A DNA stretch of 61,943 bases from Polyangiaceae bacterium (GTDB lineage Bacteria > Myxococcota_A > Polyangia > Polyangiales > Polyangiaceae), in NCBI GenBank assembly GCA_020849655.1, contig JADLFU010000094.1:1-61943 (forward strand), in the 5' to 3' direction. Of this stretch, positions 1-61,943 are shown in pieces; the stretch's first letter is position 1, and each line of letters starts with the position of its first letter. The notes below the pieces were generated by a model. It saw only the letters and a list, made by a program, of their open reading frames with translations. It was not told the origin of the DNA and did no database searches. Both the position numbers and the translations under genes were made by a program.

Positions 1-262
1 CCTGCTTGCCCTGCGCTCGCGCCTGCTTGCCCTGCGCTCGCGCCTGCTTGCCCTGCGCTCGCGCCTGCTTGCCCTGCGCTCGCGCCTGCTTGCCCTGCGC
101 TCGCGCCTGCTTGCCCTGCGCTCGCGCCTGCTTGCCCCGCGCCTGCTTGCCCTGCGCTCGCGCCCGCTTGCCCAGCGCTCGCGCCTGCTGCGCCTGCTTG
201 CCCAGCGCTCGCGCCTGCTGCGCCTGCTTGCCCAGCGCTCGCGCCTGCTTGCCCTGCGCTCG
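1..262. repeat. 21-bp tandem repeat array
   Basis: Plus-strand units of cctgcttgccctgcgctcgc plus one g (21 bp) run head to tail from base 1. The first six copies are identical. One copy is shortened by 6 bp (127-141) and later copies carry a 9-bp insertion. Every length change is a multiple of three, so the minus-strand lipoprotein frame stays open. It behaves as a coding minisatellite and continues past the window edge. Confidence 0.9.
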
Positions 263-407
263 TCGCCCCGCCGTTGCCCGCCTTCGCGGCGGCGCTGCCT
301 GCCGCCCCCGTCGGCTCGAGATCGCTGCGATCCGAGCTGTTTCCGACGGCGCAGGCCGCGAGGGCCGACGCGATGAGCAGCAAGAGGGAGGAGGGGCGCG
401 CGCGCAT
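1..407 (-). CDS. Repeat-rich lipoprotein, 3' end beyond window
   Basis: Reading the minus strand from an ATG at 407 gives MRARPSSLLLIASALAAC, a lipoprotein signal peptide with lipobox LAAC (Cys18). A GGAG lies 7 bases before the ATG, which supports this start; an in-frame ATG at 425 would add six residues. After a short Ser/Asp/Thr stretch the mature protein becomes a low-complexity chain of ASAGQAG units (7 residues, 21 bp), some shortened to AGQAG or lengthened to AAGASAGQAG. The frame is open to base 1, so at least 135 residues are visible and the C-terminal domain is unseen. Such linkers commonly tether an extracytoplasmic domain to the membrane in myxobacterial lipoproteins; the function here is unknown. 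Confidence 0.75.
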   Translation of the reverse strand, partial: MRARPSSLLLLIASALAACAVGNSSDRSDLEPTGAAGSAAAKAGNGGATSAGQAGASAGQAGAAGASAGQAGAAGASAGQAGASAGQAGAGQAGASAGQAGASAGQAGASAGQAGASAGQAGASAGQAGASAGQA

Positions 408-542
408 GAAGGATCTCCGGAACATGTCAAATTTCCTGCGCGGCCGCCGCCCCAATTTTCGTGGTCGCGCCGGCAGGGTGGATTCGGGCTTGCGCGCGGC
501 CGTGGTCTTTGGCAGAAGCCTCGGCCCTTCCCAGGAGAACGC

Positions 543-1418
543 ATGCCGTCTGAGTCCGTCCAGTGCAAACCGCTCGAGGTCGCCGTCGGCGACAAGGGCA
601 TCGAGCGAGCGATCAAGCACCTGAAGCGCAAGCTCGCGTCGGAGGGCATCCTCCGTGAGCTGAAGTCGCGCCGCCACTACCTGAAGCCCAGCGTCAAGCG
701 CCGCAAGAAGCAGGCGGAGGCCGCGCGTCGCCGCCGCAAGCGCGCGAAGGCCGACCAGGAGCTGCGCGCCCCGATGGGCGGCGGCACCGGCGCGCCGACG
801 TTACGACCGTCACCCTCGCCCGTGGTGGTTCCATGTCGGTCGACGCGGGTCGGCCGCGTGGCGCCACGGGCGGTTCAGATCGTCCGCCGGGAGGTCAGCC
901 GGCCGCGCGGGTTCGCCGTTTGCGCCACGCGACCAGCTGGTACAACGCGGCCGCGCCGAGCGACGCCAGCGTCGCCTCGAGCAGGTGTGGCGACACCCAC
1001 GCGACGACGCGCGTCGTCCAGCCGGCGAGCGCGGCGCCGATCTCCACGCACGCCCAGACGTAGACGAGCTGGCCGACGAGCATCCACGGCACGAACTGCC
1101 GCCAAGGCGCGCCGCGCGCGCCCGCGAGCGCGCTCGTCGTGTACGTGGGCCAGAGCACGAGCGCCGCGCGGGGGTACCGCGCGAACATGCGCTCCAGCAG
1201 CTCGATCAGGCGCGAGAGCCGCGGCAGCCGCCGCGCGGACCACGCGCGGGTCGCGTCGCCGTAGAGCCAGCCGAGCCCGAAGGTGGCGAGCATCCCGAGC
1301 GCGCGCCGCGGCACGGCCACGAGCGCCAGCGTCACCGCGTCGAGCCGCGGCGTCGCGAGCACGATGTTGCGCCCGTCGGCCGAGGTCGCGAGCAGCCACA
1401 GCGGGTGCTCGATCGTGA
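543..1418 (+). CDS. rpsU: 30S ribosomal protein S21 with stop-less C-terminal extension
   Basis: The first ~75 residues are a clear bacterial S21: KPLEVAVGDKGIERAIKHL, then a Lys/Arg-rich tail containing KPSVKRRKK and RRRRKR. S21 is a small-subunit protein involved in start-site pairing. An AGGAG five bases before the ATG fixes the start. S21 is normally about 65-75 residues, but here no stop follows. None of the three plus-strand frames has a stop between about 760 and 1060, and the rpsU frame runs to TGA at 1416-1418, giving 291 residues. The added part is Arg/Ala-rich and lies antisense to the membrane protein gene at 895-1557. Either S21 carries a long basic tail, or a base substitution or assembly error removed the stop. 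The S21 part is certain; the 3' end is not. Confidence 0.7.
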   Translation: MPSESVQCKPLEVAVGDKGIERAIKHLKRKLASEGILRELKSRRHYLKPSVKRRKKQAEAARRRRKRAKADQELRAPMGGGTGAPTLRPSPSPVVVPCRSTRVGRVAPRAVQIVRREVSRPRGFAVCATRPAGTTRPRRATPASPRAGVATPTRRRASSSRRARRRSPRTPRRRRAGRRASTARTAAKARRARPRARSSCTWARARAPRGGTARTCAPAARSGARAAAAAARTTRGSRRRRASRARRWRASRARAAARPRAPASPRRAAASRARCCARRPRSRAATAGARS

Positions 1419-1557
1419 GGTACGGCAACAGCGCGCCGCCCCCGACGCCCGCGACCGTGAGCGCCGCCGCGAGCGCGATCACGGCCCGCCGCACCCTCGG
1501 CGGGGCGTAGCGCGGCGCCGGCGCGTCGGGCGCGCGGTCGCTCGAGGGGGCCGGCAT
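895..1557 (-). CDS. DedA/VTT-like integral membrane protein
   Basis: A 220-residue polytopic protein starting MPAPSSDRAPDAP, with hydrophobic spans around VIALAAALTVAGVGGGALL, LGMLATFGLGWLYGD, FVPWMLVGQLVYVWACVEIG and LEATLASLGAAALYQLV, and a basic C-terminus. The order 'GLGWLYGD - basic loop - LIELLERMFARYPRAALVLWP - GAPWRQFVPWMLVGQLVY' resembles the SNARE-associated/DedA (VTT) membrane family, which includes undecaprenyl phosphate and phospholipid flippases. Similarity is weak and the family's conserved Arg motif is not obvious, so this is a tentative family call. The ATG at 1557 starts the hydrophilic N-terminus; no strong ribosome site is visible. It is antisense to the extended rpsU frame. 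Confidence 0.5.
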   Translation of the reverse strand: MPAPSSDRAPDAPAPRYAPPRVRRAVIALAAALTVAGVGGGALLPYLTIEHPLWLLATSADGRNIVLATPRLDAVTLALVAVPRRALGMLATFGLGWLYGDATRAWSARRLPRLSRLIELLERMFARYPRAALVLWPTYTTSALAGARGAPWRQFVPWMLVGQLVYVWACVEIGAALAGWTTRVVAWVSPHLLEATLASLGAAALYQLVAWRKRRTRAAG

Positions 1558-1643
1558 CACCCGCGATCTCGCACGGAGCCGCGGGCGCGCGCCAGCGCGG
1601 CGAGGAGGGCTGTCTGTCGCGAGCACTCTGAGCGGAGGCAGCG

Positions 1644-2288
1644 CTAGAATCGACCGCCGATCACGACGCCCCCGACCGTCGGCGCGACGGTGACCTCGCG
1701 GAGCAGGCTCGCCTCGGCGTCGATGGCGTCGGTCGGCGTGGAGAGCACCTTCAGCTCGCCGACGACGAGCCCCGTGCCGCGCGCGAGCGCGACCATGTCC
1801 CACGGTCGGTGGTAGACCCACCGCGAGACGGCGGCCGCCGCGGCGTTCGCGCCGACGACGCCGGCGTGCGCGATCCAGCTCGTCAAGAACCGCGCCTCTC
1901 GCGCCGCGCGTCGCAGGGCGTCCTCCCCCGCGCGGGCGCGTGCCACGCGCTGCTCCGATGTCTCGTCGGGCAGCGCCCGGATGGAGCGCGCGCCCGACGC
2001 GGCGGAGAGCGGCAGCGCGAGCGTCGAGATCGCGCCGACGCCCGCGAGCGCGCCGCCCACGACGGCGTCGGCGCGCAGCCCCGGATCGTCGAGCACGAGC
2101 AGCGAGCCCAGCTGCAAGGCCGACACCGCCGCGAACCCGCCCGACCAGCCCCAGTACCAGCGCCGCGCGTACGGCGCCCCCGCGTCGAGGCGCGCCTCGA
2201 CCTCGGCGCGGCGCGCCTCCGGCTCCGCGGCGCGCGCCGCGCTCGACACCGAGAGCGACAGCCCGAGCACGATCGAGGCGACACGCAC
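1644..2288 (-). CDS. Exported/membrane protein of unknown function
   Basis: I chose the GTG at 2288 because it begins a good signal peptide (VRVASIVLGLSLSVSSAARAAE), giving 214 residues. The mature part has several hydrophobic stretches (GFAAVSALQLGSLLVLD, AVVGGALAGVGAISTLALPLSAA, WIAHAGVVGANAAAAAVSRWVYH) and ends with a small beta-rich tail (VTVAPTVGGVVIGGRF). It is probably a membrane protein facing the periplasm. I do not recognise a family. It is divergent from the DUF1385 gene at 2347, with under 60 bp between the starts. Confidence 0.6.
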   Translation of the reverse strand: MRVASIVLGLSLSVSSAARAAEPEARRAEVEARLDAGAPYARRWYWGWSGGFAAVSALQLGSLLVLDDPGLRADAVVGGALAGVGAISTLALPLSAASGARSIRALPDETSEQRVARARAGEDALRRAAREARFLTSWIAHAGVVGANAAAAAVSRWVYHRPWDMVALARGTGLVVGELKVLSTPTDAIDAEASLLREVTVAPTVGGVVIGGRF

Positions 2289-2346
2289 CGAGGCATCGTG
2301 CCATCGAACGTGGATCCTCGGCGCCGGTGTACTACGCTCTCGCGCC

Positions 2347-3480
2347 ATGTCGTCCCCCGCCCGCCCGTACATCGGCGGCCAGGCCCTCATCGAGGGCGTC
2401 ATGATGCGCTCTCCGCACTCGTTCGCGATGGTGTGCCGCAAGAAGTCGGGCGAGCTCGTCGTGCGCGAGCGCCCCATCGCCGACGAGCGCAAGGGCCTGC
2501 GCGCGGTGCCGTTCGTGCGCGGCGTCGCCGTCCTCGTCGAGAGCCTCCGCCTCGGCACCGAGGCCCTGCGGTTCTCGTCCGAGCTGTTCGAGGCCGATCT
2601 CGAGGAGGAGGAGGCGAAGCAGAAGGCGCGCGACGCAGAGGAGCGGGTGAAGCGCAGCCTCGGCAGCCTCCTCGCCGTGCTCTCGCTGCCGATCGTCGCC
2701 CTCGTGACCCGCGCCGACGGCGAGGCGCCCGCGCCGGCGAAGAAGAAGGACGAGGGCAACGCGCTCGGGCTCGTCTCGATGGCGCTCGCGATGCTGGTGT
2801 TCATCGCGGCGCCGCAGGCCGCGGCGAACCTCGTCAACAAGGTGCTCCACCTGGGCTACGAGCTGCGCAGCTGGCAGTTTCAGCTCATCACGGGCGCGAT
2901 GAAGCTCACGGTCGTCGTCGGCTACATGATGCTGCTGCGCCAGGCCGAGATCACCCGCCGCGTCTTCCAGTTCCACGGCGCGGAGCACAAGACCATCAGC
3001 ACCTACGAGGCCGAGGAGCCGCTCGTCGTCGAGAACGCGCGCAGGAAGACGACGCTCCACCCCCGCTGCGGCACGACGTTCCTCGTGATGGTCGCGATGG
3101 TGAGCGTCATCGTGTTCTCGGCCATCGGGCCCATGCTGCCGAAGATCGGCGCGCTGAACGGCGTCTGGGAGAACGTCGCGTTCTTCTTCCTCAAGCTCCC
3201 GTTCATCCCCGTCATCGCCGGCATCACGTTCGAGATCCAGCGCGTCTTCGCGAGGTTCTGCACGACCGGGCCGCTGCGCGTGCTCCTGTGGCCTGGGTTC
3301 CTCGTGCAGAAGATCACGACGATCGAGCCCGACGATCAGCAGCTCGAGGTGGCGCTCGCGTCGCTGCGCGCGACGCTCTGGCGCGAGGAGGCGCGCGAGG
3401 CCGCGCCCGCCGGCGTCACGGACAAGAGCTTCGAGAGCTACGAGGATTTCCGCGCGGATCCCGGCTACGCGGCGGGCTGA
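2347..3480 (+). CDS. DUF1385 family membrane protein (YqhQ-like)
   Basis: A 377-residue protein with the DUF1385/YqhQ hallmarks: YIGGQALIEGVMMRSP at the N-terminus, FHGAEHKTISTYEAEEPL in the middle and HPRCGTTFL after it. At least four transmembrane segments are visible (ALAMLVFIAAPQAA, LITGAMKLTVVVGYMMLL, FLVMVAMVSVIVFSAIGPML, PFIPVIAGITFEI). The conserved His, Glu and Cys residues suggest metal binding, but the family's biochemical role is not settled. Its TGA overlaps the prfA ATG (TGATG at 3478-3482), so the two are translationally coupled; DUF1385 beside prfA is a recurring arrangement in bacteria. Confidence 0.9.
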   Translation: MSSPARPYIGGQALIEGVMMRSPHSFAMVCRKKSGELVVRERPIADERKGLRAVPFVRGVAVLVESLRLGTEALRFSSELFEADLEEEEAKQKARDAEERVKRSLGSLLAVLSLPIVALVTRADGEAPAPAKKKDEGNALGLVSMALAMLVFIAAPQAAANLVNKVLHLGYELRSWQFQLITGAMKLTVVVGYMMLLRQAEITRRVFQFHGAEHKTISTYEAEEPLVVENARRKTTLHPRCGTTFLVMVAMVSVIVFSAIGPMLPKIGALNGVWENVAFFFLKLPFIPVIAGITFEIQRVFARFCTTGPLRVLLWPGFLVQKITTIEPDDQQLEVALASLRATLWREEAREAAPAGVTDKSFESYEDFRADPGYAAG

Positions 3481-4556
3481 TGCTCCCGCGCGAGAAGCTG
3501 CAGGCGCTCGCGAGGAGGTTCCGCGAGGTCGAGTCGCTCCTGTGCACGGCCGACGTGCTCGCCGACCCCGCGCGCTCGCGCAAGCTGCAGGAGGAGCACG
3601 CCGCGACGGCGCCGCTCGTCGCGCGCCTCGCGGAGCTCGACGAGGTCGAGGCCGCGGCGGCGAGCGCGAGGGAGGCGCTCGGCGATCCGGAGCTGCGCGA
3701 GCTCGCGGAGGCCGAGCTGAAGCAGGCGGAGGCGCGCCGTGAGGCGCTCGGCGCGGAGCTGCGCCTGCTGCTCCTGCCGCGCGATCCGCGCGATCGGCGC
3801 AACGTGATCGTCGAGGTGCGCGGCGGCGAGGGGGGCGAGGAGGGGTGCCTGTTCGCGGCCGATCTCTTCCGGATGCTCGCGCGCTACGCGGAGACGAACC
3901 GCTGGAAGGTCGAGGTGCTCTCCACGTCCGAGTCGTCGAGCGGCGGGTACAAGGAGCTCGTCGCGCTCGTGTCGGGCCACGAGGTGTACTCGAAGCTGCG
4001 GTTCGAGGGCGGCGTGCACCGCGTGCAGCGCGTGCCCGCCACCGAGGCGCAGGGGCGCGTGCACACCTCGACCGCGTCGATCATCGTGATGCCCGAGGCC
4101 GACGACGTCGAGGTCGAGCTCGACGAGCGCGATCTCGAGTTTCACATCGCCGCGTCCGGCGGCCCGGGCGGGCAGGGCGTCAACACCACCAACAGCGCGG
4201 TGCAGGTCCACCACAAGCCGAGCGGTCTCATCGTCAAGTGCCAGGACGAGCGCTCGCAGCTGAAGAACACGGCGAAGGCGCTGAAGATCCTGAAGAGCCG
4301 CCTGCTCGAGATCGAGCGCGAGCGGCAGGAGGCGGCGCAGGCGAAGGAGCGCAAGGGCATGGTGCAGACGGCCGAGCGCTCGCAGAAGATCCGCACGTAT
4401 AATTTCCCGCAGAACCGCGTGACGGATCACCGCATCGGCCTCACCCTGCACAAGCTCGATCGCGTCATCGACGGCGATCTCGAGGAGCTCGTCACGGCGC
4501 TGCGCACGCACCACCAGGCCGAGCTGCTCGAGCGCGAGGGGCTGGGGGCCGCGTGA
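3480..4556 (+). CDS. prfA: Peptide chain release factor 1
   Basis: A 358-residue class I release factor of usual length. It has the GGQ peptidyl-hydrolysis loop (SGGPGGQGVNTTNSAV) and an RF1-type PAT tripeptide in GGVHRVQRVPATEAQGRVH, followed by HTSTASIIVMPE, so it is RF1 (UAA/UAG) and not RF2. The C-terminal part RTYNFPQNRVTDHRIGLTL is typical. The start overlaps the DUF1385 stop and the stop overlaps the next gene by 4 bp. The RF methyltransferase gene prmC, which often follows prfA, is not here; an unrelated small gene takes its place. Confidence 0.97.
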   Translation: MLPREKLQALARRFREVESLLCTADVLADPARSRKLQEEHAATAPLVARLAELDEVEAAAASAREALGDPELRELAEAELKQAEARREALGAELRLLLLPRDPRDRRNVIVEVRGGEGGEEGCLFAADLFRMLARYAETNRWKVEVLSTSESSSGGYKELVALVSGHEVYSKLRFEGGVHRVQRVPATEAQGRVHTSTASIIVMPEADDVEVELDERDLEFHIAASGGPGGQGVNTTNSAVQVHHKPSGLIVKCQDERSQLKNTAKALKILKSRLLEIERERQEAAQAKERKGMVQTAERSQKIRTYNFPQNRVTDHRIGLTLHKLDRVIDGDLEELVTALRTHHQAELLEREGLGAA

Positions 4557-4939
4557 CGCCGCGCCCGCCGGACGCGGAGGGGCTGCTGGCGTCGCTCGTG
4601 CTCGCGCCGGGGACGTTCCCGCGGAACCGCTTCTTCTCGATGTACCGCGACCGCGGCCTCGCGCTCGCGCGGGCGCGGGCCGCCGAGCTGCGCGGCGTCG
4701 TGCGGGCCATCCTGGGCGCGCGGGGCGAGGCCGAGCTCGTCAGCGGCGCCGACACCGAGGGCGGGCGGCGCGTCGTCGTGCGCGTCCCTCGGCTCGGGCT
4801 GACGTGGACGAGCGAGCTCAGCGCGTTCGAGCGCGACGTCGTGGACGTCGCCGTGTCGGTCGGGCGGCGCGAGGCCCCGCCCGCCGGCGCGAAGGCGCGC
4901 GTCGACGACGCGCTCGCGAGGCTCGCGCCAGGCGCATGA
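4553..4939 (+). CDS. Small conserved-looking protein of unknown function
   Basis: The GTG at 4553 overlaps the prfA TGA (GTGA), giving 128 residues, and the TGA overlaps the next ATG (ATGA), so it is tightly coupled on both sides. The sequence begins with a leucine-rich helix and APGTFPRNRFFSMYRD, then a long Ala/Arg helix, then a probable beta part (RRVVVRVPRLGLTWTSELSAFERDVVDVAVSVG). There is no signal peptide or transmembrane segment, so it is likely cytoplasmic. I do not recognise a family. Its position where prmC is often found makes a translation-related role possible, but that is only inference from context. Confidence 0.7.
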   Translation: MTPRPPDAEGLLASLVLAPGTFPRNRFFSMYRDRGLALARARAAELRGVVRAILGARGEAELVSGADTEGGRRVVVRVPRLGLTWTSELSAFERDVVDVAVSVGRREAPPAGAKARVDDALARLAPGA

Positions 4940-6303
4940 GCCGGCGCGCGTGGGTCGCGCTCTCGCTGCTCGCGGCGTGCGCGCGGCCACGCAGCCAGGC
5001 GCCGACGCCGCCCGTGACGCGCTACGCGGTCGCCGCGAGCGACGGCGGGCGCACGCTCACGATCGACGCGAGCCTCCCCGCGGGCACCGACGGCGCGCTG
5101 GTCGTCGACGACGGGTGCGCGCCCTTCGTGCGTGACGTGGTGATCGACGGCGCGCCCGCCGAGCTGCGCGACGGCGCGTGGCGCGCGCGCTGCCCGGATG
5201 GCTGCGCCGTGCGCTACAGGTACCGGCTGGGCGAGGCCGCGCGCGCGCTCGACGACGTCGAGCTGGCCGCGGCGCGGGGCGGGGCGCTCGTCGCGTCGCC
5301 GTCCGCGTGGCTGCTCCGCCCGCAGCCCCCGAGCCAGGGCACGTTCGAGCTCTCGGTGCGCGCGCCGGCCGGCGTGAGCTTCGGATCGGGCCTGCGCCCC
5401 ACGGCCGTCGACCGCTACACGTCGACGATGGCCGAGCTCCCCCTCGCGCCGTACTCCGGCTTCGCCCCGTGGCGCGCGCGCGCGCTGCCGCTCGACGGCG
5501 GTGAGATCGCGCTGTCCATCGTCGGGGACTACGCGCTCTCCGACGACGAGATCGCGCGGTGGATCGGGCGCGCGGCGCGCATGGTCTCCGCGTACTACGG
5601 GCGCTTCCCGACGCCGCGGGTCTGGGTGGGCGTGCTGCCGACCGACGGCGCGGAGCTCTTCGGGCGCACGCTCGGCAACGGCGGCGCGTCGATCCTGCTC
5701 GACTGGGGGCGCGCGACGACGCTCGCCCAGCGCGACGACGACTGGATCGTGCCGCACGAGCTCATCCACCTCGCGCTGCCGTCGCTCGACGCGCGCCACC
5801 GCTGGCTCGAGGAGGGCCTGTCGACCTACGTCGAGCCGCTCGTGCGACGCCGGGCAGGGATCCTCACGCGCGAGGCCCTCTGGCGCGATCTCTGGCGAGG
5901 GCTCCCGAGCGGCCTGCCCGCGCCCGGCGACCGCGGCCTCGACGAGACGCCGACGTGGGGCCGCACGTACTGGGGCGGCGCGCTCTTCTGCCTCGTCGTC
6001 GATCTCGAGCTGCGGGCGCGGAGCGGAGGGCAGACCTCCCTCGGCGACGCGCTCCGCGCGATCGTCGCCGCCGGGGGCGACGTGAGCCAGCGCTGGGAGC
6101 TCGCGAGGGTGCTCGCCGTGGCGGACCGCGCGACCGGCCTCACGGTCCTCGGTGACACCTACGCCGCGTGGGCCCACGCGCCGGTCGACGTCGACCTGCC
6201 GCGCGTGTTCGCAGAGCTCGGCGTCACGGTGCGAGGCGAGCGCGTGACCTTCGACGAGGCGGCGCCGCGCGCGCACCTGCGCCGCGCGATCGAGGCGCCG
6301 TAG
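4936..6303 (+). CDS. Gluzincin-type metallopeptidase-like lipoprotein
   Basis: A 455-residue protein starting MSRRAWVALSLLAAC, with lipobox LAAC (Cys15), so probably an anchored lipoprotein. Residues ~25-185 look beta-rich, as in the N-terminal domain of M1/M61-like peptidases. HELIH at 274-278 followed by WLEEGLSTY with Glu292/293 forms a HExxH...E zinc site, with a shorter gap than in classical M1 aminopeptidases. The Tyr-rich stretch GRTYWGGALFCLVVDLELR after it also fits the M1/M61-like fold, where it packs near the active site. Substrate is unknown. The ATG overlaps the previous stop by 4 bp; this is the last gene of the prfA run and converges with the PAP2 gene three bases away. Confidence 0.75.
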   Translation: MSRRAWVALSLLAACARPRSQAPTPPVTRYAVAASDGGRTLTIDASLPAGTDGALVVDDGCAPFVRDVVIDGAPAELRDGAWRARCPDGCAVRYRYRLGEAARALDDVELAAARGGALVASPSAWLLRPQPPSQGTFELSVRAPAGVSFGSGLRPTAVDRYTSTMAELPLAPYSGFAPWRARALPLDGGEIALSIVGDYALSDDEIARWIGRAARMVSAYYGRFPTPRVWVGVLPTDGAELFGRTLGNGGASILLDWGRATTLAQRDDDWIVPHELIHLALPSLDARHRWLEEGLSTYVEPLVRRRAGILTREALWRDLWRGLPSGLPAPGDRGLDETPTWGRTYWGGALFCLVVDLELRARSGGQTSLGDALRAIVAAGGDVSQRWELARVLAVADRATGLTVLGDTYAAWAHAPVDVDLPRVFAELGVTVRGERVTFDEAAPRAHLRRAIEAP

Positions 6304-6305
6304 CG

Positions 6306-7307
6306 CTACGCCTCGTCGACGTAGGAGCGCACGCCGGGGGGCCACAGCGGGCCCAGGCCGCCGCGCCTCCGCCGCGCCTCCTCCCAGTCGACGACGCGCG
6401 GCGCGAGCCTGGAGAACGTGATCGCGAGCGCGAGGCCCGCGAGGACGTCCACGAGGTAGTGCCACCGCAGGTACAGCGTCGCGAAGATGATGTTCACCGC
6501 GAAGAACGCCGTCACCGGCCAGACGTACTTGAACGGCGCGCGCGCCCGGTGCCGGAAGGACATCAGCGCGAGCAGCGTCGGCGCCGCGGTGTGCAGCGAC
6601 GGGAAGATGTCCTTCTGCGCGCCCGCGTTCGTCACCGTGGTGATGACGAGATCGTAGAACATCCCGTGCGGCAGCGGGTTCACGTACAGGTCGGCGAGGT
6701 GCTTGTACGGCCCGTAGCCCGGCACGAGCAGGTAGAGCGTGTGCACGAGGCACGTCATCGGCATCAGCGCGAACGCGAACTCCGCGAGCACCCGCGCCCG
6801 GCGCTCGACGAACAGGAGCGGCAGCACGTACGCGGACAGCAGCAGGAAGTAGTCGAAGTAGAAGAACGAGGCCCACTCGGTGAGGAACGGCGACACGATC
6901 CGGTCGAGCAGCAGCGTGGGCTCGACGCCGACCAGCAGCACGTCGAGGCGGTGGAGGTGCTCGTCGTACGACTGCGGCGCCGCGGTCGTGAGCACGTCGC
7001 GCATCGTGATGTACGCGAGCATCACGACGTTCCACATCGTCACCCGGTAGACGATCCCCGCGAGCCTGCCCGCGCCGAGCCACCCCGCGCGCACCGAGAG
7101 CACGCCCGCGCAAGCGAACGCGAACAGCCCCACGGTCGTCAGCAGCGCCGACCTGTACGCCGGCCCGCTCCCGGCCGCCGTCATCAGCATCGCGAACGCG
7201 GTGTACGCGAGGAGGATCCAGTCCTGCGCGCCCAGCTCTCGCAGCACGCGCCAGGTCGTCGGCGCGGCGAGGGCGCGTGCGGCTGGCGGCGCCGAGGGCT
7301 GGCTCAT
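6306..7307 (-). CDS. PAP2/AUR1-like polytopic membrane phosphotransferase
   Basis: A 333-residue membrane protein with about eight hydrophobic spans. Near the end it has the C-terminal PAP2 motifs FPSLH (235-239) and RWHYLVD (281-287), and a GYGPYKHLADLYVNPLPHG segment typical of the inositol-phosphotransferase (AUR1/IPT1-like) branch of the PAP2 superfamily. These enzymes transfer or remove phospho-head groups on lipids with the active site facing outward; the exact substrate cannot be read from sequence. I preferred the ATG at 7307 (MSQPSAPP) over an in-frame ATG at 7358, whose extra 17 residues are low-quality; neither has a convincing ribosome site. It converges with the metallopeptidase gene. 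Confidence 0.8.
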   Translation of the reverse strand: MSQPSAPPAARALAAPTTWRVLRELGAQDWILLAYTAFAMLMTAAGSGPAYRSALLTTVGLFAFACAGVLSVRAGWLGAGRLAGIVYRVTMWNVVMLAYITMRDVLTTAAPQSYDEHLHRLDVLLVGVEPTLLLDRIVSPFLTEWASFFYFDYFLLLSAYVLPLLFVERRARVLAEFAFALMPMTCLVHTLYLLVPGYGPYKHLADLYVNPLPHGMFYDLVITTVTNAGAQKDIFPSLHTAAPTLLALMSFRHRARAPFKYVWPVTAFFAVNIIFATLYLRWHYLVDVLAGLALAITFSRLAPRVVDWEEARRRRGGLGPLWPPGVRSYVDEA

Positions 7308-7419
7308 GGGTCGCGCGCGTAGCCAACTCCGTGCCGCCGAGGAAGAGCGGAAATCCATGCCCGCCCGCGAACGCGCCTTCGCGCCTCCGGCGGCGCGCGT
7401 GAGAACGCCCGTACGCGCA

Positions 7420-8279
7420 CTAGAACGCGCCGACGACGCCGCCCACCGCCCCGTCTCGGGTGGGCGCGACCACGAGCGCCGCGCGCTCGGGCTTCGACGC
7501 GCGGCCGACGAGCAGGTACGTCGCGACGCCGAGCCCGAGCACGCCGACGCCGAGCGAGACGTTCGCGAATAGGTAGTCGCGCTTGACGGCGTCGACGTCG
7601 CCGCGCGGGCAGGCGGGCTTGCACCCGCGATCGTCGAGGTCGGATTTCTTCCGGGACGCCGCGAGGCCGAAGTACGCGAACCCAGCGACGCCCACCGCGC
7701 CCACGCCCCCGAACACGAGCGGCAGCGCCGAGCGCGAGGGCGCCGGGCTGACCGCGACGAGGGGCGCGTCGGGCGCCGCGGACGGCGTCGTGGCGGGGCT
7801 CGGCGTCGCGGGCTGCCGACGGAACGCCACCGGGAGCCTCCGGTGCTTCTCGCCGGTGAGCAGCGTGACCTGCTGCTCGATCGCCGGCGCGCCCGTCGTC
7901 TCGAAGCGCAGCGCGTGCGGGCCAGGGTCGGCGGTGATGGGCCGCCCGTCGAGCTGCCGCGCGACGATCCGTCCGTCGATCGAGACGACGACCGCGCTCG
8001 TCTGCGCGTCGTCGAGCGACGCGTCGACCACGAAGCTCGCCGCCTCGCCGTCGACCTCCTGCGCCCACGCGAGGCACTCCTTGCGCACGACGGCCGGACA
8101 CGCCTCGTCCGCGCACACGAGGAAGCGGTCGCGCGCGGCGAGCACCTTGCCCGCCTTGCGCTGCGCCTGCCCGTCCCCGTGGGCCTCGACGCAGGCGAGC
8201 TTCGTCGGCGCGGCGCCCGCGCTCTCGGTGAAGACCGAGCACGCGACGAGCGCGGCCAGCGACGTGAGGGAGGCGCGGC

Positions 8280-8283
<4 letters not shown>
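7420..8283 (-). CDS. PEGA-like membrane protein coupled to a Ser/Thr kinase
   Basis: The GTG at 8283 overlaps the kinase TGA (GTGA), so it is translated with the kinase. The 287-residue product has a signal peptide (LTSLAALVACSVFTESAGA). Next comes a Cys-containing region with small helical repeats (LACVEAH, RFLVCADEACPAVVRKECLAW), then a PEGA-like beta domain (VVVSIDGRIVARQLDGRPITADPGPHALRFE). A Pro/Ala linker follows, then two hydrophobic segments (LPLVFGGVGAVGVAGFAYFGL and VSLGVGVLGLGVATYLLVG) with a Cys-containing loop between. This architecture is common beside kinases in myxobacteria. The coupling suggests it is a partner or substrate of the kinase at the membrane; that is inference. 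Confidence 0.75.
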
Positions 8284-9728
<1,445 letters not shown>

Positions 9729-9844
9729 GAAGCGCCGAGCCTACCCGACTTCGCGCCCCGCCGGCAGGCGCCGGGCACGGCGAAACCGTGGCGTGACTTC
9801 GCGCGTAGGGCGACTACCTTCCACCGCTCACCCCCGAGATCCTC

Positions 9845-10243
9845 ATGAACCGCCTGACCACCCCCGCCCTGCTCGCCACGCTCGCCGCCCTCGGCACCCC
9901 CGCGCTCGTCGGCTGCGGCACGCCAGACCCGAAGAGCCCCGTCGACGCGAAGGAGGTGCCCGCCGGCGCCGAGAAGAAGGCCGACGGCTCGTGCAGCGCG
10001 GGCAGCTGCAGCGCCGGCAGCTGCAGCGGCCACGCGGAGGCCGCGAAGCCCGCGGAGGCCGCGAAGCCCGCGGAGGCCGCGAAGCCCGCGGAGGCCGCGA
10101 AGCCCACGGAGACCGCGAAGCCGCTCGAGGCCGCGACGCCCGCGGAGGCGCCGAAGGTCGACCCGAAGAAGGGCCCGCCGAAGAAGGGCGGGATGGCCGG
10201 CGCCGGCGGTTGCGGCAAGGGCACCTGCTCGGCGAAGAAGTGA
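9845..10243 (+). CDS. Cys-repeat lipoprotein, candidate MNIO-modified RiPP precursor
   Basis: 132 residues. The signal peptide ends in lipobox LVGC (Cys24), predicting a lipid-anchored protein. The mature part has Cys50, 55 and 60 in GSCSAGSCSAGSCSGH (CX4CX4C), then four AEAAKP units and a degenerate fifth, a Lys/Pro-rich stretch (VDPKKGPPKKGG), and at the very end Cys123 and Cys128 in GGCGKGTCSAKK (CX4C). It directly precedes, and by GTGA overlap is coupled to, a DUF692 oxidase and its DUF2063 partner. Known MNIO substrates (bufferins, HvfA-like and methanobactin precursors) are small, Cys-bearing and often exported; this one shares the placement and periodic Cys but looks like a lipoprotein. 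Modification and copper binding are inferences. Confidence 0.85.
   Translation: MNRLTTPALLATLAALGTPALVGCGTPDPKSPVDAKEVPAGAEKKADGSCSAGSCSAGSCSGHAEAAKPAEAAKPAEAAKPAEAAKPTETAKPLEAATPAEAPKVDPKKGPPKKGGMAGAGGCGKGTCSAKK
10034..10105 (+). repeat. 18-bp coding tandem repeat (AEAAKP)
   Basis: Four perfect copies of gcggaggccgcgaagccc encode AEAAKP in the Cys-repeat lipoprotein, followed by a diverged fifth copy at 10106-10123. It forms a flexible charged spacer between the two Cys clusters. Confidence 0.9.
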
Positions 10244-11094
10244 GCGTTCGCGGGGGCGCGCCGCCCGGCGTCGGGCTCGGCCTCCGCTGGGAGTTCCTCG
10301 AGGAGCTGCTCGAGCTGCCCGCGTCGACGCTGCCGTTCGTCGAGATCTCTCCCGAGAATTACCTGCGCCGCGGCGGCTACTACCCCGCGGCGCTCGAGCG
10401 CGTGCGCGAGCGCTGGCCCGTCGTGACGCACGGCCTGACGATGTCGGTAGGCGGCACCGATCCGTTCGACGACGCGTACTTCCGCGCGCTCCGGGCGCAG
10501 CTCGAGCGGCTCGGCGCGACGTTCCACAGCGATCACCTCTGCTGGTCCGCGACGCCGGAGAATTCGCTGCACGATCTGTTGCCGCTGCCGTTCACCGACG
10601 AGGCGGTGCGGCACGTCGGGCGGCGCGTGCGCGAGGCGTCCGACAGGCTCGGGCTGCCCGTCGCGCTCGAGAACGTCTCGTACTACGCGCCGCGCGGGCC
10701 GCCGGCGATGAGCGAGCTCGAGTTCCTGCTCGCTGTGCTCGACGAGTCGGACGCACCGCTCTTGCTCGATGTAAACCATCTCCACGTCAACTCGCTCAAC
10801 CACGGGTTCGATCCGCTGGCCTTCCTCGCGCGGGTGCCGCTCGAGCGCGTCGTCGAGGTGCACGTCGCGGGGCACCACGTCTGGGAGGACGGCCTCGTCG
10901 TCGACACGCACGGGGCGGCGGCGCCGGACCCCGTGCACGCGCTGCTCGCGTGGGTCGTCGAGCGCGCGGGGCCGCTGCCCGTGGTGCTCGAGCGCGACCA
11001 GGAGATCCCGCCGCTCCCCGCCCTGCTCGACGAGGTGCGCGCGCTCGGCGAGACGTACGATCGCGCGCTCGCGCGCTGGAGGGCGCGTGGCTGA
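10240..11094 (+). CDS. DUF692 multinuclear non-heme iron oxidase (MNIO), MbnB/BufB-like
   Basis: 284 residues from a GTG that overlaps the precursor stop (GTGA). It is a DUF692 TIM-barrel protein: VGLGLRWEF at the start, FVEISPENYL, VVTHGLTMSVGG, FHSDHLCWS, VALENVSYY, LLLDVNHLHVNSLNHGFDP, VVEVHVAGHH, VVDTHGAAAPDPV and VVLERDQEIPP. Candidate iron ligands include His64, His96, Asp98, His99, Glu144, Asn145, Asp177, His180, His208, Asp222, His224 and Glu251. Characterised members of this family oxidise cysteine residues of peptide substrates, forming groups such as oxazolone/thioamide or thiooxazole that bind copper. The likely substrate is the upstream Cys-repeat lipoprotein, acted on in the cytoplasm before export. 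Family call is firm; product chemistry is inferred. Confidence 0.93.
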   Translation: MSVRGGAPPGVGLGLRWEFLEELLELPASTLPFVEISPENYLRRGGYYPAALERVRERWPVVTHGLTMSVGGTDPFDDAYFRALRAQLERLGATFHSDHLCWSATPENSLHDLLPLPFTDEAVRHVGRRVREASDRLGLPVALENVSYYAPRGPPAMSELEFLLAVLDESDAPLLLDVNHLHVNSLNHGFDPLAFLARVPLERVVEVHVAGHHVWEDGLVVDTHGAAAPDPVHALLAWVVERAGPLPVVLERDQEIPPLPALLDEVRALGETYDRALARWRARG

Positions 11095-11806
11095 TCTACG
11101 CGAAGCGCAGGCGCGGCTCCGCGAGGCCATCCTCGGCCCGCCGGGCGAGCTCGAGGGGCAGCGGCTCGGCGTCTACCGGCGGCTCGTCCGCGCGACGCTG
11201 CGGGGGGTGGTGCGTGACGTCCTGCCGCGCACGGCCGCGGCGCTGGGCGAGCGGCTCGAGGTCGAGCTCGACCGGTTCTGCCGGGAGCGCGGCCCGAAGA
11301 CCCACTACCTCCGCGACGTCGCGCTCGAGCTCGTCGAGCACCTCGCGCCGTCGTGGCGCGTCGACGCGTCGTTGCCGCCGCACCTCGCCGATCTCGCGCG
11401 GCTGGAGGCGCTCGAGCTGCGCGTCGCGGTCGCAGGTGACGAGCGCCCCGACGCGCGGGCGGAGCTGCGGCTCGACGCGCCCGCGGTGTTCCAGGAGGCC
11501 CTCGGCCAGGCGTCGTTCGAGCACGCGGTGCACGAGGGCGCGGACCCGCCGGACGCGCGCCCGGTGTGGCTCCTCGTCTACCGCGACGACGCGCACGCGC
11601 TCCGCGCGCTCGAGCTGACCCGGGCCGCGGCCGAGATCCTCGAGCGGCTGCGCGCAGGCACGACGCTCGGCGCGGCGATCGAGCAGGGCGCCCGCGCCGC
11701 CGGCGTGCCGGTCGACGACGCGCTCCTCGCCGGCGCCGCGCGGCTGCTCGCCGATCTCGCCGATCGCGGCGCGCTGCTCGGCGCCCCCGCCCCAGATTGC
11801 CAGTAG
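11087..11806 (+). CDS. DUF2063 partner protein of the MNIO (BufC/HvfC-like)
   Basis: 239 residues from a GTG 8 bp inside the end of the MNIO gene, so coupled. The N-terminal ~90 residues match the DUF2063 pattern (LREAQARLREAILG, RLGVYRRLVRATLRGVVRDVLPRTAAALGE, YLRDVALELVEHLAPSW). The second half is a DNA-binding-like domain that in MNIO partners usually recognises the precursor (PVWLLVYRDDAHALRALELTRAAAEILERLRAGTTLGAAIEQG). The protein lacks a signal peptide. By family precedent it binds the precursor and presents it to the oxidase. Only 35 bp separate it from pilB, which is otherwise unrelated. Confidence 0.88.
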   Translation: MADLREAQARLREAILGPPGELEGQRLGVYRRLVRATLRGVVRDVLPRTAAALGERLEVELDRFCRERGPKTHYLRDVALELVEHLAPSWRVDASLPPHLADLARLEALELRVAVAGDERPDARAELRLDAPAVFQEALGQASFEHAVHEGADPPDARPVWLLVYRDDAHALRALELTRAAAEILERLRAGTTLGAAIEQGARAAGVPVDDALLAGAARLLADLADRGALLGAPAPDCQ

Positions 11807-11841
11807 CTCCCGCCGGAGCGATCGCGGTACGGTGCGGCGAC

Positions 11842-13548
11842 ATGAGCCAGGGCAACCGACTCGGCGAGCTGCTCGTCCGCGAGAAACTGATCAGCCTCCA
11901 GCAGCTCCGCCAGGCGCAGGAGGAGCAGAAGCGCTCGGGCAAGAACCTCGGCTACGCCCTCTCGAAGCTCGGGTACGTCGCCGACAGCGAGATCACGAAT
12001 TTTCTCTCGCAGCAGTACCGCGTCCCGGCGATCAACCTCGACGAGTACGAGCTCGACCCGGAGATCGTGCGGCTCGTCCCGAAGGAGACCTGCGAGAAGC
12101 ACAAGGTCATCGCGGTGCAGCGCGCCGGCCAGGCCATCGTCCTCGCGATGGCCGATCCGACGAACCTGCCGGCGATGGACGACATCAAGTTCCTCACGAA
12201 ATACAACGTCGATCCGTGCGTCGCCTCGGAGACGGCCATCCTCGCGGCCATCGATCGCCACTACAACGCCGGCCCCTCCTACGAGGACGTGATGGCCGGC
12301 TTCGAGGAGAGCGAGGTCGAGTTCTCCGCCGAGGACGACGAGGTCAACATCGGTGATCTCGAGCGCGCGAGCGAGGACGCCCCGGTCGTCAAGCTCGTCA
12401 ACATGATCCTGTTGAACGCCATCAAGCGCGGCGCGAGCGACATCCACATCGAGCCGTACGAGAAGAAGTTCCGCGTGCGCTACCGCATCGACGGCGTGCT
12501 CAGCGAGGAGATGTCGCCCCCGCTGAAGCTGAAGAACGCCATCAGCTCGCGCATCAAGATCATGAGCTCGCTCGACATCGCCGAGCGGCGGCTCCCGCAG
12601 GACGGCCGCATCAAGCTGAAGCTCGGCAAGGGCCGCGACATGGACTACCGCGTCAGCGTCCTGCCTACGTTGTGGGGCGAGAAGATCGTCATGCGCCTGC
12701 TCGACAAGTCGAACCTGCAGCTCGACATGTCGAAGCTCGGCTTCGATCCGAAGCCCCTCGAGGACTTCCTGTGGGCCGTGCACCAGCCGTGGGGCATGAC
12801 GCTGGTGACGGGGCCGACGGGCTCGGGCAAGACGACGACGCTGTACTCGGCGCTGAGCGAGCTCAACCAGCCCGACATCAACATCAGCACCGCCGAGGAT
12901 CCGGTCGAGTACAACCTGCACGGCATCAACCAGGTGCAGCAGCACGACGAGATCGGTCTGAACTTCGCGGCGTCGCTGCGGTCGTTCCTCCGGCAAGACC
13001 CGGACGTGCTGATGGTCGGCGAGATCCGGGACTTCGAGACCGCCGAGATCGCCATCAAGGCCGCGCTCACGGGCCACATGGTGCTCTCGACGCTGCACAC
13101 CAACGACGCGCCCGCGACCGTGAGCCGCCTGCTCAACATGGGCGTCGAGCCGTTCCTCATCACCGCGAGCCTGAACCTCATCCTCGCGCAGCGCCTCGCG
13201 CGGAAGATCTGCGGCGACTGCAAGGCGGAGATCCCGAAGGACGAGAAGGTGCTCCTCGAGATCGGCATGACCGCGGAGCAGATCGCCGGCGCGCGCATGT
13301 ACAAGGGCATGGGCGGCGGCTGCAAGACGTGCAACGGCTCCGGGTACAAGGGGCGCGTCGCGCTCTATGAGGTCATGCGGATGAACGACACCCTCCGCGA
13401 GATGATCCTGCAGGGCGCGAGCACCGCCGAGCTGAAGGTCGGCGCCATCAAGACGGGCATGAGCAGCCTGCGCATGAGCGGCAACGCGAAGGTGCTGGCC
13501 GGCGTCACGACGCCCGCCGAGGTGCTCCGCGTGACGATGTCCGACTAG
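11842..13548 (+). CDS. pilB: Type IV pilus assembly ATPase PilB
   Basis: 568 residues, the usual PilB size. Order: an MshEN-type N-terminal domain (1-~140, RLGELLVREKLISLQQLRQAQEEQ), a linker, then the secretion-ATPase core. The core has Walker A GPTGSGKT (324-331), Asp box, Walker B with VLMVGEIRD (389-396) and His box MVLSTLHTN (413-421). Near the C-terminus is a zinc tetracysteine (CGDC ... CKTC) typical of PilB/GspE extension ATPases and absent from PilT. It would power pilus extension for twitching motility at the cytoplasmic face. No other pil genes are in the window. A short GC stem (13556-13573) follows the stop but has no clear T-run. Confidence 0.95.
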   Translation: MSQGNRLGELLVREKLISLQQLRQAQEEQKRSGKNLGYALSKLGYVADSEITNFLSQQYRVPAINLDEYELDPEIVRLVPKETCEKHKVIAVQRAGQAIVLAMADPTNLPAMDDIKFLTKYNVDPCVASETAILAAIDRHYNAGPSYEDVMAGFEESEVEFSAEDDEVNIGDLERASEDAPVVKLVNMILLNAIKRGASDIHIEPYEKKFRVRYRIDGVLSEEMSPPLKLKNAISSRIKIMSSLDIAERRLPQDGRIKLKLGKGRDMDYRVSVLPTLWGEKIVMRLLDKSNLQLDMSKLGFDPKPLEDFLWAVHQPWGMTLVTGPTGSGKTTTLYSALSELNQPDINISTAEDPVEYNLHGINQVQQHDEIGLNFAASLRSFLRQDPDVLMVGEIRDFETAEIAIKAALTGHMVLSTLHTNDAPATVSRLLNMGVEPFLITASLNLILAQRLARKICGDCKAEIPKDEKVLLEIGMTAEQIAGARMYKGMGGGCKTCNGSGYKGRVALYEVMRMNDTLREMILQGASTAELKVGAIKTGMSSLRMSGNAKVLAGVTTPAEVLRVTMSD

Positions 13549-13599
13549 CGCAGCGCCCGCGGTTGCGCGCGGGTACTGGACCTTTGTACTCTCACGGTC

Positions 13600-14157
13600 A
13601 TGGCGCGCGTGAAGGCGAGCACGGTGATCGCGCGGCTCCAGTACGTGGAGTCGAGGTTCGGTCGCGACGCGCGCGCGCGGATCGTGGAGTCGCTGATGCC
13701 GGAGCACCGCCGCGTCATCGAGGACGGCGTGCTGCCGCACCAGTGGGTGTCGTTCGAGCTCTTCGTCGCGCTGAACGTCGAGATCGACCGCGCGCACGGC
13801 AAGGGCGACCTCGCGCTCTGCGAGGACATGGGGGCCTTCGGCGCGGCGGCGAACCTGACGACGCTGTACCGCGTGTTCTACAAGCTCGGCACGCCGATGT
13901 TCATCTTCCGCAAGGCGGCGAGGCTGTGGGAGGTGCACTACGACTCGGGGCGGCTCGTCCCCACCCAGGAGGGCGAGTCGACCGTGCGCCTGAAGATCCT
14001 CGACTTCGACACGCCCCACCGCGCGCACTGTCTGTCGGTGCTGGGCTGGGCGACGAAATCGATCGAGCTGTCGGGCGCCAAGGTCACCGAGCGCGCCGAG
14101 CAGCGCTGCCGCACGCGACGCGACGGCGCGTGCGAGCTGGTCGTCGGGTGGCAGTGA
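13600..14157 (+). CDS. Possible V4R/heme-NO-like ligand-binding protein
   Basis: 185 residues with no signal peptide. The layout is an N-terminal helical part (FGRDARARIVESLMPEHRRVIEDG), a second helical part (FELFVALNVEIDRAHGKGDLALCEDMG), then a mixed region with YDSGRLVP and LKILDFDTPHRAHCLSVLGWATKSIELSGAK, ending with a Cys pair (EQRCRTRRDGACELVVGW). The closing Cys/Trp pattern is reminiscent of V4R/heme-NO-type small-molecule sensors and of small paralogous families in myxobacteria. I am not certain of the family. It has its own short upstream gap (51 bp after pilB) and no clear ribosome site. Confidence 0.6.
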   Translation: MARVKASTVIARLQYVESRFGRDARARIVESLMPEHRRVIEDGVLPHQWVSFELFVALNVEIDRAHGKGDLALCEDMGAFGAAANLTTLYRVFYKLGTPMFIFRKAARLWEVHYDSGRLVPTQEGESTVRLKILDFDTPHRAHCLSVLGWATKSIELSGAKVTERAEQRCRTRRDGACELVVGWQ

Positions 14158-14219
14158 CGGGCGCGGCGACCTCACGGGCGACGGCCGAGCGTCGAGGAAC
14201 GTGCACAGTGAGCCGCGCG

Positions 14220-15890
14220 CTACGGTGCGTGGAGGCGCAGCTCCGCGCCGAGCGACAGCCCCGCGGGTGACAGCTCGAGCTCGAGGCCGCGGAGGCTCGG
14301 GCGCAGTCCCAGCCCCGCGGTGGCCAACCCGAGCGCCTGCTCCAGGTCGAGCTCGCCCACCATGCGCCGACCGATGACCCTCTGCCGGACGGCCGGCAAC
14401 AGATCGGAGAGGCACGGGGTGAGCTCCCAGTCCGAGCCCCGCCGGGCCTCGCAGTCGACGCCGATCAGCCGTGGGGTCAGCGTCGCCTTCGCGCGCGCCG
14501 GGCCGCTCGCGCCGAGCTCGAGCGCGAGGCGCGCGTGCCCGACCACCTCGCGCGCGCCCCAGTCGCCGAGCTTCACCGAGAGCGCGGAGACCGTCGCGCC
14601 GTCGCGCGTGAAGCTGGAGAGATAGGGCGCCAGCCGCGGATCGAGCCCGGTGACAGTGAAGGCGAGATCTCGCGCCTCTCGCGGGAGCGCGTCGAGCACG
14701 ACGCTCGAGCGCCCGAGCGCGCCGAGCGCCCCGCTCTGCCAGGCGACGTACAGCAGCTGGTTCACCGCGGCGGGGGTCAGGCTGACAGTGATCCGAGGCC
14801 CAGACCCGCCCGGCGCGCGCGTCGCCGGCGCGGGGGAGGCGACGGAGGCGACGACGGGGTAGCCCTCGACGACGGGGTCGCGGAGCGGCGGCGCGAGGTG
14901 GGCGGCGAGGCAGAAGGGGAGGGTGACGCCGCCGGCGTCGACCGTCGGCGCGCTGGGCACGCGCACCGCGAACCTGTCGCGGCGTCCCGGCACGGGAGAC
15001 GCGAAGTCGGTGACGGAGAGCGCGGCGTCGAGCGCCTCGAGGGCCCCGAGGATCGCGCGCTCTCCTTCACTTTGCAGGGTGCTCCCGACGATCGACGCGC
15101 ACGCGTCCGGGCGGCCCAGGAGGCTCGGGAGCCTCCCGAGCAAACATAGGGGGCCGTGGTCGGCGTGCACACGCTCGACGATGGCGGCCTCGAGGCCAGG
15201 GCTCGCGCGCACGGAGGGCGCGGTGAGCGATCGCACGCGGAGGCGCCCGCCGTCGGCGTCGAGCGAGAGCGCGGCGTCGAACGACAGCGTCCACCCGCGG
15301 CCGAATCCCAGCTCGACGTGCGTGTCGAGTCGCCCGGGTGACGCCTTCGTGCGCAGCGTCGCGCTCGCCACCTTCGGGAAGCGGAACGACGTCCACTCGA
15401 CAAAGTTCTCACGCTGCATGCGCGCGAGCTTCTGGTTCGCCGCGTCGATCCCCCGCTGGCCGCGCCGCGTGAGCTCCCGCTCGAGCCACGGGGAGCTCGA
15501 CGTGTCGAGCACCTCGGGTCGGAACGAGAGCGTGTAGCCGCAGTTGCTGTCGCCGGCAGGCTCGAGCGGGCCGAGCGCGGGGAGCCACACCTCTCGCTCC
15601 CAGCGGTGGGCGTACGACGCGCGCCAGCCGAGGAGCTCGACGCCCGCCTCCACGTCGCGCGTCTCCTCCACGCGCCAGCGCAGCTCCCCTGGCAACAGCA
15701 GCGGGGCGGGCGACGCGTGCCCGACGCTCTGGCGGAGGTACGGCGTGGGCGAGCGCACCATCACCCGCAAGTCCTCGCCGAGGACGGCGCGGTCGACCGC
15801 GGGCGCGAGCGCGACGCCGCCCATGGCGAGCGCGAGCCCCGCCGCGGCGAGCCCGGCCCCCAGCAGGGCGTAGCCGCGCGACAGCGTCAC
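14220..15890 (-). CDS. Large exported protein, possibly TULIP-like, coupled to an MlaFE-type transporter
   Basis: 556 residues from GTG 15890, which overlaps the transporter stop (GTGA). One N-terminal hydrophobic segment (YALLGAGLAAAGLALAMGGVALAPA) acts as a signal anchor; the rest is predicted outside the cytoplasm. It appears to have two similar halves: a first beta-rich half (about 150-330) and a second starting with ITVSLTPAAVNQLLYVAWQSGALG. That stretch resembles the 'S...NQ.LY..W..G.L' signature of BPI-type TULIP lipid-binding domains, and is followed by long alternating beta strands. The TULIP reading is by eye and not proven. Coupling to an ABC transporter of the lipid-moving Mla type suggests it receives or delivers lipid in the periplasm; it would take the place of an MCE protein, none of which is encoded nearby. 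Confidence 0.7.
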   Translation of the reverse strand: MTLSRGYALLGAGLAAAGLALAMGGVALAPAVDRAVLGEDLRVMVRSPTPYLRQSVGHASPAPLLLPGELRWRVEETRDVEAGVELLGWRASYAHRWEREVWLPALGPLEPAGDSNCGYTLSFRPEVLDTSSSPWLERELTRRGQRGIDAANQKLARMQRENFVEWTSFRFPKVASATLRTKASPGRLDTHVELGFGRGWTLSFDAALSLDADGGRLRVRSLTAPSVRASPGLEAAIVERVHADHGPLCLLGRLPSLLGRPDACASIVGSTLQSEGERAILGALEALDAALSVTDFASPVPGRRDRFAVRVPSAPTVDAGGVTLPFCLAAHLAPPLRDPVVEGYPVVASVASPAPATRAPGGSGPRITVSLTPAAVNQLLYVAWQSGALGALGRSSVVLDALPREARDLAFTVTGLDPRLAPYLSSFTRDGATVSALSVKLGDWGAREVVGHARLALELGASGPARAKATLTPRLIGVDCEARRGSDWELTPCLSDLLPAVRQRVIGRRMVGELDLEQALGLATAGLGLRPSLRGLELELSPAGLSLGAELRLHAP

Positions 15891-17437
15891 TCGATCACGC
15901 CCCGCTGCACGAGGGTGGACAGCAGTTCCATCGCGACGACGAACAGCGTGCAGCGCATCACCGCGGAGGTCATCGCGGAGGTGACGTCGTCCGACGAGCG
16001 CTTCGGCTCCACCGCGCGGGCGACGGTGATCGACGGCAGCGCGACGGCGTACAGCGCGATCAAGCAGCTCATGCGGATGACCGGGACGAGCTGCCCCGGC
16101 GCGGGATCGACGAAGTTGGACAGCAGCCGCAGCAGCGCGTGCGGGACGTCGTACGCCCGGAACAGCGCCCAGCCTCCCACCACCATCGACGCGATGAACA
16201 CCGCCGCCGCCCCCAGGTACGACGCGCACAGCGCGAGCCACGCGGGGGACCACAGGTAGCGCTCCGGCGGGACGCCGAGGCCCTCGAGCGCGAGCACCTG
16301 GCCGTTCAGCGTCTGCCCGCCGAGCCAGGCGTTCACCGAGCTGCCGCTGGTCGCCGAGAAGACGATCGCGGAGATCGGCGGCGCGAGCGACAGGATGTAC
16401 GAGCCGCCGACCATGCCGAGGATGGCGCCGGGCGCGAGCGCCGCCGACAGGCTCGCGATCACGAACGGCACCGTGAAACCCAACAATCCACCCACCGTGG
16501 CGAAGAACGCGAGCGGCCGGAGGAGCGCCGCCCCGAGCAGCTTCGCGCCCACGCGCGCGGAGGGGAAGAAGAGGCGCGGGCGGAGGGCCCCGACGAGGCT
16601 CGCGCCGAGCACCACGAGGGGCCGCGCGAGGCCGAGCTCCGCCCGCTGGCGACGAAACGCGGGCGGCGCGGCGGACGCCCCCGCGAGCAGCGCCTCGACC
16701 CGCGCTGTCAGCCGCCCCAGCCGCTGGTGTCGCTCGTCTGGCGGCGTGAGCTCGGCGGGCCCCGGCCAGTCCGCGAACACTGGCACCAGGCGCTTCGCCG
16801 CGGTGTCGAGGAAGAGGATCTGGTCGCTCGCGCCAGCCGCCAGCGTCAGATCGTGCGTGATGAGCAGGATGCCCGCGCCGAGCGATCTCGCCTGGCTCGT
16901 CAGCAGCGCGGCGAGGCGCCGGACGCCGAGCGGATCGAGCCCGACCGACGGCTCGTCGAGCACCACGAGGCGCCGCCCGGCGGCGAGCGTCCGCGCCACC
17001 GCGACGCGCTGGGCCTGCCCGCCGCTCAGCGCCGAGACGGGGCGCCCCGACGTCGCGAGCGCGGGATCGAGCTCGACCGCGCGCAGCCAGGCCTCGGGCG
17101 CGTGCGCCGCGCCCGCCGCGGCCTCGGCGAGGCGGATGTTCGCGCCGACGTCGAGGTGATCGAACAGCGCGCCGCGCTGGGGGACGAACGCAGACTCGAC
17201 CCGCACGTGGTGGGCGCGCGCGACGACGCCATAGCCCGCGTGGCGCAGCGACGAAGGCCCAAGGAGCGCGCGCAGCAGCGTGGTCTTCCCGGCGCCCGAT
17301 GGGCCGAGCAGCGTCACCACCTGACCCGGCAGGATGCGCAGCGAGGCGCCAAGGACCAGCGGCTCTCCCCCCGGGAAGGCCACCGTCAGCCCGTCGATCT
17401 CCAGGAGGGCGCCGCGCGGCGAGGTCGCTCGTGACAA
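15887..17437 (-). CDS. Fused MlaF-type ATPase / MlaE-type permease
   Basis: 516 residues in one open frame. Residues 1-~235 are an ABC ATPase: Walker A GPSGAGKT (45-52), Q-loop Gln87, signature LSGGQ (137-141), Walker B LVVLDEP (157-163) and H-loop His195. Residues ~265-516 are an MlaE-type permease: amphipathic start, FFATVGGLLGFTVPFVIASLS, AILGMVGGSYILSLAPPISAIVFSATSGSSVNAWLGG, LCASYLGAAAVFIASMVVGGWALF, and a last span CTLFVVAMELLSTLV. In known MlaFEDB systems these are two genes, with MCE protein MlaD alongside; here they are one gene and no MCE gene is near. The start is a TTG, the first possible start after an in-frame stop at 17483-17485. It probably moves phospholipids across or between membranes. 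Confidence 0.85.
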   Translation of the reverse strand: MSRATSPRGALLEIDGLTVAFPGGEPLVLGASLRILPGQVVTLLGPSGAGKTTLLRALLGPSSLRHAGYGVVARAHHVRVESAFVPQRGALFDHLDVGANIRLAEAAAGAAHAPEAWLRAVELDPALATSGRPVSALSGGQAQRVAVARTLAAGRRLVVLDEPSVGLDPLGVRRLAALLTSQARSLGAGILLITHDLTLAAGASDQILFLDTAAKRLVPVFADWPGPAELTPPDERHQRLGRLTARVEALLAGASAAPPAFRRQRAELGLARPLVVLGASLVGALRPRLFFPSARVGAKLLGAALLRPLAFFATVGGLLGFTVPFVIASLSAALAPGAILGMVGGSYILSLAPPISAIVFSATSGSSVNAWLGGQTLNGQVLALEGLGVPPERYLWSPAWLALCASYLGAAAVFIASMVVGGWALFRAYDVPHALLRLLSNFVDPAPGQLVPVIRMSCLIALYAVALPSITVARAVEPKRSSDDVTSAMTSAVMRCTLFVVAMELLSTLVQRGVIE

Positions 17438-17515
17438 CCGTCGGAGGGTAGCAGGCGCGGCGAGTGGGCCCTTGTTCCAGCATCATCGACGTCCTCCGAG
17501 GTCGGTGGCACAACT

Positions 17516-17521
17516 AATATA
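17516..17521 (-). promoter_or_regulatory. Possible -10 box (TATATT) upstream of the transporter pair
   Basis: The minus strand reads GTTATATTAG in the 91-bp gap between the YchJ-like gene and the fused transporter, an AT-rich island in very GC-rich DNA, about 80 bp before the TTG start. No convincing -35 hexamer lies 16-18 bp upstream, so it is only a weak candidate promoter. Confidence 0.3.
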
Positions 17522-17528
17522 ACCAACG

Positions 17529-17972
17529 TCACCCGACGCCGGCGATCGTCAGCCCCTGCCAGGCTCCCTCGACCAGGCGACCGCCCTTGTACCTCCACGC
17601 GCCGCCGTCGCGCGCGAAGTCGGACAGCTCCGTGAACGAGGCGTCCTTGCCCTTCTGGAACACGCGCGCGTGGAACAGCACCTGCCCCTCGGCGCCGCGC
17701 TCGCGCGCCTCGAGCACCACGAGCCCCGGGTACTTGAAGGCCGACGTCACGCGCCGCAGGTTCGCGACCACTTCGACGCGCGGCGCGGCCGCGTCCGGGT
17801 GCGCGGGGTGGGTCGTCGCGACGAGGTAGTCGACCTCCCCGAGCGCGAACGCCGCGTACCGCGATCGCATCAGCGCCTCGACGCCGGGCGCCGCGCCGCC
17901 CGCGTGCAGCGGGCGACAGCAGCTCGAGTAGGGGCGACCGGACGAGCAGGGGCAGGGGGCGGAGCCGCGCAT
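17529..17972 (-). CDS. YchJ-like SEC-C motif protein (UPF0225)
   Basis: 147 residues. It starts with a SEC-C zinc motif ([18 protein letters not shown]) and then the YchJ core ([27 protein letters not shown], followed by an NTF2-like part: [39 protein letters not shown] as separate pieces ending WRYKGGRL). The length and order match the UPF0225 family, whose function is unknown but which binds zinc through the Cys cluster. ATG 17972 directly precedes the zinc motif. It is divergent from murA with an 79-bp gap. Confidence 0.85.
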
Positions 17973-18051
17973 CGAGGCGGCTCTACTCGCCCGCGCTGCG
18001 CGCGTGTTGCCGCTTGTCACGGGGGGGGCGTCGGGGCTAGTTGGGCGCCGC

Positions 18052-19314
18052 ATGGACGCGATTCGAGTCCGGGGCGGCAGGAGCCTCGTCGGCACCATCC
18101 CGGTCAGCGGCGCGAAGAACGCCGCGCTGCCGATCCTCTGCGCGACGCTGCTCTCCGACGGCGAGAGCACGCTGCGCAACGTGCCCGCGCTGCGCGACAT
18201 CGAGACGACCTCCGCGCTGCTCGGCTTCATGGGCCGCCGGGTCTCGTGCGCCCCGCCCGTGGTCACGGTCGGCTCGAGCGGCCCCGTGCGCCCCGAGGCG
18301 CCGTACGAGTTCGTGAAGCAGATGCGCGCGAGCGTGCTCGTGCTCGGCCCCCTGCTCGCGCGCTACGGCAAGGTGCGCGTCTCCCTGCCGGGCGGCTGCC
18401 AGATCGGCACGCGCCCCGTCGACCAGCACCTGAAGGGCCTCGAGGCGCTCGGGGCGAGCATCCAGCTCTCGCACGGCTACATCCAGGCCGAGTGCGCGCG
18501 GCTGAAGGGCGCCGAGATCGTCTTCGACATGCCGACGGTGACGGGCACCGAGAACTTGATGATGGCGGCCGCGCTCGCGAAGGGCCGCACCACGCTCGTC
18601 AACTGCGCCGAGGAGCCCGAGGTCGAGGAGCTCGGCCGCGTCCTCAACAAGATGGGCGCGCGCGTCGAGGGCGCGGGCACCCACGTGATGCACATCGAGG
18701 GGCGCGACGCGCTCGATCCCTTCGATCACGCCGTCATCCCCGACCGCATCGAGGCGGGCACGTACATGGTCGCGGCCGCGATGACCCGCGGCGACGTGCT
18801 GGTCGACGGCGCGCCGCTCGAGCACCTCGAGGCGCTCGCCGCGAAGCTCCGCAAGGCGGGCGTCGAGGTCTCGCGCGAGGGGGGCGGCGTGCGCGTGCGC
18901 GTGCCCGGCGAGCTGCGCGGCGTCGACGTGACGACCGCGCCGCACCCTGGGTTCCCCACCGACATGCAGGCGCAGCTGATGACCCTGATGACCCTCGCCG
19001 CGGGGCGCAGCGTGATCACCGAGACGATCTTCGAGAACCGCTTCATGCACGTCCCCGAGCTCGTGCGCATGGGCGCGAACATCGAGGTGCACGGCAACAC
19101 CGCGGTCGTCACGGGCGTCGCCGGGCTCGAGGGCGCGAGCGTGATGGCGACCGATCTGCGCGCGAGCGCGTCCCTCGTCGTCGCGGGCCTCGTCGCGAAC
19201 GGCGAGACCGAGGTGCGGCGGGTCTACCACCTCGATCGCGGCTACGAGCGCATGGAAGAGAAGCTGTCGCGCGTCGGCGCGGACATCGCGCGCGTGCGCG
19301 GCGCCGAGGGCTGA
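18052..19314 (+). CDS. murA: UDP-N-acetylglucosamine 1-carboxyvinyltransferase
   Basis: 420 residues, the standard length for this enzyme, which starts peptidoglycan precursor synthesis by adding enolpyruvate from PEP to UDP-GlcNAc. The sequence starts [20 protein letters not shown] with SGAKNAALP (Lys22). The active-site Cys116 is present in [24 protein letters not shown], so it should be fosfomycin-sensitive in type. [16 protein letters not shown] and the final part [21 protein letters not shown] are also conserved. An upstream GTG-type start exists (18004) but adds 16 unlike residues, so I use the ATG. hisG follows with no gap. Confidence 0.97.
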
Positions 19315-19932
19315 GTGATCACGGTCGCTGTCCCGAAGGGCCGGATCCTCGCGAAGCTCGGCGGGCTGCTCGAGCGCGCGGGCCTCGACGCGTCCCCGCT
19401 CCGCCAGGAGGATCGGCGGCTCTCGCGCGACTCCGACGACGGCGGCGTGCGCTACCTGTTCCTGAAGCCCGACGACGTGCCGACGTACGTGGAGTACGGC
19501 GCCGCCGATCTCGGGTTCTGCGGCCGCGACGTGCTCGACGAGCGCGGCTACGATCTCTACCGCCCGCTCGATCTCGGCGTGGGCCGCTGCCGCATGGTGG
19601 TCGCGCGGCCCGACGGCTGTCGCGAGATCCCCGACGTGCCGCGCGTTGCGACGAAGTTCGCGAAGGTAGCCGAGCGCCACTTCGCCGCGAGGGGCGCCCA
19701 GGCCGAGATCGTCTACGTCGGCGGCTCGGTCGAGCTCGCGCCGCTGGTCGGCCTCGCGGATCTCATCGTCGATCTCGTCGAGAGCGGCGCGACCTTGCGC
19801 GAGAACCACCTCCACGAGGTCGAGACGGTGCTCGAGGTGAGCACGCTGCTCGTCGCCAACCGCGCGGCGTACAAGCTGAAGGCGCGGGAGGTCGCGCCCT
19901 ACGTCGACGCGCTCCGTCGCGCGACGGAGTGA
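19315..19932 (+). CDS. hisG: ATP phosphoribosyltransferase, short form
   Basis: 205 residues from the GTG immediately after the murA stop. It catalyses the first step of histidine synthesis, joining ATP and PRPP. Motifs: ITVAVPKGRILAKLGGLLERAG, DVPTYVEYGAADLGFCGRDVL, ATKFAKVAERHF, and the PRPP loop in IVDLVESGATLRENHL. At this length it lacks the C-terminal regulatory domain, so it is the short HisG that works with HisZ; no hisZ is in the window. murA-hisG adjacency is known in several bacteria. It converges with the thiolase gene 21 bp away. Confidence 0.96.
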   Translation: MITVAVPKGRILAKLGGLLERAGLDASPLRQEDRRLSRDSDDGGVRYLFLKPDDVPTYVEYGAADLGFCGRDVLDERGYDLYRPLDLGVGRCRMVVARPDGCREIPDVPRVATKFAKVAERHFAARGAQAEIVYVGGSVELAPLVGLADLIVDLVESGATLRENHLHEVETVLEVSTLLVANRAAYKLKAREVAPYVDALRRATE

Positions 19933-19953
19933 CCGCCACGCGACGAAGCGGCG

Positions 19954-21165
<1,212 letters not shown>

Positions 21166-21283
21166 GCAGCGGAGCATGGCCCGCGCCCGGCCTCGGCTGA
21201 AGATCAATCTGCGCCGGCCGCGCCCCGCCCTGCCCGGCGCCGCTGGACCAGGTTTCGGAAAGGTGGCAATACGCGCGCCTCGC

Positions 21284-24328
<3,045 letters not shown>

Positions 24329-24907
24329 TCAGCGAAACGGCGTCGTCCCGCACCGCGCCTGACGGATCACCGTCCGACCCCCGCCGGTGGAGCGGTGGTC
24401 GAGGTCGGAGGCGCGCGGCGTCGGGACGAACCACGCGTCTATCTGCGACGGCAGCGCCCAGAACCTCGCCGCCTCGGGGAGCGCCTCGAGCGGCGGGCGC
24501 TCCGGCGGCGCGCGCCCGTAGGCGGTGTGCTCGACGAAGAAGCACTGGTCGGTCGCGAGGGGCGCCCAGAGGTACGTCCTGCCGCGCGCGACGCCAGCGT
24601 CGACGGACTCCAGCTCACGCCCGTCCGCCGCGCGCGCGATCAGCCGCCGCGCGCCGGGGAACACGCGCACGCGCAGGCCCGCGCCCGGCGTCTCGGCGGC
24701 GACGTTCGGGACGACGTACGTGGCGCCGTCCACCGACACGACGATCGGCGCGCCCGAGGTGGAGACGATCACGAGCGTCGCCCTCGCGCCGAGCACGACC
24801 TCGAGCGCCGCCCACGCGCCGAGCGCCGCGAGCGCGCCGGCCGAGAGCTGCTTGTGCTGCGGCCACGCCCGGACCTCCTCGATCCAGCGCCGCGCGCGCG
24901 CCGTCAT
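24329..24907 (-). CDS. Single-pass membrane protein of unknown function
   Basis: 192 residues from ATG 24907; an alternative GTG upstream would add about nine residues. A basic N-terminus (MTARARRWIEEVRAWPQHKQ) precedes one transmembrane segment (LSAGALAALGAWAALEVVLGA). The rest is outside and looks beta-rich (LVIVSTSGAPIVVSVDGATYVVP, LRVRVFPGARRLIARAADG) with a PEGA-like feel, then a Pro-rich part ending with an isolated Cys. I do not recognise a family. It is convergent with secA at zero distance and divergent from the TPR gene, with 123 bp between starts. Confidence 0.65.
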   Translation of the reverse strand: MTARARRWIEEVRAWPQHKQLSAGALAALGAWAALEVVLGARATLVIVSTSGAPIVVSVDGATYVVPNVAAETPGAGLRVRVFPGARRLIARAADGRELESVDAGVARGRTYLWAPLATDQCFFVEHTAYGRAPPERPPLEALPEAARFWALPSQIDAWFVPTPRASDLDHRSTGGGRTVIRQARCGTTPFR

Positions 24908-25030
24908 CCTCGCCGCCACGAGCCAGCGCGACACCGCGCGCAGCTTGCTCGGGGGGGCGCATGGGGGCAAGCGAGGCGCCCCGAAATGGCGACAGCGCGA
25001 GGCGAGCCCTGCTAAAACGCTCGCTGGCGA

Positions 25031-28000
25031 ATGTTCAAGGTCGACTGCCCCGGCTGCAAGGCGAGCTACAACGTCGATGAGCGGCGCGTGCCGGACGCCG
25101 GGCTGAAGATGCGCTGCCCGAAGTGCAGCACGACCTTCACGGTGCACCGCCCCGGCGATGACGCGCCCGAGCTGCCGCTGGTCGCCGCGCCGTCGCGCGG
25201 CGCGCTCGACAGCGGCCCGGATCTCCCCGCCGTCGCGAAGGCAGAGCTCCCCGCGCGCGCCGCGCCGCGGCCCGCGCCGCCGCGGCCCCCCCCGCCCACG
25301 CCCGCTCCACGGCAGACCCAGCAGGGGCTCGGCATGGACCTCGATTTGCCAGGCGTCGTGTCGCCGCGGGCGGGAGGTCCCCGGCTCGATCAGGAGATCG
25401 ATCTCCCGCTCGCCGCGAAGCCCGCCCCGCGCCCGCCCGCGCAGAAGCCGTCGGCGCCGCCCTCGCTCGACGCGGAGCTCGACCTCCCCATGCCCGCGGG
25501 GGCGGCGCCGCGCCCGCCCGCGCAGAAGCGGTCGGCGCCGCCGCTCGACGCGGAGCTCGATCTCCCGATGCCAGCGGGCGCGCCTCGCCGCGGCCCGCCC
25601 GCGCTGGAGATGGACGACGGCGCGGGCCTGCCGGCCGTCGGCGGCGCCCCGAAGCGGGAGGCTCGGCGGGTCACGGGCGGCTCCCTGTTCGGCGACGATC
25701 TGCCCGCTCCGGCCGCGGTCGGGCTGCCTGCCGCCACTGCGGCGCCCCACGGCAGCGCCGCGTTCGAGCTCGATCTGCCCTCTCCCGGTCGCGCGGCGGC
25801 GCCGCCCGCGCGCGCGCCGCTCGTGTCCGAGGGTGGAGGGTTCGGCGAGCTCGATCTCCCGGCGGTCGGCGCCATCGGCCTCCCCGCGACCGGCGGCTCC
25901 GCCCCGGCGATCCCTCAGCTCCCCGATTTCGGAGGAGCGCCCGCGCAGGGTGGCGGCGCCGCGGAGTTCGGAGAGGTGGCGGGGTTCGGTGAGCCCGCTG
26001 GGTTCGGCGAGCCCGCTGGGTTCGGCGAGCCCGGCGGGTTCGGCGAGCCCGACTTCGGCCGTCCTCCGTCCTTCTCGGGAGACCCCTTCGCCGGTGCGTC
26101 GGGCCCGCCGTCGCTCGCCGAGCCGGACGGCTTCGGCAAGCCCGCTCCGTTCTCGGCGCCGCCGCCCGCGCCCGCGGCGTCGCACGAGGCCGATCCTTTC
26201 GGCAGCGAAGACCCGTTCGCGAAGCCCGCCGCGCCCGCGCCGGCCGCGCACGTGCAGCGCCAGGCAGGTGGGGGGGTCTCCTTCGGCGAGGTCGATCTCG
26301 GGGCCGACGCCGGCGACGCGCTCCCCGTCGAGGCCGCCGCGCCGACCGGTGGCGGGGGCGCGGGGTGGGGCGAGCGCGATCTCGGGGGAGGAGGCGACGA
26401 CGACATGGAGTTCGGCGCCATCCCGCAGGAGGGCACCGGTCGCGTCGGGCCGAGCGCCGGGCCGAGCGTCTCGCCCCCCGCCGCGGGCGCGCGCGTCATC
26501 GCCGCGCCTCCCGTGCGCCGCCCCGAGGCCGAGGCGGCCCCGCCCCCGAAGCGCGGTCGAGGCCTCAAGATCGCGGCCGGCGCGCTCGTGCTCGTGATCG
26601 CGGCGGGCGTCGGCACGTCGTTCACCGAGCACGGGCCCTTCGGTTACAACCTGGTCTACGACGCCGTGAAGGCGAAGGACTGGGACGAGACCCTCCACGC
26701 CACCGCGAAGCGCAGCGCCGCCGCGATGTCACAGGATACTTCCGCGAGCGGCGCCGAGGCCGCGCGCATCGCCGACGGCGCGGCGACCGCGAACGAGCGC
26801 GCGACGGCGATCGCGGCGTACGCCGCGTACGTCGCCTTCGCGAGGGAGCTCAGGTTCGGGCGGGATCCGGCGCTCCACGCGCGCGGCAAGACGCTCCTCG
26901 CCACCCTCCCGCCGGACGCGAGCGGGTTCGGCTACGATCACGCGCGCGCCGCGCAGCTCGCGGCGAACGACCAGGTGCCTCGCGGCCTCGCCGCCGCCGA
27001 GAGCCTCGCCCGCCGCTCCCCGAACGATCCTGACGCGGTGTCGCTCGCGGCCGAGATCGCGCTCGACGCGCGCGACGCGGACAAGGCGCTCGCGCACTTC
27101 ACGCAGCTCGCGACCTTCGAGCCCGGCGCGCGCGCGACCTTCGGCATGGCGCGCGCCCACCTGCTGAAGGGCGAGCGCGACAAGGCCGAGGCCGCCGCGA
27201 AGAAGGTCGTCGACACCGCGCCCGCGCACGCGGCCTCGCGCGTGATGCTCGCGCGGCTCATCTGGGACGGGTCCAGGGACGACGCCGCGACCGAGGGCTA
27301 CGTCGACAAGGTGCTGAAGGACCCAGCGATCCGCGCCAACGCGAGCAACGGCGATCTCGTCGCCGCCTACACGCTGATCGGCGAGCTCGCGCTGCGCAGA
27401 TCGCGGGTCACCGCCGCGGAGGCCGCGTTCAACGAGGCGCTGAAGCTCGACACGCGCGCGCCCGGGGCGCTCGCGGGCGTCGGCGAGGCGCTCTACCGCG
27501 CCGGGCGCTTCGCCGAGGCGCTCGCGCGCTTCAACTCGGCGATGGAGGCCGATCCCGAGGCCGTCGGACCGAAGATCGGCGTCGCGAAGACCAAGATCTC
27601 GCTCGAGCGCCTGCAGGAGGCGAAGGATCTGCTGAAGAACCTCGCGAAGCAGCTCCGTGAGGCCAACAAGCCGAGCTACCAGGTGCTCTCGTGGCTCGGG
27701 CGCACCGAGGAGGCGCTCGGCGACAAGGCGTCGGCGGAGTCCGACTACCTCGAGGCCATCAAGCTCGGCGGCGCCGACACCGACGTCGTCGAGACGTACG
27801 TGTCGCTCGCCCAGCTGCTGCTCGGTCTCGGGCGCCCGGCGGAGGCCACCGCGAAGCTCGACGAGGCGAAGGCCAAGCTGCCGAAGTCGGTCGCGCTGTT
27901 CAAGGCCATGGGAGATCTCGCGTTCCAGGCTGGTCGCTACGAGGAGGCCGAGCGCGATTTCGACTCGGCGCTGGCGCTCGACGAGCACGAGCTGGCGACG

Positions 28001-29008
28001 AGGTTCCGCCTCGGCGTCACCCAGCGCCGCCTGTCGAAGTTCGAGGCGGCCGCGGCGTCGCTCGACAAGGTCGCCGCCAGCGACAAGGACTACCCGGGCC
28101 TCTCGCTCGAGCGCGCGGTGCTCTTCGAGGCGTCCGGGCAGAGCAGCAAGGCGCTCGAGATGTACGAGGCCGCGCTCGCGAAGGCACCCAACGATCCCGA
28201 TCTGATGCTCCGCGTGGCCGCCGCGCAGCTCGCGACGCCGACCGCCCCCGTGGCGAAGGCCGAGGAGCTGCTCCGCAAGGTGCTGCAGGTCCGCGCCAAC
28301 AGCGCCGAGGTCAACCACTACATGGGGCGGGCGCTCCTGATGCGAGGCACCAACCTCGCCGAGGCGCTGAAGTACCTGCGCCGCGCGACGGAGCTCGATC
28401 CCAACCGCGCCGAGTACTGGCTGTACGTCGGCTGGGCCGCGAACGAGGCCGATCAGCAGTCGGTCGCCGCCGACGCGCTCGACAAGTGCCTCGACCGCGA
28501 CAGGAGCCTCGCCGATGCGTACTGGCAGCGGGGCGTGCTGCGCCGGCGCCAGCGCCAGGTCATCGACGCCGAGGCCGACCTGAAGAAGGCGCTCGAGCTC
28601 CGTCCGTCACGCTACGAGGCCTACGCGACGCTCGCCGAGGTCTACGAGGACCAGCAGCGCTGGCCCGCCGCCGAGGACGCCTGGGGCAAGGCCCTCAAGG
28701 GCAACGGCGACCGCGCGGACTGGCGGTTCCGCCTCGGCAAGCTCATCAAGGAGCACGGCAACCGCGCCGGCGCGCTCGAGCACCTCGCGAAGGCGCACGA
28801 GCTGGCCATGCGCGCCGAGACCAAGCCGCCGTGGCTCACCGAGTGCGCGCTCCTGCTCGGCGAGGCGGAGAACGCCGCGGGCAAGCGCGACCTCGCCATC
28901 CAGCACTTCCAGCAGTTCGTCAGCCTCGCCGCGCCCGACAGCCCCTACCTGCCCGACGTCTGCCGCAAGCTGAAGCAGCTGGGAGACGAAGCGCGCGGCT
29001 GCCGCTGA
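25031..29008 (+). CDS. MJ0042 zinc-ribbon, Pro/Ala-linker, transmembrane, TPR protein
   Basis: 1325 residues. The N-terminal 40 residues form an MJ0042 zinc ribbon (Cys6, Cys9, Cys29, Cys32: DCPGCK ... MRCPKC). Residues ~45-500 are a Pro/Ala/Gly linker with recurrent acidic short motifs such as DLPA, ELDLP and GFGEPA. One transmembrane segment follows near 510-530 (LKIAAGALVLVIAAGVGTSF), and residues ~640-1320 are many TPR-type helical repeats (AEAAFNEALKLDTRAPGALAGVGEALYRAG, ALKYLRRATELDPNRAEYWLYVGWA and others). It would place a zinc ribbon in the cytoplasm and a TPR scaffold outside. The design is recurrent in myxobacteria; related zinc-ribbon proteins include the adventurous-motility protein AgmX/GltJ, but I cannot assign it to that role. 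Confidence 0.85.
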   Translation: MFKVDCPGCKASYNVDERRVPDAGLKMRCPKCSTTFTVHRPGDDAPELPLVAAPSRGALDSGPDLPAVAKAELPARAAPRPAPPRPPPPTPAPRQTQQGLGMDLDLPGVVSPRAGGPRLDQEIDLPLAAKPAPRPPAQKPSAPPSLDAELDLPMPAGAAPRPPAQKRSAPPLDAELDLPMPAGAPRRGPPALEMDDGAGLPAVGGAPKREARRVTGGSLFGDDLPAPAAVGLPAATAAPHGSAAFELDLPSPGRAAAPPARAPLVSEGGGFGELDLPAVGAIGLPATGGSAPAIPQLPDFGGAPAQGGGAAEFGEVAGFGEPAGFGEPAGFGEPGGFGEPDFGRPPSFSGDPFAGASGPPSLAEPDGFGKPAPFSAPPPAPAASHEADPFGSEDPFAKPAAPAPAAHVQRQAGGGVSFGEVDLGADAGDALPVEAAAPTGGGGAGWGERDLGGGGDDDMEFGAIPQEGTGRVGPSAGPSVSPPAAGARVIAAPPVRRPEAEAAPPPKRGRGLKIAAGALVLVIAAGVGTSFTEHGPFGYNLVYDAVKAKDWDETLHATAKRSAAAMSQDTSASGAEAARIADGAATANERATAIAAYAAYVAFARELRFGRDPALHARGKTLLATLPPDASGFGYDHARAAQLAANDQVPRGLAAAESLARRSPNDPDAVSLAAEIALDARDADKALAHFTQLATFEPGARATFGMARAHLLKGERDKAEAAAKKVVDTAPAHAASRVMLARLIWDGSRDDAATEGYVDKVLKDPAIRANASNGDLVAAYTLIGELALRRSRVTAAEAAFNEALKLDTRAPGALAGVGEALYRAGRFAEALARFNSAMEADPEAVGPKIGVAKTKISLERLQEAKDLLKNLAKQLREANKPSYQVLSWLGRTEEALGDKASAESDYLEAIKLGGADTDVVETYVSLAQLLLGLGRPAEATAKLDEAKAKLPKSVALFKAMGDLAFQAGRYEEAERDFDSALALDEHELATRFRLGVTQRRLSKFEAAAASLDKVAASDKDYPGLSLERAVLFEASGQSSKALEMYEAALAKAPNDPDLMLRVAAAQLATPTAPVAKAEELLRKVLQVRANSAEVNHYMGRALLMRGTNLAEALKYLRRATELDPNRAEYWLYVGWAANEADQQSVAADALDKCLDRDRSLADAYWQRGVLRRRQRQVIDAEADLKKALELRPSRYEAYATLAEVYEDQQRWPAAEDAWGKALKGNGDRADWRFRLGKLIKEHGNRAGALEHLAKAHELAMRAETKPPWLTECALLLGEAENAAGKRDLAIQHFQQFVSLAAPDSPYLPDVCRKLKQLGDEARGCR
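25982..26053 (+). repeat. 18-bp coding tandem repeat (GFGEPA)
   Basis: Four near-identical copies of gggttcggcgagcccgct encode GFGEPA/GFGEPG in the linker of the zinc-ribbon TPR protein. Only single-base differences separate the copies, so the expansion looks recent. Confidence 0.85.
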
Positions 29009-29009
29009 A

Positions 29010-29130
29010 GAGGTGCCCAATCTTGCGGCTGCACCGGGCGACGCGTCGGTCGGCCTCCTCGAAATACGGTGGGTATTCCTGCGTCGGCCTCCCTAGCCTC
29101 GCCCGGTTCGCTCGCGAGCTTGGACACCTC
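29010..29130. repeat. 121-bp imperfect inverted-repeat element
   Basis: The arms at 29010-29043 and 29097-29130 are inverted copies matching at about 26 of 34 positions: both ends start GAGGTG and share CCAA, GCG and CCGGGCGA blocks. At the centre aatac-ggtgg-gtatt (29063-29077) forms a small palindrome, flanked by two copies of cgtcgg..cggcctcc. It starts two bases after the stop of the TPR gene and ends 20 bp before the end of the next, convergent gene. It could be a terminator-like long hairpin acting both ways, or a small non-coding mobile element (MITE/REP-like). Confidence 0.6.
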
Positions 29131-29150
29131 TCGAGCCGCGCGACTGGCGC

Positions 29151-30422
29151 TCAGCGCTTCATCGCCAGGAGGGCGCACGCGGCGCGGGTGCGCGCGTCGG
29201 CGTCGTCGTCGGCGAGGACGGGCGCGGCGTCCGGGAACTCCCGCATCGACGCGAGCTCCGTCGCCGCCCACGCGCGCACGTTCGGCTCGGCGGAGCGCGT
29301 GTCCTCGGCGAGCAGCGACACCACGCGGCGATCGCCGGCCACCGCCATCGCCGAGCGCGCGGCGTTGCGGACGGCGGAGGTGCCGGTCGCGTAGCCGGCG
29401 AGGTCGTCGAGCGCCTTCTGCTTGTGATCCTTCCGCCACGCGAGCCGGCCGAGCGCCGCGACCCTCACGCGCAGATCGCCGTCCTCCGACGCCTTCTCCA
29501 TGGCCTTCTGCGCGTCGGGATCGTCGGCGTCGAGGTAGCCGATCGCCGAGACGCGCGCGTCGGTGGGGCCGCTCTCGACCGCGCGCAGGATGGCGGCGCG
29601 CGCGGCCTCCGCCTCGGATCCGCCGCGGCCCTTCAAGAGGCCAGCGGCCGTCAGCGCCGGGACCCCGCGCGAGGTCTCGACCACCCAGAGCAGCTGATCT
29701 CGCCCACCCGCGTCGTAGCTCGCCGCCATCCCCCAGGCGCTGGCGAGGGATGAGCGCAGCGGCTCGTCGGCGGTCGCCCAGCGATCCTTCAGCGTGAGCA
29801 CGACGTCGCGCCCGCCGATGCGCCCGGCCGCGCGCGCCGCGACGCCGCGCACGAGCCCGTCGGGATCGAGCCGCGCGGCGTCGAGCAGCGCGCCCGCGTC
29901 GCCCGGGTCGGCCGCGTCGAGCGCCGCGAACAGCGCGCCTCGCCGGACCCGCACGTCGAGGTCGACGAACAGGCCGCGACGCCGGGCGCCGTCACGCTCG
30001 CGGAACAGCGTGCGCGCGCCGACCGCTCGCCACCCGGCGTCGTCGCTGCCCGCCTCCTCGCGGTAGCCGCCAGGCGAGACCACCCCGCCGTCGACCAGCA
30101 AGAAGGCCGCGTGCGCGCCCGCGTCGTCGCGGGTCTTCGCGCGCCGCTCGACCACGTCGTCGACCTTCTTCAGGCAGCCCTGCAGGAGATCGAGGCGGGC
30201 GGAGGCGTCCTCGGGCTTCGTGTCCTTCAGCGTCCGCGCGACGACCGCGTGCGCGATGTCGCGGACCTCGCCGCCGTCGAGCTTGCGCTGATGGGCCTCG
30301 ACGTACCGCCGCAGCCCCGCGTAGTCGCCGCGCTCGGCGAGGCCGACGCCCGTCGACGTGCCGCAGCCACCGAGGATCGACAGCGCCGTGATCGCGAGCC
30401 CGGCCGACGACGAGAGTCTCAT
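29151..30422 (-). CDS. HEAT-repeat lipoprotein
   Basis: 423 residues. ATG 30422 begins a lipoprotein signal (MRLSSSAGLAITALSILGGC; lipobox LGGC). An N-terminal helical part (RGDYAGLRRYVEAHQRKLDGG, IAHAVVARTLKD) is followed by a run of HEAT/PBS-type alpha repeats (GLVRGVAARAAGRIGGRD, DLRVRVAALGRLAWRKD, AVRNAARSAMAVAGDRRVV, NVRAWAATELASMREF, ADARTRAACALLAMKR). Such arrays are protein-binding scaffolds. It would be membrane-anchored outside the cytoplasm. It lies downstream of the PP2C gene on the same strand with a 43-bp gap and may be co-transcribed. Confidence 0.85.
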   Translation of the reverse strand: MRLSSSAGLAITALSILGGCGTSTGVGLAERGDYAGLRRYVEAHQRKLDGGEVRDIAHAVVARTLKDTKPEDASARLDLLQGCLKKVDDVVERRAKTRDDAGAHAAFLLVDGGVVSPGGYREEAGSDDAGWRAVGARTLFRERDGARRRGLFVDLDVRVRRGALFAALDAADPGDAGALLDAARLDPDGLVRGVAARAAGRIGGRDVVLTLKDRWATADEPLRSSLASAWGMAASYDAGGRDQLLWVVETSRGVPALTAAGLLKGRGGSEAEAARAAILRAVESGPTDARVSAIGYLDADDPDAQKAMEKASEDGDLRVRVAALGRLAWRKDHKQKALDDLAGYATGTSAVRNAARSAMAVAGDRRVVSLLAEDTRSAEPNVRAWAATELASMREFPDAAPVLADDDADARTRAACALLAMKR

Positions 30423-30465
30423 TTGCGCGCGGAGCCTACACGAGGCTTGTGGCAAGTCGAGGCGC

Positions 30466-31737
30466 TCACGGCACCGTGTCGTGCTCGTCGAACGGCGCGC
30501 GGATCGTGTGCGGCACCTCGCCGCGCCGCCAGTCGACGAGCTCGGCGTTCGACGATCTCAGCCGCGCGGACATCGCCTGCACGAGCGCCCAGAGCACCTT
30601 CACGCCGACCACGGGATCGGCGCGCATCAGCTTGCCCATCGCGTCCTCGGTGAGCACGAGCGTCTCGGTGGGCTCGAGCGCGCGCACCGTCGCCGAGCGC
30701 TCGGCGTACTCGACGAGCGCCATCTCGCCGAAGTGCCCGCCCGGCCCCAGCTCGGCGAACGAGACGCCCTGGCGCTCCACCGAGACGCGGCCCGTGACGA
30801 CGATGAAGAGGTCCGAGTCCTGCTCGCCCTCGCGCACGACGAGCTCGCCTGCGGCGAACGACCGCGTGCTCGTGACGGCGAGCGTCGCAGCCTGCTCCTT
30901 GTAGCTGAGGTGCGCGAGCAGCGGCACGTGCCGGACGGCGTCGATGCGCAGGCGCGCGACCGTGGACGAGCCGTCGAACGTCGTCGCGCGCGCGCGGAGC
31001 ACGACCGCCGTCACGTTGTCGGCGCCGCCCGCGGCGTTCGCGTGATCGATGAGCGCGCGCGCCGCGTCGCCGCCGGAGTCGAGCAGCGCCGGGATGCGCG
31101 CGTCGTCAGGCAGGTACATGTGCAGGCCGTCCGAGCTCAAGAGCAGCGCGTCGTCGTTCGCGAGCTCGAGCGCGAGCGTGTCGACCTGCACCGACTCGTG
31201 CGAGCCGAGGCTGCGCGTCAGCACCCCGCGAAAGCGGCTCTGCTCCGCCTCCTCGCGCGTCATCGCGCCGGCCTTCACCTGCATCGCGGCGATGGTGTGA
31301 TCCTCGGTCAGGTGGTGCACGCCGCCCTGCCTGATGAGGTAGATGCGGCTGTCGCCGACGTGCCCGAGCACCGCCAACCCCCCCGCGTGCACCACGCACG
31401 AGAGCGTCGTGCCCATGCGCCGCCCCTCGGCCAGGTTGCGCTGGTGCACCGTCGCGCAGGCGGCCTGGACGGACTCCTCCACCGCGCGGCAGGCCGCCGC
31501 GCGCGCCTCCGCGGACGCGTCGCGCGCGAGGCTCGCGAAGGTCGCCGCGCGCTCGCGCACGCTCGCCCGCACGACCTCGGCCGCGAGCTTGCTCGCCTCC
31601 TCGCCCCCCCGCTTGCCCCCGATGCCGTCGGCGACGAGGTCGAGGCCGAGCTCGGCGTCGGCGACGTAGCAGTCCTCGTTGCCCTGCCGCTTGCGACCGA
31701 CGTCCGTCGCCGCGGCGACCGAGAGAGTGAAACCCAT
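30466..31737 (-). CDS. PP2C-type protein phosphatase fused to a cyclic-nucleotide-binding domain
   Basis: 423 residues. Residues 1-~250 are a PPM/PP2C Ser/Thr phosphatase: RQGNEDCYVAD (Glu21, Asp22), LVADGIGGKRGGEEAS (Asp37-Gly38), GTTLSCVV, LGHVGDSRIYLIR, LLLSSDGL and GGADNVTAVVL, so all metal-binding positions seem present. Residues ~283-400 are a cNMP-binding beta roll: FAAGELVVREGEQDSDLFIVVTGRVSV and FGEMALVEYAERSATVRA, the latter matching the phosphate-binding cassette with its conserved Glu and Arg. It probably counters Hanks kinases such as those at 8280 and 37429, with activity tuned by a nucleotide; the ligand is not known. There is no signal or transmembrane segment. Confidence 0.93.
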   Translation of the reverse strand: MGFTLSVAAATDVGRKRQGNEDCYVADAELGLDLVADGIGGKRGGEEASKLAAEVVRASVRERAATFASLARDASAEARAAACRAVEESVQAACATVHQRNLAEGRRMGTTLSCVVHAGGLAVLGHVGDSRIYLIRQGGVHHLTEDHTIAAMQVKAGAMTREEAEQSRFRGVLTRSLGSHESVQVDTLALELANDDALLLSSDGLHMYLPDDARIPALLDSGGDAARALIDHANAAGGADNVTAVVLRARATTFDGSSTVARLRIDAVRHVPLLAHLSYKEQAATLAVTSTRSFAAGELVVREGEQDSDLFIVVTGRVSVERQGVSFAELGPGGHFGEMALVEYAERSATVRALEPTETLVLTEDAMGKLMRADPVVGVKVLWALVQAMSARLRSSNAELVDWRRGEVPHTIRAPFDEHDTVP

Positions 31738-31848
31738 GCGGGCAGCTTCTCACGCTTGCCCGACGCGCGACCACCATCGCCCTCGCGCCTCGTTGAGAGG
31801 CGGATCGCCCGCTCGACGCGGGACGGGCGACATGACAGACGATCCCGC

Positions 31849-32430
31849 GTGAGGGCCCGCGTCGCCGCGCTCGTCGTCGCGGTCGCGCCCGCGCTGTCCG
31901 GCGTCGGGCTCGCGCAGCCCATCCGGCTCGTCCGCGGCGCGCCGAGCGCGAGCGCCTCGTCCTCGAGCCCGCGTGCGCACCACGACGTGGGCTTCGCGCC
32001 CGATCCGACGCCGCTCGTCACCCGCGCGAAGTGGGTCTACGAGCTGTCGTTCGTCGACGGCGCGTTCACCGCGGCGATGCCCACGCGCCGCGAGCTCTCC
32101 CGCCCGACGGAGACGGAGCGGCGCATGGGTCGGTACATGCTCGAGCTCTACGTGGGGCCCGTCCTGCTCGAGCGCGTCCGGTTCGAGGTGCCGCTGCAGA
32201 ACGGCGATCCCTGGTCGGGCGCGAAGCGGCGACCGTTCGACGCCCCGCCCGATCTCGCGCGGCGCGTACGCGTGAAGCTCAAGGTGGAGGTGCCGGACTC
32301 CGAGCGCGTGACGTCGGCCGCGATCGTCGACCGCGCCACCGGCCACAAGACCCGCCTGCCCTGGCCGCGCACCCCGCCGGCCCAGGCGTCGAGCGCGCCC
32401 GCGCCGGCCGCCAGCGTCAGCGCGCGATGA
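31849..32430 (+). CDS. Exported protein of unknown function
   Basis: 193 residues from GTG 31849, chosen because it starts a signal peptide (VRARVAALVVAVAPALSGVGLAQP). The mature part has a Ser-rich linker and then a beta-rich domain (AKWVYELSFVDGAFTAAMP, MGRYMLELYVGPVLLERVRFEVPL, RVRVKLKVEVPDSERVTSAAIVD), ending Pro/Ala-rich. The final domain looks like an immunoglobulin-like or carbohydrate-associated fold, but I recognise no family. Its last 14 bp overlap the end of the convergent membrane gene. Confidence 0.65.
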   Translation: MRARVAALVVAVAPALSGVGLAQPIRLVRGAPSASASSSSPRAHHDVGFAPDPTPLVTRAKWVYELSFVDGAFTAAMPTRRELSRPTETERRMGRYMLELYVGPVLLERVRFEVPLQNGDPWSGAKRRPFDAPPDLARRVRVKLKVEVPDSERVTSAAIVDRATGHKTRLPWPRTPPAQASSAPAPAASVSAR

Positions 32431-34612
32431 CCCACGCGTGGTACGACACCCACTCGCTCGCGCGCGGGACGACGGTGATCTCGGTCGCCCCCGCGGCGCC
32501 GTCGAGCGGCACCGACACCTCCACCCACCCGTCGCGCCTCGGCAGGGCGATCTCCTGACGGCGCCCGCCCACCGTGAGCTCGAGCTTGCCCGGGCGGTCG
32601 ACGACCGTGCGCAGCGCGAGCCGCGGGTGCGCGCCCGAGACCCGCACGGTGAACCGCTCCGCGCGGTCGCTCGGGATGCGGCGCCCAGCGTCCCAGAGAT
32701 CCACGCTCGCGTCCCGCGGATCGGGCAGCACGCGCATCTCGGTGTAGCCCCCGAGCGGCTGGGGGAACCGATACCCATGCGCCCGCTCGCTCACGAGATC
32801 GCACACGTCCACCTCGTCGACCACGCGCTCGCCTGCCGCCAGCTCGCGCGGTGACGCGCCCGTGTCGAGCAGGCGCCAGTCGGCGCGCAGGATGAGCTTC
32901 TCCGCGCCGCCCGAGATGACGTTTCCGGGGACGGTCACCGACGCGACCGGCTGGCCGAACCACCCGGGCAGCGCGGGCCACCACGTCGGGAAGATCGCCA
33001 TCGTGTCGGGGCGCTCCGCCGGGCCGAGGCGCTCGATCAGCTCGAGCGTCGCCGGCAGCCCGTGCACGCCCGCGCGCGCGAGCGGCAGGTCGCGGTAGCC
33101 GCCGAGCCCGATGAGATCGAACCCCGGCACGTCCGCGGCGTACAGGATGGCGCCCGCGTCGCCGACGAGGACGCGCCGGGGCGGCGGATCGAGCTCGCGC
33201 AGCAGGTGCCCCACCTTCAGGTGCTGGTCGTGGATGTTGCGGCTCGCGCGCCCGAAGAACCAGATCTGGTCGCGCAGCTGCACGCGCTCGCCCCTCCAGT
33301 AGAGCCCGAGGAGCCAGGCCGCGGCCGCCGCGGACACCACGCCCCAGGGGACGACGAGGCGCCCGCGCGGCGCGAGGGCGACGAGCCCAGCGACGAGCAG
33401 CGTCGCGTTCGCGAGCCCCTCGGGCCAGGTCTTCTCGTGGTCGCACATCCAGAACCCGAGCTGCGCGACGACCGTGAACCTCGCCGCGCGCGCCGCCCAC
33501 GACGACGGGCCCTTCGGCGACAGCAGCACCGCGAGCCCGAGCGCGGACGACGCGAGCAGCCACGCGACCGCGGGCATCACGTACCGCTCGTTCTGCCACC
33601 GCACCTGGCCGTTCAGCGAGACGACCAGCGTCCACAGCGCGGCCGACGAGAGCAGCACCGCCGCCGGGCCGCGCGTGCGCCTGTCGACGAGCGGCACGAC
33701 CGCGAGCAGGTAGGGGACCTTGCCCCACGGCCTGTCCTCGCCGAAGTGGTGCCACGCCATCCGGTCGAAGCAGTAGCGGAGGTTGAACTGCCAGTCGGCG
33801 AGCTTGTCGGCGCTGGTCATGTACGGGTTCTCGAGCGCGAGCTTCACGATCGCGCCGTTGGCGGCCCACTCGCCCGTGAGCGCGCGGTTCGCGACGCTCT
33901 GCGCGATCAGCGCGACGACCGCCGGCGCCCCCGCGCGCCACAGGACGGCCGCCCCCGCGCCCGGCCCGAGCCTCCGCGACACCGAGAGCGCCGCGTACGC
34001 CCCCAGCACCAGCAGGCTCGTCGCCCCCTCGGGGCGGGTGAGGCAGAGGAGCGCCCCCAGCGCGCCGAGCCACGTCGCGCCTCGCTCGGGGCGGCGCCGC
34101 GCGCGCGCGGTGTCGGTCGCCGTGACGTATGCGAGCCCCCAGATCCCGAGGAGCCACGCGACCTCCATGCCGCTCCAGAGCGACCACGCGAGCGCGCCCG
34201 TCGAGAAGATCGCGAGGGGCAAGAGGAGCAGCGCAGCCGCGGGGAGCCGGGAGAACGCCCGCGCCGCGCCCCAGAGGAACCCGAGCGTCGACACCGCCGC
34301 GACCACCCCCGCGAACGGCACGAGCGCGTCGCCTCGCGCGCCGAGCCAGTAGCCGAGCGCGAGGACGAAGGGGTAGGTGAGGCTGGTGTTTCCGCTCGAG
34401 TAGCCGTTGCCCTCGCTCCACTCGAAGGGGTGGCCGCGCGCGGTCGCGCGCGCGTAGTCGAAGTGGATGTACACGTCGTCGAGCGGCATCGACCACGCGC
34501 CGCCCGTCTGCGCGAGCACCGAACCGTAGAACACCCGCGCCGACGCCAGCGTCGCCAGCGCCGCGACGACGAGGAACCACGCCGAGGGGAACCGCGGGCG
34601 TCGCCCGGTCAC
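32417..34612 (-). CDS. Polytopic GT-C-type glycosyltransferase-like membrane protein
   Basis: 731 residues from GTG 34612 (VTGRRPRFPSAWFLVV); an ATG at 34738 would add 42 basic residues. After the first span comes an outside loop SMPLDDVYIHFDYARATARGHPFEWSEGNGYSSGNTSLTYPF, whose DD and 'GE/SEGN..SSGNTS' features match GT-C-fold lipid-sugar transferases (GT39/87-like). About ten further transmembrane spans follow, and the last ~250 residues are an outside domain that is beta-rich at the end (LELTVGGRRQEIALP, WVEVSVPLDGAAGATEITVVP). It probably transfers a sugar from a polyprenyl carrier to an exported acceptor; donor and acceptor are unknown. Confidence 0.7.
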   Translation of the reverse strand: MTGRRPRFPSAWFLVVAALATLASARVFYGSVLAQTGGAWSMPLDDVYIHFDYARATARGHPFEWSEGNGYSSGNTSLTYPFVLALGYWLGARGDALVPFAGVVAAVSTLGFLWGAARAFSRLPAAALLLLPLAIFSTGALAWSLWSGMEVAWLLGIWGLAYVTATDTARARRRPERGATWLGALGALLCLTRPEGATSLLVLGAYAALSVSRRLGPGAGAAVLWRAGAPAVVALIAQSVANRALTGEWAANGAIVKLALENPYMTSADKLADWQFNLRYCFDRMAWHHFGEDRPWGKVPYLLAVVPLVDRRTRGPAAVLLSSAALWTLVVSLNGQVRWQNERYVMPAVAWLLASSALGLAVLLSPKGPSSWAARAARFTVVAQLGFWMCDHEKTWPEGLANATLLVAGLVALAPRGRLVVPWGVVSAAAAAWLLGLYWRGERVQLRDQIWFFGRASRNIHDQHLKVGHLLRELDPPPRRVLVGDAGAILYAADVPGFDLIGLGGYRDLPLARAGVHGLPATLELIERLGPAERPDTMAIFPTWWPALPGWFGQPVASVTVPGNVISGGAEKLILRADWRLLDTGASPRELAAGERVVDEVDVCDLVSERAHGYRFPQPLGGYTEMRVLPDPRDASVDLWDAGRRIPSDRAERFTVRVSGAHPRLALRTVVDRPGKLELTVGGRRQEIALPRRDGWVEVSVPLDGAAGATEITVVPRASEWVSYHAWVIAR

Positions 34613-34740
34613 GACGCCCGATACCACACACGAGACGGGACGAGCGCGCGCCGCGCGACCCCGCGAAAAGGGCGGCGAGAGCGGGCGTTTCACCTTGCTC
34701 TTCGCGCGTGCGCGGCCTTTACTCCGCGCCGCCCTCACCC

Positions 34741-36870
34741 ATGCGCTGGTCCGTCGAGGTCTCTCCCCTCCGCCCTTCGAACGCCCCGGGCGTCGCTCCC
34801 ATCGCGCCGGAGGTGCACGTGGTCGAAGCCAAGAACTGGCAGTCGGCGCTCCAGGCGGTCCGCGAGCACGGCGGCGGCGCGGGCCCCATCTCGCAGTTCT
34901 CGATCGAGCTGCTCACCGACGGCTACCGCGCGATCGATCCCGTCGGACGGCTCCGCTACCTGGTGAAGAAGGTCGGGGACGACGTCGCGACCACCCTCGA
35001 GGGCCCCCCGGCCTCGATCCCGTCCTCCGCCGTCCCCGCGCCTGCCGCTCCTTCGGCCGCCGCGCGGGTCCCCGACGATCGACCCACGGTCCCGACGGCG
35101 GCGCCCGCGGCGGTGCGCCCTTCTCCGGCGGCGCAGTCGGTCCCGCGGCCGTCCTCCGCCGCGTCGGCGCCGGTGAGCACCGCCGTCCCGTCGACGGTCG
35201 CCGCGCCCGCGCCGCCGTCAGCCGCCGCGCCTCGCACCGAGGTGACCCCGTCCGCCGTGGCACCGCTGACGGCGCTCTCCGCGACCCAGCGCAGCCCCGA
35301 CCCGATCTCGCTGCCCACGTGTGAGGTCATCGGCGCGCGCATCGAGGACCCGACTCCGCAGTCCCCGCTCACCTACCGCGAGTACTCCTACGCGGTCCCG
35401 GTCGGCACGCCGGAGCACCTCGCGGACATCGCGCTGCGCCTCCAGTTCGCGGACGTGCTCGCGCGGATCGCGAGCGCGCCGCCCGGCAAGATGGTGAACC
35501 TCGCCGTGTTCGACGTGGTCTTCACCGGCAAGCCCCCGAAGCCGCCGCTCGCCACCCTCGCGTGGAAGGACTGGAAGGGCGATCCCGAGATTCGTTTCCC
35601 TGCCCGCGAGCGCGCCGCCGCCGCGAAGGCCGGCACCGTCGTCGCAGCGCCCGGCGCGGCGGCCGTCACGACCGCGCCCGCGGTCGCCGCGCCGCCCGTG
35701 GTCGTCGCGCCCGCCCCCGCGCCCAAGGCGGCTCCTGCCGCGCCCGCCGCGCCCGCCGCGAAGCCGGCGGCCACCGCGACGAGGCCAGCGTCGGTCCCCA
35801 AGGTGATCATCGCCTCGACAGCGGCGCCCGCCGCGGCACCGGCCGTCACGTCACCGGCCGCCGCGCCACCGGTCGCCGCGCCCGCCGCGAAGCCGGCGTC
35901 GGTCCCGAAGGTGATCATCGCGCCGTCGGCGACCGCGCCTGCTGCTCCGGCGGTCTCGGCTCCGCCCGCTGCCTCCCCCGCGCCCGTGCCCGTCGTGGCG
36001 CCCACCGCGCCCGCACCGGCCGTTGCGCCGGCGACGCCCGTCGCACCCGCGCCCGTCGCACCCGCGCCTGCGGTGGTGCCTACCGCCGCACCCGCGCCCC
36101 CGGCCGCTGGGTCGGTCCCGTCGGGGGCGCCGACGCTCGACCAGTCCATCGACGTCGAGCTCGACGAGCCGGCTCCCCCGCCGGCGTCCGTGACCAGCCC
36201 GCCTCCGTCGGCGCCGGCGACCGTCGCCGATCCGACCCCCTCCGCGGAGATCAAGGATCCCTTCGCGGCCGGAGCGCCCCCTGCGCCAGCGTCCACGAGG
36301 GCCCCCGCGCCGGCCGCCGCCGGCAAGCGCCGCCTGCGCGGAGACGAGCTCCTGTCAGATTTGTTCGATGCGATGCACGACCTGCACTTCCAGGCCTCGC
36401 TGCTCGACGGCGCGCGGTTCGTGCTCGGCCTCGCGCTGCAGAAGCTCCCGTCCCACATCGCGGTCTGCCACTTCTACGACATCAACAAGCGCGAATTCGT
36501 GATCGTCGACGCCATCGCCGCGTCCCGAGACGCGCTCGTGACGCATCGCCTCGCCGAGCGTGACGCCGTCGTGTCCCGGACGATGCGCGCGCGGCGCACC
36601 TCGCTGTTCAGCGGCGCAGGGCTGGACGAGCTGAAGTCCTCGCGGTGGGATCTCGTCGGCGAGCCGCTCACCAGCGTCGCCATCGCCCCGGTCGCGCTCG
36701 GCGGGCGGTTCCTAGGGCTGCTCGAGCTCGCCAACCCCACCGACGATCAGCCGTACACCGAGGGAGACGGCTTCGCGCTCGCGTACATGGGCGAGCAGCT
36801 CGCGGAGTTCCTCGGCCAGCGCGGGCTCCTCATCGACATCGACGCGATCAAGGCGTTCAAGCCGCGCTGA
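34741..36870 (+). CDS. GAF-like domain protein with a very long Ala/Pro linker
   Basis: 709 residues. An N-terminal domain (1-~85: WSVEVSPLRPS ... NWQSALQAVREHGGGAGPISQFSIELLTDGYRAIDPVGRLRYLVKKV), a short folded part near 195-290 (EYSYAVPVGTPEHLADIALRLQFADVLARIA), then about 250 residues of Ala/Pro/Val linker in which PASVPKVIIA occurs twice, an acidic motif (LDQSIDVELDEP), and a C-terminal GAF-like sensor (540-709: LFDAMHDLHFQASLLDGARFVLGLALQKLPSHIAVCHFYD, VVSRTMRARRTSLFSGAG, VAIAPVALGGRFLGLLELANP). It is cytoplasmic, with no enzyme domain. It is likely a signalling adaptor. The ATG at 34741 has no strong ribosome site, and a GTG at 34708 is possible. Confidence 0.75.
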   Translation: MRWSVEVSPLRPSNAPGVAPIAPEVHVVEAKNWQSALQAVREHGGGAGPISQFSIELLTDGYRAIDPVGRLRYLVKKVGDDVATTLEGPPASIPSSAVPAPAAPSAAARVPDDRPTVPTAAPAAVRPSPAAQSVPRPSSAASAPVSTAVPSTVAAPAPPSAAAPRTEVTPSAVAPLTALSATQRSPDPISLPTCEVIGARIEDPTPQSPLTYREYSYAVPVGTPEHLADIALRLQFADVLARIASAPPGKMVNLAVFDVVFTGKPPKPPLATLAWKDWKGDPEIRFPARERAAAAKAGTVVAAPGAAAVTTAPAVAAPPVVVAPAPAPKAAPAAPAAPAAKPAATATRPASVPKVIIASTAAPAAAPAVTSPAAAPPVAAPAAKPASVPKVIIAPSATAPAAPAVSAPPAASPAPVPVVAPTAPAPAVAPATPVAPAPVAPAPAVVPTAAPAPPAAGSVPSGAPTLDQSIDVELDEPAPPPASVTSPPPSAPATVADPTPSAEIKDPFAAGAPPAPASTRAPAPAAAGKRRLRGDELLSDLFDAMHDLHFQASLLDGARFVLGLALQKLPSHIAVCHFYDINKREFVIVDAIAASRDALVTHRLAERDAVVSRTMRARRTSLFSGAGLDELKSSRWDLVGEPLTSVAIAPVALGGRFLGLLELANPTDDQPYTEGDGFALAYMGEQLAEFLGQRGLLIDIDAIKAFKPR

Positions 36871-36873
36871 GCC

Positions 36874-36889
36874 TGGCACACCGCGTGCT
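36874..36889 (+). promoter_or_regulatory. Possible sigma-54 (-24/-12) promoter
   Basis: tggcacaccgcgtgct has GG and GC at the correct 10-bp distance (TGGCAC-N5-GTGCT against consensus TGGCAC-N5-TTGCW) and sits in the 30-bp gap after the GAF-like gene. Transcription would start near 36900, almost at the GTG of the next gene (36901). A chance match in GC-rich DNA cannot be excluded. Confidence 0.35.
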
Positions 36890-36900
36890 CTCCGGGTGGC

Positions 36901-37389
36901 GTGGCCCTGCCCGAGGACGCGAACGTCTGCGCCGCCCTCGCGCGTCGCTTCCTCGCGGACGTCCGCGCCGGACGTCCGGCGTCGCTGTCCGAGTGGATGG
37001 CGGAGGTCGTCGACCGCGGGCGGTTGAGGGTGCCCGAGCGGGTGGTCGTGGCCCGCGAGCTCGATGTGGGGCGCGTGGTGATCCCGCTCGATGGCGCCCC
37101 GCCCGTCCAGTCGACGGCCCGCCTGATCGAGGAGGCCCAGCGTCGGATCGCGGCGTGGCTCGCGGATCCGCCGTCGCGAGAGCGGGTCATCACGGACGCC
37201 CTGTTCGCCCGGCGCGTGCTCCGGGACGTCGAGCGCGGCCCGCTCGAGTGGCGCTCGGCGCTGCGCGAGGGCGACACGCTCTCGGAGTGGGTGCTCGCGC
37301 TGATGGCGGTCGGCGCGCTCTCCCGGCACCCGGCCGCGTGCCTGGGGTGCGAGCGCCCTCGGCATGACGGCCGGTGCGGCGATCCCTGA
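36901..37389 (+). CDS. Small protein of unknown function
   Basis: 162 residues from GTG 36901. It is mostly helical (NVCAALARRFLADVRAG, LSEWMAEVVDRGRLRVPERVVVAREL, RLIEEAQRRIAAWLADPPSRERVITDALFARRVLRD) and ends in a Cys-rich tail (PAACLGCERPRHDGRCGDP) that could bind a metal ion. There is no signal peptide or transmembrane span. I do not recognise a family. It sits 39 bp before the Ser/Thr kinase gene and may be co-transcribed with it. Confidence 0.6.
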   Translation: MALPEDANVCAALARRFLADVRAGRPASLSEWMAEVVDRGRLRVPERVVVARELDVGRVVIPLDGAPPVQSTARLIEEAQRRIAAWLADPPSRERVITDALFARRVLRDVERGPLEWRSALREGDTLSEWVLALMAVGALSRHPAACLGCERPRHDGRCGDP

Positions 37390-37428
37390 CGGCCCGTTGC
37401 GGGCGAGCCCCTCTCGCGAGAAGCTGCG

Positions 37429-38691
37429 ATGGTGCGGCTGTCGGGGACGCCTTACGAGCTCGTGCGGCCGCTCGGCGAGGGCGGGATCGGAGAGGTGTAC
37501 GAGGCGCGGCACGTCGAGCTCGGCGCGCCGCGCGCCGTCAAGGTGCTGCGGCGGGGGCTCTCGGGGCAGCGCGCCGTGCGCGTGCGCTTCGCGCGTGAGG
37601 CGCGCATCCTCGCCCAGCTGCGCCACCCGCACCTCGTCGAGGTGCTCGACCTCGGCGAGTCGGACGACGGGCGGCCCTTCCTCGCGATGGAGCTGCTCAC
37701 GGGCCGCACGCTCCGCGACGTCCTGCACGAGCGGGGCGCGCTGCGGGTGGATCGCGCCGTCGAGATCGCGGCGGCGATCCTGAGCGCGCTCTCGGAGGTG
37801 CACGCGCACGGCGTCGTGCACCGCGACGTGAAGCCCGAGAACGTGATGCTGCTCGCGGGCCGGGGTGTGAAGCTCCTCGACTTCGGCGTGGCGCGCGTCG
37901 AGGCGGGCGACGAGCTCACGGCGGTCGGGGCCTCCGTCGGGACCCCGCGCTACATGGCGCCGGAGCAGGCGAGGGGCGAGCCGGTCGACCCGCGCGCCGA
38001 CGTGTGGGCGGTCGCCGCGCTCGTGTGGGAGATGGTCGCTGGTGAGCCTCCCCACGCCGACCTGGACGGCGTGGCCGCCGCCGCGCTCACGGCCGAGCGC
38101 GGGCTGCCGCTGCTCGAAGGCGCGCCGGGCCCCCTCGCGGAGCTCGTGTACGCGGCGACGCGGCCCGATCCGCGCGACCGCCCCGCGACCGCCGGCGAGC
38201 TACGCGAGAAGCTGCTCGCCGCCGTGGGGATCGTGGCCGACGACTCGACGACCGCCTCGTTCTCGCTGGAGCCCACCGCGCTCATCGCGGCGGCCCCACC
38301 CGTCGCGCTCAGCGTGGAGCCACCGGCGCCGCCCGTGGAGCCGACGCCCGACGCGCCGGTCCGCGCGCCCGCGCGCCGGCGAGAGTGGCCCATCATCGCG
38401 GTGGCCGCGGCGCTCGCGTTCGCCGTCGTGGTCGCGCTCGCCGCGGTCGCCGCAGGCACCCTGCCACGCCCTTCGCCGCCGTCGGCGTCGCAGCCCGCCG
38501 CGCCCCCCGCCTCGAGCGTGCCTCCGGAGGTGAGGCCGTCCGAGCCCCCACCTGTGCCGCCCCCGCCGGTGAGCGCGGCGGCGCCCGCTCGCCCGCCGCG
38601 CGTCGCGCCCACGGCTCATCCCCCGGCGCGTCCGTCGATCACGCCTCGCGCGCCGCGCCCACCGGACGATCTGCCGCCGAGCGGCTTCTGA
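37429..38691 (+). CDS. Transmembrane serine/threonine protein kinase
   Basis: 420 residues. Kinase domain 1-~268 with glycine loop LGEGGIGEVYEA, Lys38 (AVKVL), Glu57, HRDVKPEN (131-138), DFG (151-153) and the activation segment GTPRYMAPEQARGE. All catalytic residues are present. One transmembrane segment at ~320-343 (WPIIAVAAALAFAVVVALAAVAAG) and a Pro-rich outside tail of about 75 residues follow. Targets are unknown; the PP2C-cNMP phosphatase at 30466 is a possible antagonist. The ATG at 37429 lies 39 bp after the preceding gene. Confidence 0.95.
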   Translation: MVRLSGTPYELVRPLGEGGIGEVYEARHVELGAPRAVKVLRRGLSGQRAVRVRFAREARILAQLRHPHLVEVLDLGESDDGRPFLAMELLTGRTLRDVLHERGALRVDRAVEIAAAILSALSEVHAHGVVHRDVKPENVMLLAGRGVKLLDFGVARVEAGDELTAVGASVGTPRYMAPEQARGEPVDPRADVWAVAALVWEMVAGEPPHADLDGVAAAALTAERGLPLLEGAPGPLAELVYAATRPDPRDRPATAGELREKLLAAVGIVADDSTTASFSLEPTALIAAAPPVALSVEPPAPPVEPTPDAPVRAPARRREWPIIAVAAALAFAVVVALAAVAAGTLPRPSPPSASQPAAPPASSVPPEVRPSEPPPVPPPPVSAAAPARPPRVAPTAHPPARPSITPRAPRPPDDLPPSGF

Positions 38692-38782
38692 AACCCGCGC
38701 TTCGCGATGGACAACCCGGGATACCCCCCCGTAGGCTCACGGGCCCTGCACGCCGAGCGACGGCGCGCCCCCGAGGAGCTCA

Positions 38783-41182
38783 ATGTCCGGTCCGCTGAAG
38801 GTCCTGATTTTCGAGAGTGATCCCGCGTTCGCCGCAGAGCTCCGCGGCGAGCTCTCCGCGCTCGGCGCGGTGCCGCGCGTGGTCGATGATGGCAACGTCG
38901 GCTTGCAGATCGCGACGACCGATCCGCCCGATCTCATCCTGCTCTCGATCGAGCTGCCGCGCGTCAACGGCTTCTCGATCTGCAACAAGCTGAAGAAGGA
39001 TCCGGCGCTGAAGGCGGTGCCGCTGATCATCATGTCGAGCGAGTCGTCGGCCGAGACGTTCGCCCAGCACAGGCAGCTGCGGACGCGCGCAGAGGAGTAC
39101 GTGCACAAGCCCGTCAGCTTTGCCGAGCTGCTCTCCCACGTGCAGCGCCACGTCAGCCTCGGAGACGCAGGCGAGGACAGCGGCATCGTCATCGAGGACG
39201 ACATCGCGATCGAGGAGATCGAGCCCGAGGACGAGGGCACGCAGATGATGGATCGCTCGGCGCTCTCGTTCCAGGCCGCGCCGCCGATGGCCGCCGCGCC
39301 GGACGACGGCGGGCAGTCCGACGTCGATCTGTTCGCGGACGGCGCGTTCGACGCGCTGATGGGCGCGTCGCCGAAGCCCGCGTCGGCGCCCCCTCCGCCA
39401 CCGCCACCGCCACCGCCTCCCCCGCGGGTCGCGAGCGTGCCTCCTCCGCCCGTGCGGCCCGCGAGCGTGCCTCCTCCGGCGCGGGTCCCGAGCGTCGCGC
39501 CGGCGCCGCGCGCGTCCGTCCCTCCGCGGCCGGTGGCCGACACGGCCGAGCTCGAGCGCGTGCAGCGCGAGCTCGAGCGCGCGAAGGAGCGCGCCGACGC
39601 GCTCGACCGTGAGCTCACCTCCCAGAAGGCCGAGCTCGCGCGCGAGCGGGCGCAGGCCGCGCAGGGGGCCGTCCAGAGCGCGGAGGTCGCTCGTCTGCAG
39701 CGCGAGCTCGACGAGCTGAAGGCGAAGCAGGCGGCGGGCGCGAAGCTCGGCGGCGTCTCGAGCCGAGATTTCCTCGATCTGCGCGAGGCGCTGAACAAGA
39801 AGGACAAGGAGATCCTCGCGCTGCGCGACGCGCAGACGCGCACCGAGCGGGAGCTGCTCGACGCGCGCGACGGCGCGCTGGCCGCCGAGCGGGCGAAGGC
39901 GGATCTCGACGACAAGCTCGCCGAGGTGGCGCGCGAGCTCGAGGCGGTCCGCCACGCGGAGGCCGCCGCGAAGGCCGACAAGGACCAGGCCGCGAAGCGC
40001 GCCGATGATTTCCGCGCGCGCGCCGACAAGACGAAGGCCGATCTCGACGCGGCCGGGGAGCGCCTCGAGGCCGAGCGCAGGCAGGCCGCCGACGCCGCCG
40101 AGCAGCAGCGCGCCGCCGCCGCGGCGCGAGAGGCCGAGCTCACGACCGCGCACGAGGCCAGCGCGCAGCGGCTCGCCGTGGAGCACGCGGCCGCGCTCGC
40201 CGCCGCGGGCGAGGCGGCGGCCGCGCAGGTCGCAGACGTCGAGGAGCGCGCGCGCGTCGCCGTCTCCGAGGCAGAGGATCGCGCGCGCGTGGCCATCGAG
40301 GCGAGCGACGCCGCCCACCGCGACGCCCTCGAGCGGCTCGCGTCCGAGCGCGCGGCCGCCGAGGAGGCGCAGCGTCGAGACGCCGCGACCTCGCTCGACA
40401 CCGCCAAGATCGAGGCCGAGCGCGCGAAGGAGGCGGCGCTGTCGGAGCTGCACGCGCGGCTGGACGGCGAGAGAGAGCTCGCCGCGACGGAGGCCCATCG
40501 CGCGAGGGAGGCGGCGCTCTCGGCGCTGCACGCGCGGCTCGACGCCGAGCGCGACGCGGCGTTGGCAGAGGCTGCTGCCGCGCGCGACGCCGCGCTGTCC
40601 GCGCTGCAAGTGAAGCTGGAAGCCGAGCGAGCCGCGCAGGTGGCGGAGCTGACGGCGTCGCGAGACGCGCAGGTGGCGGAGCTGACGGCCGCGCGAGCCG
40701 CGCAGGTGGCGGAGCTGACGGCGTCGCGAGACGCGCAGGTGGCGGAGCTGACGGCCGCGCGGGACGCGCAGGTGGCGGAGCTGACGGCGTCGCGCGACGC
40801 CTCGGCGCGAGAGGTCGATCGTCAGGCGGCGGAGCTCGCGGCGATGACGTCGGCGCGAGACGAGCTCACCTCGGCCGTCGGCGCGCTCACCTCGGAGCGT
40901 GACGCCCTCGCGTCGGAGCGCGACGCGGCCTCGTCGCGCGCGTCCTCCGCGGAGGCGGAGCTCGCGATCGCGGTCGCCAGGGTCGCGGAGCTCACCACCT
41001 CCCAGGGCTCGCTCGAGCAGCAGCTGACCGCGGCGCGGTCCGAGCTCGACGCGCATCGAGGCGCGGCGGAGGCTGCGCGTGCGAAGTGGACGACCGATCA
41101 GGCGGCGCTCGAGCGCGCGAAGGACGCGCTCGCCGCGGCGCTCGCAGAGCTCGAGGACATCGAGGCGCGACCGCTCGGGTGA
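38783..41182 (+). CDS. FrzS-like pseudo-receiver coiled-coil protein
   Basis: 799 residues. Residues 1-~125 are a response-regulator receiver fold (LKVLIFESDPAFAAELRGEL; VNGFSICNKLKKDPALKAVPLIIMS; YVHKPVSFAELLSHV with Lys109). The phosphorylated Asp is replaced by Ser55 (LILLSIELP), so it is a pseudo-receiver. Then an acidic part (GIVIEDDIAIEEIEPEDE), a Pro-rich linker (PPPPPPPPPPP near 205), and from ~250 to the end a continuous coiled coil with an 11-residue repeat array. Myxococcus FrzS, a polarity protein for type IV pilus motility, has the same plan, including the receiver without its Asp and the ICxKLKKD/AQHRxL segments. This copy is longer. It is coupled to thiD by GTGA overlap, probably without functional meaning. 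Confidence 0.8.
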   Translation: MSGPLKVLIFESDPAFAAELRGELSALGAVPRVVDDGNVGLQIATTDPPDLILLSIELPRVNGFSICNKLKKDPALKAVPLIIMSSESSAETFAQHRQLRTRAEEYVHKPVSFAELLSHVQRHVSLGDAGEDSGIVIEDDIAIEEIEPEDEGTQMMDRSALSFQAAPPMAAAPDDGGQSDVDLFADGAFDALMGASPKPASAPPPPPPPPPPPPRVASVPPPPVRPASVPPPARVPSVAPAPRASVPPRPVADTAELERVQRELERAKERADALDRELTSQKAELARERAQAAQGAVQSAEVARLQRELDELKAKQAAGAKLGGVSSRDFLDLREALNKKDKEILALRDAQTRTERELLDARDGALAAERAKADLDDKLAEVARELEAVRHAEAAAKADKDQAAKRADDFRARADKTKADLDAAGERLEAERRQAADAAEQQRAAAAAREAELTTAHEASAQRLAVEHAAALAAAGEAAAAQVADVEERARVAVSEAEDRARVAIEASDAAHRDALERLASERAAAEEAQRRDAATSLDTAKIEAERAKEAALSELHARLDGERELAATEAHRAREAALSALHARLDAERDAALAEAAAARDAALSALQVKLEAERAAQVAELTASRDAQVAELTAARAAQVAELTASRDAQVAELTAARDAQVAELTASRDASAREVDRQAAELAAMTSARDELTSAVGALTSERDALASERDAASSRASSAEAELAIAVARVAELTTSQGSLEQQLTAARSELDAHRGAAEAARAKWTTDQAALERAKDALAAALAELEDIEARPLG
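40634..40798 (+). repeat. 33-bp coding tandem repeat in the coiled coil
   Basis: Five copies starting at 40634, 40667, 40700, 40733 and 40766 encode AQVAELTASRD or close variants (11 residues, three helical turns), alternating TASRD and TAARA/D. An 11-residue (hendecad) period keeps a coiled coil in register. The near identity of the copies indicates recent expansion. Confidence 0.9.
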
Positions 41183-42003
41183 CGCCGGTCGCCCTCACGA
41201 TCGCCGGCCTCGATCCGTCGGGCGGGGCAGGGGTCGCCGCCGATCTGCGCGCGTTCGGCGCGGCCGGCGCGTGGGGCGCGGCCGCGCTCTCGCTGCTCAC
41301 CGTCCAGACGACCGACGGCCTCGCGTCGGTGCACCCGATCGAGCCCGCGCTGGTCGTCGCGCAGGCGCGCGCGGTGCTCGACGTGGAGAACGTCCGCGCC
41401 GTCAAGACGGGCGCGCTCGGCTCGCGCGAGATCGTCTCGGCGGTGACGGCCTTGCTGGTGGAGCACCCCCGGCTGCCGCTCGTCGTCGATCCGGTGATGG
41501 TCGCGACGCGCTCGCCCGCGGGGGCTCGGCTCGCCGACGCCGCGGCGCTCGACGCGCAGCGCGCGCTCATCGGGCGGGCGTGGCTGGTCACGCCGAACCT
41601 CGACGAGGCGGAGGCGCTGCTCGAGCGCCGCATCACGACCCGCGAGGCGCAGCGCGAGGCGGCCAGGGAGCTCGTGCGCTCGCTCGGCGCGCGGGCGGCG
41701 CTCGTGAAGGGCGGTCACCTCGAGGGGCCGCGATCGGTCGACGTGCTGGCGACGTCGAGCGAGCTGTTCGAGCTGTCTTCACCCCGGCGCGCCGGGATCG
41801 CGCTGCACGGCGCGGGGTGCACGCTCGCGGCGTTGATCGCCGGCCGGATGGCGAAGGGCGCGTCCACCGTCGACGCGGCCCGGTGGGCGAAGCGGCGCCT
41901 CACCCTCGCCGTCGGGCGCGCCGCGCGCGTGGGCGGGCGGCTCCACGTCGTCGATCCATCCTTGTCTGGACCGCTCACCGCCCCTAGACCGCGGGCGTCT
42001 TGA
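41179..42003 (+). CDS. thiD: Hydroxymethylpyrimidine/phosphomethylpyrimidine kinase
   Basis: 274 residues from GTG 41179 (overlapping the previous stop). ThiD phosphorylates HMP and HMP-P in thiamine synthesis. Motifs: VALTIAGLDPSGGAGVAADLRAF, AAALSLLTVQTTDGLASVHP, VRAVKTGALGSREIV, LVVDPVMVATRSPAGARL, WLVTPNLDEAEAL, ALVKGGHLEG, and the ribokinase-type GAGC site (IALHGAGCTLAALIAGRMAKG). In the last, the usual Asp/Thr before GxGC is replaced: HGAGCT. It ends about 30 residues after the active site with an unusual basic tail. No other thi gene is in the window. Confidence 0.9.
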   Translation: MTPVALTIAGLDPSGGAGVAADLRAFGAAGAWGAAALSLLTVQTTDGLASVHPIEPALVVAQARAVLDVENVRAVKTGALGSREIVSAVTALLVEHPRLPLVVDPVMVATRSPAGARLADAAALDAQRALIGRAWLVTPNLDEAEALLERRITTREAQREAARELVRSLGARAALVKGGHLEGPRSVDVLATSSELFELSSPRRAGIALHGAGCTLAALIAGRMAKGASTVDAARWAKRRLTLAVGRAARVGGRLHVVDPSLSGPLTAPRPRAS

Positions 42004-42671
42004 CGGCAGACTCAGGCAGCCTCGGCGACGCGGCGCTCGCGTCGATCGCGCTCGCGCACGAGCTGCAGAACTCGCTCGCGGTGGTCGCGTCGTCGCTGTA
42101 CCTCGCGCGCCGCGACCGCGCCGATCCGGCCGCGCTCGAGCGTCACCTCGCCGCGTCCTCCGCGCAGGTCGACGAGGCGCAGCGCGTGGTGAGGGCCGTG
42201 CTCAGGCTCACCCGCGGCGCCGCGCTCGTCGGCGACTCGTGCGCCGCCTCGTCGCTCGTCGCGCGCGCCTGCCGCGCGGTCCTCTCGCCGGCGAACGTGA
42301 GGCTCGTCGATACGACCTCGGGCGATCCGCGCGAGGTGCACGGCGACGACACCCTGCTCGTGCGCGCGATCGCGAACCTCGTGCAGAACGCGGTCGAGGC
42401 GCTCGGCGCCTCCGGGGGCGCGGTCGAGGTGTCGCTCGCCAGCGCGGACGATCGCCTCGTCGTCGCGGTCGAGGACGACGGCCCCGGCGTCGATCCTGCC
42501 GTGGCCGAGACGCTGTTCGAGCCGCGCGTGACGACGAAGGCGTACGGCACGGGCGTCGGCCTCGCGTTCGTCCGCGTCGTGATGCGCGCGCACGGCGGCG
42601 ACGTCCGCCTCGCGGCGGGGCGTGGCCGGGGCGCGCGCTTCGAGCTGTGCTTCCCGCCCGCCACCTCGTGA
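42000..42671 (+). CDS. Short histidine kinase catalytic core
   Basis: 223 residues from TTG 42000, which overlaps the thiD stop (TTGA). A HisKA-type helix with the phosphorylated His (IALAHELQNSLAVVASSLYLARRD) is followed by an ATPase domain: N-box NLVQNAVEAL, G1 VEDDGPGVD, F-box LFEPRVTTKAYGTGVGLAFVRVVM, G3 GRGRGARFELCFP. There is no sensor or transmembrane part, so it must receive its signal from a partner. No response regulator gene is adjacent on its strand. Start codon choice rests on the overlap. Confidence 0.88.
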   Translation: MTADSGSLGDAALASIALAHELQNSLAVVASSLYLARRDRADPAALERHLAASSAQVDEAQRVVRAVLRLTRGAALVGDSCAASSLVARACRAVLSPANVRLVDTTSGDPREVHGDDTLLVRAIANLVQNAVEALGASGGAVEVSLASADDRLVVAVEDDGPGVDPAVAETLFEPRVTTKAYGTGVGLAFVRVVMRAHGGDVRLAAGRGRGARFELCFPPATS

Positions 42672-42678
42672 GCCGCGG

Positions 42679-43566
42679 TCACGAGAGCAGCCGCTCGCAG
42701 TCGACCCACAGCCGTTCGGCCTGATCGGCGTCGCGCGCGGCGAGCGAGGGCTGCGCCTCGCGGCAGCTCGCGTAGTAGCGGCCCGTCACGCCCGCGAGCT
42801 CCGGCGCGGCCGCAGCGTGCAGCGAGGTCCGCGCGCCCTCCTCAGGCGTCAGCAGGTACCGTCGCCCCACCCAGCGCAGCCCGAGCGACAGCGCGCGGCT
42901 GTCGCGCACGACGTCGGTCGCGACGTCGCCCGGGTGCACGCTGCACGACGTCACGCCGTCGCCCACGAGGCGCCGCGCGAGCGCCCCAGCGAACAGCACG
43001 TTCGCGAGCTTCGACTGGCGGTAGGCCGCGAGCCCCTCGTACGGCGCCGCCCGCCTCACGTCCTCGAAGCGCAGCCGCGCCTCCCGCTCGTGCAGCCGCG
43101 ACGACACCGTGACGATCCGCGCGGGCGCGCTCGCGCGCAGCAGGTCGAGCAGCCCGCGCGTCAAGCAAGAGGGCGCCAGCTGGTTGACGAGGAAGGTGCG
43201 CTCGATCCCGCCTTCCCCCAGCTCCCGGTGCGGCGTCCATTGCCCCGCGTTGTTGATCAGCACGTGAAGCCGAGGCAACCGGCGCAGCAGCTCGTCGGCG
43301 AGGCGCCGCACGTCCGCGATGCGCGAGAAGTCGACCGTGAGCGCGCTCGGCTCCGGGCCTCCCACGCCCCGCACCTCCTCGAGCGCGGCGGCGGTGCGCG
43401 CGGGATCGCGCCCGACCAGGCACACCGTCGCGCCTCGCGCCGCGAGGCCCTTCGCCGTCTCGAGGCCGATCCCGCTGCTCGCGCCCGTGACGACGCACAC
43501 CCGCCCCGACAGGTCGTGCATCGGCACGGCCGGCGGCGTCCGGCGCGGGACGCGGAGCGGGGTCAC
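42679..43566 (-). CDS. Short-chain dehydrogenase/reductase
   Basis: 295 residues from GTG 43566, overlapping the aldehyde dehydrogenase stop (GTGA). An ATG 45 bp further in (MHDLSGRVCVV) is the other possible start. Rossmann motif VTGASSGIGLE, NNAG (LINNAGQW), the catalytic Ser in IVTVSSRLH and YxxxK (YRQSKLANVLFA) are all present. It resembles the retinol-dehydrogenase-like branch of SDR enzymes (LTVDFSRIADVRRLAD, SVHPGDVATDVVRD), probably NADP-linked. Because of the coupling, it may interconvert an alcohol/aldehyde used by the aldehyde dehydrogenase. Confidence 0.9.
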   Translation of the reverse strand: MTPLRVPRRTPPAVPMHDLSGRVCVVTGASSGIGLETAKGLAARGATVCLVGRDPARTAAALEEVRGVGGPEPSALTVDFSRIADVRRLADELLRRLPRLHVLINNAGQWTPHRELGEGGIERTFLVNQLAPSCLTRGLLDLLRASAPARIVTVSSRLHEREARLRFEDVRRAAPYEGLAAYRQSKLANVLFAGALARRLVGDGVTSCSVHPGDVATDVVRDSRALSLGLRWVGRRYLLTPEEGARTSLHAAAAPELAGVTGRYYASCREAQPSLAARDADQAERLWVDCERLLS

Positions 43567-44996
43567 ACCAGGTTGACCGATTTGTACTGCAGGTACGCCA
43601 TCAGCCCCTCGGGCCCGAACTCACGCCCGAGCCCGGACTCACGGTAGCCCCCGAACGGCGCCGCGAAGTCGAGCACGTAGCCGTCGATCGTGTAGGTGCC
43701 GGTCTTCACGCGGCGCGCGATCGAGAGGCCCCGCTCGCGGTCGCTCGTCCACACCGAGCCCGAGAGGCCGTACCGCGAGGCGTTCGCGATCCTGACCGCG
43801 TCGTCGTCGTCCTCGTACGCGAGGATCGAGAGCACCGGGCCGAAGATCTCCTCCTGCGCGATGGTCATCTCGGGCTTCACGCCGGCGAACACCGTGGGCT
43901 CGACCCACCAGCCGCGCTCGTGCCCTGGGGGGCGCCCGCCGCCGGTCGTGATCCTCGCGCCCTCCTCGCGGCCCTTCGCGATCAGCGCCTCCACGCGCGC
44001 GCGCTGGCGCTCGGCGATCACCGGCCCGACGAACACCTCGGGGTCCATCGGATCGCCCTGCTTCTGGCGCTTCACCTCCTCGGTCACCGCGGCGACGACC
44101 TCCTCGTAGCGCCGCCGCGACGCGAGGATGCGCGTCTGCGCGATGCACGCCTGCCCGGTGTTCATCATCGCGAACGGCAACAGCTCCGGGATCTTCGCGT
44201 CGAGATCGACGTCGTCGAGCAGGATCGCCGCCGACTTTCCGCCGAGCTCGAGCGTCACGGGCCGCAGCAGCTCGCCGCACAGCGACGCCACGCGCTTGCC
44301 CGCGCCCGTGCTGCCGGTGAAGCTCACCTTGTCGACGCCCGGGTGCGTGACGAGGTGCTCGCCGAGCTCGCGCCCGCCCGCGACGATGTTCACCACGCCC
44401 GGCGGCACGCCCGCCTCGTCGAGCGCCTCCGCGAGTAGGTAAGCATACAAAGGGGTCTCCGGCGGCGGCTTGAGCACGACAGCGCAGCCCGCGACGAGCG
44501 CGGGCATCAGCTTCGTCAGCGTGACGAACAGCGGCACGTTCCACGGCACGATCGCCGCGGCGACGCCGCACGGCTCGCGCAGCACCCACGTCTGCCCGAG
44601 CAGGCCGTCGCGCAGCTCGTCGAACACGAACGTGCGCGCGAGCTCCGCGTAGTACGACACGATCATCGTCGCCGCCGAGACGCCCGCGCTCATCGAGAAC
44701 GTGATCGGCGAGCCGACCTCCAAGCTCTGCACCGTCGCCAGCTCCTCGACCCGCGGCCCGAGCGCGTCGTTCAGGCGCGCGAGCACGTCGCCGCGCTCGC
44801 CGGGGGACATCCGCGGCCACGGCCCCTCGTCGAACGCCCGCCGCGCCGCCGCGACCGCGCGATCGATGTCCGCTGGCGTGCCGTCCGGCACCCGACCGAC
44901 GAGCTCCTCCGTCGCGGGCGACCTCACCTCGATGACGCCCGTGCCCGCCGGCGCGACGAGCGCGCCCCCGATGTACAGCCTGTCGTGCTCGCGCAT
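43563..44996 (-). CDS. Aldehyde dehydrogenase (NAD(P)+)
   Basis: 477 residues, standard ALDH size. Catalytic Asn153 (VPWNVPLF), Glu250 (TLELGGKS) and Cys284 (NTGQACIAQTRI), plus the cofactor-binding FTGSTGAGKRV and EEIFGPVLS, are present. It oxidises an aldehyde to the acid; substrate cannot be told. It is the first gene of a coupled pair with the SDR. Residues 182-187 are encoded by a run of codons rare in this genome (CCT TTG TAT GCT TAC CTA at 44436-44453), a local oddity in an otherwise very GC-rich gene. ATG 44996 begins directly before the family start (YIGGALVAP). Confidence 0.95.
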   Translation of the reverse strand: MREHDRLYIGGALVAPAGTGVIEVRSPATEELVGRVPDGTPADIDRAVAAARRAFDEGPWPRMSPGERGDVLARLNDALGPRVEELATVQSLEVGSPITFSMSAGVSAATMIVSYYAELARTFVFDELRDGLLGQTWVLREPCGVAAAIVPWNVPLFVTLTKLMPALVAGCAVVLKPPPETPLYAYLLAEALDEAGVPPGVVNIVAGGRELGEHLVTHPGVDKVSFTGSTGAGKRVASLCGELLRPVTLELGGKSAAILLDDVDLDAKIPELLPFAMMNTGQACIAQTRILASRRRYEEVVAAVTEEVKRQKQGDPMDPEVFVGPVIAERQRARVEALIAKGREEGARITTGGGRPPGHERGWWVEPTVFAGVKPEMTIAQEEIFGPVLSILAYEDDDDAVRIANASRYGLSGSVWTSDRERGLSIARRVKTGTYTIDGYVLDFAAPFGGYRESGLGREFGPEGLMAYLQYKSVNLV

Positions 44997-45080
44997 GGCG
45001 CGATTGAAACACGTTCTACGGGCGGCGCGCGCGAAGAATCGCCCGTGCTTCGGCGCGTGACCTGGCGGTGAAGGCGCCCG

Positions 45081-46241
45081 TCAGAAGTACGCGCCGAGCT
45101 CGAACGCGAGCGTCGACTGCTTCGGCACGCCCTGCAGCTTGGCCTTGTTCTCGGCGCCGCCGCTGTCCTCGGGGGCCTTGATGTCGGTCATGAACTGGCC
45201 GCCGACGAACACGACCTCGTAGCGGTAGCTGAGGCCGATGATGAGCCGCTGGCGCTGGATGCGCACCTTCTCGAACACGAACGTGTTGTTGAAATCGAGC
45301 GGCGAGCCGCCCGCGCACACCGGCTGCCCGTCGTAGGTCGACTTCTTCGGGTCGACGTTGCCCGGGACGTTGGGCCCCGCGTAGCCGCAGTAGCCGAGCG
45401 GATCGGTGTTGGGCGTGCCGTCGATCAGGCCCGAGTCGCCGAAGATCCAGAGCTTCTGAAACCCGACGTAGGGCGAGATGATGCTCGAGTCGGCGACGGG
45501 GAAGGGCTTCGAGATCTGGACGTCGAACGACGCGACCGTCAGCTGGAACTGCGGCGTACCCGTGACCGTGCGCACGCCCGAGCCGACGCCGATGTCGGGC
45601 AGGATGCCGAGCGAGCCCTTGCGGAACCCCTCGAGGAGCGCGAGCCGCACGTCGGCGCCGCCGGTGACGATGTTGGTCGACCCGACGTAGCCGACCTGCG
45701 CGCCCACCTCGAAGCCGAGCGGGAAGCCCTTCTTCACCTTGATGCTGTAGACGGGGAGCGACGACGCGGGCTCGTCGTTGCGGATGCTCGCCTTCTTGCT
45801 GTTCGGATCGGTGGCGCCCCGCGTGCCCTGCTTCAGGTAGTCGGCGTCCTTGTCGAGCGAGGTCATCGCGAGTTCGAACGAGAGGATGAACCCGCCGTAG
45901 CCCGTCGTGCGCGCCGTGTGCATCGCGTTCGGCGCGATCGCCATCGCGTACTGGTTGATGAGCCGCGCGAAGGCGATGTTGTCGGGCCTGCACTGCGCGA
46001 CGCCGGAGAGCCCGCCGGCCGTGATGTTCCCGGGGAACCTGCCCGTCGGCACGTTCGGCGCGCTCTGCAGGCCCGTGCAGCTCCCGTAGGTGACGGGGTT
46101 GCCGGTCGCGGGCGTGAGGATGACGGGCTTCGTCAGGCGCTCGAGCGCCGGGTCCATCTGGTCGGCCTTCGCCTCCGAGACGGCGCCGAGCAGCGCCAGT
46201 GACGCCGTCGCCATCGTGGACCACCTGCTCCTCGTTCGCAT
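45081..46241 (-). CDS. Putative outer-membrane beta-barrel protein
   Basis: 386 residues. A signal peptide (MATASLALLGAVSEAKA) is preceded by a basic start from ATG 46241; an ATG at 46214 is possible. The mature protein has long alternating beta strands with aromatic ends (TGYGGFILSFELAMTSL, LGFEVGAQVGYVGSTNIVTGGADVRLALL, RQRLIIGLSYRYEVVFVGGQF) and ends with Phe (LAFELGAYF), the usual BAM signal. Four Cys occur in loops (SCTGLQ, AQCRPDN, GYCGYAG, PVCAGG), which may form disulfides. No named family is recognised. It lies downstream of the queE/lipoprotein pair in the opposite end of a same-strand run. Confidence 0.75.
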   Translation of the reverse strand: MRTRSRWSTMATASLALLGAVSEAKADQMDPALERLTKPVILTPATGNPVTYGSCTGLQSAPNVPTGRFPGNITAGGLSGVAQCRPDNIAFARLINQYAMAIAPNAMHTARTTGYGGFILSFELAMTSLDKDADYLKQGTRGATDPNSKKASIRNDEPASSLPVYSIKVKKGFPLGFEVGAQVGYVGSTNIVTGGADVRLALLEGFRKGSLGILPDIGVGSGVRTVTGTPQFQLTVASFDVQISKPFPVADSSIISPYVGFQKLWIFGDSGLIDGTPNTDPLGYCGYAGPNVPGNVDPKKSTYDGQPVCAGGSPLDFNNTFVFEKVRIQRQRLIIGLSYRYEVVFVGGQFMTDIKAPEDSGGAENKAKLQGVPKQSTLAFELGAYF

Positions 46242-46305
46242 GCGTGCGGCAGGCTACGTTTCCCGAACCTTGCCGGTCAAGGGAAGCTTTGCCGAATCGC
46301 CCCCG

Positions 46306-46593
46306 TCAGCGCGCCGAGCACGCGTCGCTCGCGCGGGCGTCGCACGGGTCCCCGGGGGCGGCGCACTCGCACCGCTCGACGTGGTTGTGGGCCGCCTGCC
46401 CCGCGCAGGCGCGCGCCTCGTCGAGCACCGGGCGGCCGTCGCGGGCGCACACCTGGACGTCGACGGTCGCCGTGTCGTCGAAGTCCGTGAGGTACGTGCA
46501 CCGGCAGCCGACGCGGTGCCCGGGCGCGGGCGCGGGCTTCGCGCAGGCGCCGAGGGCGAGCGCGCACGCGAGCGCGAGCGCCGCGCGCGTCAC
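46306..46593 (-). CDS. Cys-rich small lipoprotein coupled to queE
   Basis: 95 residues from GTG 46593, overlapping the queE TGA (GTGA). Signal MTRAALALACALALGAC has lipobox LGAC (Cys17). The mature part holds eight more Cys (30, 32, 49, 63, 75, 77, 83, 91) in GCRCTYLTDFDD, VQVCARDG, ARACAGQAAHNHVERCECAAPGDPCD and ACSAR, an even number suited to four disulfides or to metal binding together with His69/71. There is no recognised family. The tie to queE is positional only. Confidence 0.75.
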   Translation of the reverse strand: MTRAALALACALALGACAKPAPAPGHRVGCRCTYLTDFDDTATVDVQVCARDGRPVLDEARACAGQAAHNHVERCECAAPGDPCDARASDACSAR

Positions 46594-47219
46594 GGGATCC
46601 CCAGGAATTTATGGGTCTGCAGCGACAGCCGCCACCTTGGATCGCGCAGGCAGTACGCCACGCACGCGCGGGTCGCCTCGTCGCGCGCCGGGCCGTCCAT
46701 CGGCTGCAGGAGGTGGTGCGTGAACGGCAGCTCGACGTACGCCTCCGGGTCGACGCCGGCCTGCGGGTGCACGAGCTTCAGCTCGTCGCCGCGGAGGAGG
46801 GCGAGGGGCACGCCCGCCTTCGGTGACACGCAGATCCAGTCGAGGCCGTCGGGCGCGGGCACGGAGCCGTTCGTCTCGACGGCGACCGTGAAGCCCTCGT
46901 CGTGGAGCGCGCCCGTGAGCGCCGCGTCGACCTGCAACAGCGGCTCGCCGCCCGTCAGGACGATGAAGCGCCGCGCGCGAGGGCCGGGGAAGATCCGCGC
47001 CGCCGCCGCCGCGAGCGCGCGCGCGTCGTCGAAGCGCCCACCGCCGGGGCCATCGGTCCCGACGAAATCGGTGTCGCAGAACCGACACGCCGCCGCCGCG
47101 CGATCGCGCTCTCGCCCGCTCCAGAGGTTGCACCCCGAGAAGCGGCAGAACACCGCGGCGCGCCCCGCGTGCGCGCCCTCTCCCTGCAACGTGAAGAACA
47201 GCTCCTTGATCGCGTACAC
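46590..47219 (-). CDS. queE: 7-carboxy-7-deazaguanine synthase (radical SAM)
   Basis: 209 residues. It converts carboxy-tetrahydropterin to CDG in queuosine/7-deazapurine synthesis. Start YAIKELFFTLQGEGAHAGRAAVFCRFSGCNLW is typical. The iron-sulfur cluster Cys are Cys30-X14-Cys45-X2-Cys48 (GCNLWSGRERDRAAAACRFCDTDF), the unusual QueE spacing and not the classical CX3CX2C. LTGGEPLLQ, VAVETNGS and VSPKAG bind SAM and substrate. No queC, queD or queF gene is in this window, so the rest of the pathway must be elsewhere. Confidence 0.93.
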   Translation of the reverse strand: MYAIKELFFTLQGEGAHAGRAAVFCRFSGCNLWSGRERDRAAAACRFCDTDFVGTDGPGGGRFDDARALAAAAARIFPGPRARRFIVLTGGEPLLQVDAALTGALHDEGFTVAVETNGSVPAPDGLDWICVSPKAGVPLALLRGDELKLVHPQAGVDPEAYVELPFTHHLLQPMDGPARDEATRACVAYCLRDPRWRLSLQTHKFLGIP

Positions 47220-47323
47220 GGGCGCTCCTGGCCAGGCGGCGCGTGGTCTAGCAGCGGCCGCGCGCCCCGTCCTGTGCGTGTTCCGGGGCGCCGCGCGGGC
47301 GGGGCGAGGGTAGAGGCTGCGGG

Positions 47324-48175
47324 ATGCTCGAGGTCGAGACGCCGCGCGGGAGGTTCCACTGCCTCGTCGAGGGGCCGCCGGACGGGCCGCTCGCGCTCTG
47401 CCTGCACGGGTTCCCCGACGTGCCGCACGGGATGGCGGGCGTGCAGGGGGCGCTCGCGGCGCGGGGGCACCGCGCGGTCGCGCCCTTTCTTCGAGGCTAC
47501 GCGCCGTCGGTGCTCGACGGGCCTCACGATCTCTCCGCGCTCGGCGAGGACGTCGTCGCCCTCGTGGACGCGCTCTCTCCGTCCCGCCCCGCGTCGGTGG
47601 TGGGTCACGACTGGGGGGCGGTCGCCGCCTACGTCGCGCTCGCGCGCGCGCCCGGGCGCTTCTGCCGCGCGGTGACGATGGCCGTCCCGCACCCGTACGT
47701 GTTCGCGCGCGACGTCGCGCGGCACCCCGGGCAGCTCGCGCGCAGCTGGTACATGCTCGCGGTGCAGCCGTCGGCGGGCGGGTGGCTGCTCGCGCGGCGC
47801 GACCACGCGCTGGTCGATCGACTGGTCCGCGCGTGGTCGCCGGGCTGGACGCCCGAGCCGCGCCACCTCTCGCGCGTCAAGGCGTGCCTCGCCGAGAGCG
47901 GTGACGCGCCGCTCGCGCTCTACCGGGCGCTCCTCCGCCCGCTCGCTGGCGCGCGCCGGCGGCTCGCAGAGCTCCGCGCGATGCGCATCTCGACGCCGCT
48001 CCTCTACCTGCACGGAGAGCGCGACGGCTGCGTCGGCGCGGCGCTCGGCGAGGGGAACGCGCGGATGTTCGACGGCCCGCACGAGCGGCGCGTGCTCGCG
48101 GGCCTGGGTCACTTTCTTCACATGGAGGCGCCGCTCGCCGTCGAGGCGATGATCGTGGAGCATCTGTCCCGATGA
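47324..48175 (+). CDS. Alpha/beta hydrolase, epoxide-hydrolase-like
   Basis: 283 residues. The oxyanion motif HGFPD (28-32) and the nucleophile elbow GHDWGA with Asp96 place it with epoxide hydrolases and haloalkane dehalogenases, not Ser esterases. The acid in LHGERDG and the catalytic His in LGHFLHMEAP are near the end. A variable cap region spans ~125-200. Substrate is unknown. Its stop overlaps the next ATG (ATGA), so it is coupled to the strictosidine-synthase-like gene. Confidence 0.88.
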   Translation: MLEVETPRGRFHCLVEGPPDGPLALCLHGFPDVPHGMAGVQGALAARGHRAVAPFLRGYAPSVLDGPHDLSALGEDVVALVDALSPSRPASVVGHDWGAVAAYVALARAPGRFCRAVTMAVPHPYVFARDVARHPGQLARSWYMLAVQPSAGGWLLARRDHALVDRLVRAWSPGWTPEPRHLSRVKACLAESGDAPLALYRALLRPLAGARRRLAELRAMRISTPLLYLHGERDGCVGAALGEGNARMFDGPHERRVLAGLGHFLHMEAPLAVEAMIVEHLSR

Positions 48176-49173
48176 GCCCTCGCGCCTTCGGTCGCTGGAC
48201 CCCGCAGCCCGCCCCCTCGCTCTCGGGGCCGTTCGCCGTGAACCACGCGCTCGCCGGCGCGACGCGCTTTCCGACCGAGGGCGGCGTCGGGCCCGAGGAC
48301 GTCGTCGTCGACCGTGCGGGGCGCGTGCTCGCGGGCGTCGAGGGCGGCGAGCTCTTGCGCTTCGACCCCGGCGCGCGCGCGGTCGAGGTGGTGGCGCGCA
48401 CCGGCGGGCGGCCGCTCGGCGTCGAGCTGTACGTCGACGAGCGCGTGGTCGTGTGTGACGCGCGCCGCGGGCTCCTGCTCGTCGATCCCGCGCGCGGTCG
48501 GGTCGAGCCGCTCGTGACGGAGGTCGAGGGGCGCCCGCTCCGCTTCACCAACAACGCGGCCGTCGCGCGGGACGGCACCATCTACTTCACCGACTCGTCG
48601 ACCGAGTACGGCATCGACGCGTACCGCGAGGATCTGCTCGACCACCTCCCGCGCGGGCGTCTCTTCGCGCGGGCGCCGCGCGGCGAGGTCACGCGGATCG
48701 CCGAGGGGCTGCAGTTCGCCAACGGGGTCGCGCTCGCGCCGGACGAGTCGTTCGTGCTCGTCGCGGAGACGGGGCGCTACCGCGTCTCGCGCGTGTGGCT
48801 GTCGGGTCCGCGCGCCGGGCGCCTCGAGCCGTTCTTCGACAACCTGCCGGGGTTCCCCGACAACATGAGCACCGGCCCTCGCGGGACGTTCTGGATCGCG
48901 ATCGTGTCGCCGCGGAGCCCCCTGCTCGATCGCCTCCTCCCCCACCCGCGCGCCCGCGCGCTCGTCGCGGCGCTCCCGGCGGCGCTGCAGCCCCAGCCGC
49001 GGCCCTACGGCATGGTGGTCGAGCTCGACTCGGACGCGCGCGTCAGGCGGTGTCTGCACGATCCCGACGGCGGCTACGCGGAGATCACCGGCGTGCGCGA
49101 GCACGACGGCGCGCTCTGGCTCGGCAGCCTCGTCGAGCCGGCCATCGCCCGCGTGCGCCTGCCCGATGCCTGA
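48172..49173 (+). CDS. Strictosidine synthase/SMP-30-like beta-propeller protein
   Basis: 333 residues. It is a six-bladed propeller of the SGL/strictosidine-synthase-like group: GPEDVVVDRAGRVLAGVEGGELLRF, GGRPLGVELYVDERVVVCDARRGLLLVD, FTNNAAVARDGTIYFTDSSTEYG, LQFANGVALAPDESFVLVAETGRYRVSRVWL, FFDNLPGFPDNMSTGPRGTFWIAIVSPRSPLLD. Members of this group hydrolyse lactones or esters with a metal ion. No signal peptide is visible. It is coupled to the hydrolase, suggesting a joint catabolic role, but substrate is unknown. Confidence 0.88.
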   Translation: MSPRAFGRWTPQPAPSLSGPFAVNHALAGATRFPTEGGVGPEDVVVDRAGRVLAGVEGGELLRFDPGARAVEVVARTGGRPLGVELYVDERVVVCDARRGLLLVDPARGRVEPLVTEVEGRPLRFTNNAAVARDGTIYFTDSSTEYGIDAYREDLLDHLPRGRLFARAPRGEVTRIAEGLQFANGVALAPDESFVLVAETGRYRVSRVWLSGPRAGRLEPFFDNLPGFPDNMSTGPRGTFWIAIVSPRSPLLDRLLPHPRARALVAALPAALQPQPRPYGMVVELDSDARVRRCLHDPDGGYAEITGVREHDGALWLGSLVEPAIARVRLPDA

Positions 49174-49181
49174 GCGCGGCC

Positions 49182-49223
49182 CACAAAAAGCGAAGCGGCG
49201 ACGCGGGCTCTCCGCGTCGCCGC
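49182..49223 (-). terminator. Rho-independent terminator for hppA
   Basis: A perfect 12-bp stem (gcggcgacgcgg at 49195-49206 pairing with ccgcgtcgccgc at 49212-49223, loop gctct). On the minus strand it is followed by ttcgctttttgtgg, a T-run. It lies 30 bp past the hppA stop. In the plus direction the stem has no T-run after it, so it mainly serves hppA. Confidence 0.85.
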
Positions 49224-49253
49224 CCGTGGCGCGGCCGGCGGGCGCCGCCCGGC

Positions 49254-51311
49254 TCACGCGATCAGCGGCGCGATCAGCAGCGACACGACGCTCATCACCT
49301 TGATGAGGATCGAGATGCCGGGGCCCGACGTGTCCTTGAACGGATCGCCGACGGTGTCGCCCACGACCGCCGCCTTGTGCGCGTCGCTGCCCTTCTTGTG
49401 GCCCTCGAGCCCGCCCTTCTCGATGAACTTCTTCGCGTTGTCCCACGCGCCGCCGCCGTTCGCCATCAGCAGCGACAAGGTCGCGCCGACGGCGAGCGCG
49501 CCCGCGAGCGCGCCCGCGAGCACCTCGGCGCCGAAGAGGAACCCGAGCAGCGGCGGCGAGACCACCGCGACCGCGCCCGGCAGGATCATCTCGCGGATGG
49601 CCGCGGTGGTCGCGATCGCGACGATGGCCTTCGGCTGCGGATCGACGCCCGGCTTGCCCTCGAGCAGCCCCGGGATCTCGCGGAACTGCCGGCGGATCTC
49701 CTCGACGATCGCGCCCGCCGCGCGCCCGACGGCCGTCATCGTCATCGCGCCGACGAGGCACGGCAGGATCGCGCCAAACAGGAGGCCCATCAGCACCTTC
49801 GTCTCGGTGAGCACGAGCACGAGCTCCGCCTCGCCCCGCAGGCGCCGGGCCGCGTTGACCTCCATGTTGAACGCCGCGAAGAGCGCGACGACCGTGAGCA
49901 CCGCCGAGCCGATCGCGAAGCCCTTGCCCACCGCGGCGGTCGTGTTGCCGACCGCGTCGAGCTCGTCGGTGATCGCGCGCACCTCGGGGCCGAGGCCGCT
50001 CATCTCGCTGATGCCGCCGCCGTTGTCGGCGATGGGCCCGTACGCGTCGACCGTCATCACGATGGCGGTGCCCGCGAGCATGCCGACGGCCGCGATCGCG
50101 ATGCCGTAGAGGCCGAGGAAGTGGTCGGACACGAAGCCCACGACGCACAGCGTGACGAGCGGGATGGCGACGCTCTCGAGCCCCACCGCGAGCCCGCGGA
50201 TGACGTTCGTGCCGGGGCCCGTGAGCGAGCTCTCCGCGATCTGCCGCACGGGCCGCATCGACGTGTAGTAGTCGGTGACGAGGCCCACGATCGCGCCGCC
50301 CATCGCGCCAGCGCCGAGCGTGATGGTCGCGCCCGTCGACATGCCGAACCGCGGCAGCACGAGGGCCGCGGCCCCCGTCACGAGGAACGGCGGGATGATG
50401 AGGGCGAGGCGCAGCACCGTCGCCGGCGGCATCTTGCTCATCATCCGCGTGATGAAGATGCCGACGATCGACACCGCGAGGCCGATGGTCGTGAGCAGGA
50501 GCGGCAGCGCCACGGCGAGCGTGCGCAGCTTGATCTCGTCGTCGATCGTCGGCGCGAGCTTCGACAGCTTGTCCATCGGCATCGTCATGCCGAGGGCCAT
50601 CGCCGCGACCACGGCCGCGACGTAGCTCTCGTAGATGTCCGCGCCCATGCCGGCGATGTCGCCGACGTTGTCGCCGACGTTGTCCGCGATGACGCCCGGG
50701 TTGCGCGGGTCGTCCTCGGGGATGTTCGCCTCGACCTTGCCGACGATGTCGGCGCCGACGTCGGCGGCCTTCGTGTAGATGCCGCCGCCGATCCGCGCGA
50801 AGAGCGCGATCGAGCTCGCGCCGACGGCGAACGAGTGGACGATCTCGGCGAGGTGCTTGTCGTTGCGGTACACGCCGTACAGGCCGCCCAAGCCGATGAG
50901 GCCGAGGCCCGCGACGCACAGGCCCATCACCGCGCCGCCGTCGAGCGCGACCAGCAGCGCCGCGGACTTGCCCTTCCCGCGCGCGGCCTCGGCGGTGCGC
51001 ACGTTCGCGAAGGTCGCGCTCTTCATCCCGAAGAACCCGGCGAGCAGCGACAGGAACGCGCCCGCGAGGAACGCGCCGCCCGCGATCGGTCCGAGCTTCC
51101 ACGCGAGCAGGCCGAACACGACGAGCGCGTACGCGCCGAGCACCTGGTACTGCCGCGAGAGGAACGCCATCGCGCCCTCGCGGATGTACCGGGCGATGCG
51201 GGCCATGCCCTCGCTGCCCTCCGGCAGCGACTTCACGCGGAAGTAGAAGACGAGCGCGATGACGAGCGCGAAGGCGCCGGTGCCGACCGCTTGAAGAGGC
51301 AGTGAATCCAC
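49254..51311 (-). CDS. hppA: Membrane-bound ion-translocating pyrophosphatase
   Basis: 685 residues from a GTG with GAGG nine bases upstream. It hydrolyses PPi and pumps cations. About 16 transmembrane segments are present. Motifs: GGGIYTKAADVGADIVGKVEANIPEDD in two parts (175-201), DDPRNPGVIADNVGDNVGD (200-218), DAYGPIADNGGGISEM (422-437) and VVGDTVGDPFKDTSGP near the end. GNTTAA at 455-460 has Ala where K+-independent enzymes carry Lys, so this is the K+-dependent type. Whether Na+ or H+ is pumped cannot be decided by eye. It is a single-gene unit with its own promoter candidate and terminator. Confidence 0.96.
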   Translation of the reverse strand: MDSLPLQAVGTGAFALVIALVFYFRVKSLPEGSEGMARIARYIREGAMAFLSRQYQVLGAYALVVFGLLAWKLGPIAGGAFLAGAFLSLLAGFFGMKSATFANVRTAEAARGKGKSAALLVALDGGAVMGLCVAGLGLIGLGGLYGVYRNDKHLAEIVHSFAVGASSIALFARIGGGIYTKAADVGADIVGKVEANIPEDDPRNPGVIADNVGDNVGDIAGMGADIYESYVAAVVAAMALGMTMPMDKLSKLAPTIDDEIKLRTLAVALPLLLTTIGLAVSIVGIFITRMMSKMPPATVLRLALIIPPFLVTGAAALVLPRFGMSTGATITLGAGAMGGAIVGLVTDYYTSMRPVRQIAESSLTGPGTNVIRGLAVGLESVAIPLVTLCVVGFVSDHFLGLYGIAIAAVGMLAGTAIVMTVDAYGPIADNGGGISEMSGLGPEVRAITDELDAVGNTTAAVGKGFAIGSAVLTVVALFAAFNMEVNAARRLRGEAELVLVLTETKVLMGLLFGAILPCLVGAMTMTAVGRAAGAIVEEIRRQFREIPGLLEGKPGVDPQPKAIVAIATTAAIREMILPGAVAVVSPPLLGFLFGAEVLAGALAGALAVGATLSLLMANGGGAWDNAKKFIEKGGLEGHKKGSDAHKAAVVGDTVGDPFKDTSGPGISILIKVMSVVSLLIAPLIA

Positions 51312-51370
51312 TCTGAAATCCTCGGTGTCTCGGGGCGGCCCGGCCGAGGGCCGCAGGGGGAAGGACGCGC

Positions 51371-51399
51371 CTAAAACACTGACTTTCTCGGCAGGTCAA
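51371..51399 (-). promoter_or_regulatory. Candidate sigma-70-type promoter of hppA
   Basis: On the minus strand TTGACC (51394-51399), a 17-bp spacer, and TTTTAG (51371-51376) precede the hppA GTG by about 60 bp. The -35 matches consensus in five of six bases, the -10 only in three. Confidence 0.45.
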
Positions 51400-51440
51400 G
51401 TCTTTTGCGCCCGGCACGCCGCCACGGCGCCGATGGACCC

Positions 51441-51469
51441 TCGACTTGCGCAGATCGATTCTGTAAGGT
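51441..51469 (+). promoter_or_regulatory. Weak promoter candidate for the 588-residue membrane protein
   Basis: tcgact (51441-51446), 17-bp spacer, taaggt (51464-51469), about 42 bp before the ATG at 51512. Matches to consensus are four and three of six, so it is tentative. Confidence 0.3.
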
Positions 51470-51511
51470 CCGCGCCCTCCGGGGCCAGGGGCCCCGCGTG
51501 AGCCCGACACC

Positions 51512-53278
51512 ATGAGCTTCCTTTCGGTCCTCCTCAGCGCCCCCACGACCGCGAACCAGCTGTTCGCGAAGATGGTCGACAACCCGGGCGACGACGACAA
51601 CCTCGCGCGGATCAAGCTCATCCTGGGCGTGCTCGGCATCATCGCGCTCATCTACGAGGCGAGCCGCGAGACCGAGGGCAACCCCATCAGCCTGAAGTGG
51701 AAGAAGATCGTCGGCGGCGCCTTCGCGGTGCTCGGGATGATCTCGTACTTCCAGTACTTCAAGATCGGCTACCCCGACTTCTACCACCGCTGGGAGTTCT
51801 TCCACTATTACGTCGGCTCGAAGTACTACAACGAGATCGGCTACGAGGGCATCTACGTGTGCGCCGCGGTCGCCGAGAGCGAGCTGCCCGAGGGCTCCGC
51901 GCACCCCGGCGACAAGCCCCGCAACAACGCGAAGGTGCGCAAGCTCCGCGATCTCCGCGTGAACCTCATCAAGGACACGACCGAGTACATCGAGCACCCG
52001 GAGGTCTGCAAGGAGGGGAAGTACGGCCGGCAGGCGTTCACGCCAGAGCGCTGGGAGGCGTTCAAGAAGGACGTCGCGTTCTACCGGCGCACGTCGCTCG
52101 GCAACTACTGGAACGACATGCAGAAGGACCACGGCTACAACCCGCCGCCGGTCTGGGGGATCACGGGCAGGTTGTTCGCGACGATGGTCGCGCCGTCGAC
52201 CGAGCAGAACCTGAAGCTGCTGAGCTGCATCGATCCCATCCTGTTCGCGGCGATGTTCGGGTTCGTCGCGTGGGCGTTCGGCTGGCGCGTGATGTGCGTG
52301 GCCATCTTCTTCTGGGGCACCCAGGACGCGAGCCCCTTCTACTGGACGGGCGGCGCGTTCCTCAGACAGGACTGGCTCTTCTACGCCGTCGTCAGCGCCT
52401 GCATGGTGCGCAAGCAGAAGTTCTTCTGGGGAGGCGCGTTCCTCGCGTACGCGACCTTGCTGCGCGTCTTCCCGATCATGTTCTATCCGGGCTTCTTCGT
52501 GTACGCGGCGTCGTACGCCTGGCACGCCTACAAGAAGAACCCCTCGGGCGCGTTCGCCGGCGGCTTCATGGAGATCTGGCGGCGGCTCACCGACGGCCGG
52601 CTGCGCCAGTACGCGCTCGGCTCGGTGGTGGCGCTGGCGGTGCTCGGCGGCGCGTCGCTCGCGAACTCCGGGCTCAGCTCGTGGAAGAGCTTCGCGCACC
52701 ACATCGGCGTGCACAACTCGACCCCGCTCACCAACCACATGGGGTGGAAGACCATCGTCGCGCACAGCGCGGAGGGTCGCATGGAGATCGCGCGCGATCC
52801 GCGGCGGATGGACCCGTTCGAGAAGTGGAAGGACAGCCGCCGCGATCGCGTGAAGAAGCTCTGGTACATCCACTACGGCGGCATCGCCGTGATGATGGGG
52901 ATGTTCTCCTACGCCATCTGGCGCCTGAAGAACCTCTGGATCATCCAGGCGCTCGGCGTCCTGCCGACGACCATCCTCGTCGAGCTGACCGACTACTACT
53001 ACTCGTACTTCATCTACGGCGCGATGCTGTCGAAGGGCCGCAGGCCGATAGAGATCGCGCTCCTGCTCGCGAGCGTCGGCTCGGAGTGGGCCCACCTGAA
53101 CTACGGGATGTTCGACGATCGCTTCACGGCCATGAGCGTCGTGTTCGTGCTGCTGTCGGTGTTCATGGTCGCGATGTACATGCGCCGGCCGTGGCTCTCG
53201 CGCGGCGAGATCACGCAGCCGGTCGAGGAGCGCGCCGGCGGTCGCGTGCCGTCCATCCCGCCCCCGGCGACTCGCTGA
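51512..53278 (+). CDS. Polytopic membrane protein, GT87/DUF2029-like
   Basis: 588 residues. The first segments (IKLILGVLGIIALIYEA, VGGAFAVLGMISYFQYF) are followed by a conserved-looking outside loop HRWEFFHYYVGSKYYNEIGYEGIYVC, then a hydrophilic region of about 130 residues with Cys and many charged residues, then about eight more spans (CIDPILFAAMFGFVAWAFGW, VMCVAIFFWGTQDASPFYWTGG, FFWGGAFLAYATLLRVFPIMFYPGFFVY and others). The loop and 'FHYYVGSKYY.E.GY' are reminiscent of GT87/DUF2029 mannosyltransferase-like proteins. The acceptor is unknown. Transcribed divergently from hppA with a 200-bp intergenic region. Confidence 0.7.
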   Translation: MSFLSVLLSAPTTANQLFAKMVDNPGDDDNLARIKLILGVLGIIALIYEASRETEGNPISLKWKKIVGGAFAVLGMISYFQYFKIGYPDFYHRWEFFHYYVGSKYYNEIGYEGIYVCAAVAESELPEGSAHPGDKPRNNAKVRKLRDLRVNLIKDTTEYIEHPEVCKEGKYGRQAFTPERWEAFKKDVAFYRRTSLGNYWNDMQKDHGYNPPPVWGITGRLFATMVAPSTEQNLKLLSCIDPILFAAMFGFVAWAFGWRVMCVAIFFWGTQDASPFYWTGGAFLRQDWLFYAVVSACMVRKQKFFWGGAFLAYATLLRVFPIMFYPGFFVYAASYAWHAYKKNPSGAFAGGFMEIWRRLTDGRLRQYALGSVVALAVLGGASLANSGLSSWKSFAHHIGVHNSTPLTNHMGWKTIVAHSAEGRMEIARDPRRMDPFEKWKDSRRDRVKKLWYIHYGGIAVMMGMFSYAIWRLKNLWIIQALGVLPTTILVELTDYYYSYFIYGAMLSKGRRPIEIALLLASVGSEWAHLNYGMFDDRFTAMSVVFVLLSVFMVAMYMRRPWLSRGEITQPVEERAGGRVPSIPPPATR

Positions 53279-53344
53279 GGAATTCACGACGCGCGGCGCC
53301 GCGCGGCCGATGGGCCGCTCGGCGCTGACCGCGGGGTCGCAGCG

Positions 53345-53917
53345 CTAGAACAGCCCGCCGACCGCCAGACCGAACCCGCCCTTGCCCATGGGCACCGGTG
53401 ACGGGAGGAAGAACATCGGCTTCGCGGGGGCCGCAGGCGACTCCGGATGCGCGGGCGCCTCGGGGGCGTCGGCGGGCGGCGTGTCGGTGCGCAGGGGGCT
53501 CTGCCGCACGGGGTTGGTGCCGGCGGCGCGCGTCGGGACGAGCAGCCCCTCGAGCGCGATGCCCAGCCCGCCCACCTGCGCGAGCCCGAGGAAGGCGAAC
53601 CACGGGTAGCTGAAGTAGTGCATGAACCCGCAGTCGTCGCAGCTCTGCGCGCGGATGGCCTGGAACGGGCCGATGACGGGCGTCTTCAGGTGGTTCCACG
53701 CGGGATCGTCGTTGGCGAGGAACGCGGACCCCGCGCCCGCCGCCCACCAGCCCGCGGTGAACCCCAGCCCGCCGAGCACGAGCGGCAGGCGCACCGACGG
53801 AGGCGGCAGCTGATCGGACTCGACGTGCTCCCGGCGCACGGGCGGATCGGCCGCCGTCGCCGCGCGCGGCGCGAGCAGCGCGACGAGCACGCTCGACAGG
53901 ACGGTGAGGCGACGCAC
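53345..53917 (-). CDS. Exported membrane protein of unknown function
   Basis: 190 residues from ATG 53917. A signal peptide (LTVLSSVLVALLAPRAATA) is followed by a hydrophobic segment (LPLVLGGLGFTAGWWAAGAGSAF), a short loop with a Cys pair (AQSCDDCGFMHYFSYP), a second segment (WFAFLGLAQVGGLGIALEGLLVP), and a Pro/Ala-rich tail ending FGLAVGGLF. The Cys-Asp-Asp-Cys loop facing outward could bind metal or form a disulfide. I recognise no family. It overlaps the 3' part of the stop-less small frame at 53686-54138. Confidence 0.65.
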   Translation of the reverse strand: MRRLTVLSSVLVALLAPRAATAADPPVRREHVESDQLPPPSVRLPLVLGGLGFTAGWWAAGAGSAFLANDDPAWNHLKTPVIGPFQAIRAQSCDDCGFMHYFSYPWFAFLGLAQVGGLGIALEGLLVPTRAAGTNPVRQSPLRTDTPPADAPEAPAHPESPAAPAKPMFFLPSPVPMGKGGFGLAVGGLF

Positions 53918-54138
53918 GGGCGCCGGGTTCTGTTCGCGGGCCGACCGCGAAGCAAGCCCGAACGTAAGAGCTCGATGATCACGACGCCGCGCTCGCCGTC
54001 CTCTGGCTGCTCCTCGCGACGGGCCGGCGGCGCCTTCGGATAATCGAGCGGGACCTCGAGCCTCGGCTGCTCGGCGTCGCGTCGGCGCTCGGCGTCCTCT
54101 CGCTTTCGGATCTGGTCGATGATGAAGGGCGGCAGCAT
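53686..54138 (-). CDS. Small conserved-type protein with uncertain 3' end
   Basis: ATG 54138 starts MLPPFIIDQIRKREDAERRR, followed by QPRLEVPLDYPKAPP, a charged stretch and GERGVVIIEL at residue 57. From memory, short proteins with this MLPPFIIDxI...GVVxIxL plan occur in myxobacteria and end there; I could not check. Here the codon after EL is TTA and not a stop, and the frame continues through 93 Arg/Ser-rich residues, entering the next gene in another frame, to 53686. The first 57 residues are probably real; the rest is probably read-through into the neighbour or the result of a lost stop. Confidence 0.4.
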   Translation of the reverse strand: MLPPFIIDQIRKREDAERRRDAEQPRLEVPLDYPKAPPARREEQPEDGERGVVIIELLRSGLLRGRPANRTRRPCVASPSCRACSSRCSRRARRRRPIRPCAGSTSSPISCRLRRCACRSCSAGWGSPRAGGRRARGPRSSPTTIPRGTT

Positions 54139-54242
54139 GGGAGCCTCTCGTGGTTCGCGACGGCGTGGGCGACGAGACCTGCGGGGCAATCTAACGTCCG
54201 CCGCGCGTCGGTCAAGTTCGCGCTCGGCCGCGCACGCCGCAG

Positions 54243-55208
54243 TTGCCCGACCAGGAGGAGGAAGCTACACCGCGCGCCCCCGTGGAGGCCCACGCCGATC
54301 CCCGCCGCGCGCTCGACGCGCTCGACCGCGCCGTCGCCGTCGCCCGCACCTCCTCGCCCGACCGACCGCTCGCCGTCGCGACGCCGGAGGACTTCCGGCA
54401 CGCGTCGGCCTCCTACCTCGGCGAGATGCGGGCGCGGCTCGACCTCGTGCTGATGAGCGACCACGTCGAGGAGGGGCTCGACGCGCTCCTGCAGTCGGGC
54501 GCGCTGGTCGCCCTCCTGCCCGACGTGAACGCGCTCGTCGGGTTCGGCGACGGCGAGTGGCGCCACAAGGACGTCTGGCGCCACACGAAGCAGGTCGTCC
54601 GGCAGGCCACGCCGAAGCTCGAGGTGCGCTGGGGCGCGCTGCTGCACGACATCGGCAAGGTGCGCACGCGCAGCATCTCGCCCGAGGGAGAGGTGCACTT
54701 CTTCGGTCACGCGGAGGTCGGCGCGCGCATGTTCGACAAGATGGAGCGGCGGCTCGCGCTCTTCGCCGGCGACGACGCCCTGCGGGCCGAGGTGAGGTTC
54801 TTGATCCTCCACCACCTGCGCGCCGCGGGCTACGAGGACGGCTGGACCGACAGCGCCGTCCGCCGCTTCGGCCGCGAGATCGGCGGGTACCTCGACGACC
54901 TCTTGTGCCTCGCGCGCGCGGACATCACGACGAAGCGACCCGAGAAGAAGCGCCGCGGCCTGCGCCAGATCGACGAGCTCGAGGCGCGGTGGCGGCGCAT
55001 CGCGGCCGACGACGCCGTCGTGCCGCCGCTCCCGAAGGGCCTCGGGCACGCGCTGATGAAGGAGCTCGGTCTCCCTCCGTCGCCGCGGCTCGGCCAGCTG
55101 ATGCGCGCGGTGGAGGGCGCGGTCGACGCGGGCGAGCTCGCGGCGCACGAGCCGATCGAGTTCTACGTCGACCACGTGCGCTCGAACCTGACGAAGTACG
55201 GGCTCTGA
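54243..55208 (+). CDS. Orphan HD-domain protein, tRNA-nucleotidyltransferase HD-like
   Basis: 321 residues from TTG 54243 (start uncertain; a GTG at 54282 is possible). Around residues 95-200 an HD phosphohydrolase domain reads HKDVWRHTKQVV, RWGALLHDIGKVRT, VHFFGHAEVGARMFDKM and VRFLILHHLR, giving the H...HD...H...D order with metal ligands. The arrangement and downstream helices match the C-terminal HD part of bacterial CCA-adding/poly(A) polymerase-type enzymes, but the nucleotidyltransferase head is absent. It may act as a 2',3'-cyclic phosphatase/phosphodiesterase, by analogy only. Confidence 0.8.
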   Translation: MPDQEEEATPRAPVEAHADPRRALDALDRAVAVARTSSPDRPLAVATPEDFRHASASYLGEMRARLDLVLMSDHVEEGLDALLQSGALVALLPDVNALVGFGDGEWRHKDVWRHTKQVVRQATPKLEVRWGALLHDIGKVRTRSISPEGEVHFFGHAEVGARMFDKMERRLALFAGDDALRAEVRFLILHHLRAAGYEDGWTDSAVRRFGREIGGYLDDLLCLARADITTKRPEKKRRGLRQIDELEARWRRIAADDAVVPPLPKGLGHALMKELGLPPSPRLGQLMRAVEGAVDAGELAAHEPIEFYVDHVRSNLTKYGL

Positions 55209-55227
55209 GCGACCCCGCTCACGCGCG

Positions 55228-56520
55228 TCAGGGGCTCGACGGCGAGGGCGCGTCGACGAGCTCGATGAGCTCGCCAGCCTCCGTGCCGACGAGCAGCGCG
55301 CCGTCGGCGACGAGCACCACCGCGAGATCGACGTCCGCGCCCGCGTCGAAGGTCCAGAGGCGGCGGCCCTCCCGGTCGAGCGCGATCACCTCGTCGCTCT
55401 GGGTGCCGAAGACGAGCGCGCCGTCGGCCGACTCGAGCGGCGCGCCGACGACGCCCTGCTCCGGCGAGCCCGTCCCCCGCACCTCGTGGCGCAGCCAGAC
55501 CTCGCCCGTCCGCGGATCGAGCGCGAGCACGGTGGGCGCTGGCCCGAGCGTCGCTACCAGGACCGCGCCGTCCCGCGCGACCGAGAGCCCGCCGCGCACG
55601 CGCCCCGGCACCCGCGCGCGCCAGCGGAGGCGCCCCGTCGCGGGCTCGAGCGCGAACACCTCGCCGCCGTCGGTCGCCGCGAAGATCACGCCGTCATCGC
55701 CGATCGCGGGCGCACAGTCGACGTCGGCGCCGAGATCCACGCTCCACGACTCTCTCCCGTTCGCGTCGACGGCGACGAGGTGGTCGTCCTGGCCGCCGAG
55801 CACGACGAGGCCGTCGTCGGCGACCGCGGGCGCGGCGTAGCGCTTCTTCTTCGAGGTGTGTCGCCAGCGCTGCTTGCCCGCCTTCGTCCACGCGTAGCTC
55901 GCGCGGCCCGCGGAGAGGACGAGCGCGTCACCGCCGAGCGTCGCTGCGCCGGTGTCCGCGTCTCCCTCGACGCGCGCGCGCCACTTCACGTGCCCGCGCG
56001 CCGTCGAGAGCGCGAGCACCTCTCCGCCGTCCACGCCGAAGATCACGAGGCCGCCCTGCACGAGCGGGCTGCCATACACGCGCGCGCGCGCGTCGTGCCT
56101 CCACGCGACGCGCCCGTCCGCGCCGAGGGCGACGATGTCACCGCCCAGCGAGGCGGCCAGCGTGAGCTCGCCCGCGACGGCCGGGGCCGCCGCGATCGGC
56201 CCCCGGAGTCGAGTCCTCCTGCGGACGACGGGCGCGCGCGGCGCGCGGAACGGGCTGCGGTTCGTACGGCGAGGATCGAGGTGGAACATCGAGGGCGGGC
56301 CTTCGCTCACGCGCCCCGTCGGCGCTCCTCGTGCGGGGCGGGCCGACGACGACGCGGCGGGTGGCGTGGCCGAGGGCGCGCTCGTCGAGGCGGGCTCGCC
56401 GCTCCGATCGACGTGCGGCCCGAGGACCACCGGCACGCCGCGGCGCGCCGCGCGCGCGACGAGGAGCGCCGCGAGGACCGACAGCACGAACGACACGATC
56501 GCGCGGCGAGCCCGTCGCAC
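55228..56520 (-). CDS. PQQ-type beta-propeller protein with N-terminal membrane anchor
   Basis: 430 residues from GTG 56520; a GTG at 56529 is also in frame but would leave only 6 bp to the divergent gene. A membrane anchor (IVSFVLSVLAALLVARAA) and a Pro/Ala/Ser linker are followed by PQQ-like blades that recur about every 40 residues: LAASLGGDIVALGADGRVAWRHD, LVIFGVDGGEVLALSTARGHVKWRA, VVLGGQDDHLVAVDANGRESWSVD, IFAATDGGEVFALEPATGRLRWRA, VFGTQSDEVIALDREGRRLWTFD. The fold resembles BamB or quinoprotein propellers; no cofactor site can be shown. It is probably a periplasmic interaction platform. Confidence 0.85.
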   Translation of the reverse strand: MRRARRAIVSFVLSVLAALLVARAARRGVPVVLGPHVDRSGEPASTSAPSATPPAASSSARPARGAPTGRVSEGPPSMFHLDPRRTNRSPFRAPRAPVVRRRTRLRGPIAAAPAVAGELTLAASLGGDIVALGADGRVAWRHDARARVYGSPLVQGGLVIFGVDGGEVLALSTARGHVKWRARVEGDADTGAATLGGDALVLSAGRASYAWTKAGKQRWRHTSKKKRYAAPAVADDGLVVLGGQDDHLVAVDANGRESWSVDLGADVDCAPAIGDDGVIFAATDGGEVFALEPATGRLRWRARVPGRVRGGLSVARDGAVLVATLGPAPTVLALDPRTGEVWLRHEVRGTGSPEQGVVGAPLESADGALVFGTQSDEVIALDREGRRLWTFDAGADVDLAVVLVADGALLVGTEAGELIELVDAPSPSSP

Positions 56521-56535
56521 GCGGGCCACGCTACC

Positions 56536-57492
56536 ATGCGCGAGATGCGCCCCTCGCTCTCGCTCCCGGTGATCCTCGGCCTGTCGCTGGTCGCCGTCGA
56601 CGCCTCGGCGTGCGCGCTCTCGGGGCGCGCGCGCGTCGACAAGGGCACGACGCTCCGCGCGGCCGGCGGCGACGTCATCGCGCGGTTCTCCGGCGCGGCG
56701 CTCTCGCTCTCGTTGACGCTGGACGCGGCGGGCGCGCGGGCGCGGACGGGCGATGGATTCCGCGTCGAGGGGCTGATCGACCTCGCGGGCGTCTCGCTCT
56801 TCACGCGGCGCAACCTCGCGGTCGTCGCCGACCACGTGTGGATCGCCGGCGGCAGGCGGGTCTCGGCGCGGCTCGACGCGGGCGCGATCTCCGTCGAGCA
56901 CCGGGCAGGCGCGCCCGTCTCGCAGACGCTCCGGGCGAGCGCGCCGTGCGATGCGATCTCGATCGAGCCTGTCTCCTTCTCGCACCCCGCCGTGCCTGAC
57001 GGCGCGCGCGGCTGGGTCGCGAAGCGCGCGCCGCTCGCGCTGAGGGACGCCTCGGGCGCGACGATCTTCACGCTCACGAGCGACGACATCAAGGACGCGC
57101 TCCTCTTCTTCTCGACCGAGCGGCGCGGCGCCGCGGTCCACGTCGTGTTTCGGGGCGACGTCGTCGTCGACGCGTGGGCCTCCGCGTCCGACCTCGCCGC
57201 GCTGCCGCCGGGCGAGATGCTCGGCGCGAACTCGTCCGAGGTGTCGATCCCGGGCGTGACGCGCCTCGCGTTCGACGGCGCCGTCCGGCGGGTGAAGGCC
57301 GCGCGCCAGGCGACCCTCCGAGCCAAGCCCGAGGACGGCGCGCCCGCGATCGGCGCCGTCGAGCCCGACACCGAGGTGCTCGTGCTGGAGACGGTGCTCG
57401 GGTGGTCCAGCGTCTGGCCGGCGTCGCTCGCCGTCCAGCCGCCCGAGGGGCGCGGGTTCTGGGTGAAGCTGGCGGAGCTCGAAGGAAAGTGA
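56536..57492 (+). CDS. Exported protein with C-terminal SH3-like domain
   Basis: 318 residues from ATG 56536. The signal peptide (LSLPVILGLSLVAVDASA) is followed at once by Cys in ASAC, an imperfect lipobox. The middle is beta-rich (GGDVIARFSGAALSLSLTLDAAGARAR, FRVEGLIDLAGVSLFTRRNLAVVADHVWIAGG). The last 65 residues match a bacterial SH3 domain (ATLRAKPEDGAPAIGAVEPDTEVLVLE, GWSSVWP, GFWVKLAELEG). SH3b domains often bind cell-wall or protein ligands. Divergent from the propeller gene with 15 bp between starts. Confidence 0.75.
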   Translation: MREMRPSLSLPVILGLSLVAVDASACALSGRARVDKGTTLRAAGGDVIARFSGAALSLSLTLDAAGARARTGDGFRVEGLIDLAGVSLFTRRNLAVVADHVWIAGGRRVSARLDAGAISVEHRAGAPVSQTLRASAPCDAISIEPVSFSHPAVPDGARGWVAKRAPLALRDASGATIFTLTSDDIKDALLFFSTERRGAAVHVVFRGDVVVDAWASASDLAALPPGEMLGANSSEVSIPGVTRLAFDGAVRRVKAARQATLRAKPEDGAPAIGAVEPDTEVLVLETVLGWSSVWPASLAVQPPEGRGFWVKLAELEGK

Positions 57493-57531
57493 CTTCCAGC
57501 GAGCGCGGGAAGCGGGCTAACCTGCTCGCCC

Positions 57532-58038
57532 ATGCGCCTCGGCTCGCTCTCGTCCTTGCTCGTCGTCCTCGCGCTCGCCCCCGTGGCGGGCTGCGCCACG
57601 TACCAGGACGACCTCACGCGCGGCATCAAGTACTACGAGGGCAACGAGCACGAGCGCAGCCTCGCGGTGCTTCGCTCGCTCGAGCCCGACATCGACTCGC
57701 TGCGGCCCGACGATCGGGTCCGCTACTACTACTTCCGCGGGATGACCGACTACCGCCTCGCGAACGACACCTTCAAGGTGCGCCCCGACGCGCGCCACTG
57801 GCTCGGCCTCGCGGCCGCCGGCGAGAAGGAGACCCCGGCGGCGCTGACCGAGGACCAGAAGTCACGCCTCACCGAGGCGCTCGACGATCTGAACCACGAC
57901 ATCTACGGCGGCGCCGACACCGACGACGCGCCGAAGAAGGACGCCGTCGACGGCGACAAGAAGGCGAAGAAGAGGAAGGCCGACGCGGACGCCGACGCCG
58001 ACGAGCCCAAGAAGAAGAAGAAGAAGGCCGACGACTAG
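57532..58038 (+). CDS. Small TPR-like lipoprotein with Lys/Asp tail
   Basis: 168 residues. Signal MRLGSLSSLLVVLALAPVAGC has lipobox VAGC (Cys21). The following part is helical (GIKYYEGNEHERSLAVLRSLEPDIDSL, RVRYYYFRGMTDYRLANDTFKV, ARHWLGLAAAGEKE), resembling two TPR units. The C-terminal 30 residues are alternating Lys and Asp runs (KKAKKRKADADADADEPKKK, then KKKADD), very unlike neighbours. It is probably an outer-membrane-linked scaffold. Its last 4 bp overlap the end of the convergent gene. Confidence 0.8.
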   Translation: MRLGSLSSLLVVLALAPVAGCATYQDDLTRGIKYYEGNEHERSLAVLRSLEPDIDSLRPDDRVRYYYFRGMTDYRLANDTFKVRPDARHWLGLAAAGEKETPAALTEDQKSRLTEALDDLNHDIYGGADTDDAPKKDAVDGDKKAKKRKADADADADEPKKKKKKADD

Positions 58039-59849
58039 CGCGTGCGGGCGCGCGGTCCTCGCGCGTCGTGGCGCTTCGGCGCGAACGTCTCCCACAGCGG
58101 ATCGCCCGGCGGCGGCTCGTGGCCCAGCCGGGTCAGCCTCCCCATCGCGCGGCGCGCGGCGAGGCGCTCGCCCTGGAGCTGCGCCGCCGCGAGCTCCCCG
58201 CGCGCGAGCACCGCGAGCACCTCGCTCGTCGCCGGGTCGCGCAGATCGTCGACCGCGGAGGCCACGAGCACGCGCTGGTCGGCCGCGAGCGTCTCCACCG
58301 AGCCCTGCACGCGGTCCGCGGGCGCGAGCGGCTGCGGCATGAACCGGAGGAAGAGGTGCTCCGCCACCGCGTGCGACGACAGGCGCCTGTCCCACGACGG
58401 ATCGAGCTCGGTGTAGAGCGGGCGCGCGTCCGCGAGCGACGACATCGCGTGCTCGGTGGGCGCGCCGAGCGCGCCGAGATCGCGCAAGAGCGGCAGGAGC
58501 GCCGGTTCGTCCGCGAGCAGCCTCGCCGCGAGCTGGCCGCGCCCGAGCAGCGGCGCCGGCACGAGCAGCACGTCGGGGCGGCGGCCGAGCAGGCGCGCGG
58601 CGGCCAGGCGGTACGCGATCGCCTCGTTGCGAACGACGACGACCGCGCCGTGGGGCAGCGAGTCGAGCCCCTCCCGCGTGAAGGACTCCGCGCCGCGCCG
58701 CGCGCCCCTGTCGCCTGCGCGCGCCTCGTCCGCCGCGAGCGCGACGAGCGACAGCGAGAACGCGATCACCATCACGCCGGCGGCGCGCGCGAACCGCAGC
58801 CCGGTCGTCGCCAGCAGCTCCACGCAGGCCGCGACGCCGAGCTGCGCCAGCGTGGCGGCGGCGATCACCGCGAGCGCTCGCACCGCGGCGAACGAGTCTG
58901 GCGCCAGCGTCCCCGACGTCCGCGGCGGCAGGATGAGGTCGACCAGCAAGAGGGCGATGAGCGGCAGCGTGAGCCCACGCGTCTTGCCGCCGTTGAGCCC
59001 GGCGAGTCCACCGACCAGCGACAGCAGGAGCGCGAGCCCGCCGAGCTCCCCGAAGAACGCGCCGAGGCCGCGCGCTCGCAGCGACGCGACGTCGGCGCGC
59101 AGCAACTCGCCGATCGTCGAGGTCGCGGACACCTCCAGGTGCGGCGCGGACGACCTCGCGCGGAGCCACGTCGGCGCGGCGAGCGCGAGCGCGACCGTGA
59201 CCGCCCCTCCGACCACGTACGGCAAGGACGCGCGCGCGCGCCCACGCGCCTCGGCGCTCGCGGCGTGGGCGAGCACGAGCGCGGGCGCGCACGCGAGCAG
59301 CGTCACCGGCGACTCGAGCCCGAGCAGGCCGAGGGTGGCGCCGAGCGCGACGTCTCTCGCGGGCGCGCGCGGTCCCCCGAGCGAGAGCGCGAACGCGCCG
59401 AGCGCGATCGCCGTCGCGACCGCCGCCGAGCCCCCGACCGTCGCCTCGCGCTGCAGCGTCGGAGAGAGCCCCGAGAGGAGCGCCGCCGCGGTCGCCAGGA
59501 GGAGCGCGCGCCCCCACGGCGCGCCATGCGCGACGAGCAACCGCGTGGCGAGCGCCCGGACCAGCGCCGCGGTCACGCCCGCCGCCAGCGCCGAGACCAG
59601 CATCGCGCGGTACGCCTGGGAGCCGAGCGGCAGCGCCGTCGCCGCGATGGAGAGCAGCGTCGACGGCAGCGCGTCGCCCGCGCAGAGGACCGCGCCCGCC
59701 GCGCGGACGGTCGCGAGATCGTCTCGCCACACCGAGCACTCGGCGCCGAGCGAGATCGCGAGCGCGGGCGCGCCGAGCCACGTCGCGGCGTCGGACGCGA
59801 GCGTCGAGGCGGTGCGGAGCGACGGGCGCAAGCGTCGACCCGATGCCAC
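58035..59849 (-). CDS. Polytopic membrane protein, DUF2723-like
   Basis: 604 residues with about ten transmembrane spans in the first ~380 (for example AYRAMLVSALAAGVTAALVRAL, LLLATAAALLSGLSP, ESPVTLLACAPALVLAHAAS, LPLIALLLVDLILPP, LAVIAAATLAQLGVAACVELLATT). The rest is a soluble C-terminal part (SLPHGAVVVVRNEAIAYRLAAARLLGRRPDVLLVPAPLL) that resembles the outside part of DUF2723 proteins, which are GT-C-type relatives of O-mannosyltransferases. The usual N-terminal acidic catalytic loop is only partly evident (ECSVWRDDLATVRAAGAV). Function uncertain. Confidence 0.65.
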   Translation of the reverse strand: MASGRRLRPSLRTASTLASDAATWLGAPALAISLGAECSVWRDDLATVRAAGAVLCAGDALPSTLLSIAATALPLGSQAYRAMLVSALAAGVTAALVRALATRLLVAHGAPWGRALLLATAAALLSGLSPTLQREATVGGSAAVATAIALGAFALSLGGPRAPARDVALGATLGLLGLESPVTLLACAPALVLAHAASAEARGRARASLPYVVGGAVTVALALAAPTWLRARSSAPHLEVSATSTIGELLRADVASLRARGLGAFFGELGGLALLLSLVGGLAGLNGGKTRGLTLPLIALLLVDLILPPRTSGTLAPDSFAAVRALAVIAAATLAQLGVAACVELLATTGLRFARAAGVMVIAFSLSLVALAADEARAGDRGARRGAESFTREGLDSLPHGAVVVVRNEAIAYRLAAARLLGRRPDVLLVPAPLLGRGQLAARLLADEPALLPLLRDLGALGAPTEHAMSSLADARPLYTELDPSWDRRLSSHAVAEHLFLRFMPQPLAPADRVQGSVETLAADQRVLVASAVDDLRDPATSEVLAVLARGELAAAQLQGERLAARRAMGRLTRLGHEPPPGDPLWETFAPKRHDARGPRARTR

Positions 59850-59888
59850 GCGGCCCCGCGGCGGGCCAAGTTCACGCGGACGCGCGGC

Positions 59889-60662
59889 TCAGCGGCGCCG
59901 ACGCGCGAGCGACAGGCCGAGGGCGGCGGCGCCGAGCCAGAGCGCGCCGTGCCCCTCGCGCGCGGGGCCTGGCACCTCGCAGCCGCACCCGCCCGCCTTC
60001 TTCTCGACGGGGGGCGGGGGCGCGGCGGCGGGCTTCGCCTCCGCGTCGGCGGGCGGGGGCGCGTCGCTCGCAGGGGCGGCCTTCTCCTCCGGCTTCGCGT
60101 CCTCCTTCTTCTCTTCCTTCTTCTCTTCCTTCTTCTTCTTGCCGCCGTCGGCCATCACCATCGCGCGGCGGTCGATCGTGTCGTTCTTGCCCTGGAGCTT
60201 GATCGTGAACGCCTGGCCGACCGCGCGGCCGTCTCCGTCTCGCACCTCGACCTTGTACTCGCCCGCCTCGTAGCCACGCTCCCGGCGGATGGTGAAGTCG
60301 AGCTTGGTCGTCTCCCAGACGTTGCCCTTCACGTCGCCGAAGTTCACGTCGAGCGACTCGACCGACGGCTGCGCGTCGGTGATGGGCACCGAGCGCGACT
60401 GCTCCGCGTCGCCGTGCGCGTCGTCCTTGAACGTCTCGTAGTAGACCTTCTTCGTGAAGCTGAACCGGAACGTCTGGTGCGGCGTCGCGGGCTTCTTCGG
60501 GAGCTTGATCGTGAGGAAGATCTTCCAGCCGCCCGCGATCTCGGTGAGCTCGGTCTTCACGGGCGTGATCGATCCGGCGGCGATCGCCGGGGCGGGCGCG
60601 AGCGCGAGGGCGAGCGCGAGGAGCGGGGCGGCCAGCTTGCGGGAGACGGTGCGAGAGGTCAC
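59889..60662 (-). CDS. MYXO-CTERM-sorted exported protein
   Basis: 257 residues from GTG 60662. A signal peptide (LAAPLLALALALAPAPAIA) is followed by a beta-rich domain of about 140 residues (ITPVKTELTEIAGGWKIFLTIKLPKKP as two adjacent strands, FRFSFTKKVYYETFKDDAHG, TKLDFTIRRERGYEAGEYKVEV), then a Lys/Glu-rich stretch (KKKKEEKKEEKKEDAKPEEK), a Pro/Ala linker and the tail KKAGGCGCEVPGPAREG, then LWLGAAALGLSLARRRR. Cys pair, hydrophobic span and Arg cluster match MYXO-CTERM, a sorting tail processed in myxobacteria by a myxosortase. So the protein should be surface-displayed or anchored. The beta domain is not recognised. Confidence 0.85.
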   Translation of the reverse strand: MTSRTVSRKLAAPLLALALALAPAPAIAAGSITPVKTELTEIAGGWKIFLTIKLPKKPATPHQTFRFSFTKKVYYETFKDDAHGDAEQSRSVPITDAQPSVESLDVNFGDVKGNVWETTKLDFTIRRERGYEAGEYKVEVRDGDGRAVGQAFTIKLQGKNDTIDRRAMVMADGGKKKKEEKKEEKKEDAKPEEKAAPASDAPPPADAEAKPAAAPPPPVEKKAGGCGCEVPGPAREGHGALWLGAAALGLSLARRRR

Positions 60663-60751
60663 GGCGCGAACATATCGGAACCTCCGGGCGGCGGGAGGCG
60701 GGTGTTTTGAGCTTCCTCGCCGCGCCGCCTGTGTGCGAAAAGTGCGCTGCC

Positions 60752-61943
60752 ATGCGAGAGGCGAGGCGAGACGCGATCCTCGAGCGAGCGTCGCGGTGCT
60801 TCGACGACGTCGCCGCGAAGACGCGCCTGCTCGACGGCATCCAGTGGTCGCGCAAGACCGAGCGGGAGTTCTTCCAGCGCGGCGGCGAGCACCAGCCGGA
60901 GCCCACGTACGAGATCGACGCCTCGACCGCGGCGGCGAACCTCGAGGCCCTCGACCAGCTCGACGGCGAGCTCGCGGGCCACGACCGGCTGCTCGCGTAC
61001 CTGCGCGCGATCGCGCACAGCTACCGCCAGGCGAACGAGATGCTGCTCTCGGTCGGCACGCGGCGCTTCTACGAGATCAGCCTCGAGCTGTACGGCGGCG
61101 CGAGCACGCTCGCGCTCGACCACGACACGTCCAACCTCGACCTCGCGAAGCACCTCGCGCGGCGCATCGGGCGCGGCGCGCGGGCGGACGGGGGAGAGGC
61201 GCCGCTGTCGGCCGAGCAGTTCCAGGTCGAGCTCGAGACCCGCCTCGCCCACGAGCACCCGGCGCTCGAGGTGAAGGTCGTCGTCGACGACGATCTCGCC
61301 GCGAAGGTCATCGCCGGCGCGAAGCGCGTGCGCATCCGCGCGGGCGCGACGTTCTCCCGGATGGAGGTGGACAGCCTGTTCGTGCACGAGATCGAGACGC
61401 ACTCGCTGACGGCCCAGAACGGCCTCGCGCAGTCGCGGCTGCCGTTCCTCCGCGCGGGCGGGCCGCGCACGACGCGCACGCAGGAGGGGCTCGCGGTGTT
61501 CGCCGAGCTGTTCGATCACTCCCTCTCCATCGAGCGGCTGCGGCGCCTGGTCGAGCGCGTGAACATGGTCGCGATGGCGGAGGACGGCGCGTCGTTCCTC
61601 GACATCTACCGCTACCTCACCGGCCTCGGCGTCGAGCCGCGCGACGCCTACCTCGACACCGCGCGCATCTTCCGCGGCGGGGTCGTCGACGGGGGCGCGC
61701 CCTTCACGAAGGACGCCGCGTACCTCGCGGGGCTCGCCGAGGTCTACAACTTCCTCCGCGTCGCGCTCAACGAGGAGGCGCGCCACGTGGCCGAGGTGCT
61801 CGTGAGCGGCAGGCTCGCGCTCGACGATCTCGATCTGTTGCTCGCGCTCCGCGAGGAGGGCGTCCTGCTCCCGCCCGTGCACCTGCCGCGGTGGCTGCGG
61901 CACTGGGACGGGCTGCTCCCGTACTTCGCGTTCACGTCGGACC
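60752..61943 (+). CDS. DUF1704 (QEGLA motif) metallopeptidase-like protein, cut by window end
   Basis: An ATG at 60752 opens a frame with no stop through base 61943 (397 codons visible). It has the DUF1704 hallmarks: YEIDASTAAANLEALDQL, RFYEISLELYGGAS, zinc motif VHEIETHSLTAQNG with HEIETH at 212-217, and TQEGLAVFAE with QEGLA at 244-248, then YRYLTGLGVEPRDAYLDTARIFRGG. Eukaryotic relatives are the MATCAP tyrosine/tubulin carboxypeptidases, so a peptidase role is plausible; bacterial substrates are not known. No signal or transmembrane segment is visible. The gene is divergent from the MYXO-CTERM gene. Confidence 0.9.
   Translation, partial: MREARRDAILERASRCFDDVAAKTRLLDGIQWSRKTEREFFQRGGEHQPEPTYEIDASTAAANLEALDQLDGELAGHDRLLAYLRAIAHSYRQANEMLLSVGTRRFYEISLELYGGASTLALDHDTSNLDLAKHLARRIGRGARADGGEAPLSAEQFQVELETRLAHEHPALEVKVVVDDDLAAKVIAGAKRVRIRAGATFSRMEVDSLFVHEIETHSLTAQNGLAQSRLPFLRAGGPRTTRTQEGLAVFAELFDHSLSIERLRRLVERVNMVAMAEDGASFLDIYRYLTGLGVEPRDAYLDTARIFRGGVVDGGAPFTKDAAYLAGLAEVYNFLRVALNEEARHVAEVLVSGRLALDDLDLLLALREEGVLLPPVHLPRWLRHWDGLLPYFAFTSD

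Follow-up and report, generated by a model that had tools for sequence, protein, structure and literature searches.

A myxobacterial MNIO operon predicted to produce a lipid-anchored protein of the captophorin class

Peptides made by MNIO-PME1 systems have been unified as a class under the name captophorins (PMC13097082). The systems characterised so far install 5-thiooxazole, as in the product of FonBC, and copper binding has been reported for the resulting thiooxazole peptides (PMC13097082). HvfABC, FonABC and NgoABC, which make oxazolin, fontiphorin and gonophorin, share an A-B-C gene order, an MNIO with a DUF2063/RRE partner, and a precursor with an N-terminal Sec signal; HvfBC is most effective on the full-length form that still carries its signal peptide (PMC13097082, PMC13419390). 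Lipoprotein signals have also been described among MNIO precursors. About 16% of Buf2 bufferins carry them, according to a survey that also defined a CxxxxC precursor family and hundreds more small Cys-containing ORFs before MNIO genes (PMC12452194). A second study reported a CxxxxC lipoprotein cluster (“Cluster X”) as well as NedABC of Neisseria dentiae, whose lipidated oxazolin was made in E. coli and analysed by MS, showing tri-acylation and a shift of −12 Da (PMC12636315).

We analysed a 61,943-nucleotide stretch of DNA from a Polyangiaceae bacterium, referred to as the window. Its positions 9845–11806 hold three overlapping genes on the + strand, here called A, B and C, as seen from the ORF list and the sequence:

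9845..10243, + strand: precursor A, a 132-residue prolipoprotein and putative MNIO substrate (ORF with lipobox; 19-member alignment)
9845..9916, + strand: signal peptide and lipobox LVGC of A, residues 1–24, predicted lipidation at Cys24, Gly at +2 (sequence; lipoboxes of relatives)
9986..10030, + strand: first Cys cluster of A, GSCSAGSCSAGSCSG, with C50, C55 and C60 spaced CX4CX4C (sequence; 15-bp tandem repeat)
10033..10149, + strand: AEAAKP-type linker of A, 6.5 copies of an 18-bp repeat (tandem-repeat analysis; sequence not conserved)
10205..10243, + strand: C-terminal core of A, GGCGKGTCSAKK, with C123 and C128 spaced CX4C (most conserved stretch of the mature protein)
10240..11094, + strand: MNIO oxidase B (DUF692, PF05114), 284 residues, GTG start (Pfam; model nearest 3BWW)
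11087..11806, + strand: partner C (DUF2063 plus an RRE-like C-terminal domain, PME type 1), 239 residues, GTG start (PF09836, PF22106)
9729..9844, no strand: intergenic region, with a divergent Ser/Thr kinase gene on one side and the operon on the other (promoter and Rfam searches)

A and B overlap by 4 bp (GTGA), and B and C by 8 bp. The coupling of an MNIO and a DUF2063 gene to a small Cys-repeat protein, noted in an earlier sequence-only reading of this DNA, is thus borne out, and the Pfam families agree with it. B is an MNIO (PF05114, 291.5 bits against a cut-off of 25, E 6.9e-87), and C passes the cut-offs for both PF09836 (DUF2063, 39.7 bits) and PF22106 (NGO1945_C, 48.4 bits). The best NCBIfam model for B is HvfB, at 286.1 against a cut-off of 360 and hence below equivalog level; BufB scores lower and also misses its cut-off. 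The best model for C is HvfC, at 97.8 against 142, which again falls short of an equivalog. In an alignment with 3BWW, none of the metal ligands of B is lost, and the ERD motif keeps its Asp. The catalytic Asp of B is Asp253, and Trp17 and Gln254 occupy substrate-specificity positions, such that B has Arg-Trp and Gln where FonB has Arg-Arg (positions 15–16) and Phe (position 250). The AlphaFold model of B (pLDDT 88) lies nearest to 3BWW, followed by TglH and MbnB. That of C (pLDDT 94) matches best the fold of 3DEE (E 4.2e-07), the gonococcal partner protein now called NgoC, and then TglI and MbnC; a phmmer search of C against PDB sequences gave no real relative, and it was fold comparison that supplied these.

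Precursor A gave no Pfam or NCBIfam match above cut-off, DUF2282 included. Pattern search and inspection place its LVGC lipobox after a hydrophobic stretch, and besides Cys24 it has five Cys residues, all in CX4C spacing. The lipobox, both Cys clusters and the AEAAKP spacer are therefore present as the sequence-only reading had listed them. In an alignment of 19 homologous precursors, Cys24, C123, G124 and C128 never vary, and a segment with the consensus PVxAxEVPAA recurs behind the lipobox. The spacer, on the other hand, is local low complexity: relatives have a variable Ala/Pro/Lys-rich linker at this place, and they also differ in how many Cys repeats lie upstream. Since the Cys positions are invariant among these 19 precursors and the linker is not, we rejected the idea that the protein is a chance or low-complexity artefact. 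Near the C-terminus, the motif C[GS]xGxC is found in 38 of 44 lipidated precursors.

With an MNIO, a PME1 partner and a Cys-rich precursor adjacent to one another, the operon has the gene content of a captophorin locus. It resembles HvfABC, FonABC and NgoABC in gene order, partner type and Sec signal, and its CX4C spacing is that of the EGKCGEGKCG repeats of HvfA and FonA; HvfB is the best-scoring model for B, and NgoC supplies the fold of C. It differs from them in having a lipobox where their precursors have a signal peptidase I site, in having Ser, Thr or Gly rather than Lys before Cys, often with Ser after it, and in having Trp17 and Gln254 in B at the positions of Arg16 and Phe250. HvfA membership was rejected on the grounds that A has no EGKCG motif, the HvfB and HvfC cut-offs are missed and the specificity residues differ. 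The bufferins (Buf1 with DUF2282, Buf2 with 6–12 Cys) likewise combine an MNIO and a DUF2063 partner with an exported Cys-containing precursor, but by the Buf1 and BufB criteria A, which has no DUF2282, is not one of them, and B scores less well with BufB than with HvfB. NedABC provides another MNIO-modified precursor with a lipoprotein signal; this precursor has EGKCG repeats, and the Neisseria origin of NedABC indicates that its lipidation is probably an independent gain. Judged by their published descriptions, the CxxxxC family (signal peptide, conserved CxxxxC, MNIO and DUF2063 neighbours) and Cluster X (lipoprotein signal, conserved CxxxxC) also come close, A having both CX4C and a lipobox. 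However, 54% of the published CxxxxC clusters include Lactamase_B_2 (PMC12452194), for which we found no gene in the flanking ORFs tested. In light of this shared spacing and the published lipidated bufferins and oxazolins (PMC12452194, PMC12636315), the earlier view that A is unlike HvfA-type precursors is not supported. Nor is the proposal of a new RiPP family, given that lipidated MNIO precursors, among them a lipidated oxazolin analysed by MS, have been published (PMC12636315). The window locus is a myxobacterial, lipid-anchored branch of a known peptide class (captophorins/oxazolins) and not a categorically new family.

Relatives of B are present in 48 of 59 related genomes, and the best matches mostly have a lipobox protein upstream that ends in or near C-G-x-G-[ST]-C. 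Relatives repeat the gene order A-B-C, with B and C again overlapping or nearly so, and a partner was detected on the same strand in 46 of 51 lipobox loci. Homologous three-gene loci occur throughout Polyangiales, as well as in Nannocystis, Sorangium, Polyangium, Myxococcus and Archangium. A profile search of the 59 genomes for the precursor tested the proposed tie between the lipoprotein and DUF692, and this tie stands: most strong matches adjoin an MNIO gene, the exceptions being two clear ones (L065 and L067) and one partial match. The precursor-like genes at L065:2883-3305 and L067:2620-2901 (− strand) carry the C-terminal CX4C motif with no MNIO beside them, and might be substrates modified in trans, or remnants. 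Such isolated genes could be cited, though not as direct evidence, for an alternative in which the lipoprotein is an unmodified metal binder and the MNIO pair modifies something else. We regard this as highly improbable: the coupling of precursor and MNIO holds across an order, A matches proven substrates in position, export signal and CX4C motif, and the genome with L065 has a complete locus besides this second copy. The lipoprotein is instead very probably the substrate, as its genetic tie to the MNIO/DUF2063 pair has been kept across an order. Among the remaining cases, L066 and L078 look like a single locus over two contigs, with the precursor near one contig end and the MNIO at the start of the next. 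L068 is a partial match in which the pattern used finds no CX4C precursor. L084 (G032:C89) has an MNIO match of only 73 residues adjoining a short precursor match and may have decayed or undergone a frameshift.

A scan of public genomes yielded 80 loci. Lipobox precursors were found at 45 loci of the myxobacterial branch and at none of the 45 other loci sampled, where lipoboxes were called by pattern and by eye, with L009 and L029 set by hand as lipoproteins and L112 as a non-lipoprotein. A lipobox marks the Myxococcota precursors identified (Polyangium, Sorangium, Nannocystis, Archangium, Myxococcus and metagenome bins), and an ordinary signal peptide those identified in Pseudomonadota, Bacteroidota, Acidobacteriota, Verrucomicrobiota and Melainabacteria. 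The precursor of L088, a record titled Proteobacteria, is identical to that of L008, from a genome in the window's own family; L090 and L095 carry no phylum label. In a tree of 105 MNIOs built by a quick method, the lipidated label changes three times among the labelled rows. One large group (support 93) takes in most of the lipidated rows along with a non-lipidated branch of Acidobacteriota, and the Myxococcaceae rows stand apart. The members of that branch (L103, L107, L108 and L109, from Geothrix and Holophagaceae) carry GSCGKGSCG in precursors whose signal peptide is of the ordinary kind, and their MNIOs lie inside the lipidated Myxococcota group, possibly through gene transfer with loss of the lipobox. 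Across the phylum, the precursor profile matched in 16 of 282 genomes drawn, a count that reflects the profile's make-up: most of the sequences behind it come from the window's own family, and the shorter precursors found in other families escape it.

The residues around Cys differ between the two sets of precursors. Ser precedes Cys in 60% of cases in the 45 lipidated precursors, followed by Gly (18%), Thr (13%) and Lys (3%), whereas Lys accounts for 75% in the 45 others. The residue after Cys is Gly in 72% of cases in the lipidated set versus 97% in the others, with Ser rising to 18% in the lipidated set; CX4C is the commonest Cys spacing in both (47% and 45%). FonB uses Asp249 as its catalytic base, and the residues it tolerates around Cys are influenced by Arg16 and Phe250 (PMC13097082). 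The Asp249 position is invariant in both sets, and the MNIO ligands are kept at all 45 loci with lipidated precursors. At the Arg16 position, Arg or Lys is found in 45/45 of the others; the lipidated set has Arg in only 6/45 and mostly Trp (22) or another non-basic residue. Phe occupies the 250 position in 36/45 of the others and in 0/45 of the lipidated set, where Gln, Asn or His replaces it. Phe250 is also absent from the Acidobacteriota rows, which are non-lipidated and have no Lys before Cys, and from L158, indicating that its change tracks the motif rather than lipidation. A test on independent pairs had three usable pairs, too few to reach significance, so the link between loss of Lys and loss of Phe250 is descriptive and confounded by ancestry.

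These substitutions, together with the varied chemistry of the MNIO family (PMC12636315), would suit an enzyme that acts on the lipoprotein to install something other than 5-thiooxazole, such as an oxazolone-thioamide or a product using both Cys of CX4C, with another metal or function. This is unlikely, as every characterised MNIO-PME1 pair makes 5-thiooxazole, the metal ligands and catalytic Asp are unchanged, and FonB variants at Arg16 and Phe250 kept making the 5-thiooxazole product (PMC13097082). In FonBC, an enzyme of EGKCG substrates, two-site variants tolerated only Gly or Ala after Cys (PMC13097082). Ser follows four of the five candidate Cys of A, and Lys precedes none; measured against the FonBC limits, the Ser residues imply that not every Cys of A need be modified, or that B differs.

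Conserved gene order, the MNIO ligands and Asp, the fold matches of B and C, and the invariant Cys favour a captophorin reading. Counted against it, and against copper, were the HvfB, BufB and HvfC scores below cut-off, the lack of DoxX and the lack of an adjoining copper gene. On balance, we consider it likely that the operon encodes a captophorin-type RiPP protein with a lipid anchor, which would carry 5-thiooxazole, most likely bind and buffer copper and probably reside in the outer membrane. In the mechanism we propose, partner C would bind the signal-peptide end of unprocessed A in the cytoplasm and present its Cys to B. The signal peptide and lipobox segment is probably also the enzyme's recognition segment, by analogy with HvfA (PMC13419390), and modification probably precedes Sec export, as HvfBC prefers the full-length precursor (PMC13419390). 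The iron oxidase B would then turn the Cys of the x-G-[ST/G]-C-[G/S] repeats (C50, C55, C60, C123 and C128) into 5-thiooxazoles, with an expected shift of about −4 Da per converted Cys. Modified A would be exported by Sec, lipidated on Cys24 and cleaved by signal peptidase II. Inner-membrane lipoproteins of M. xanthus tend to carry Lys at +2 (PMC3222651); by this rule, lipidation of Cys24 followed by Gly at +2 suggests that A is probably placed in the outer membrane. Lys is found at +2 in 6/44 homologues, and location may therefore differ among members; the precursors of L093, L094 and L086, from Nannocystis and relatives, show this inner-membrane mark. The flexible Ala/Pro/Lys linker may keep the thiooxazole clusters off the membrane, where the anchored protein would most likely bind and buffer copper.

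The surroundings of the operon bear on this last step. A divergent Ser/Thr kinase gene lies upstream and a T2SSE-family ATPase with an MshEN domain downstream; no copper genes were seen among the flanking ORFs adjoining the operon. No DoxX match was found anywhere in the host genome, in a search whose control worked, unlike many described clusters, in which DoxX is common. Both observations would suit a modified, anchored lipoprotein with a job other than copper, be it in redox or thiol stress, with a different metal, or in some myxobacterial role such as cell-cell exchange. Most non-bufferin MNIO products are functionally unexplored (PMC12452194), and exchange of outer-membrane lipoproteins among myxobacteria has been described (PMC3325183). 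Nevertheless, the thiooxazole products examined so far bind copper, and we see no sign of a different metal or of exchange between cells; such a role is improbable, and copper is the preferred assignment. The promoter proposed for 9729–9844 was not recovered: no sigma-70-like site lies in 9600–12000, though none is expected in shuffled sequence either. The intergenic region has no Rfam match, and the reading as an RNA element was dropped; as our alignment of the upstream region covered just the two nearest relatives, we propose no motif there.

Elsewhere in the window, a single ORF at 15887–17437 (− strand) joins an ABC ATPase domain to an MlaE permease domain and looks like a fusion of MlaF with MlaE. 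The host genome has three more MNIO genes, L001 (G000:C93:28616-29398), L003 (G000:C183:28922-29701) and L004 (G000:C88:20601-21383). A pattern search found no Cys-rich exported precursor just upstream of any of them, and a DUF2063 gene lies close to the copies on C93 and C183.

What appears to be undescribed is the consistent lipidation of the myxobacterial branch, the replacement of Lys before Cys by Ser, Thr or Gly, and the altered motif-reading positions of the enzyme; neither the lipidated branch nor the enzyme changes were described in the main text of the openly available papers searched. Tentatively, these features may define a myxobacteria-wide, lipid-anchored captophorin subclass with [Ser/Thr/Gly]-Cys cores and a rebuilt MNIO pocket, acting as a DoxX-free outer-membrane metal buffer that is perhaps shared between cells. 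The data support the subclass; that the buffer would be shared between cells along with other outer-membrane lipoproteins is speculation. With this finding, lipid anchoring of MNIO products, so far seen in scattered cases, becomes a stable trait of an entire branch of the phylum, and naturally occurring enzyme variants become available at positions with an influence on substrate choice. It thus offers a useful test case for how captophorin MNIOs read the residues flanking Cys, and for whether membrane-tethered thiooxazole proteins buffer copper.
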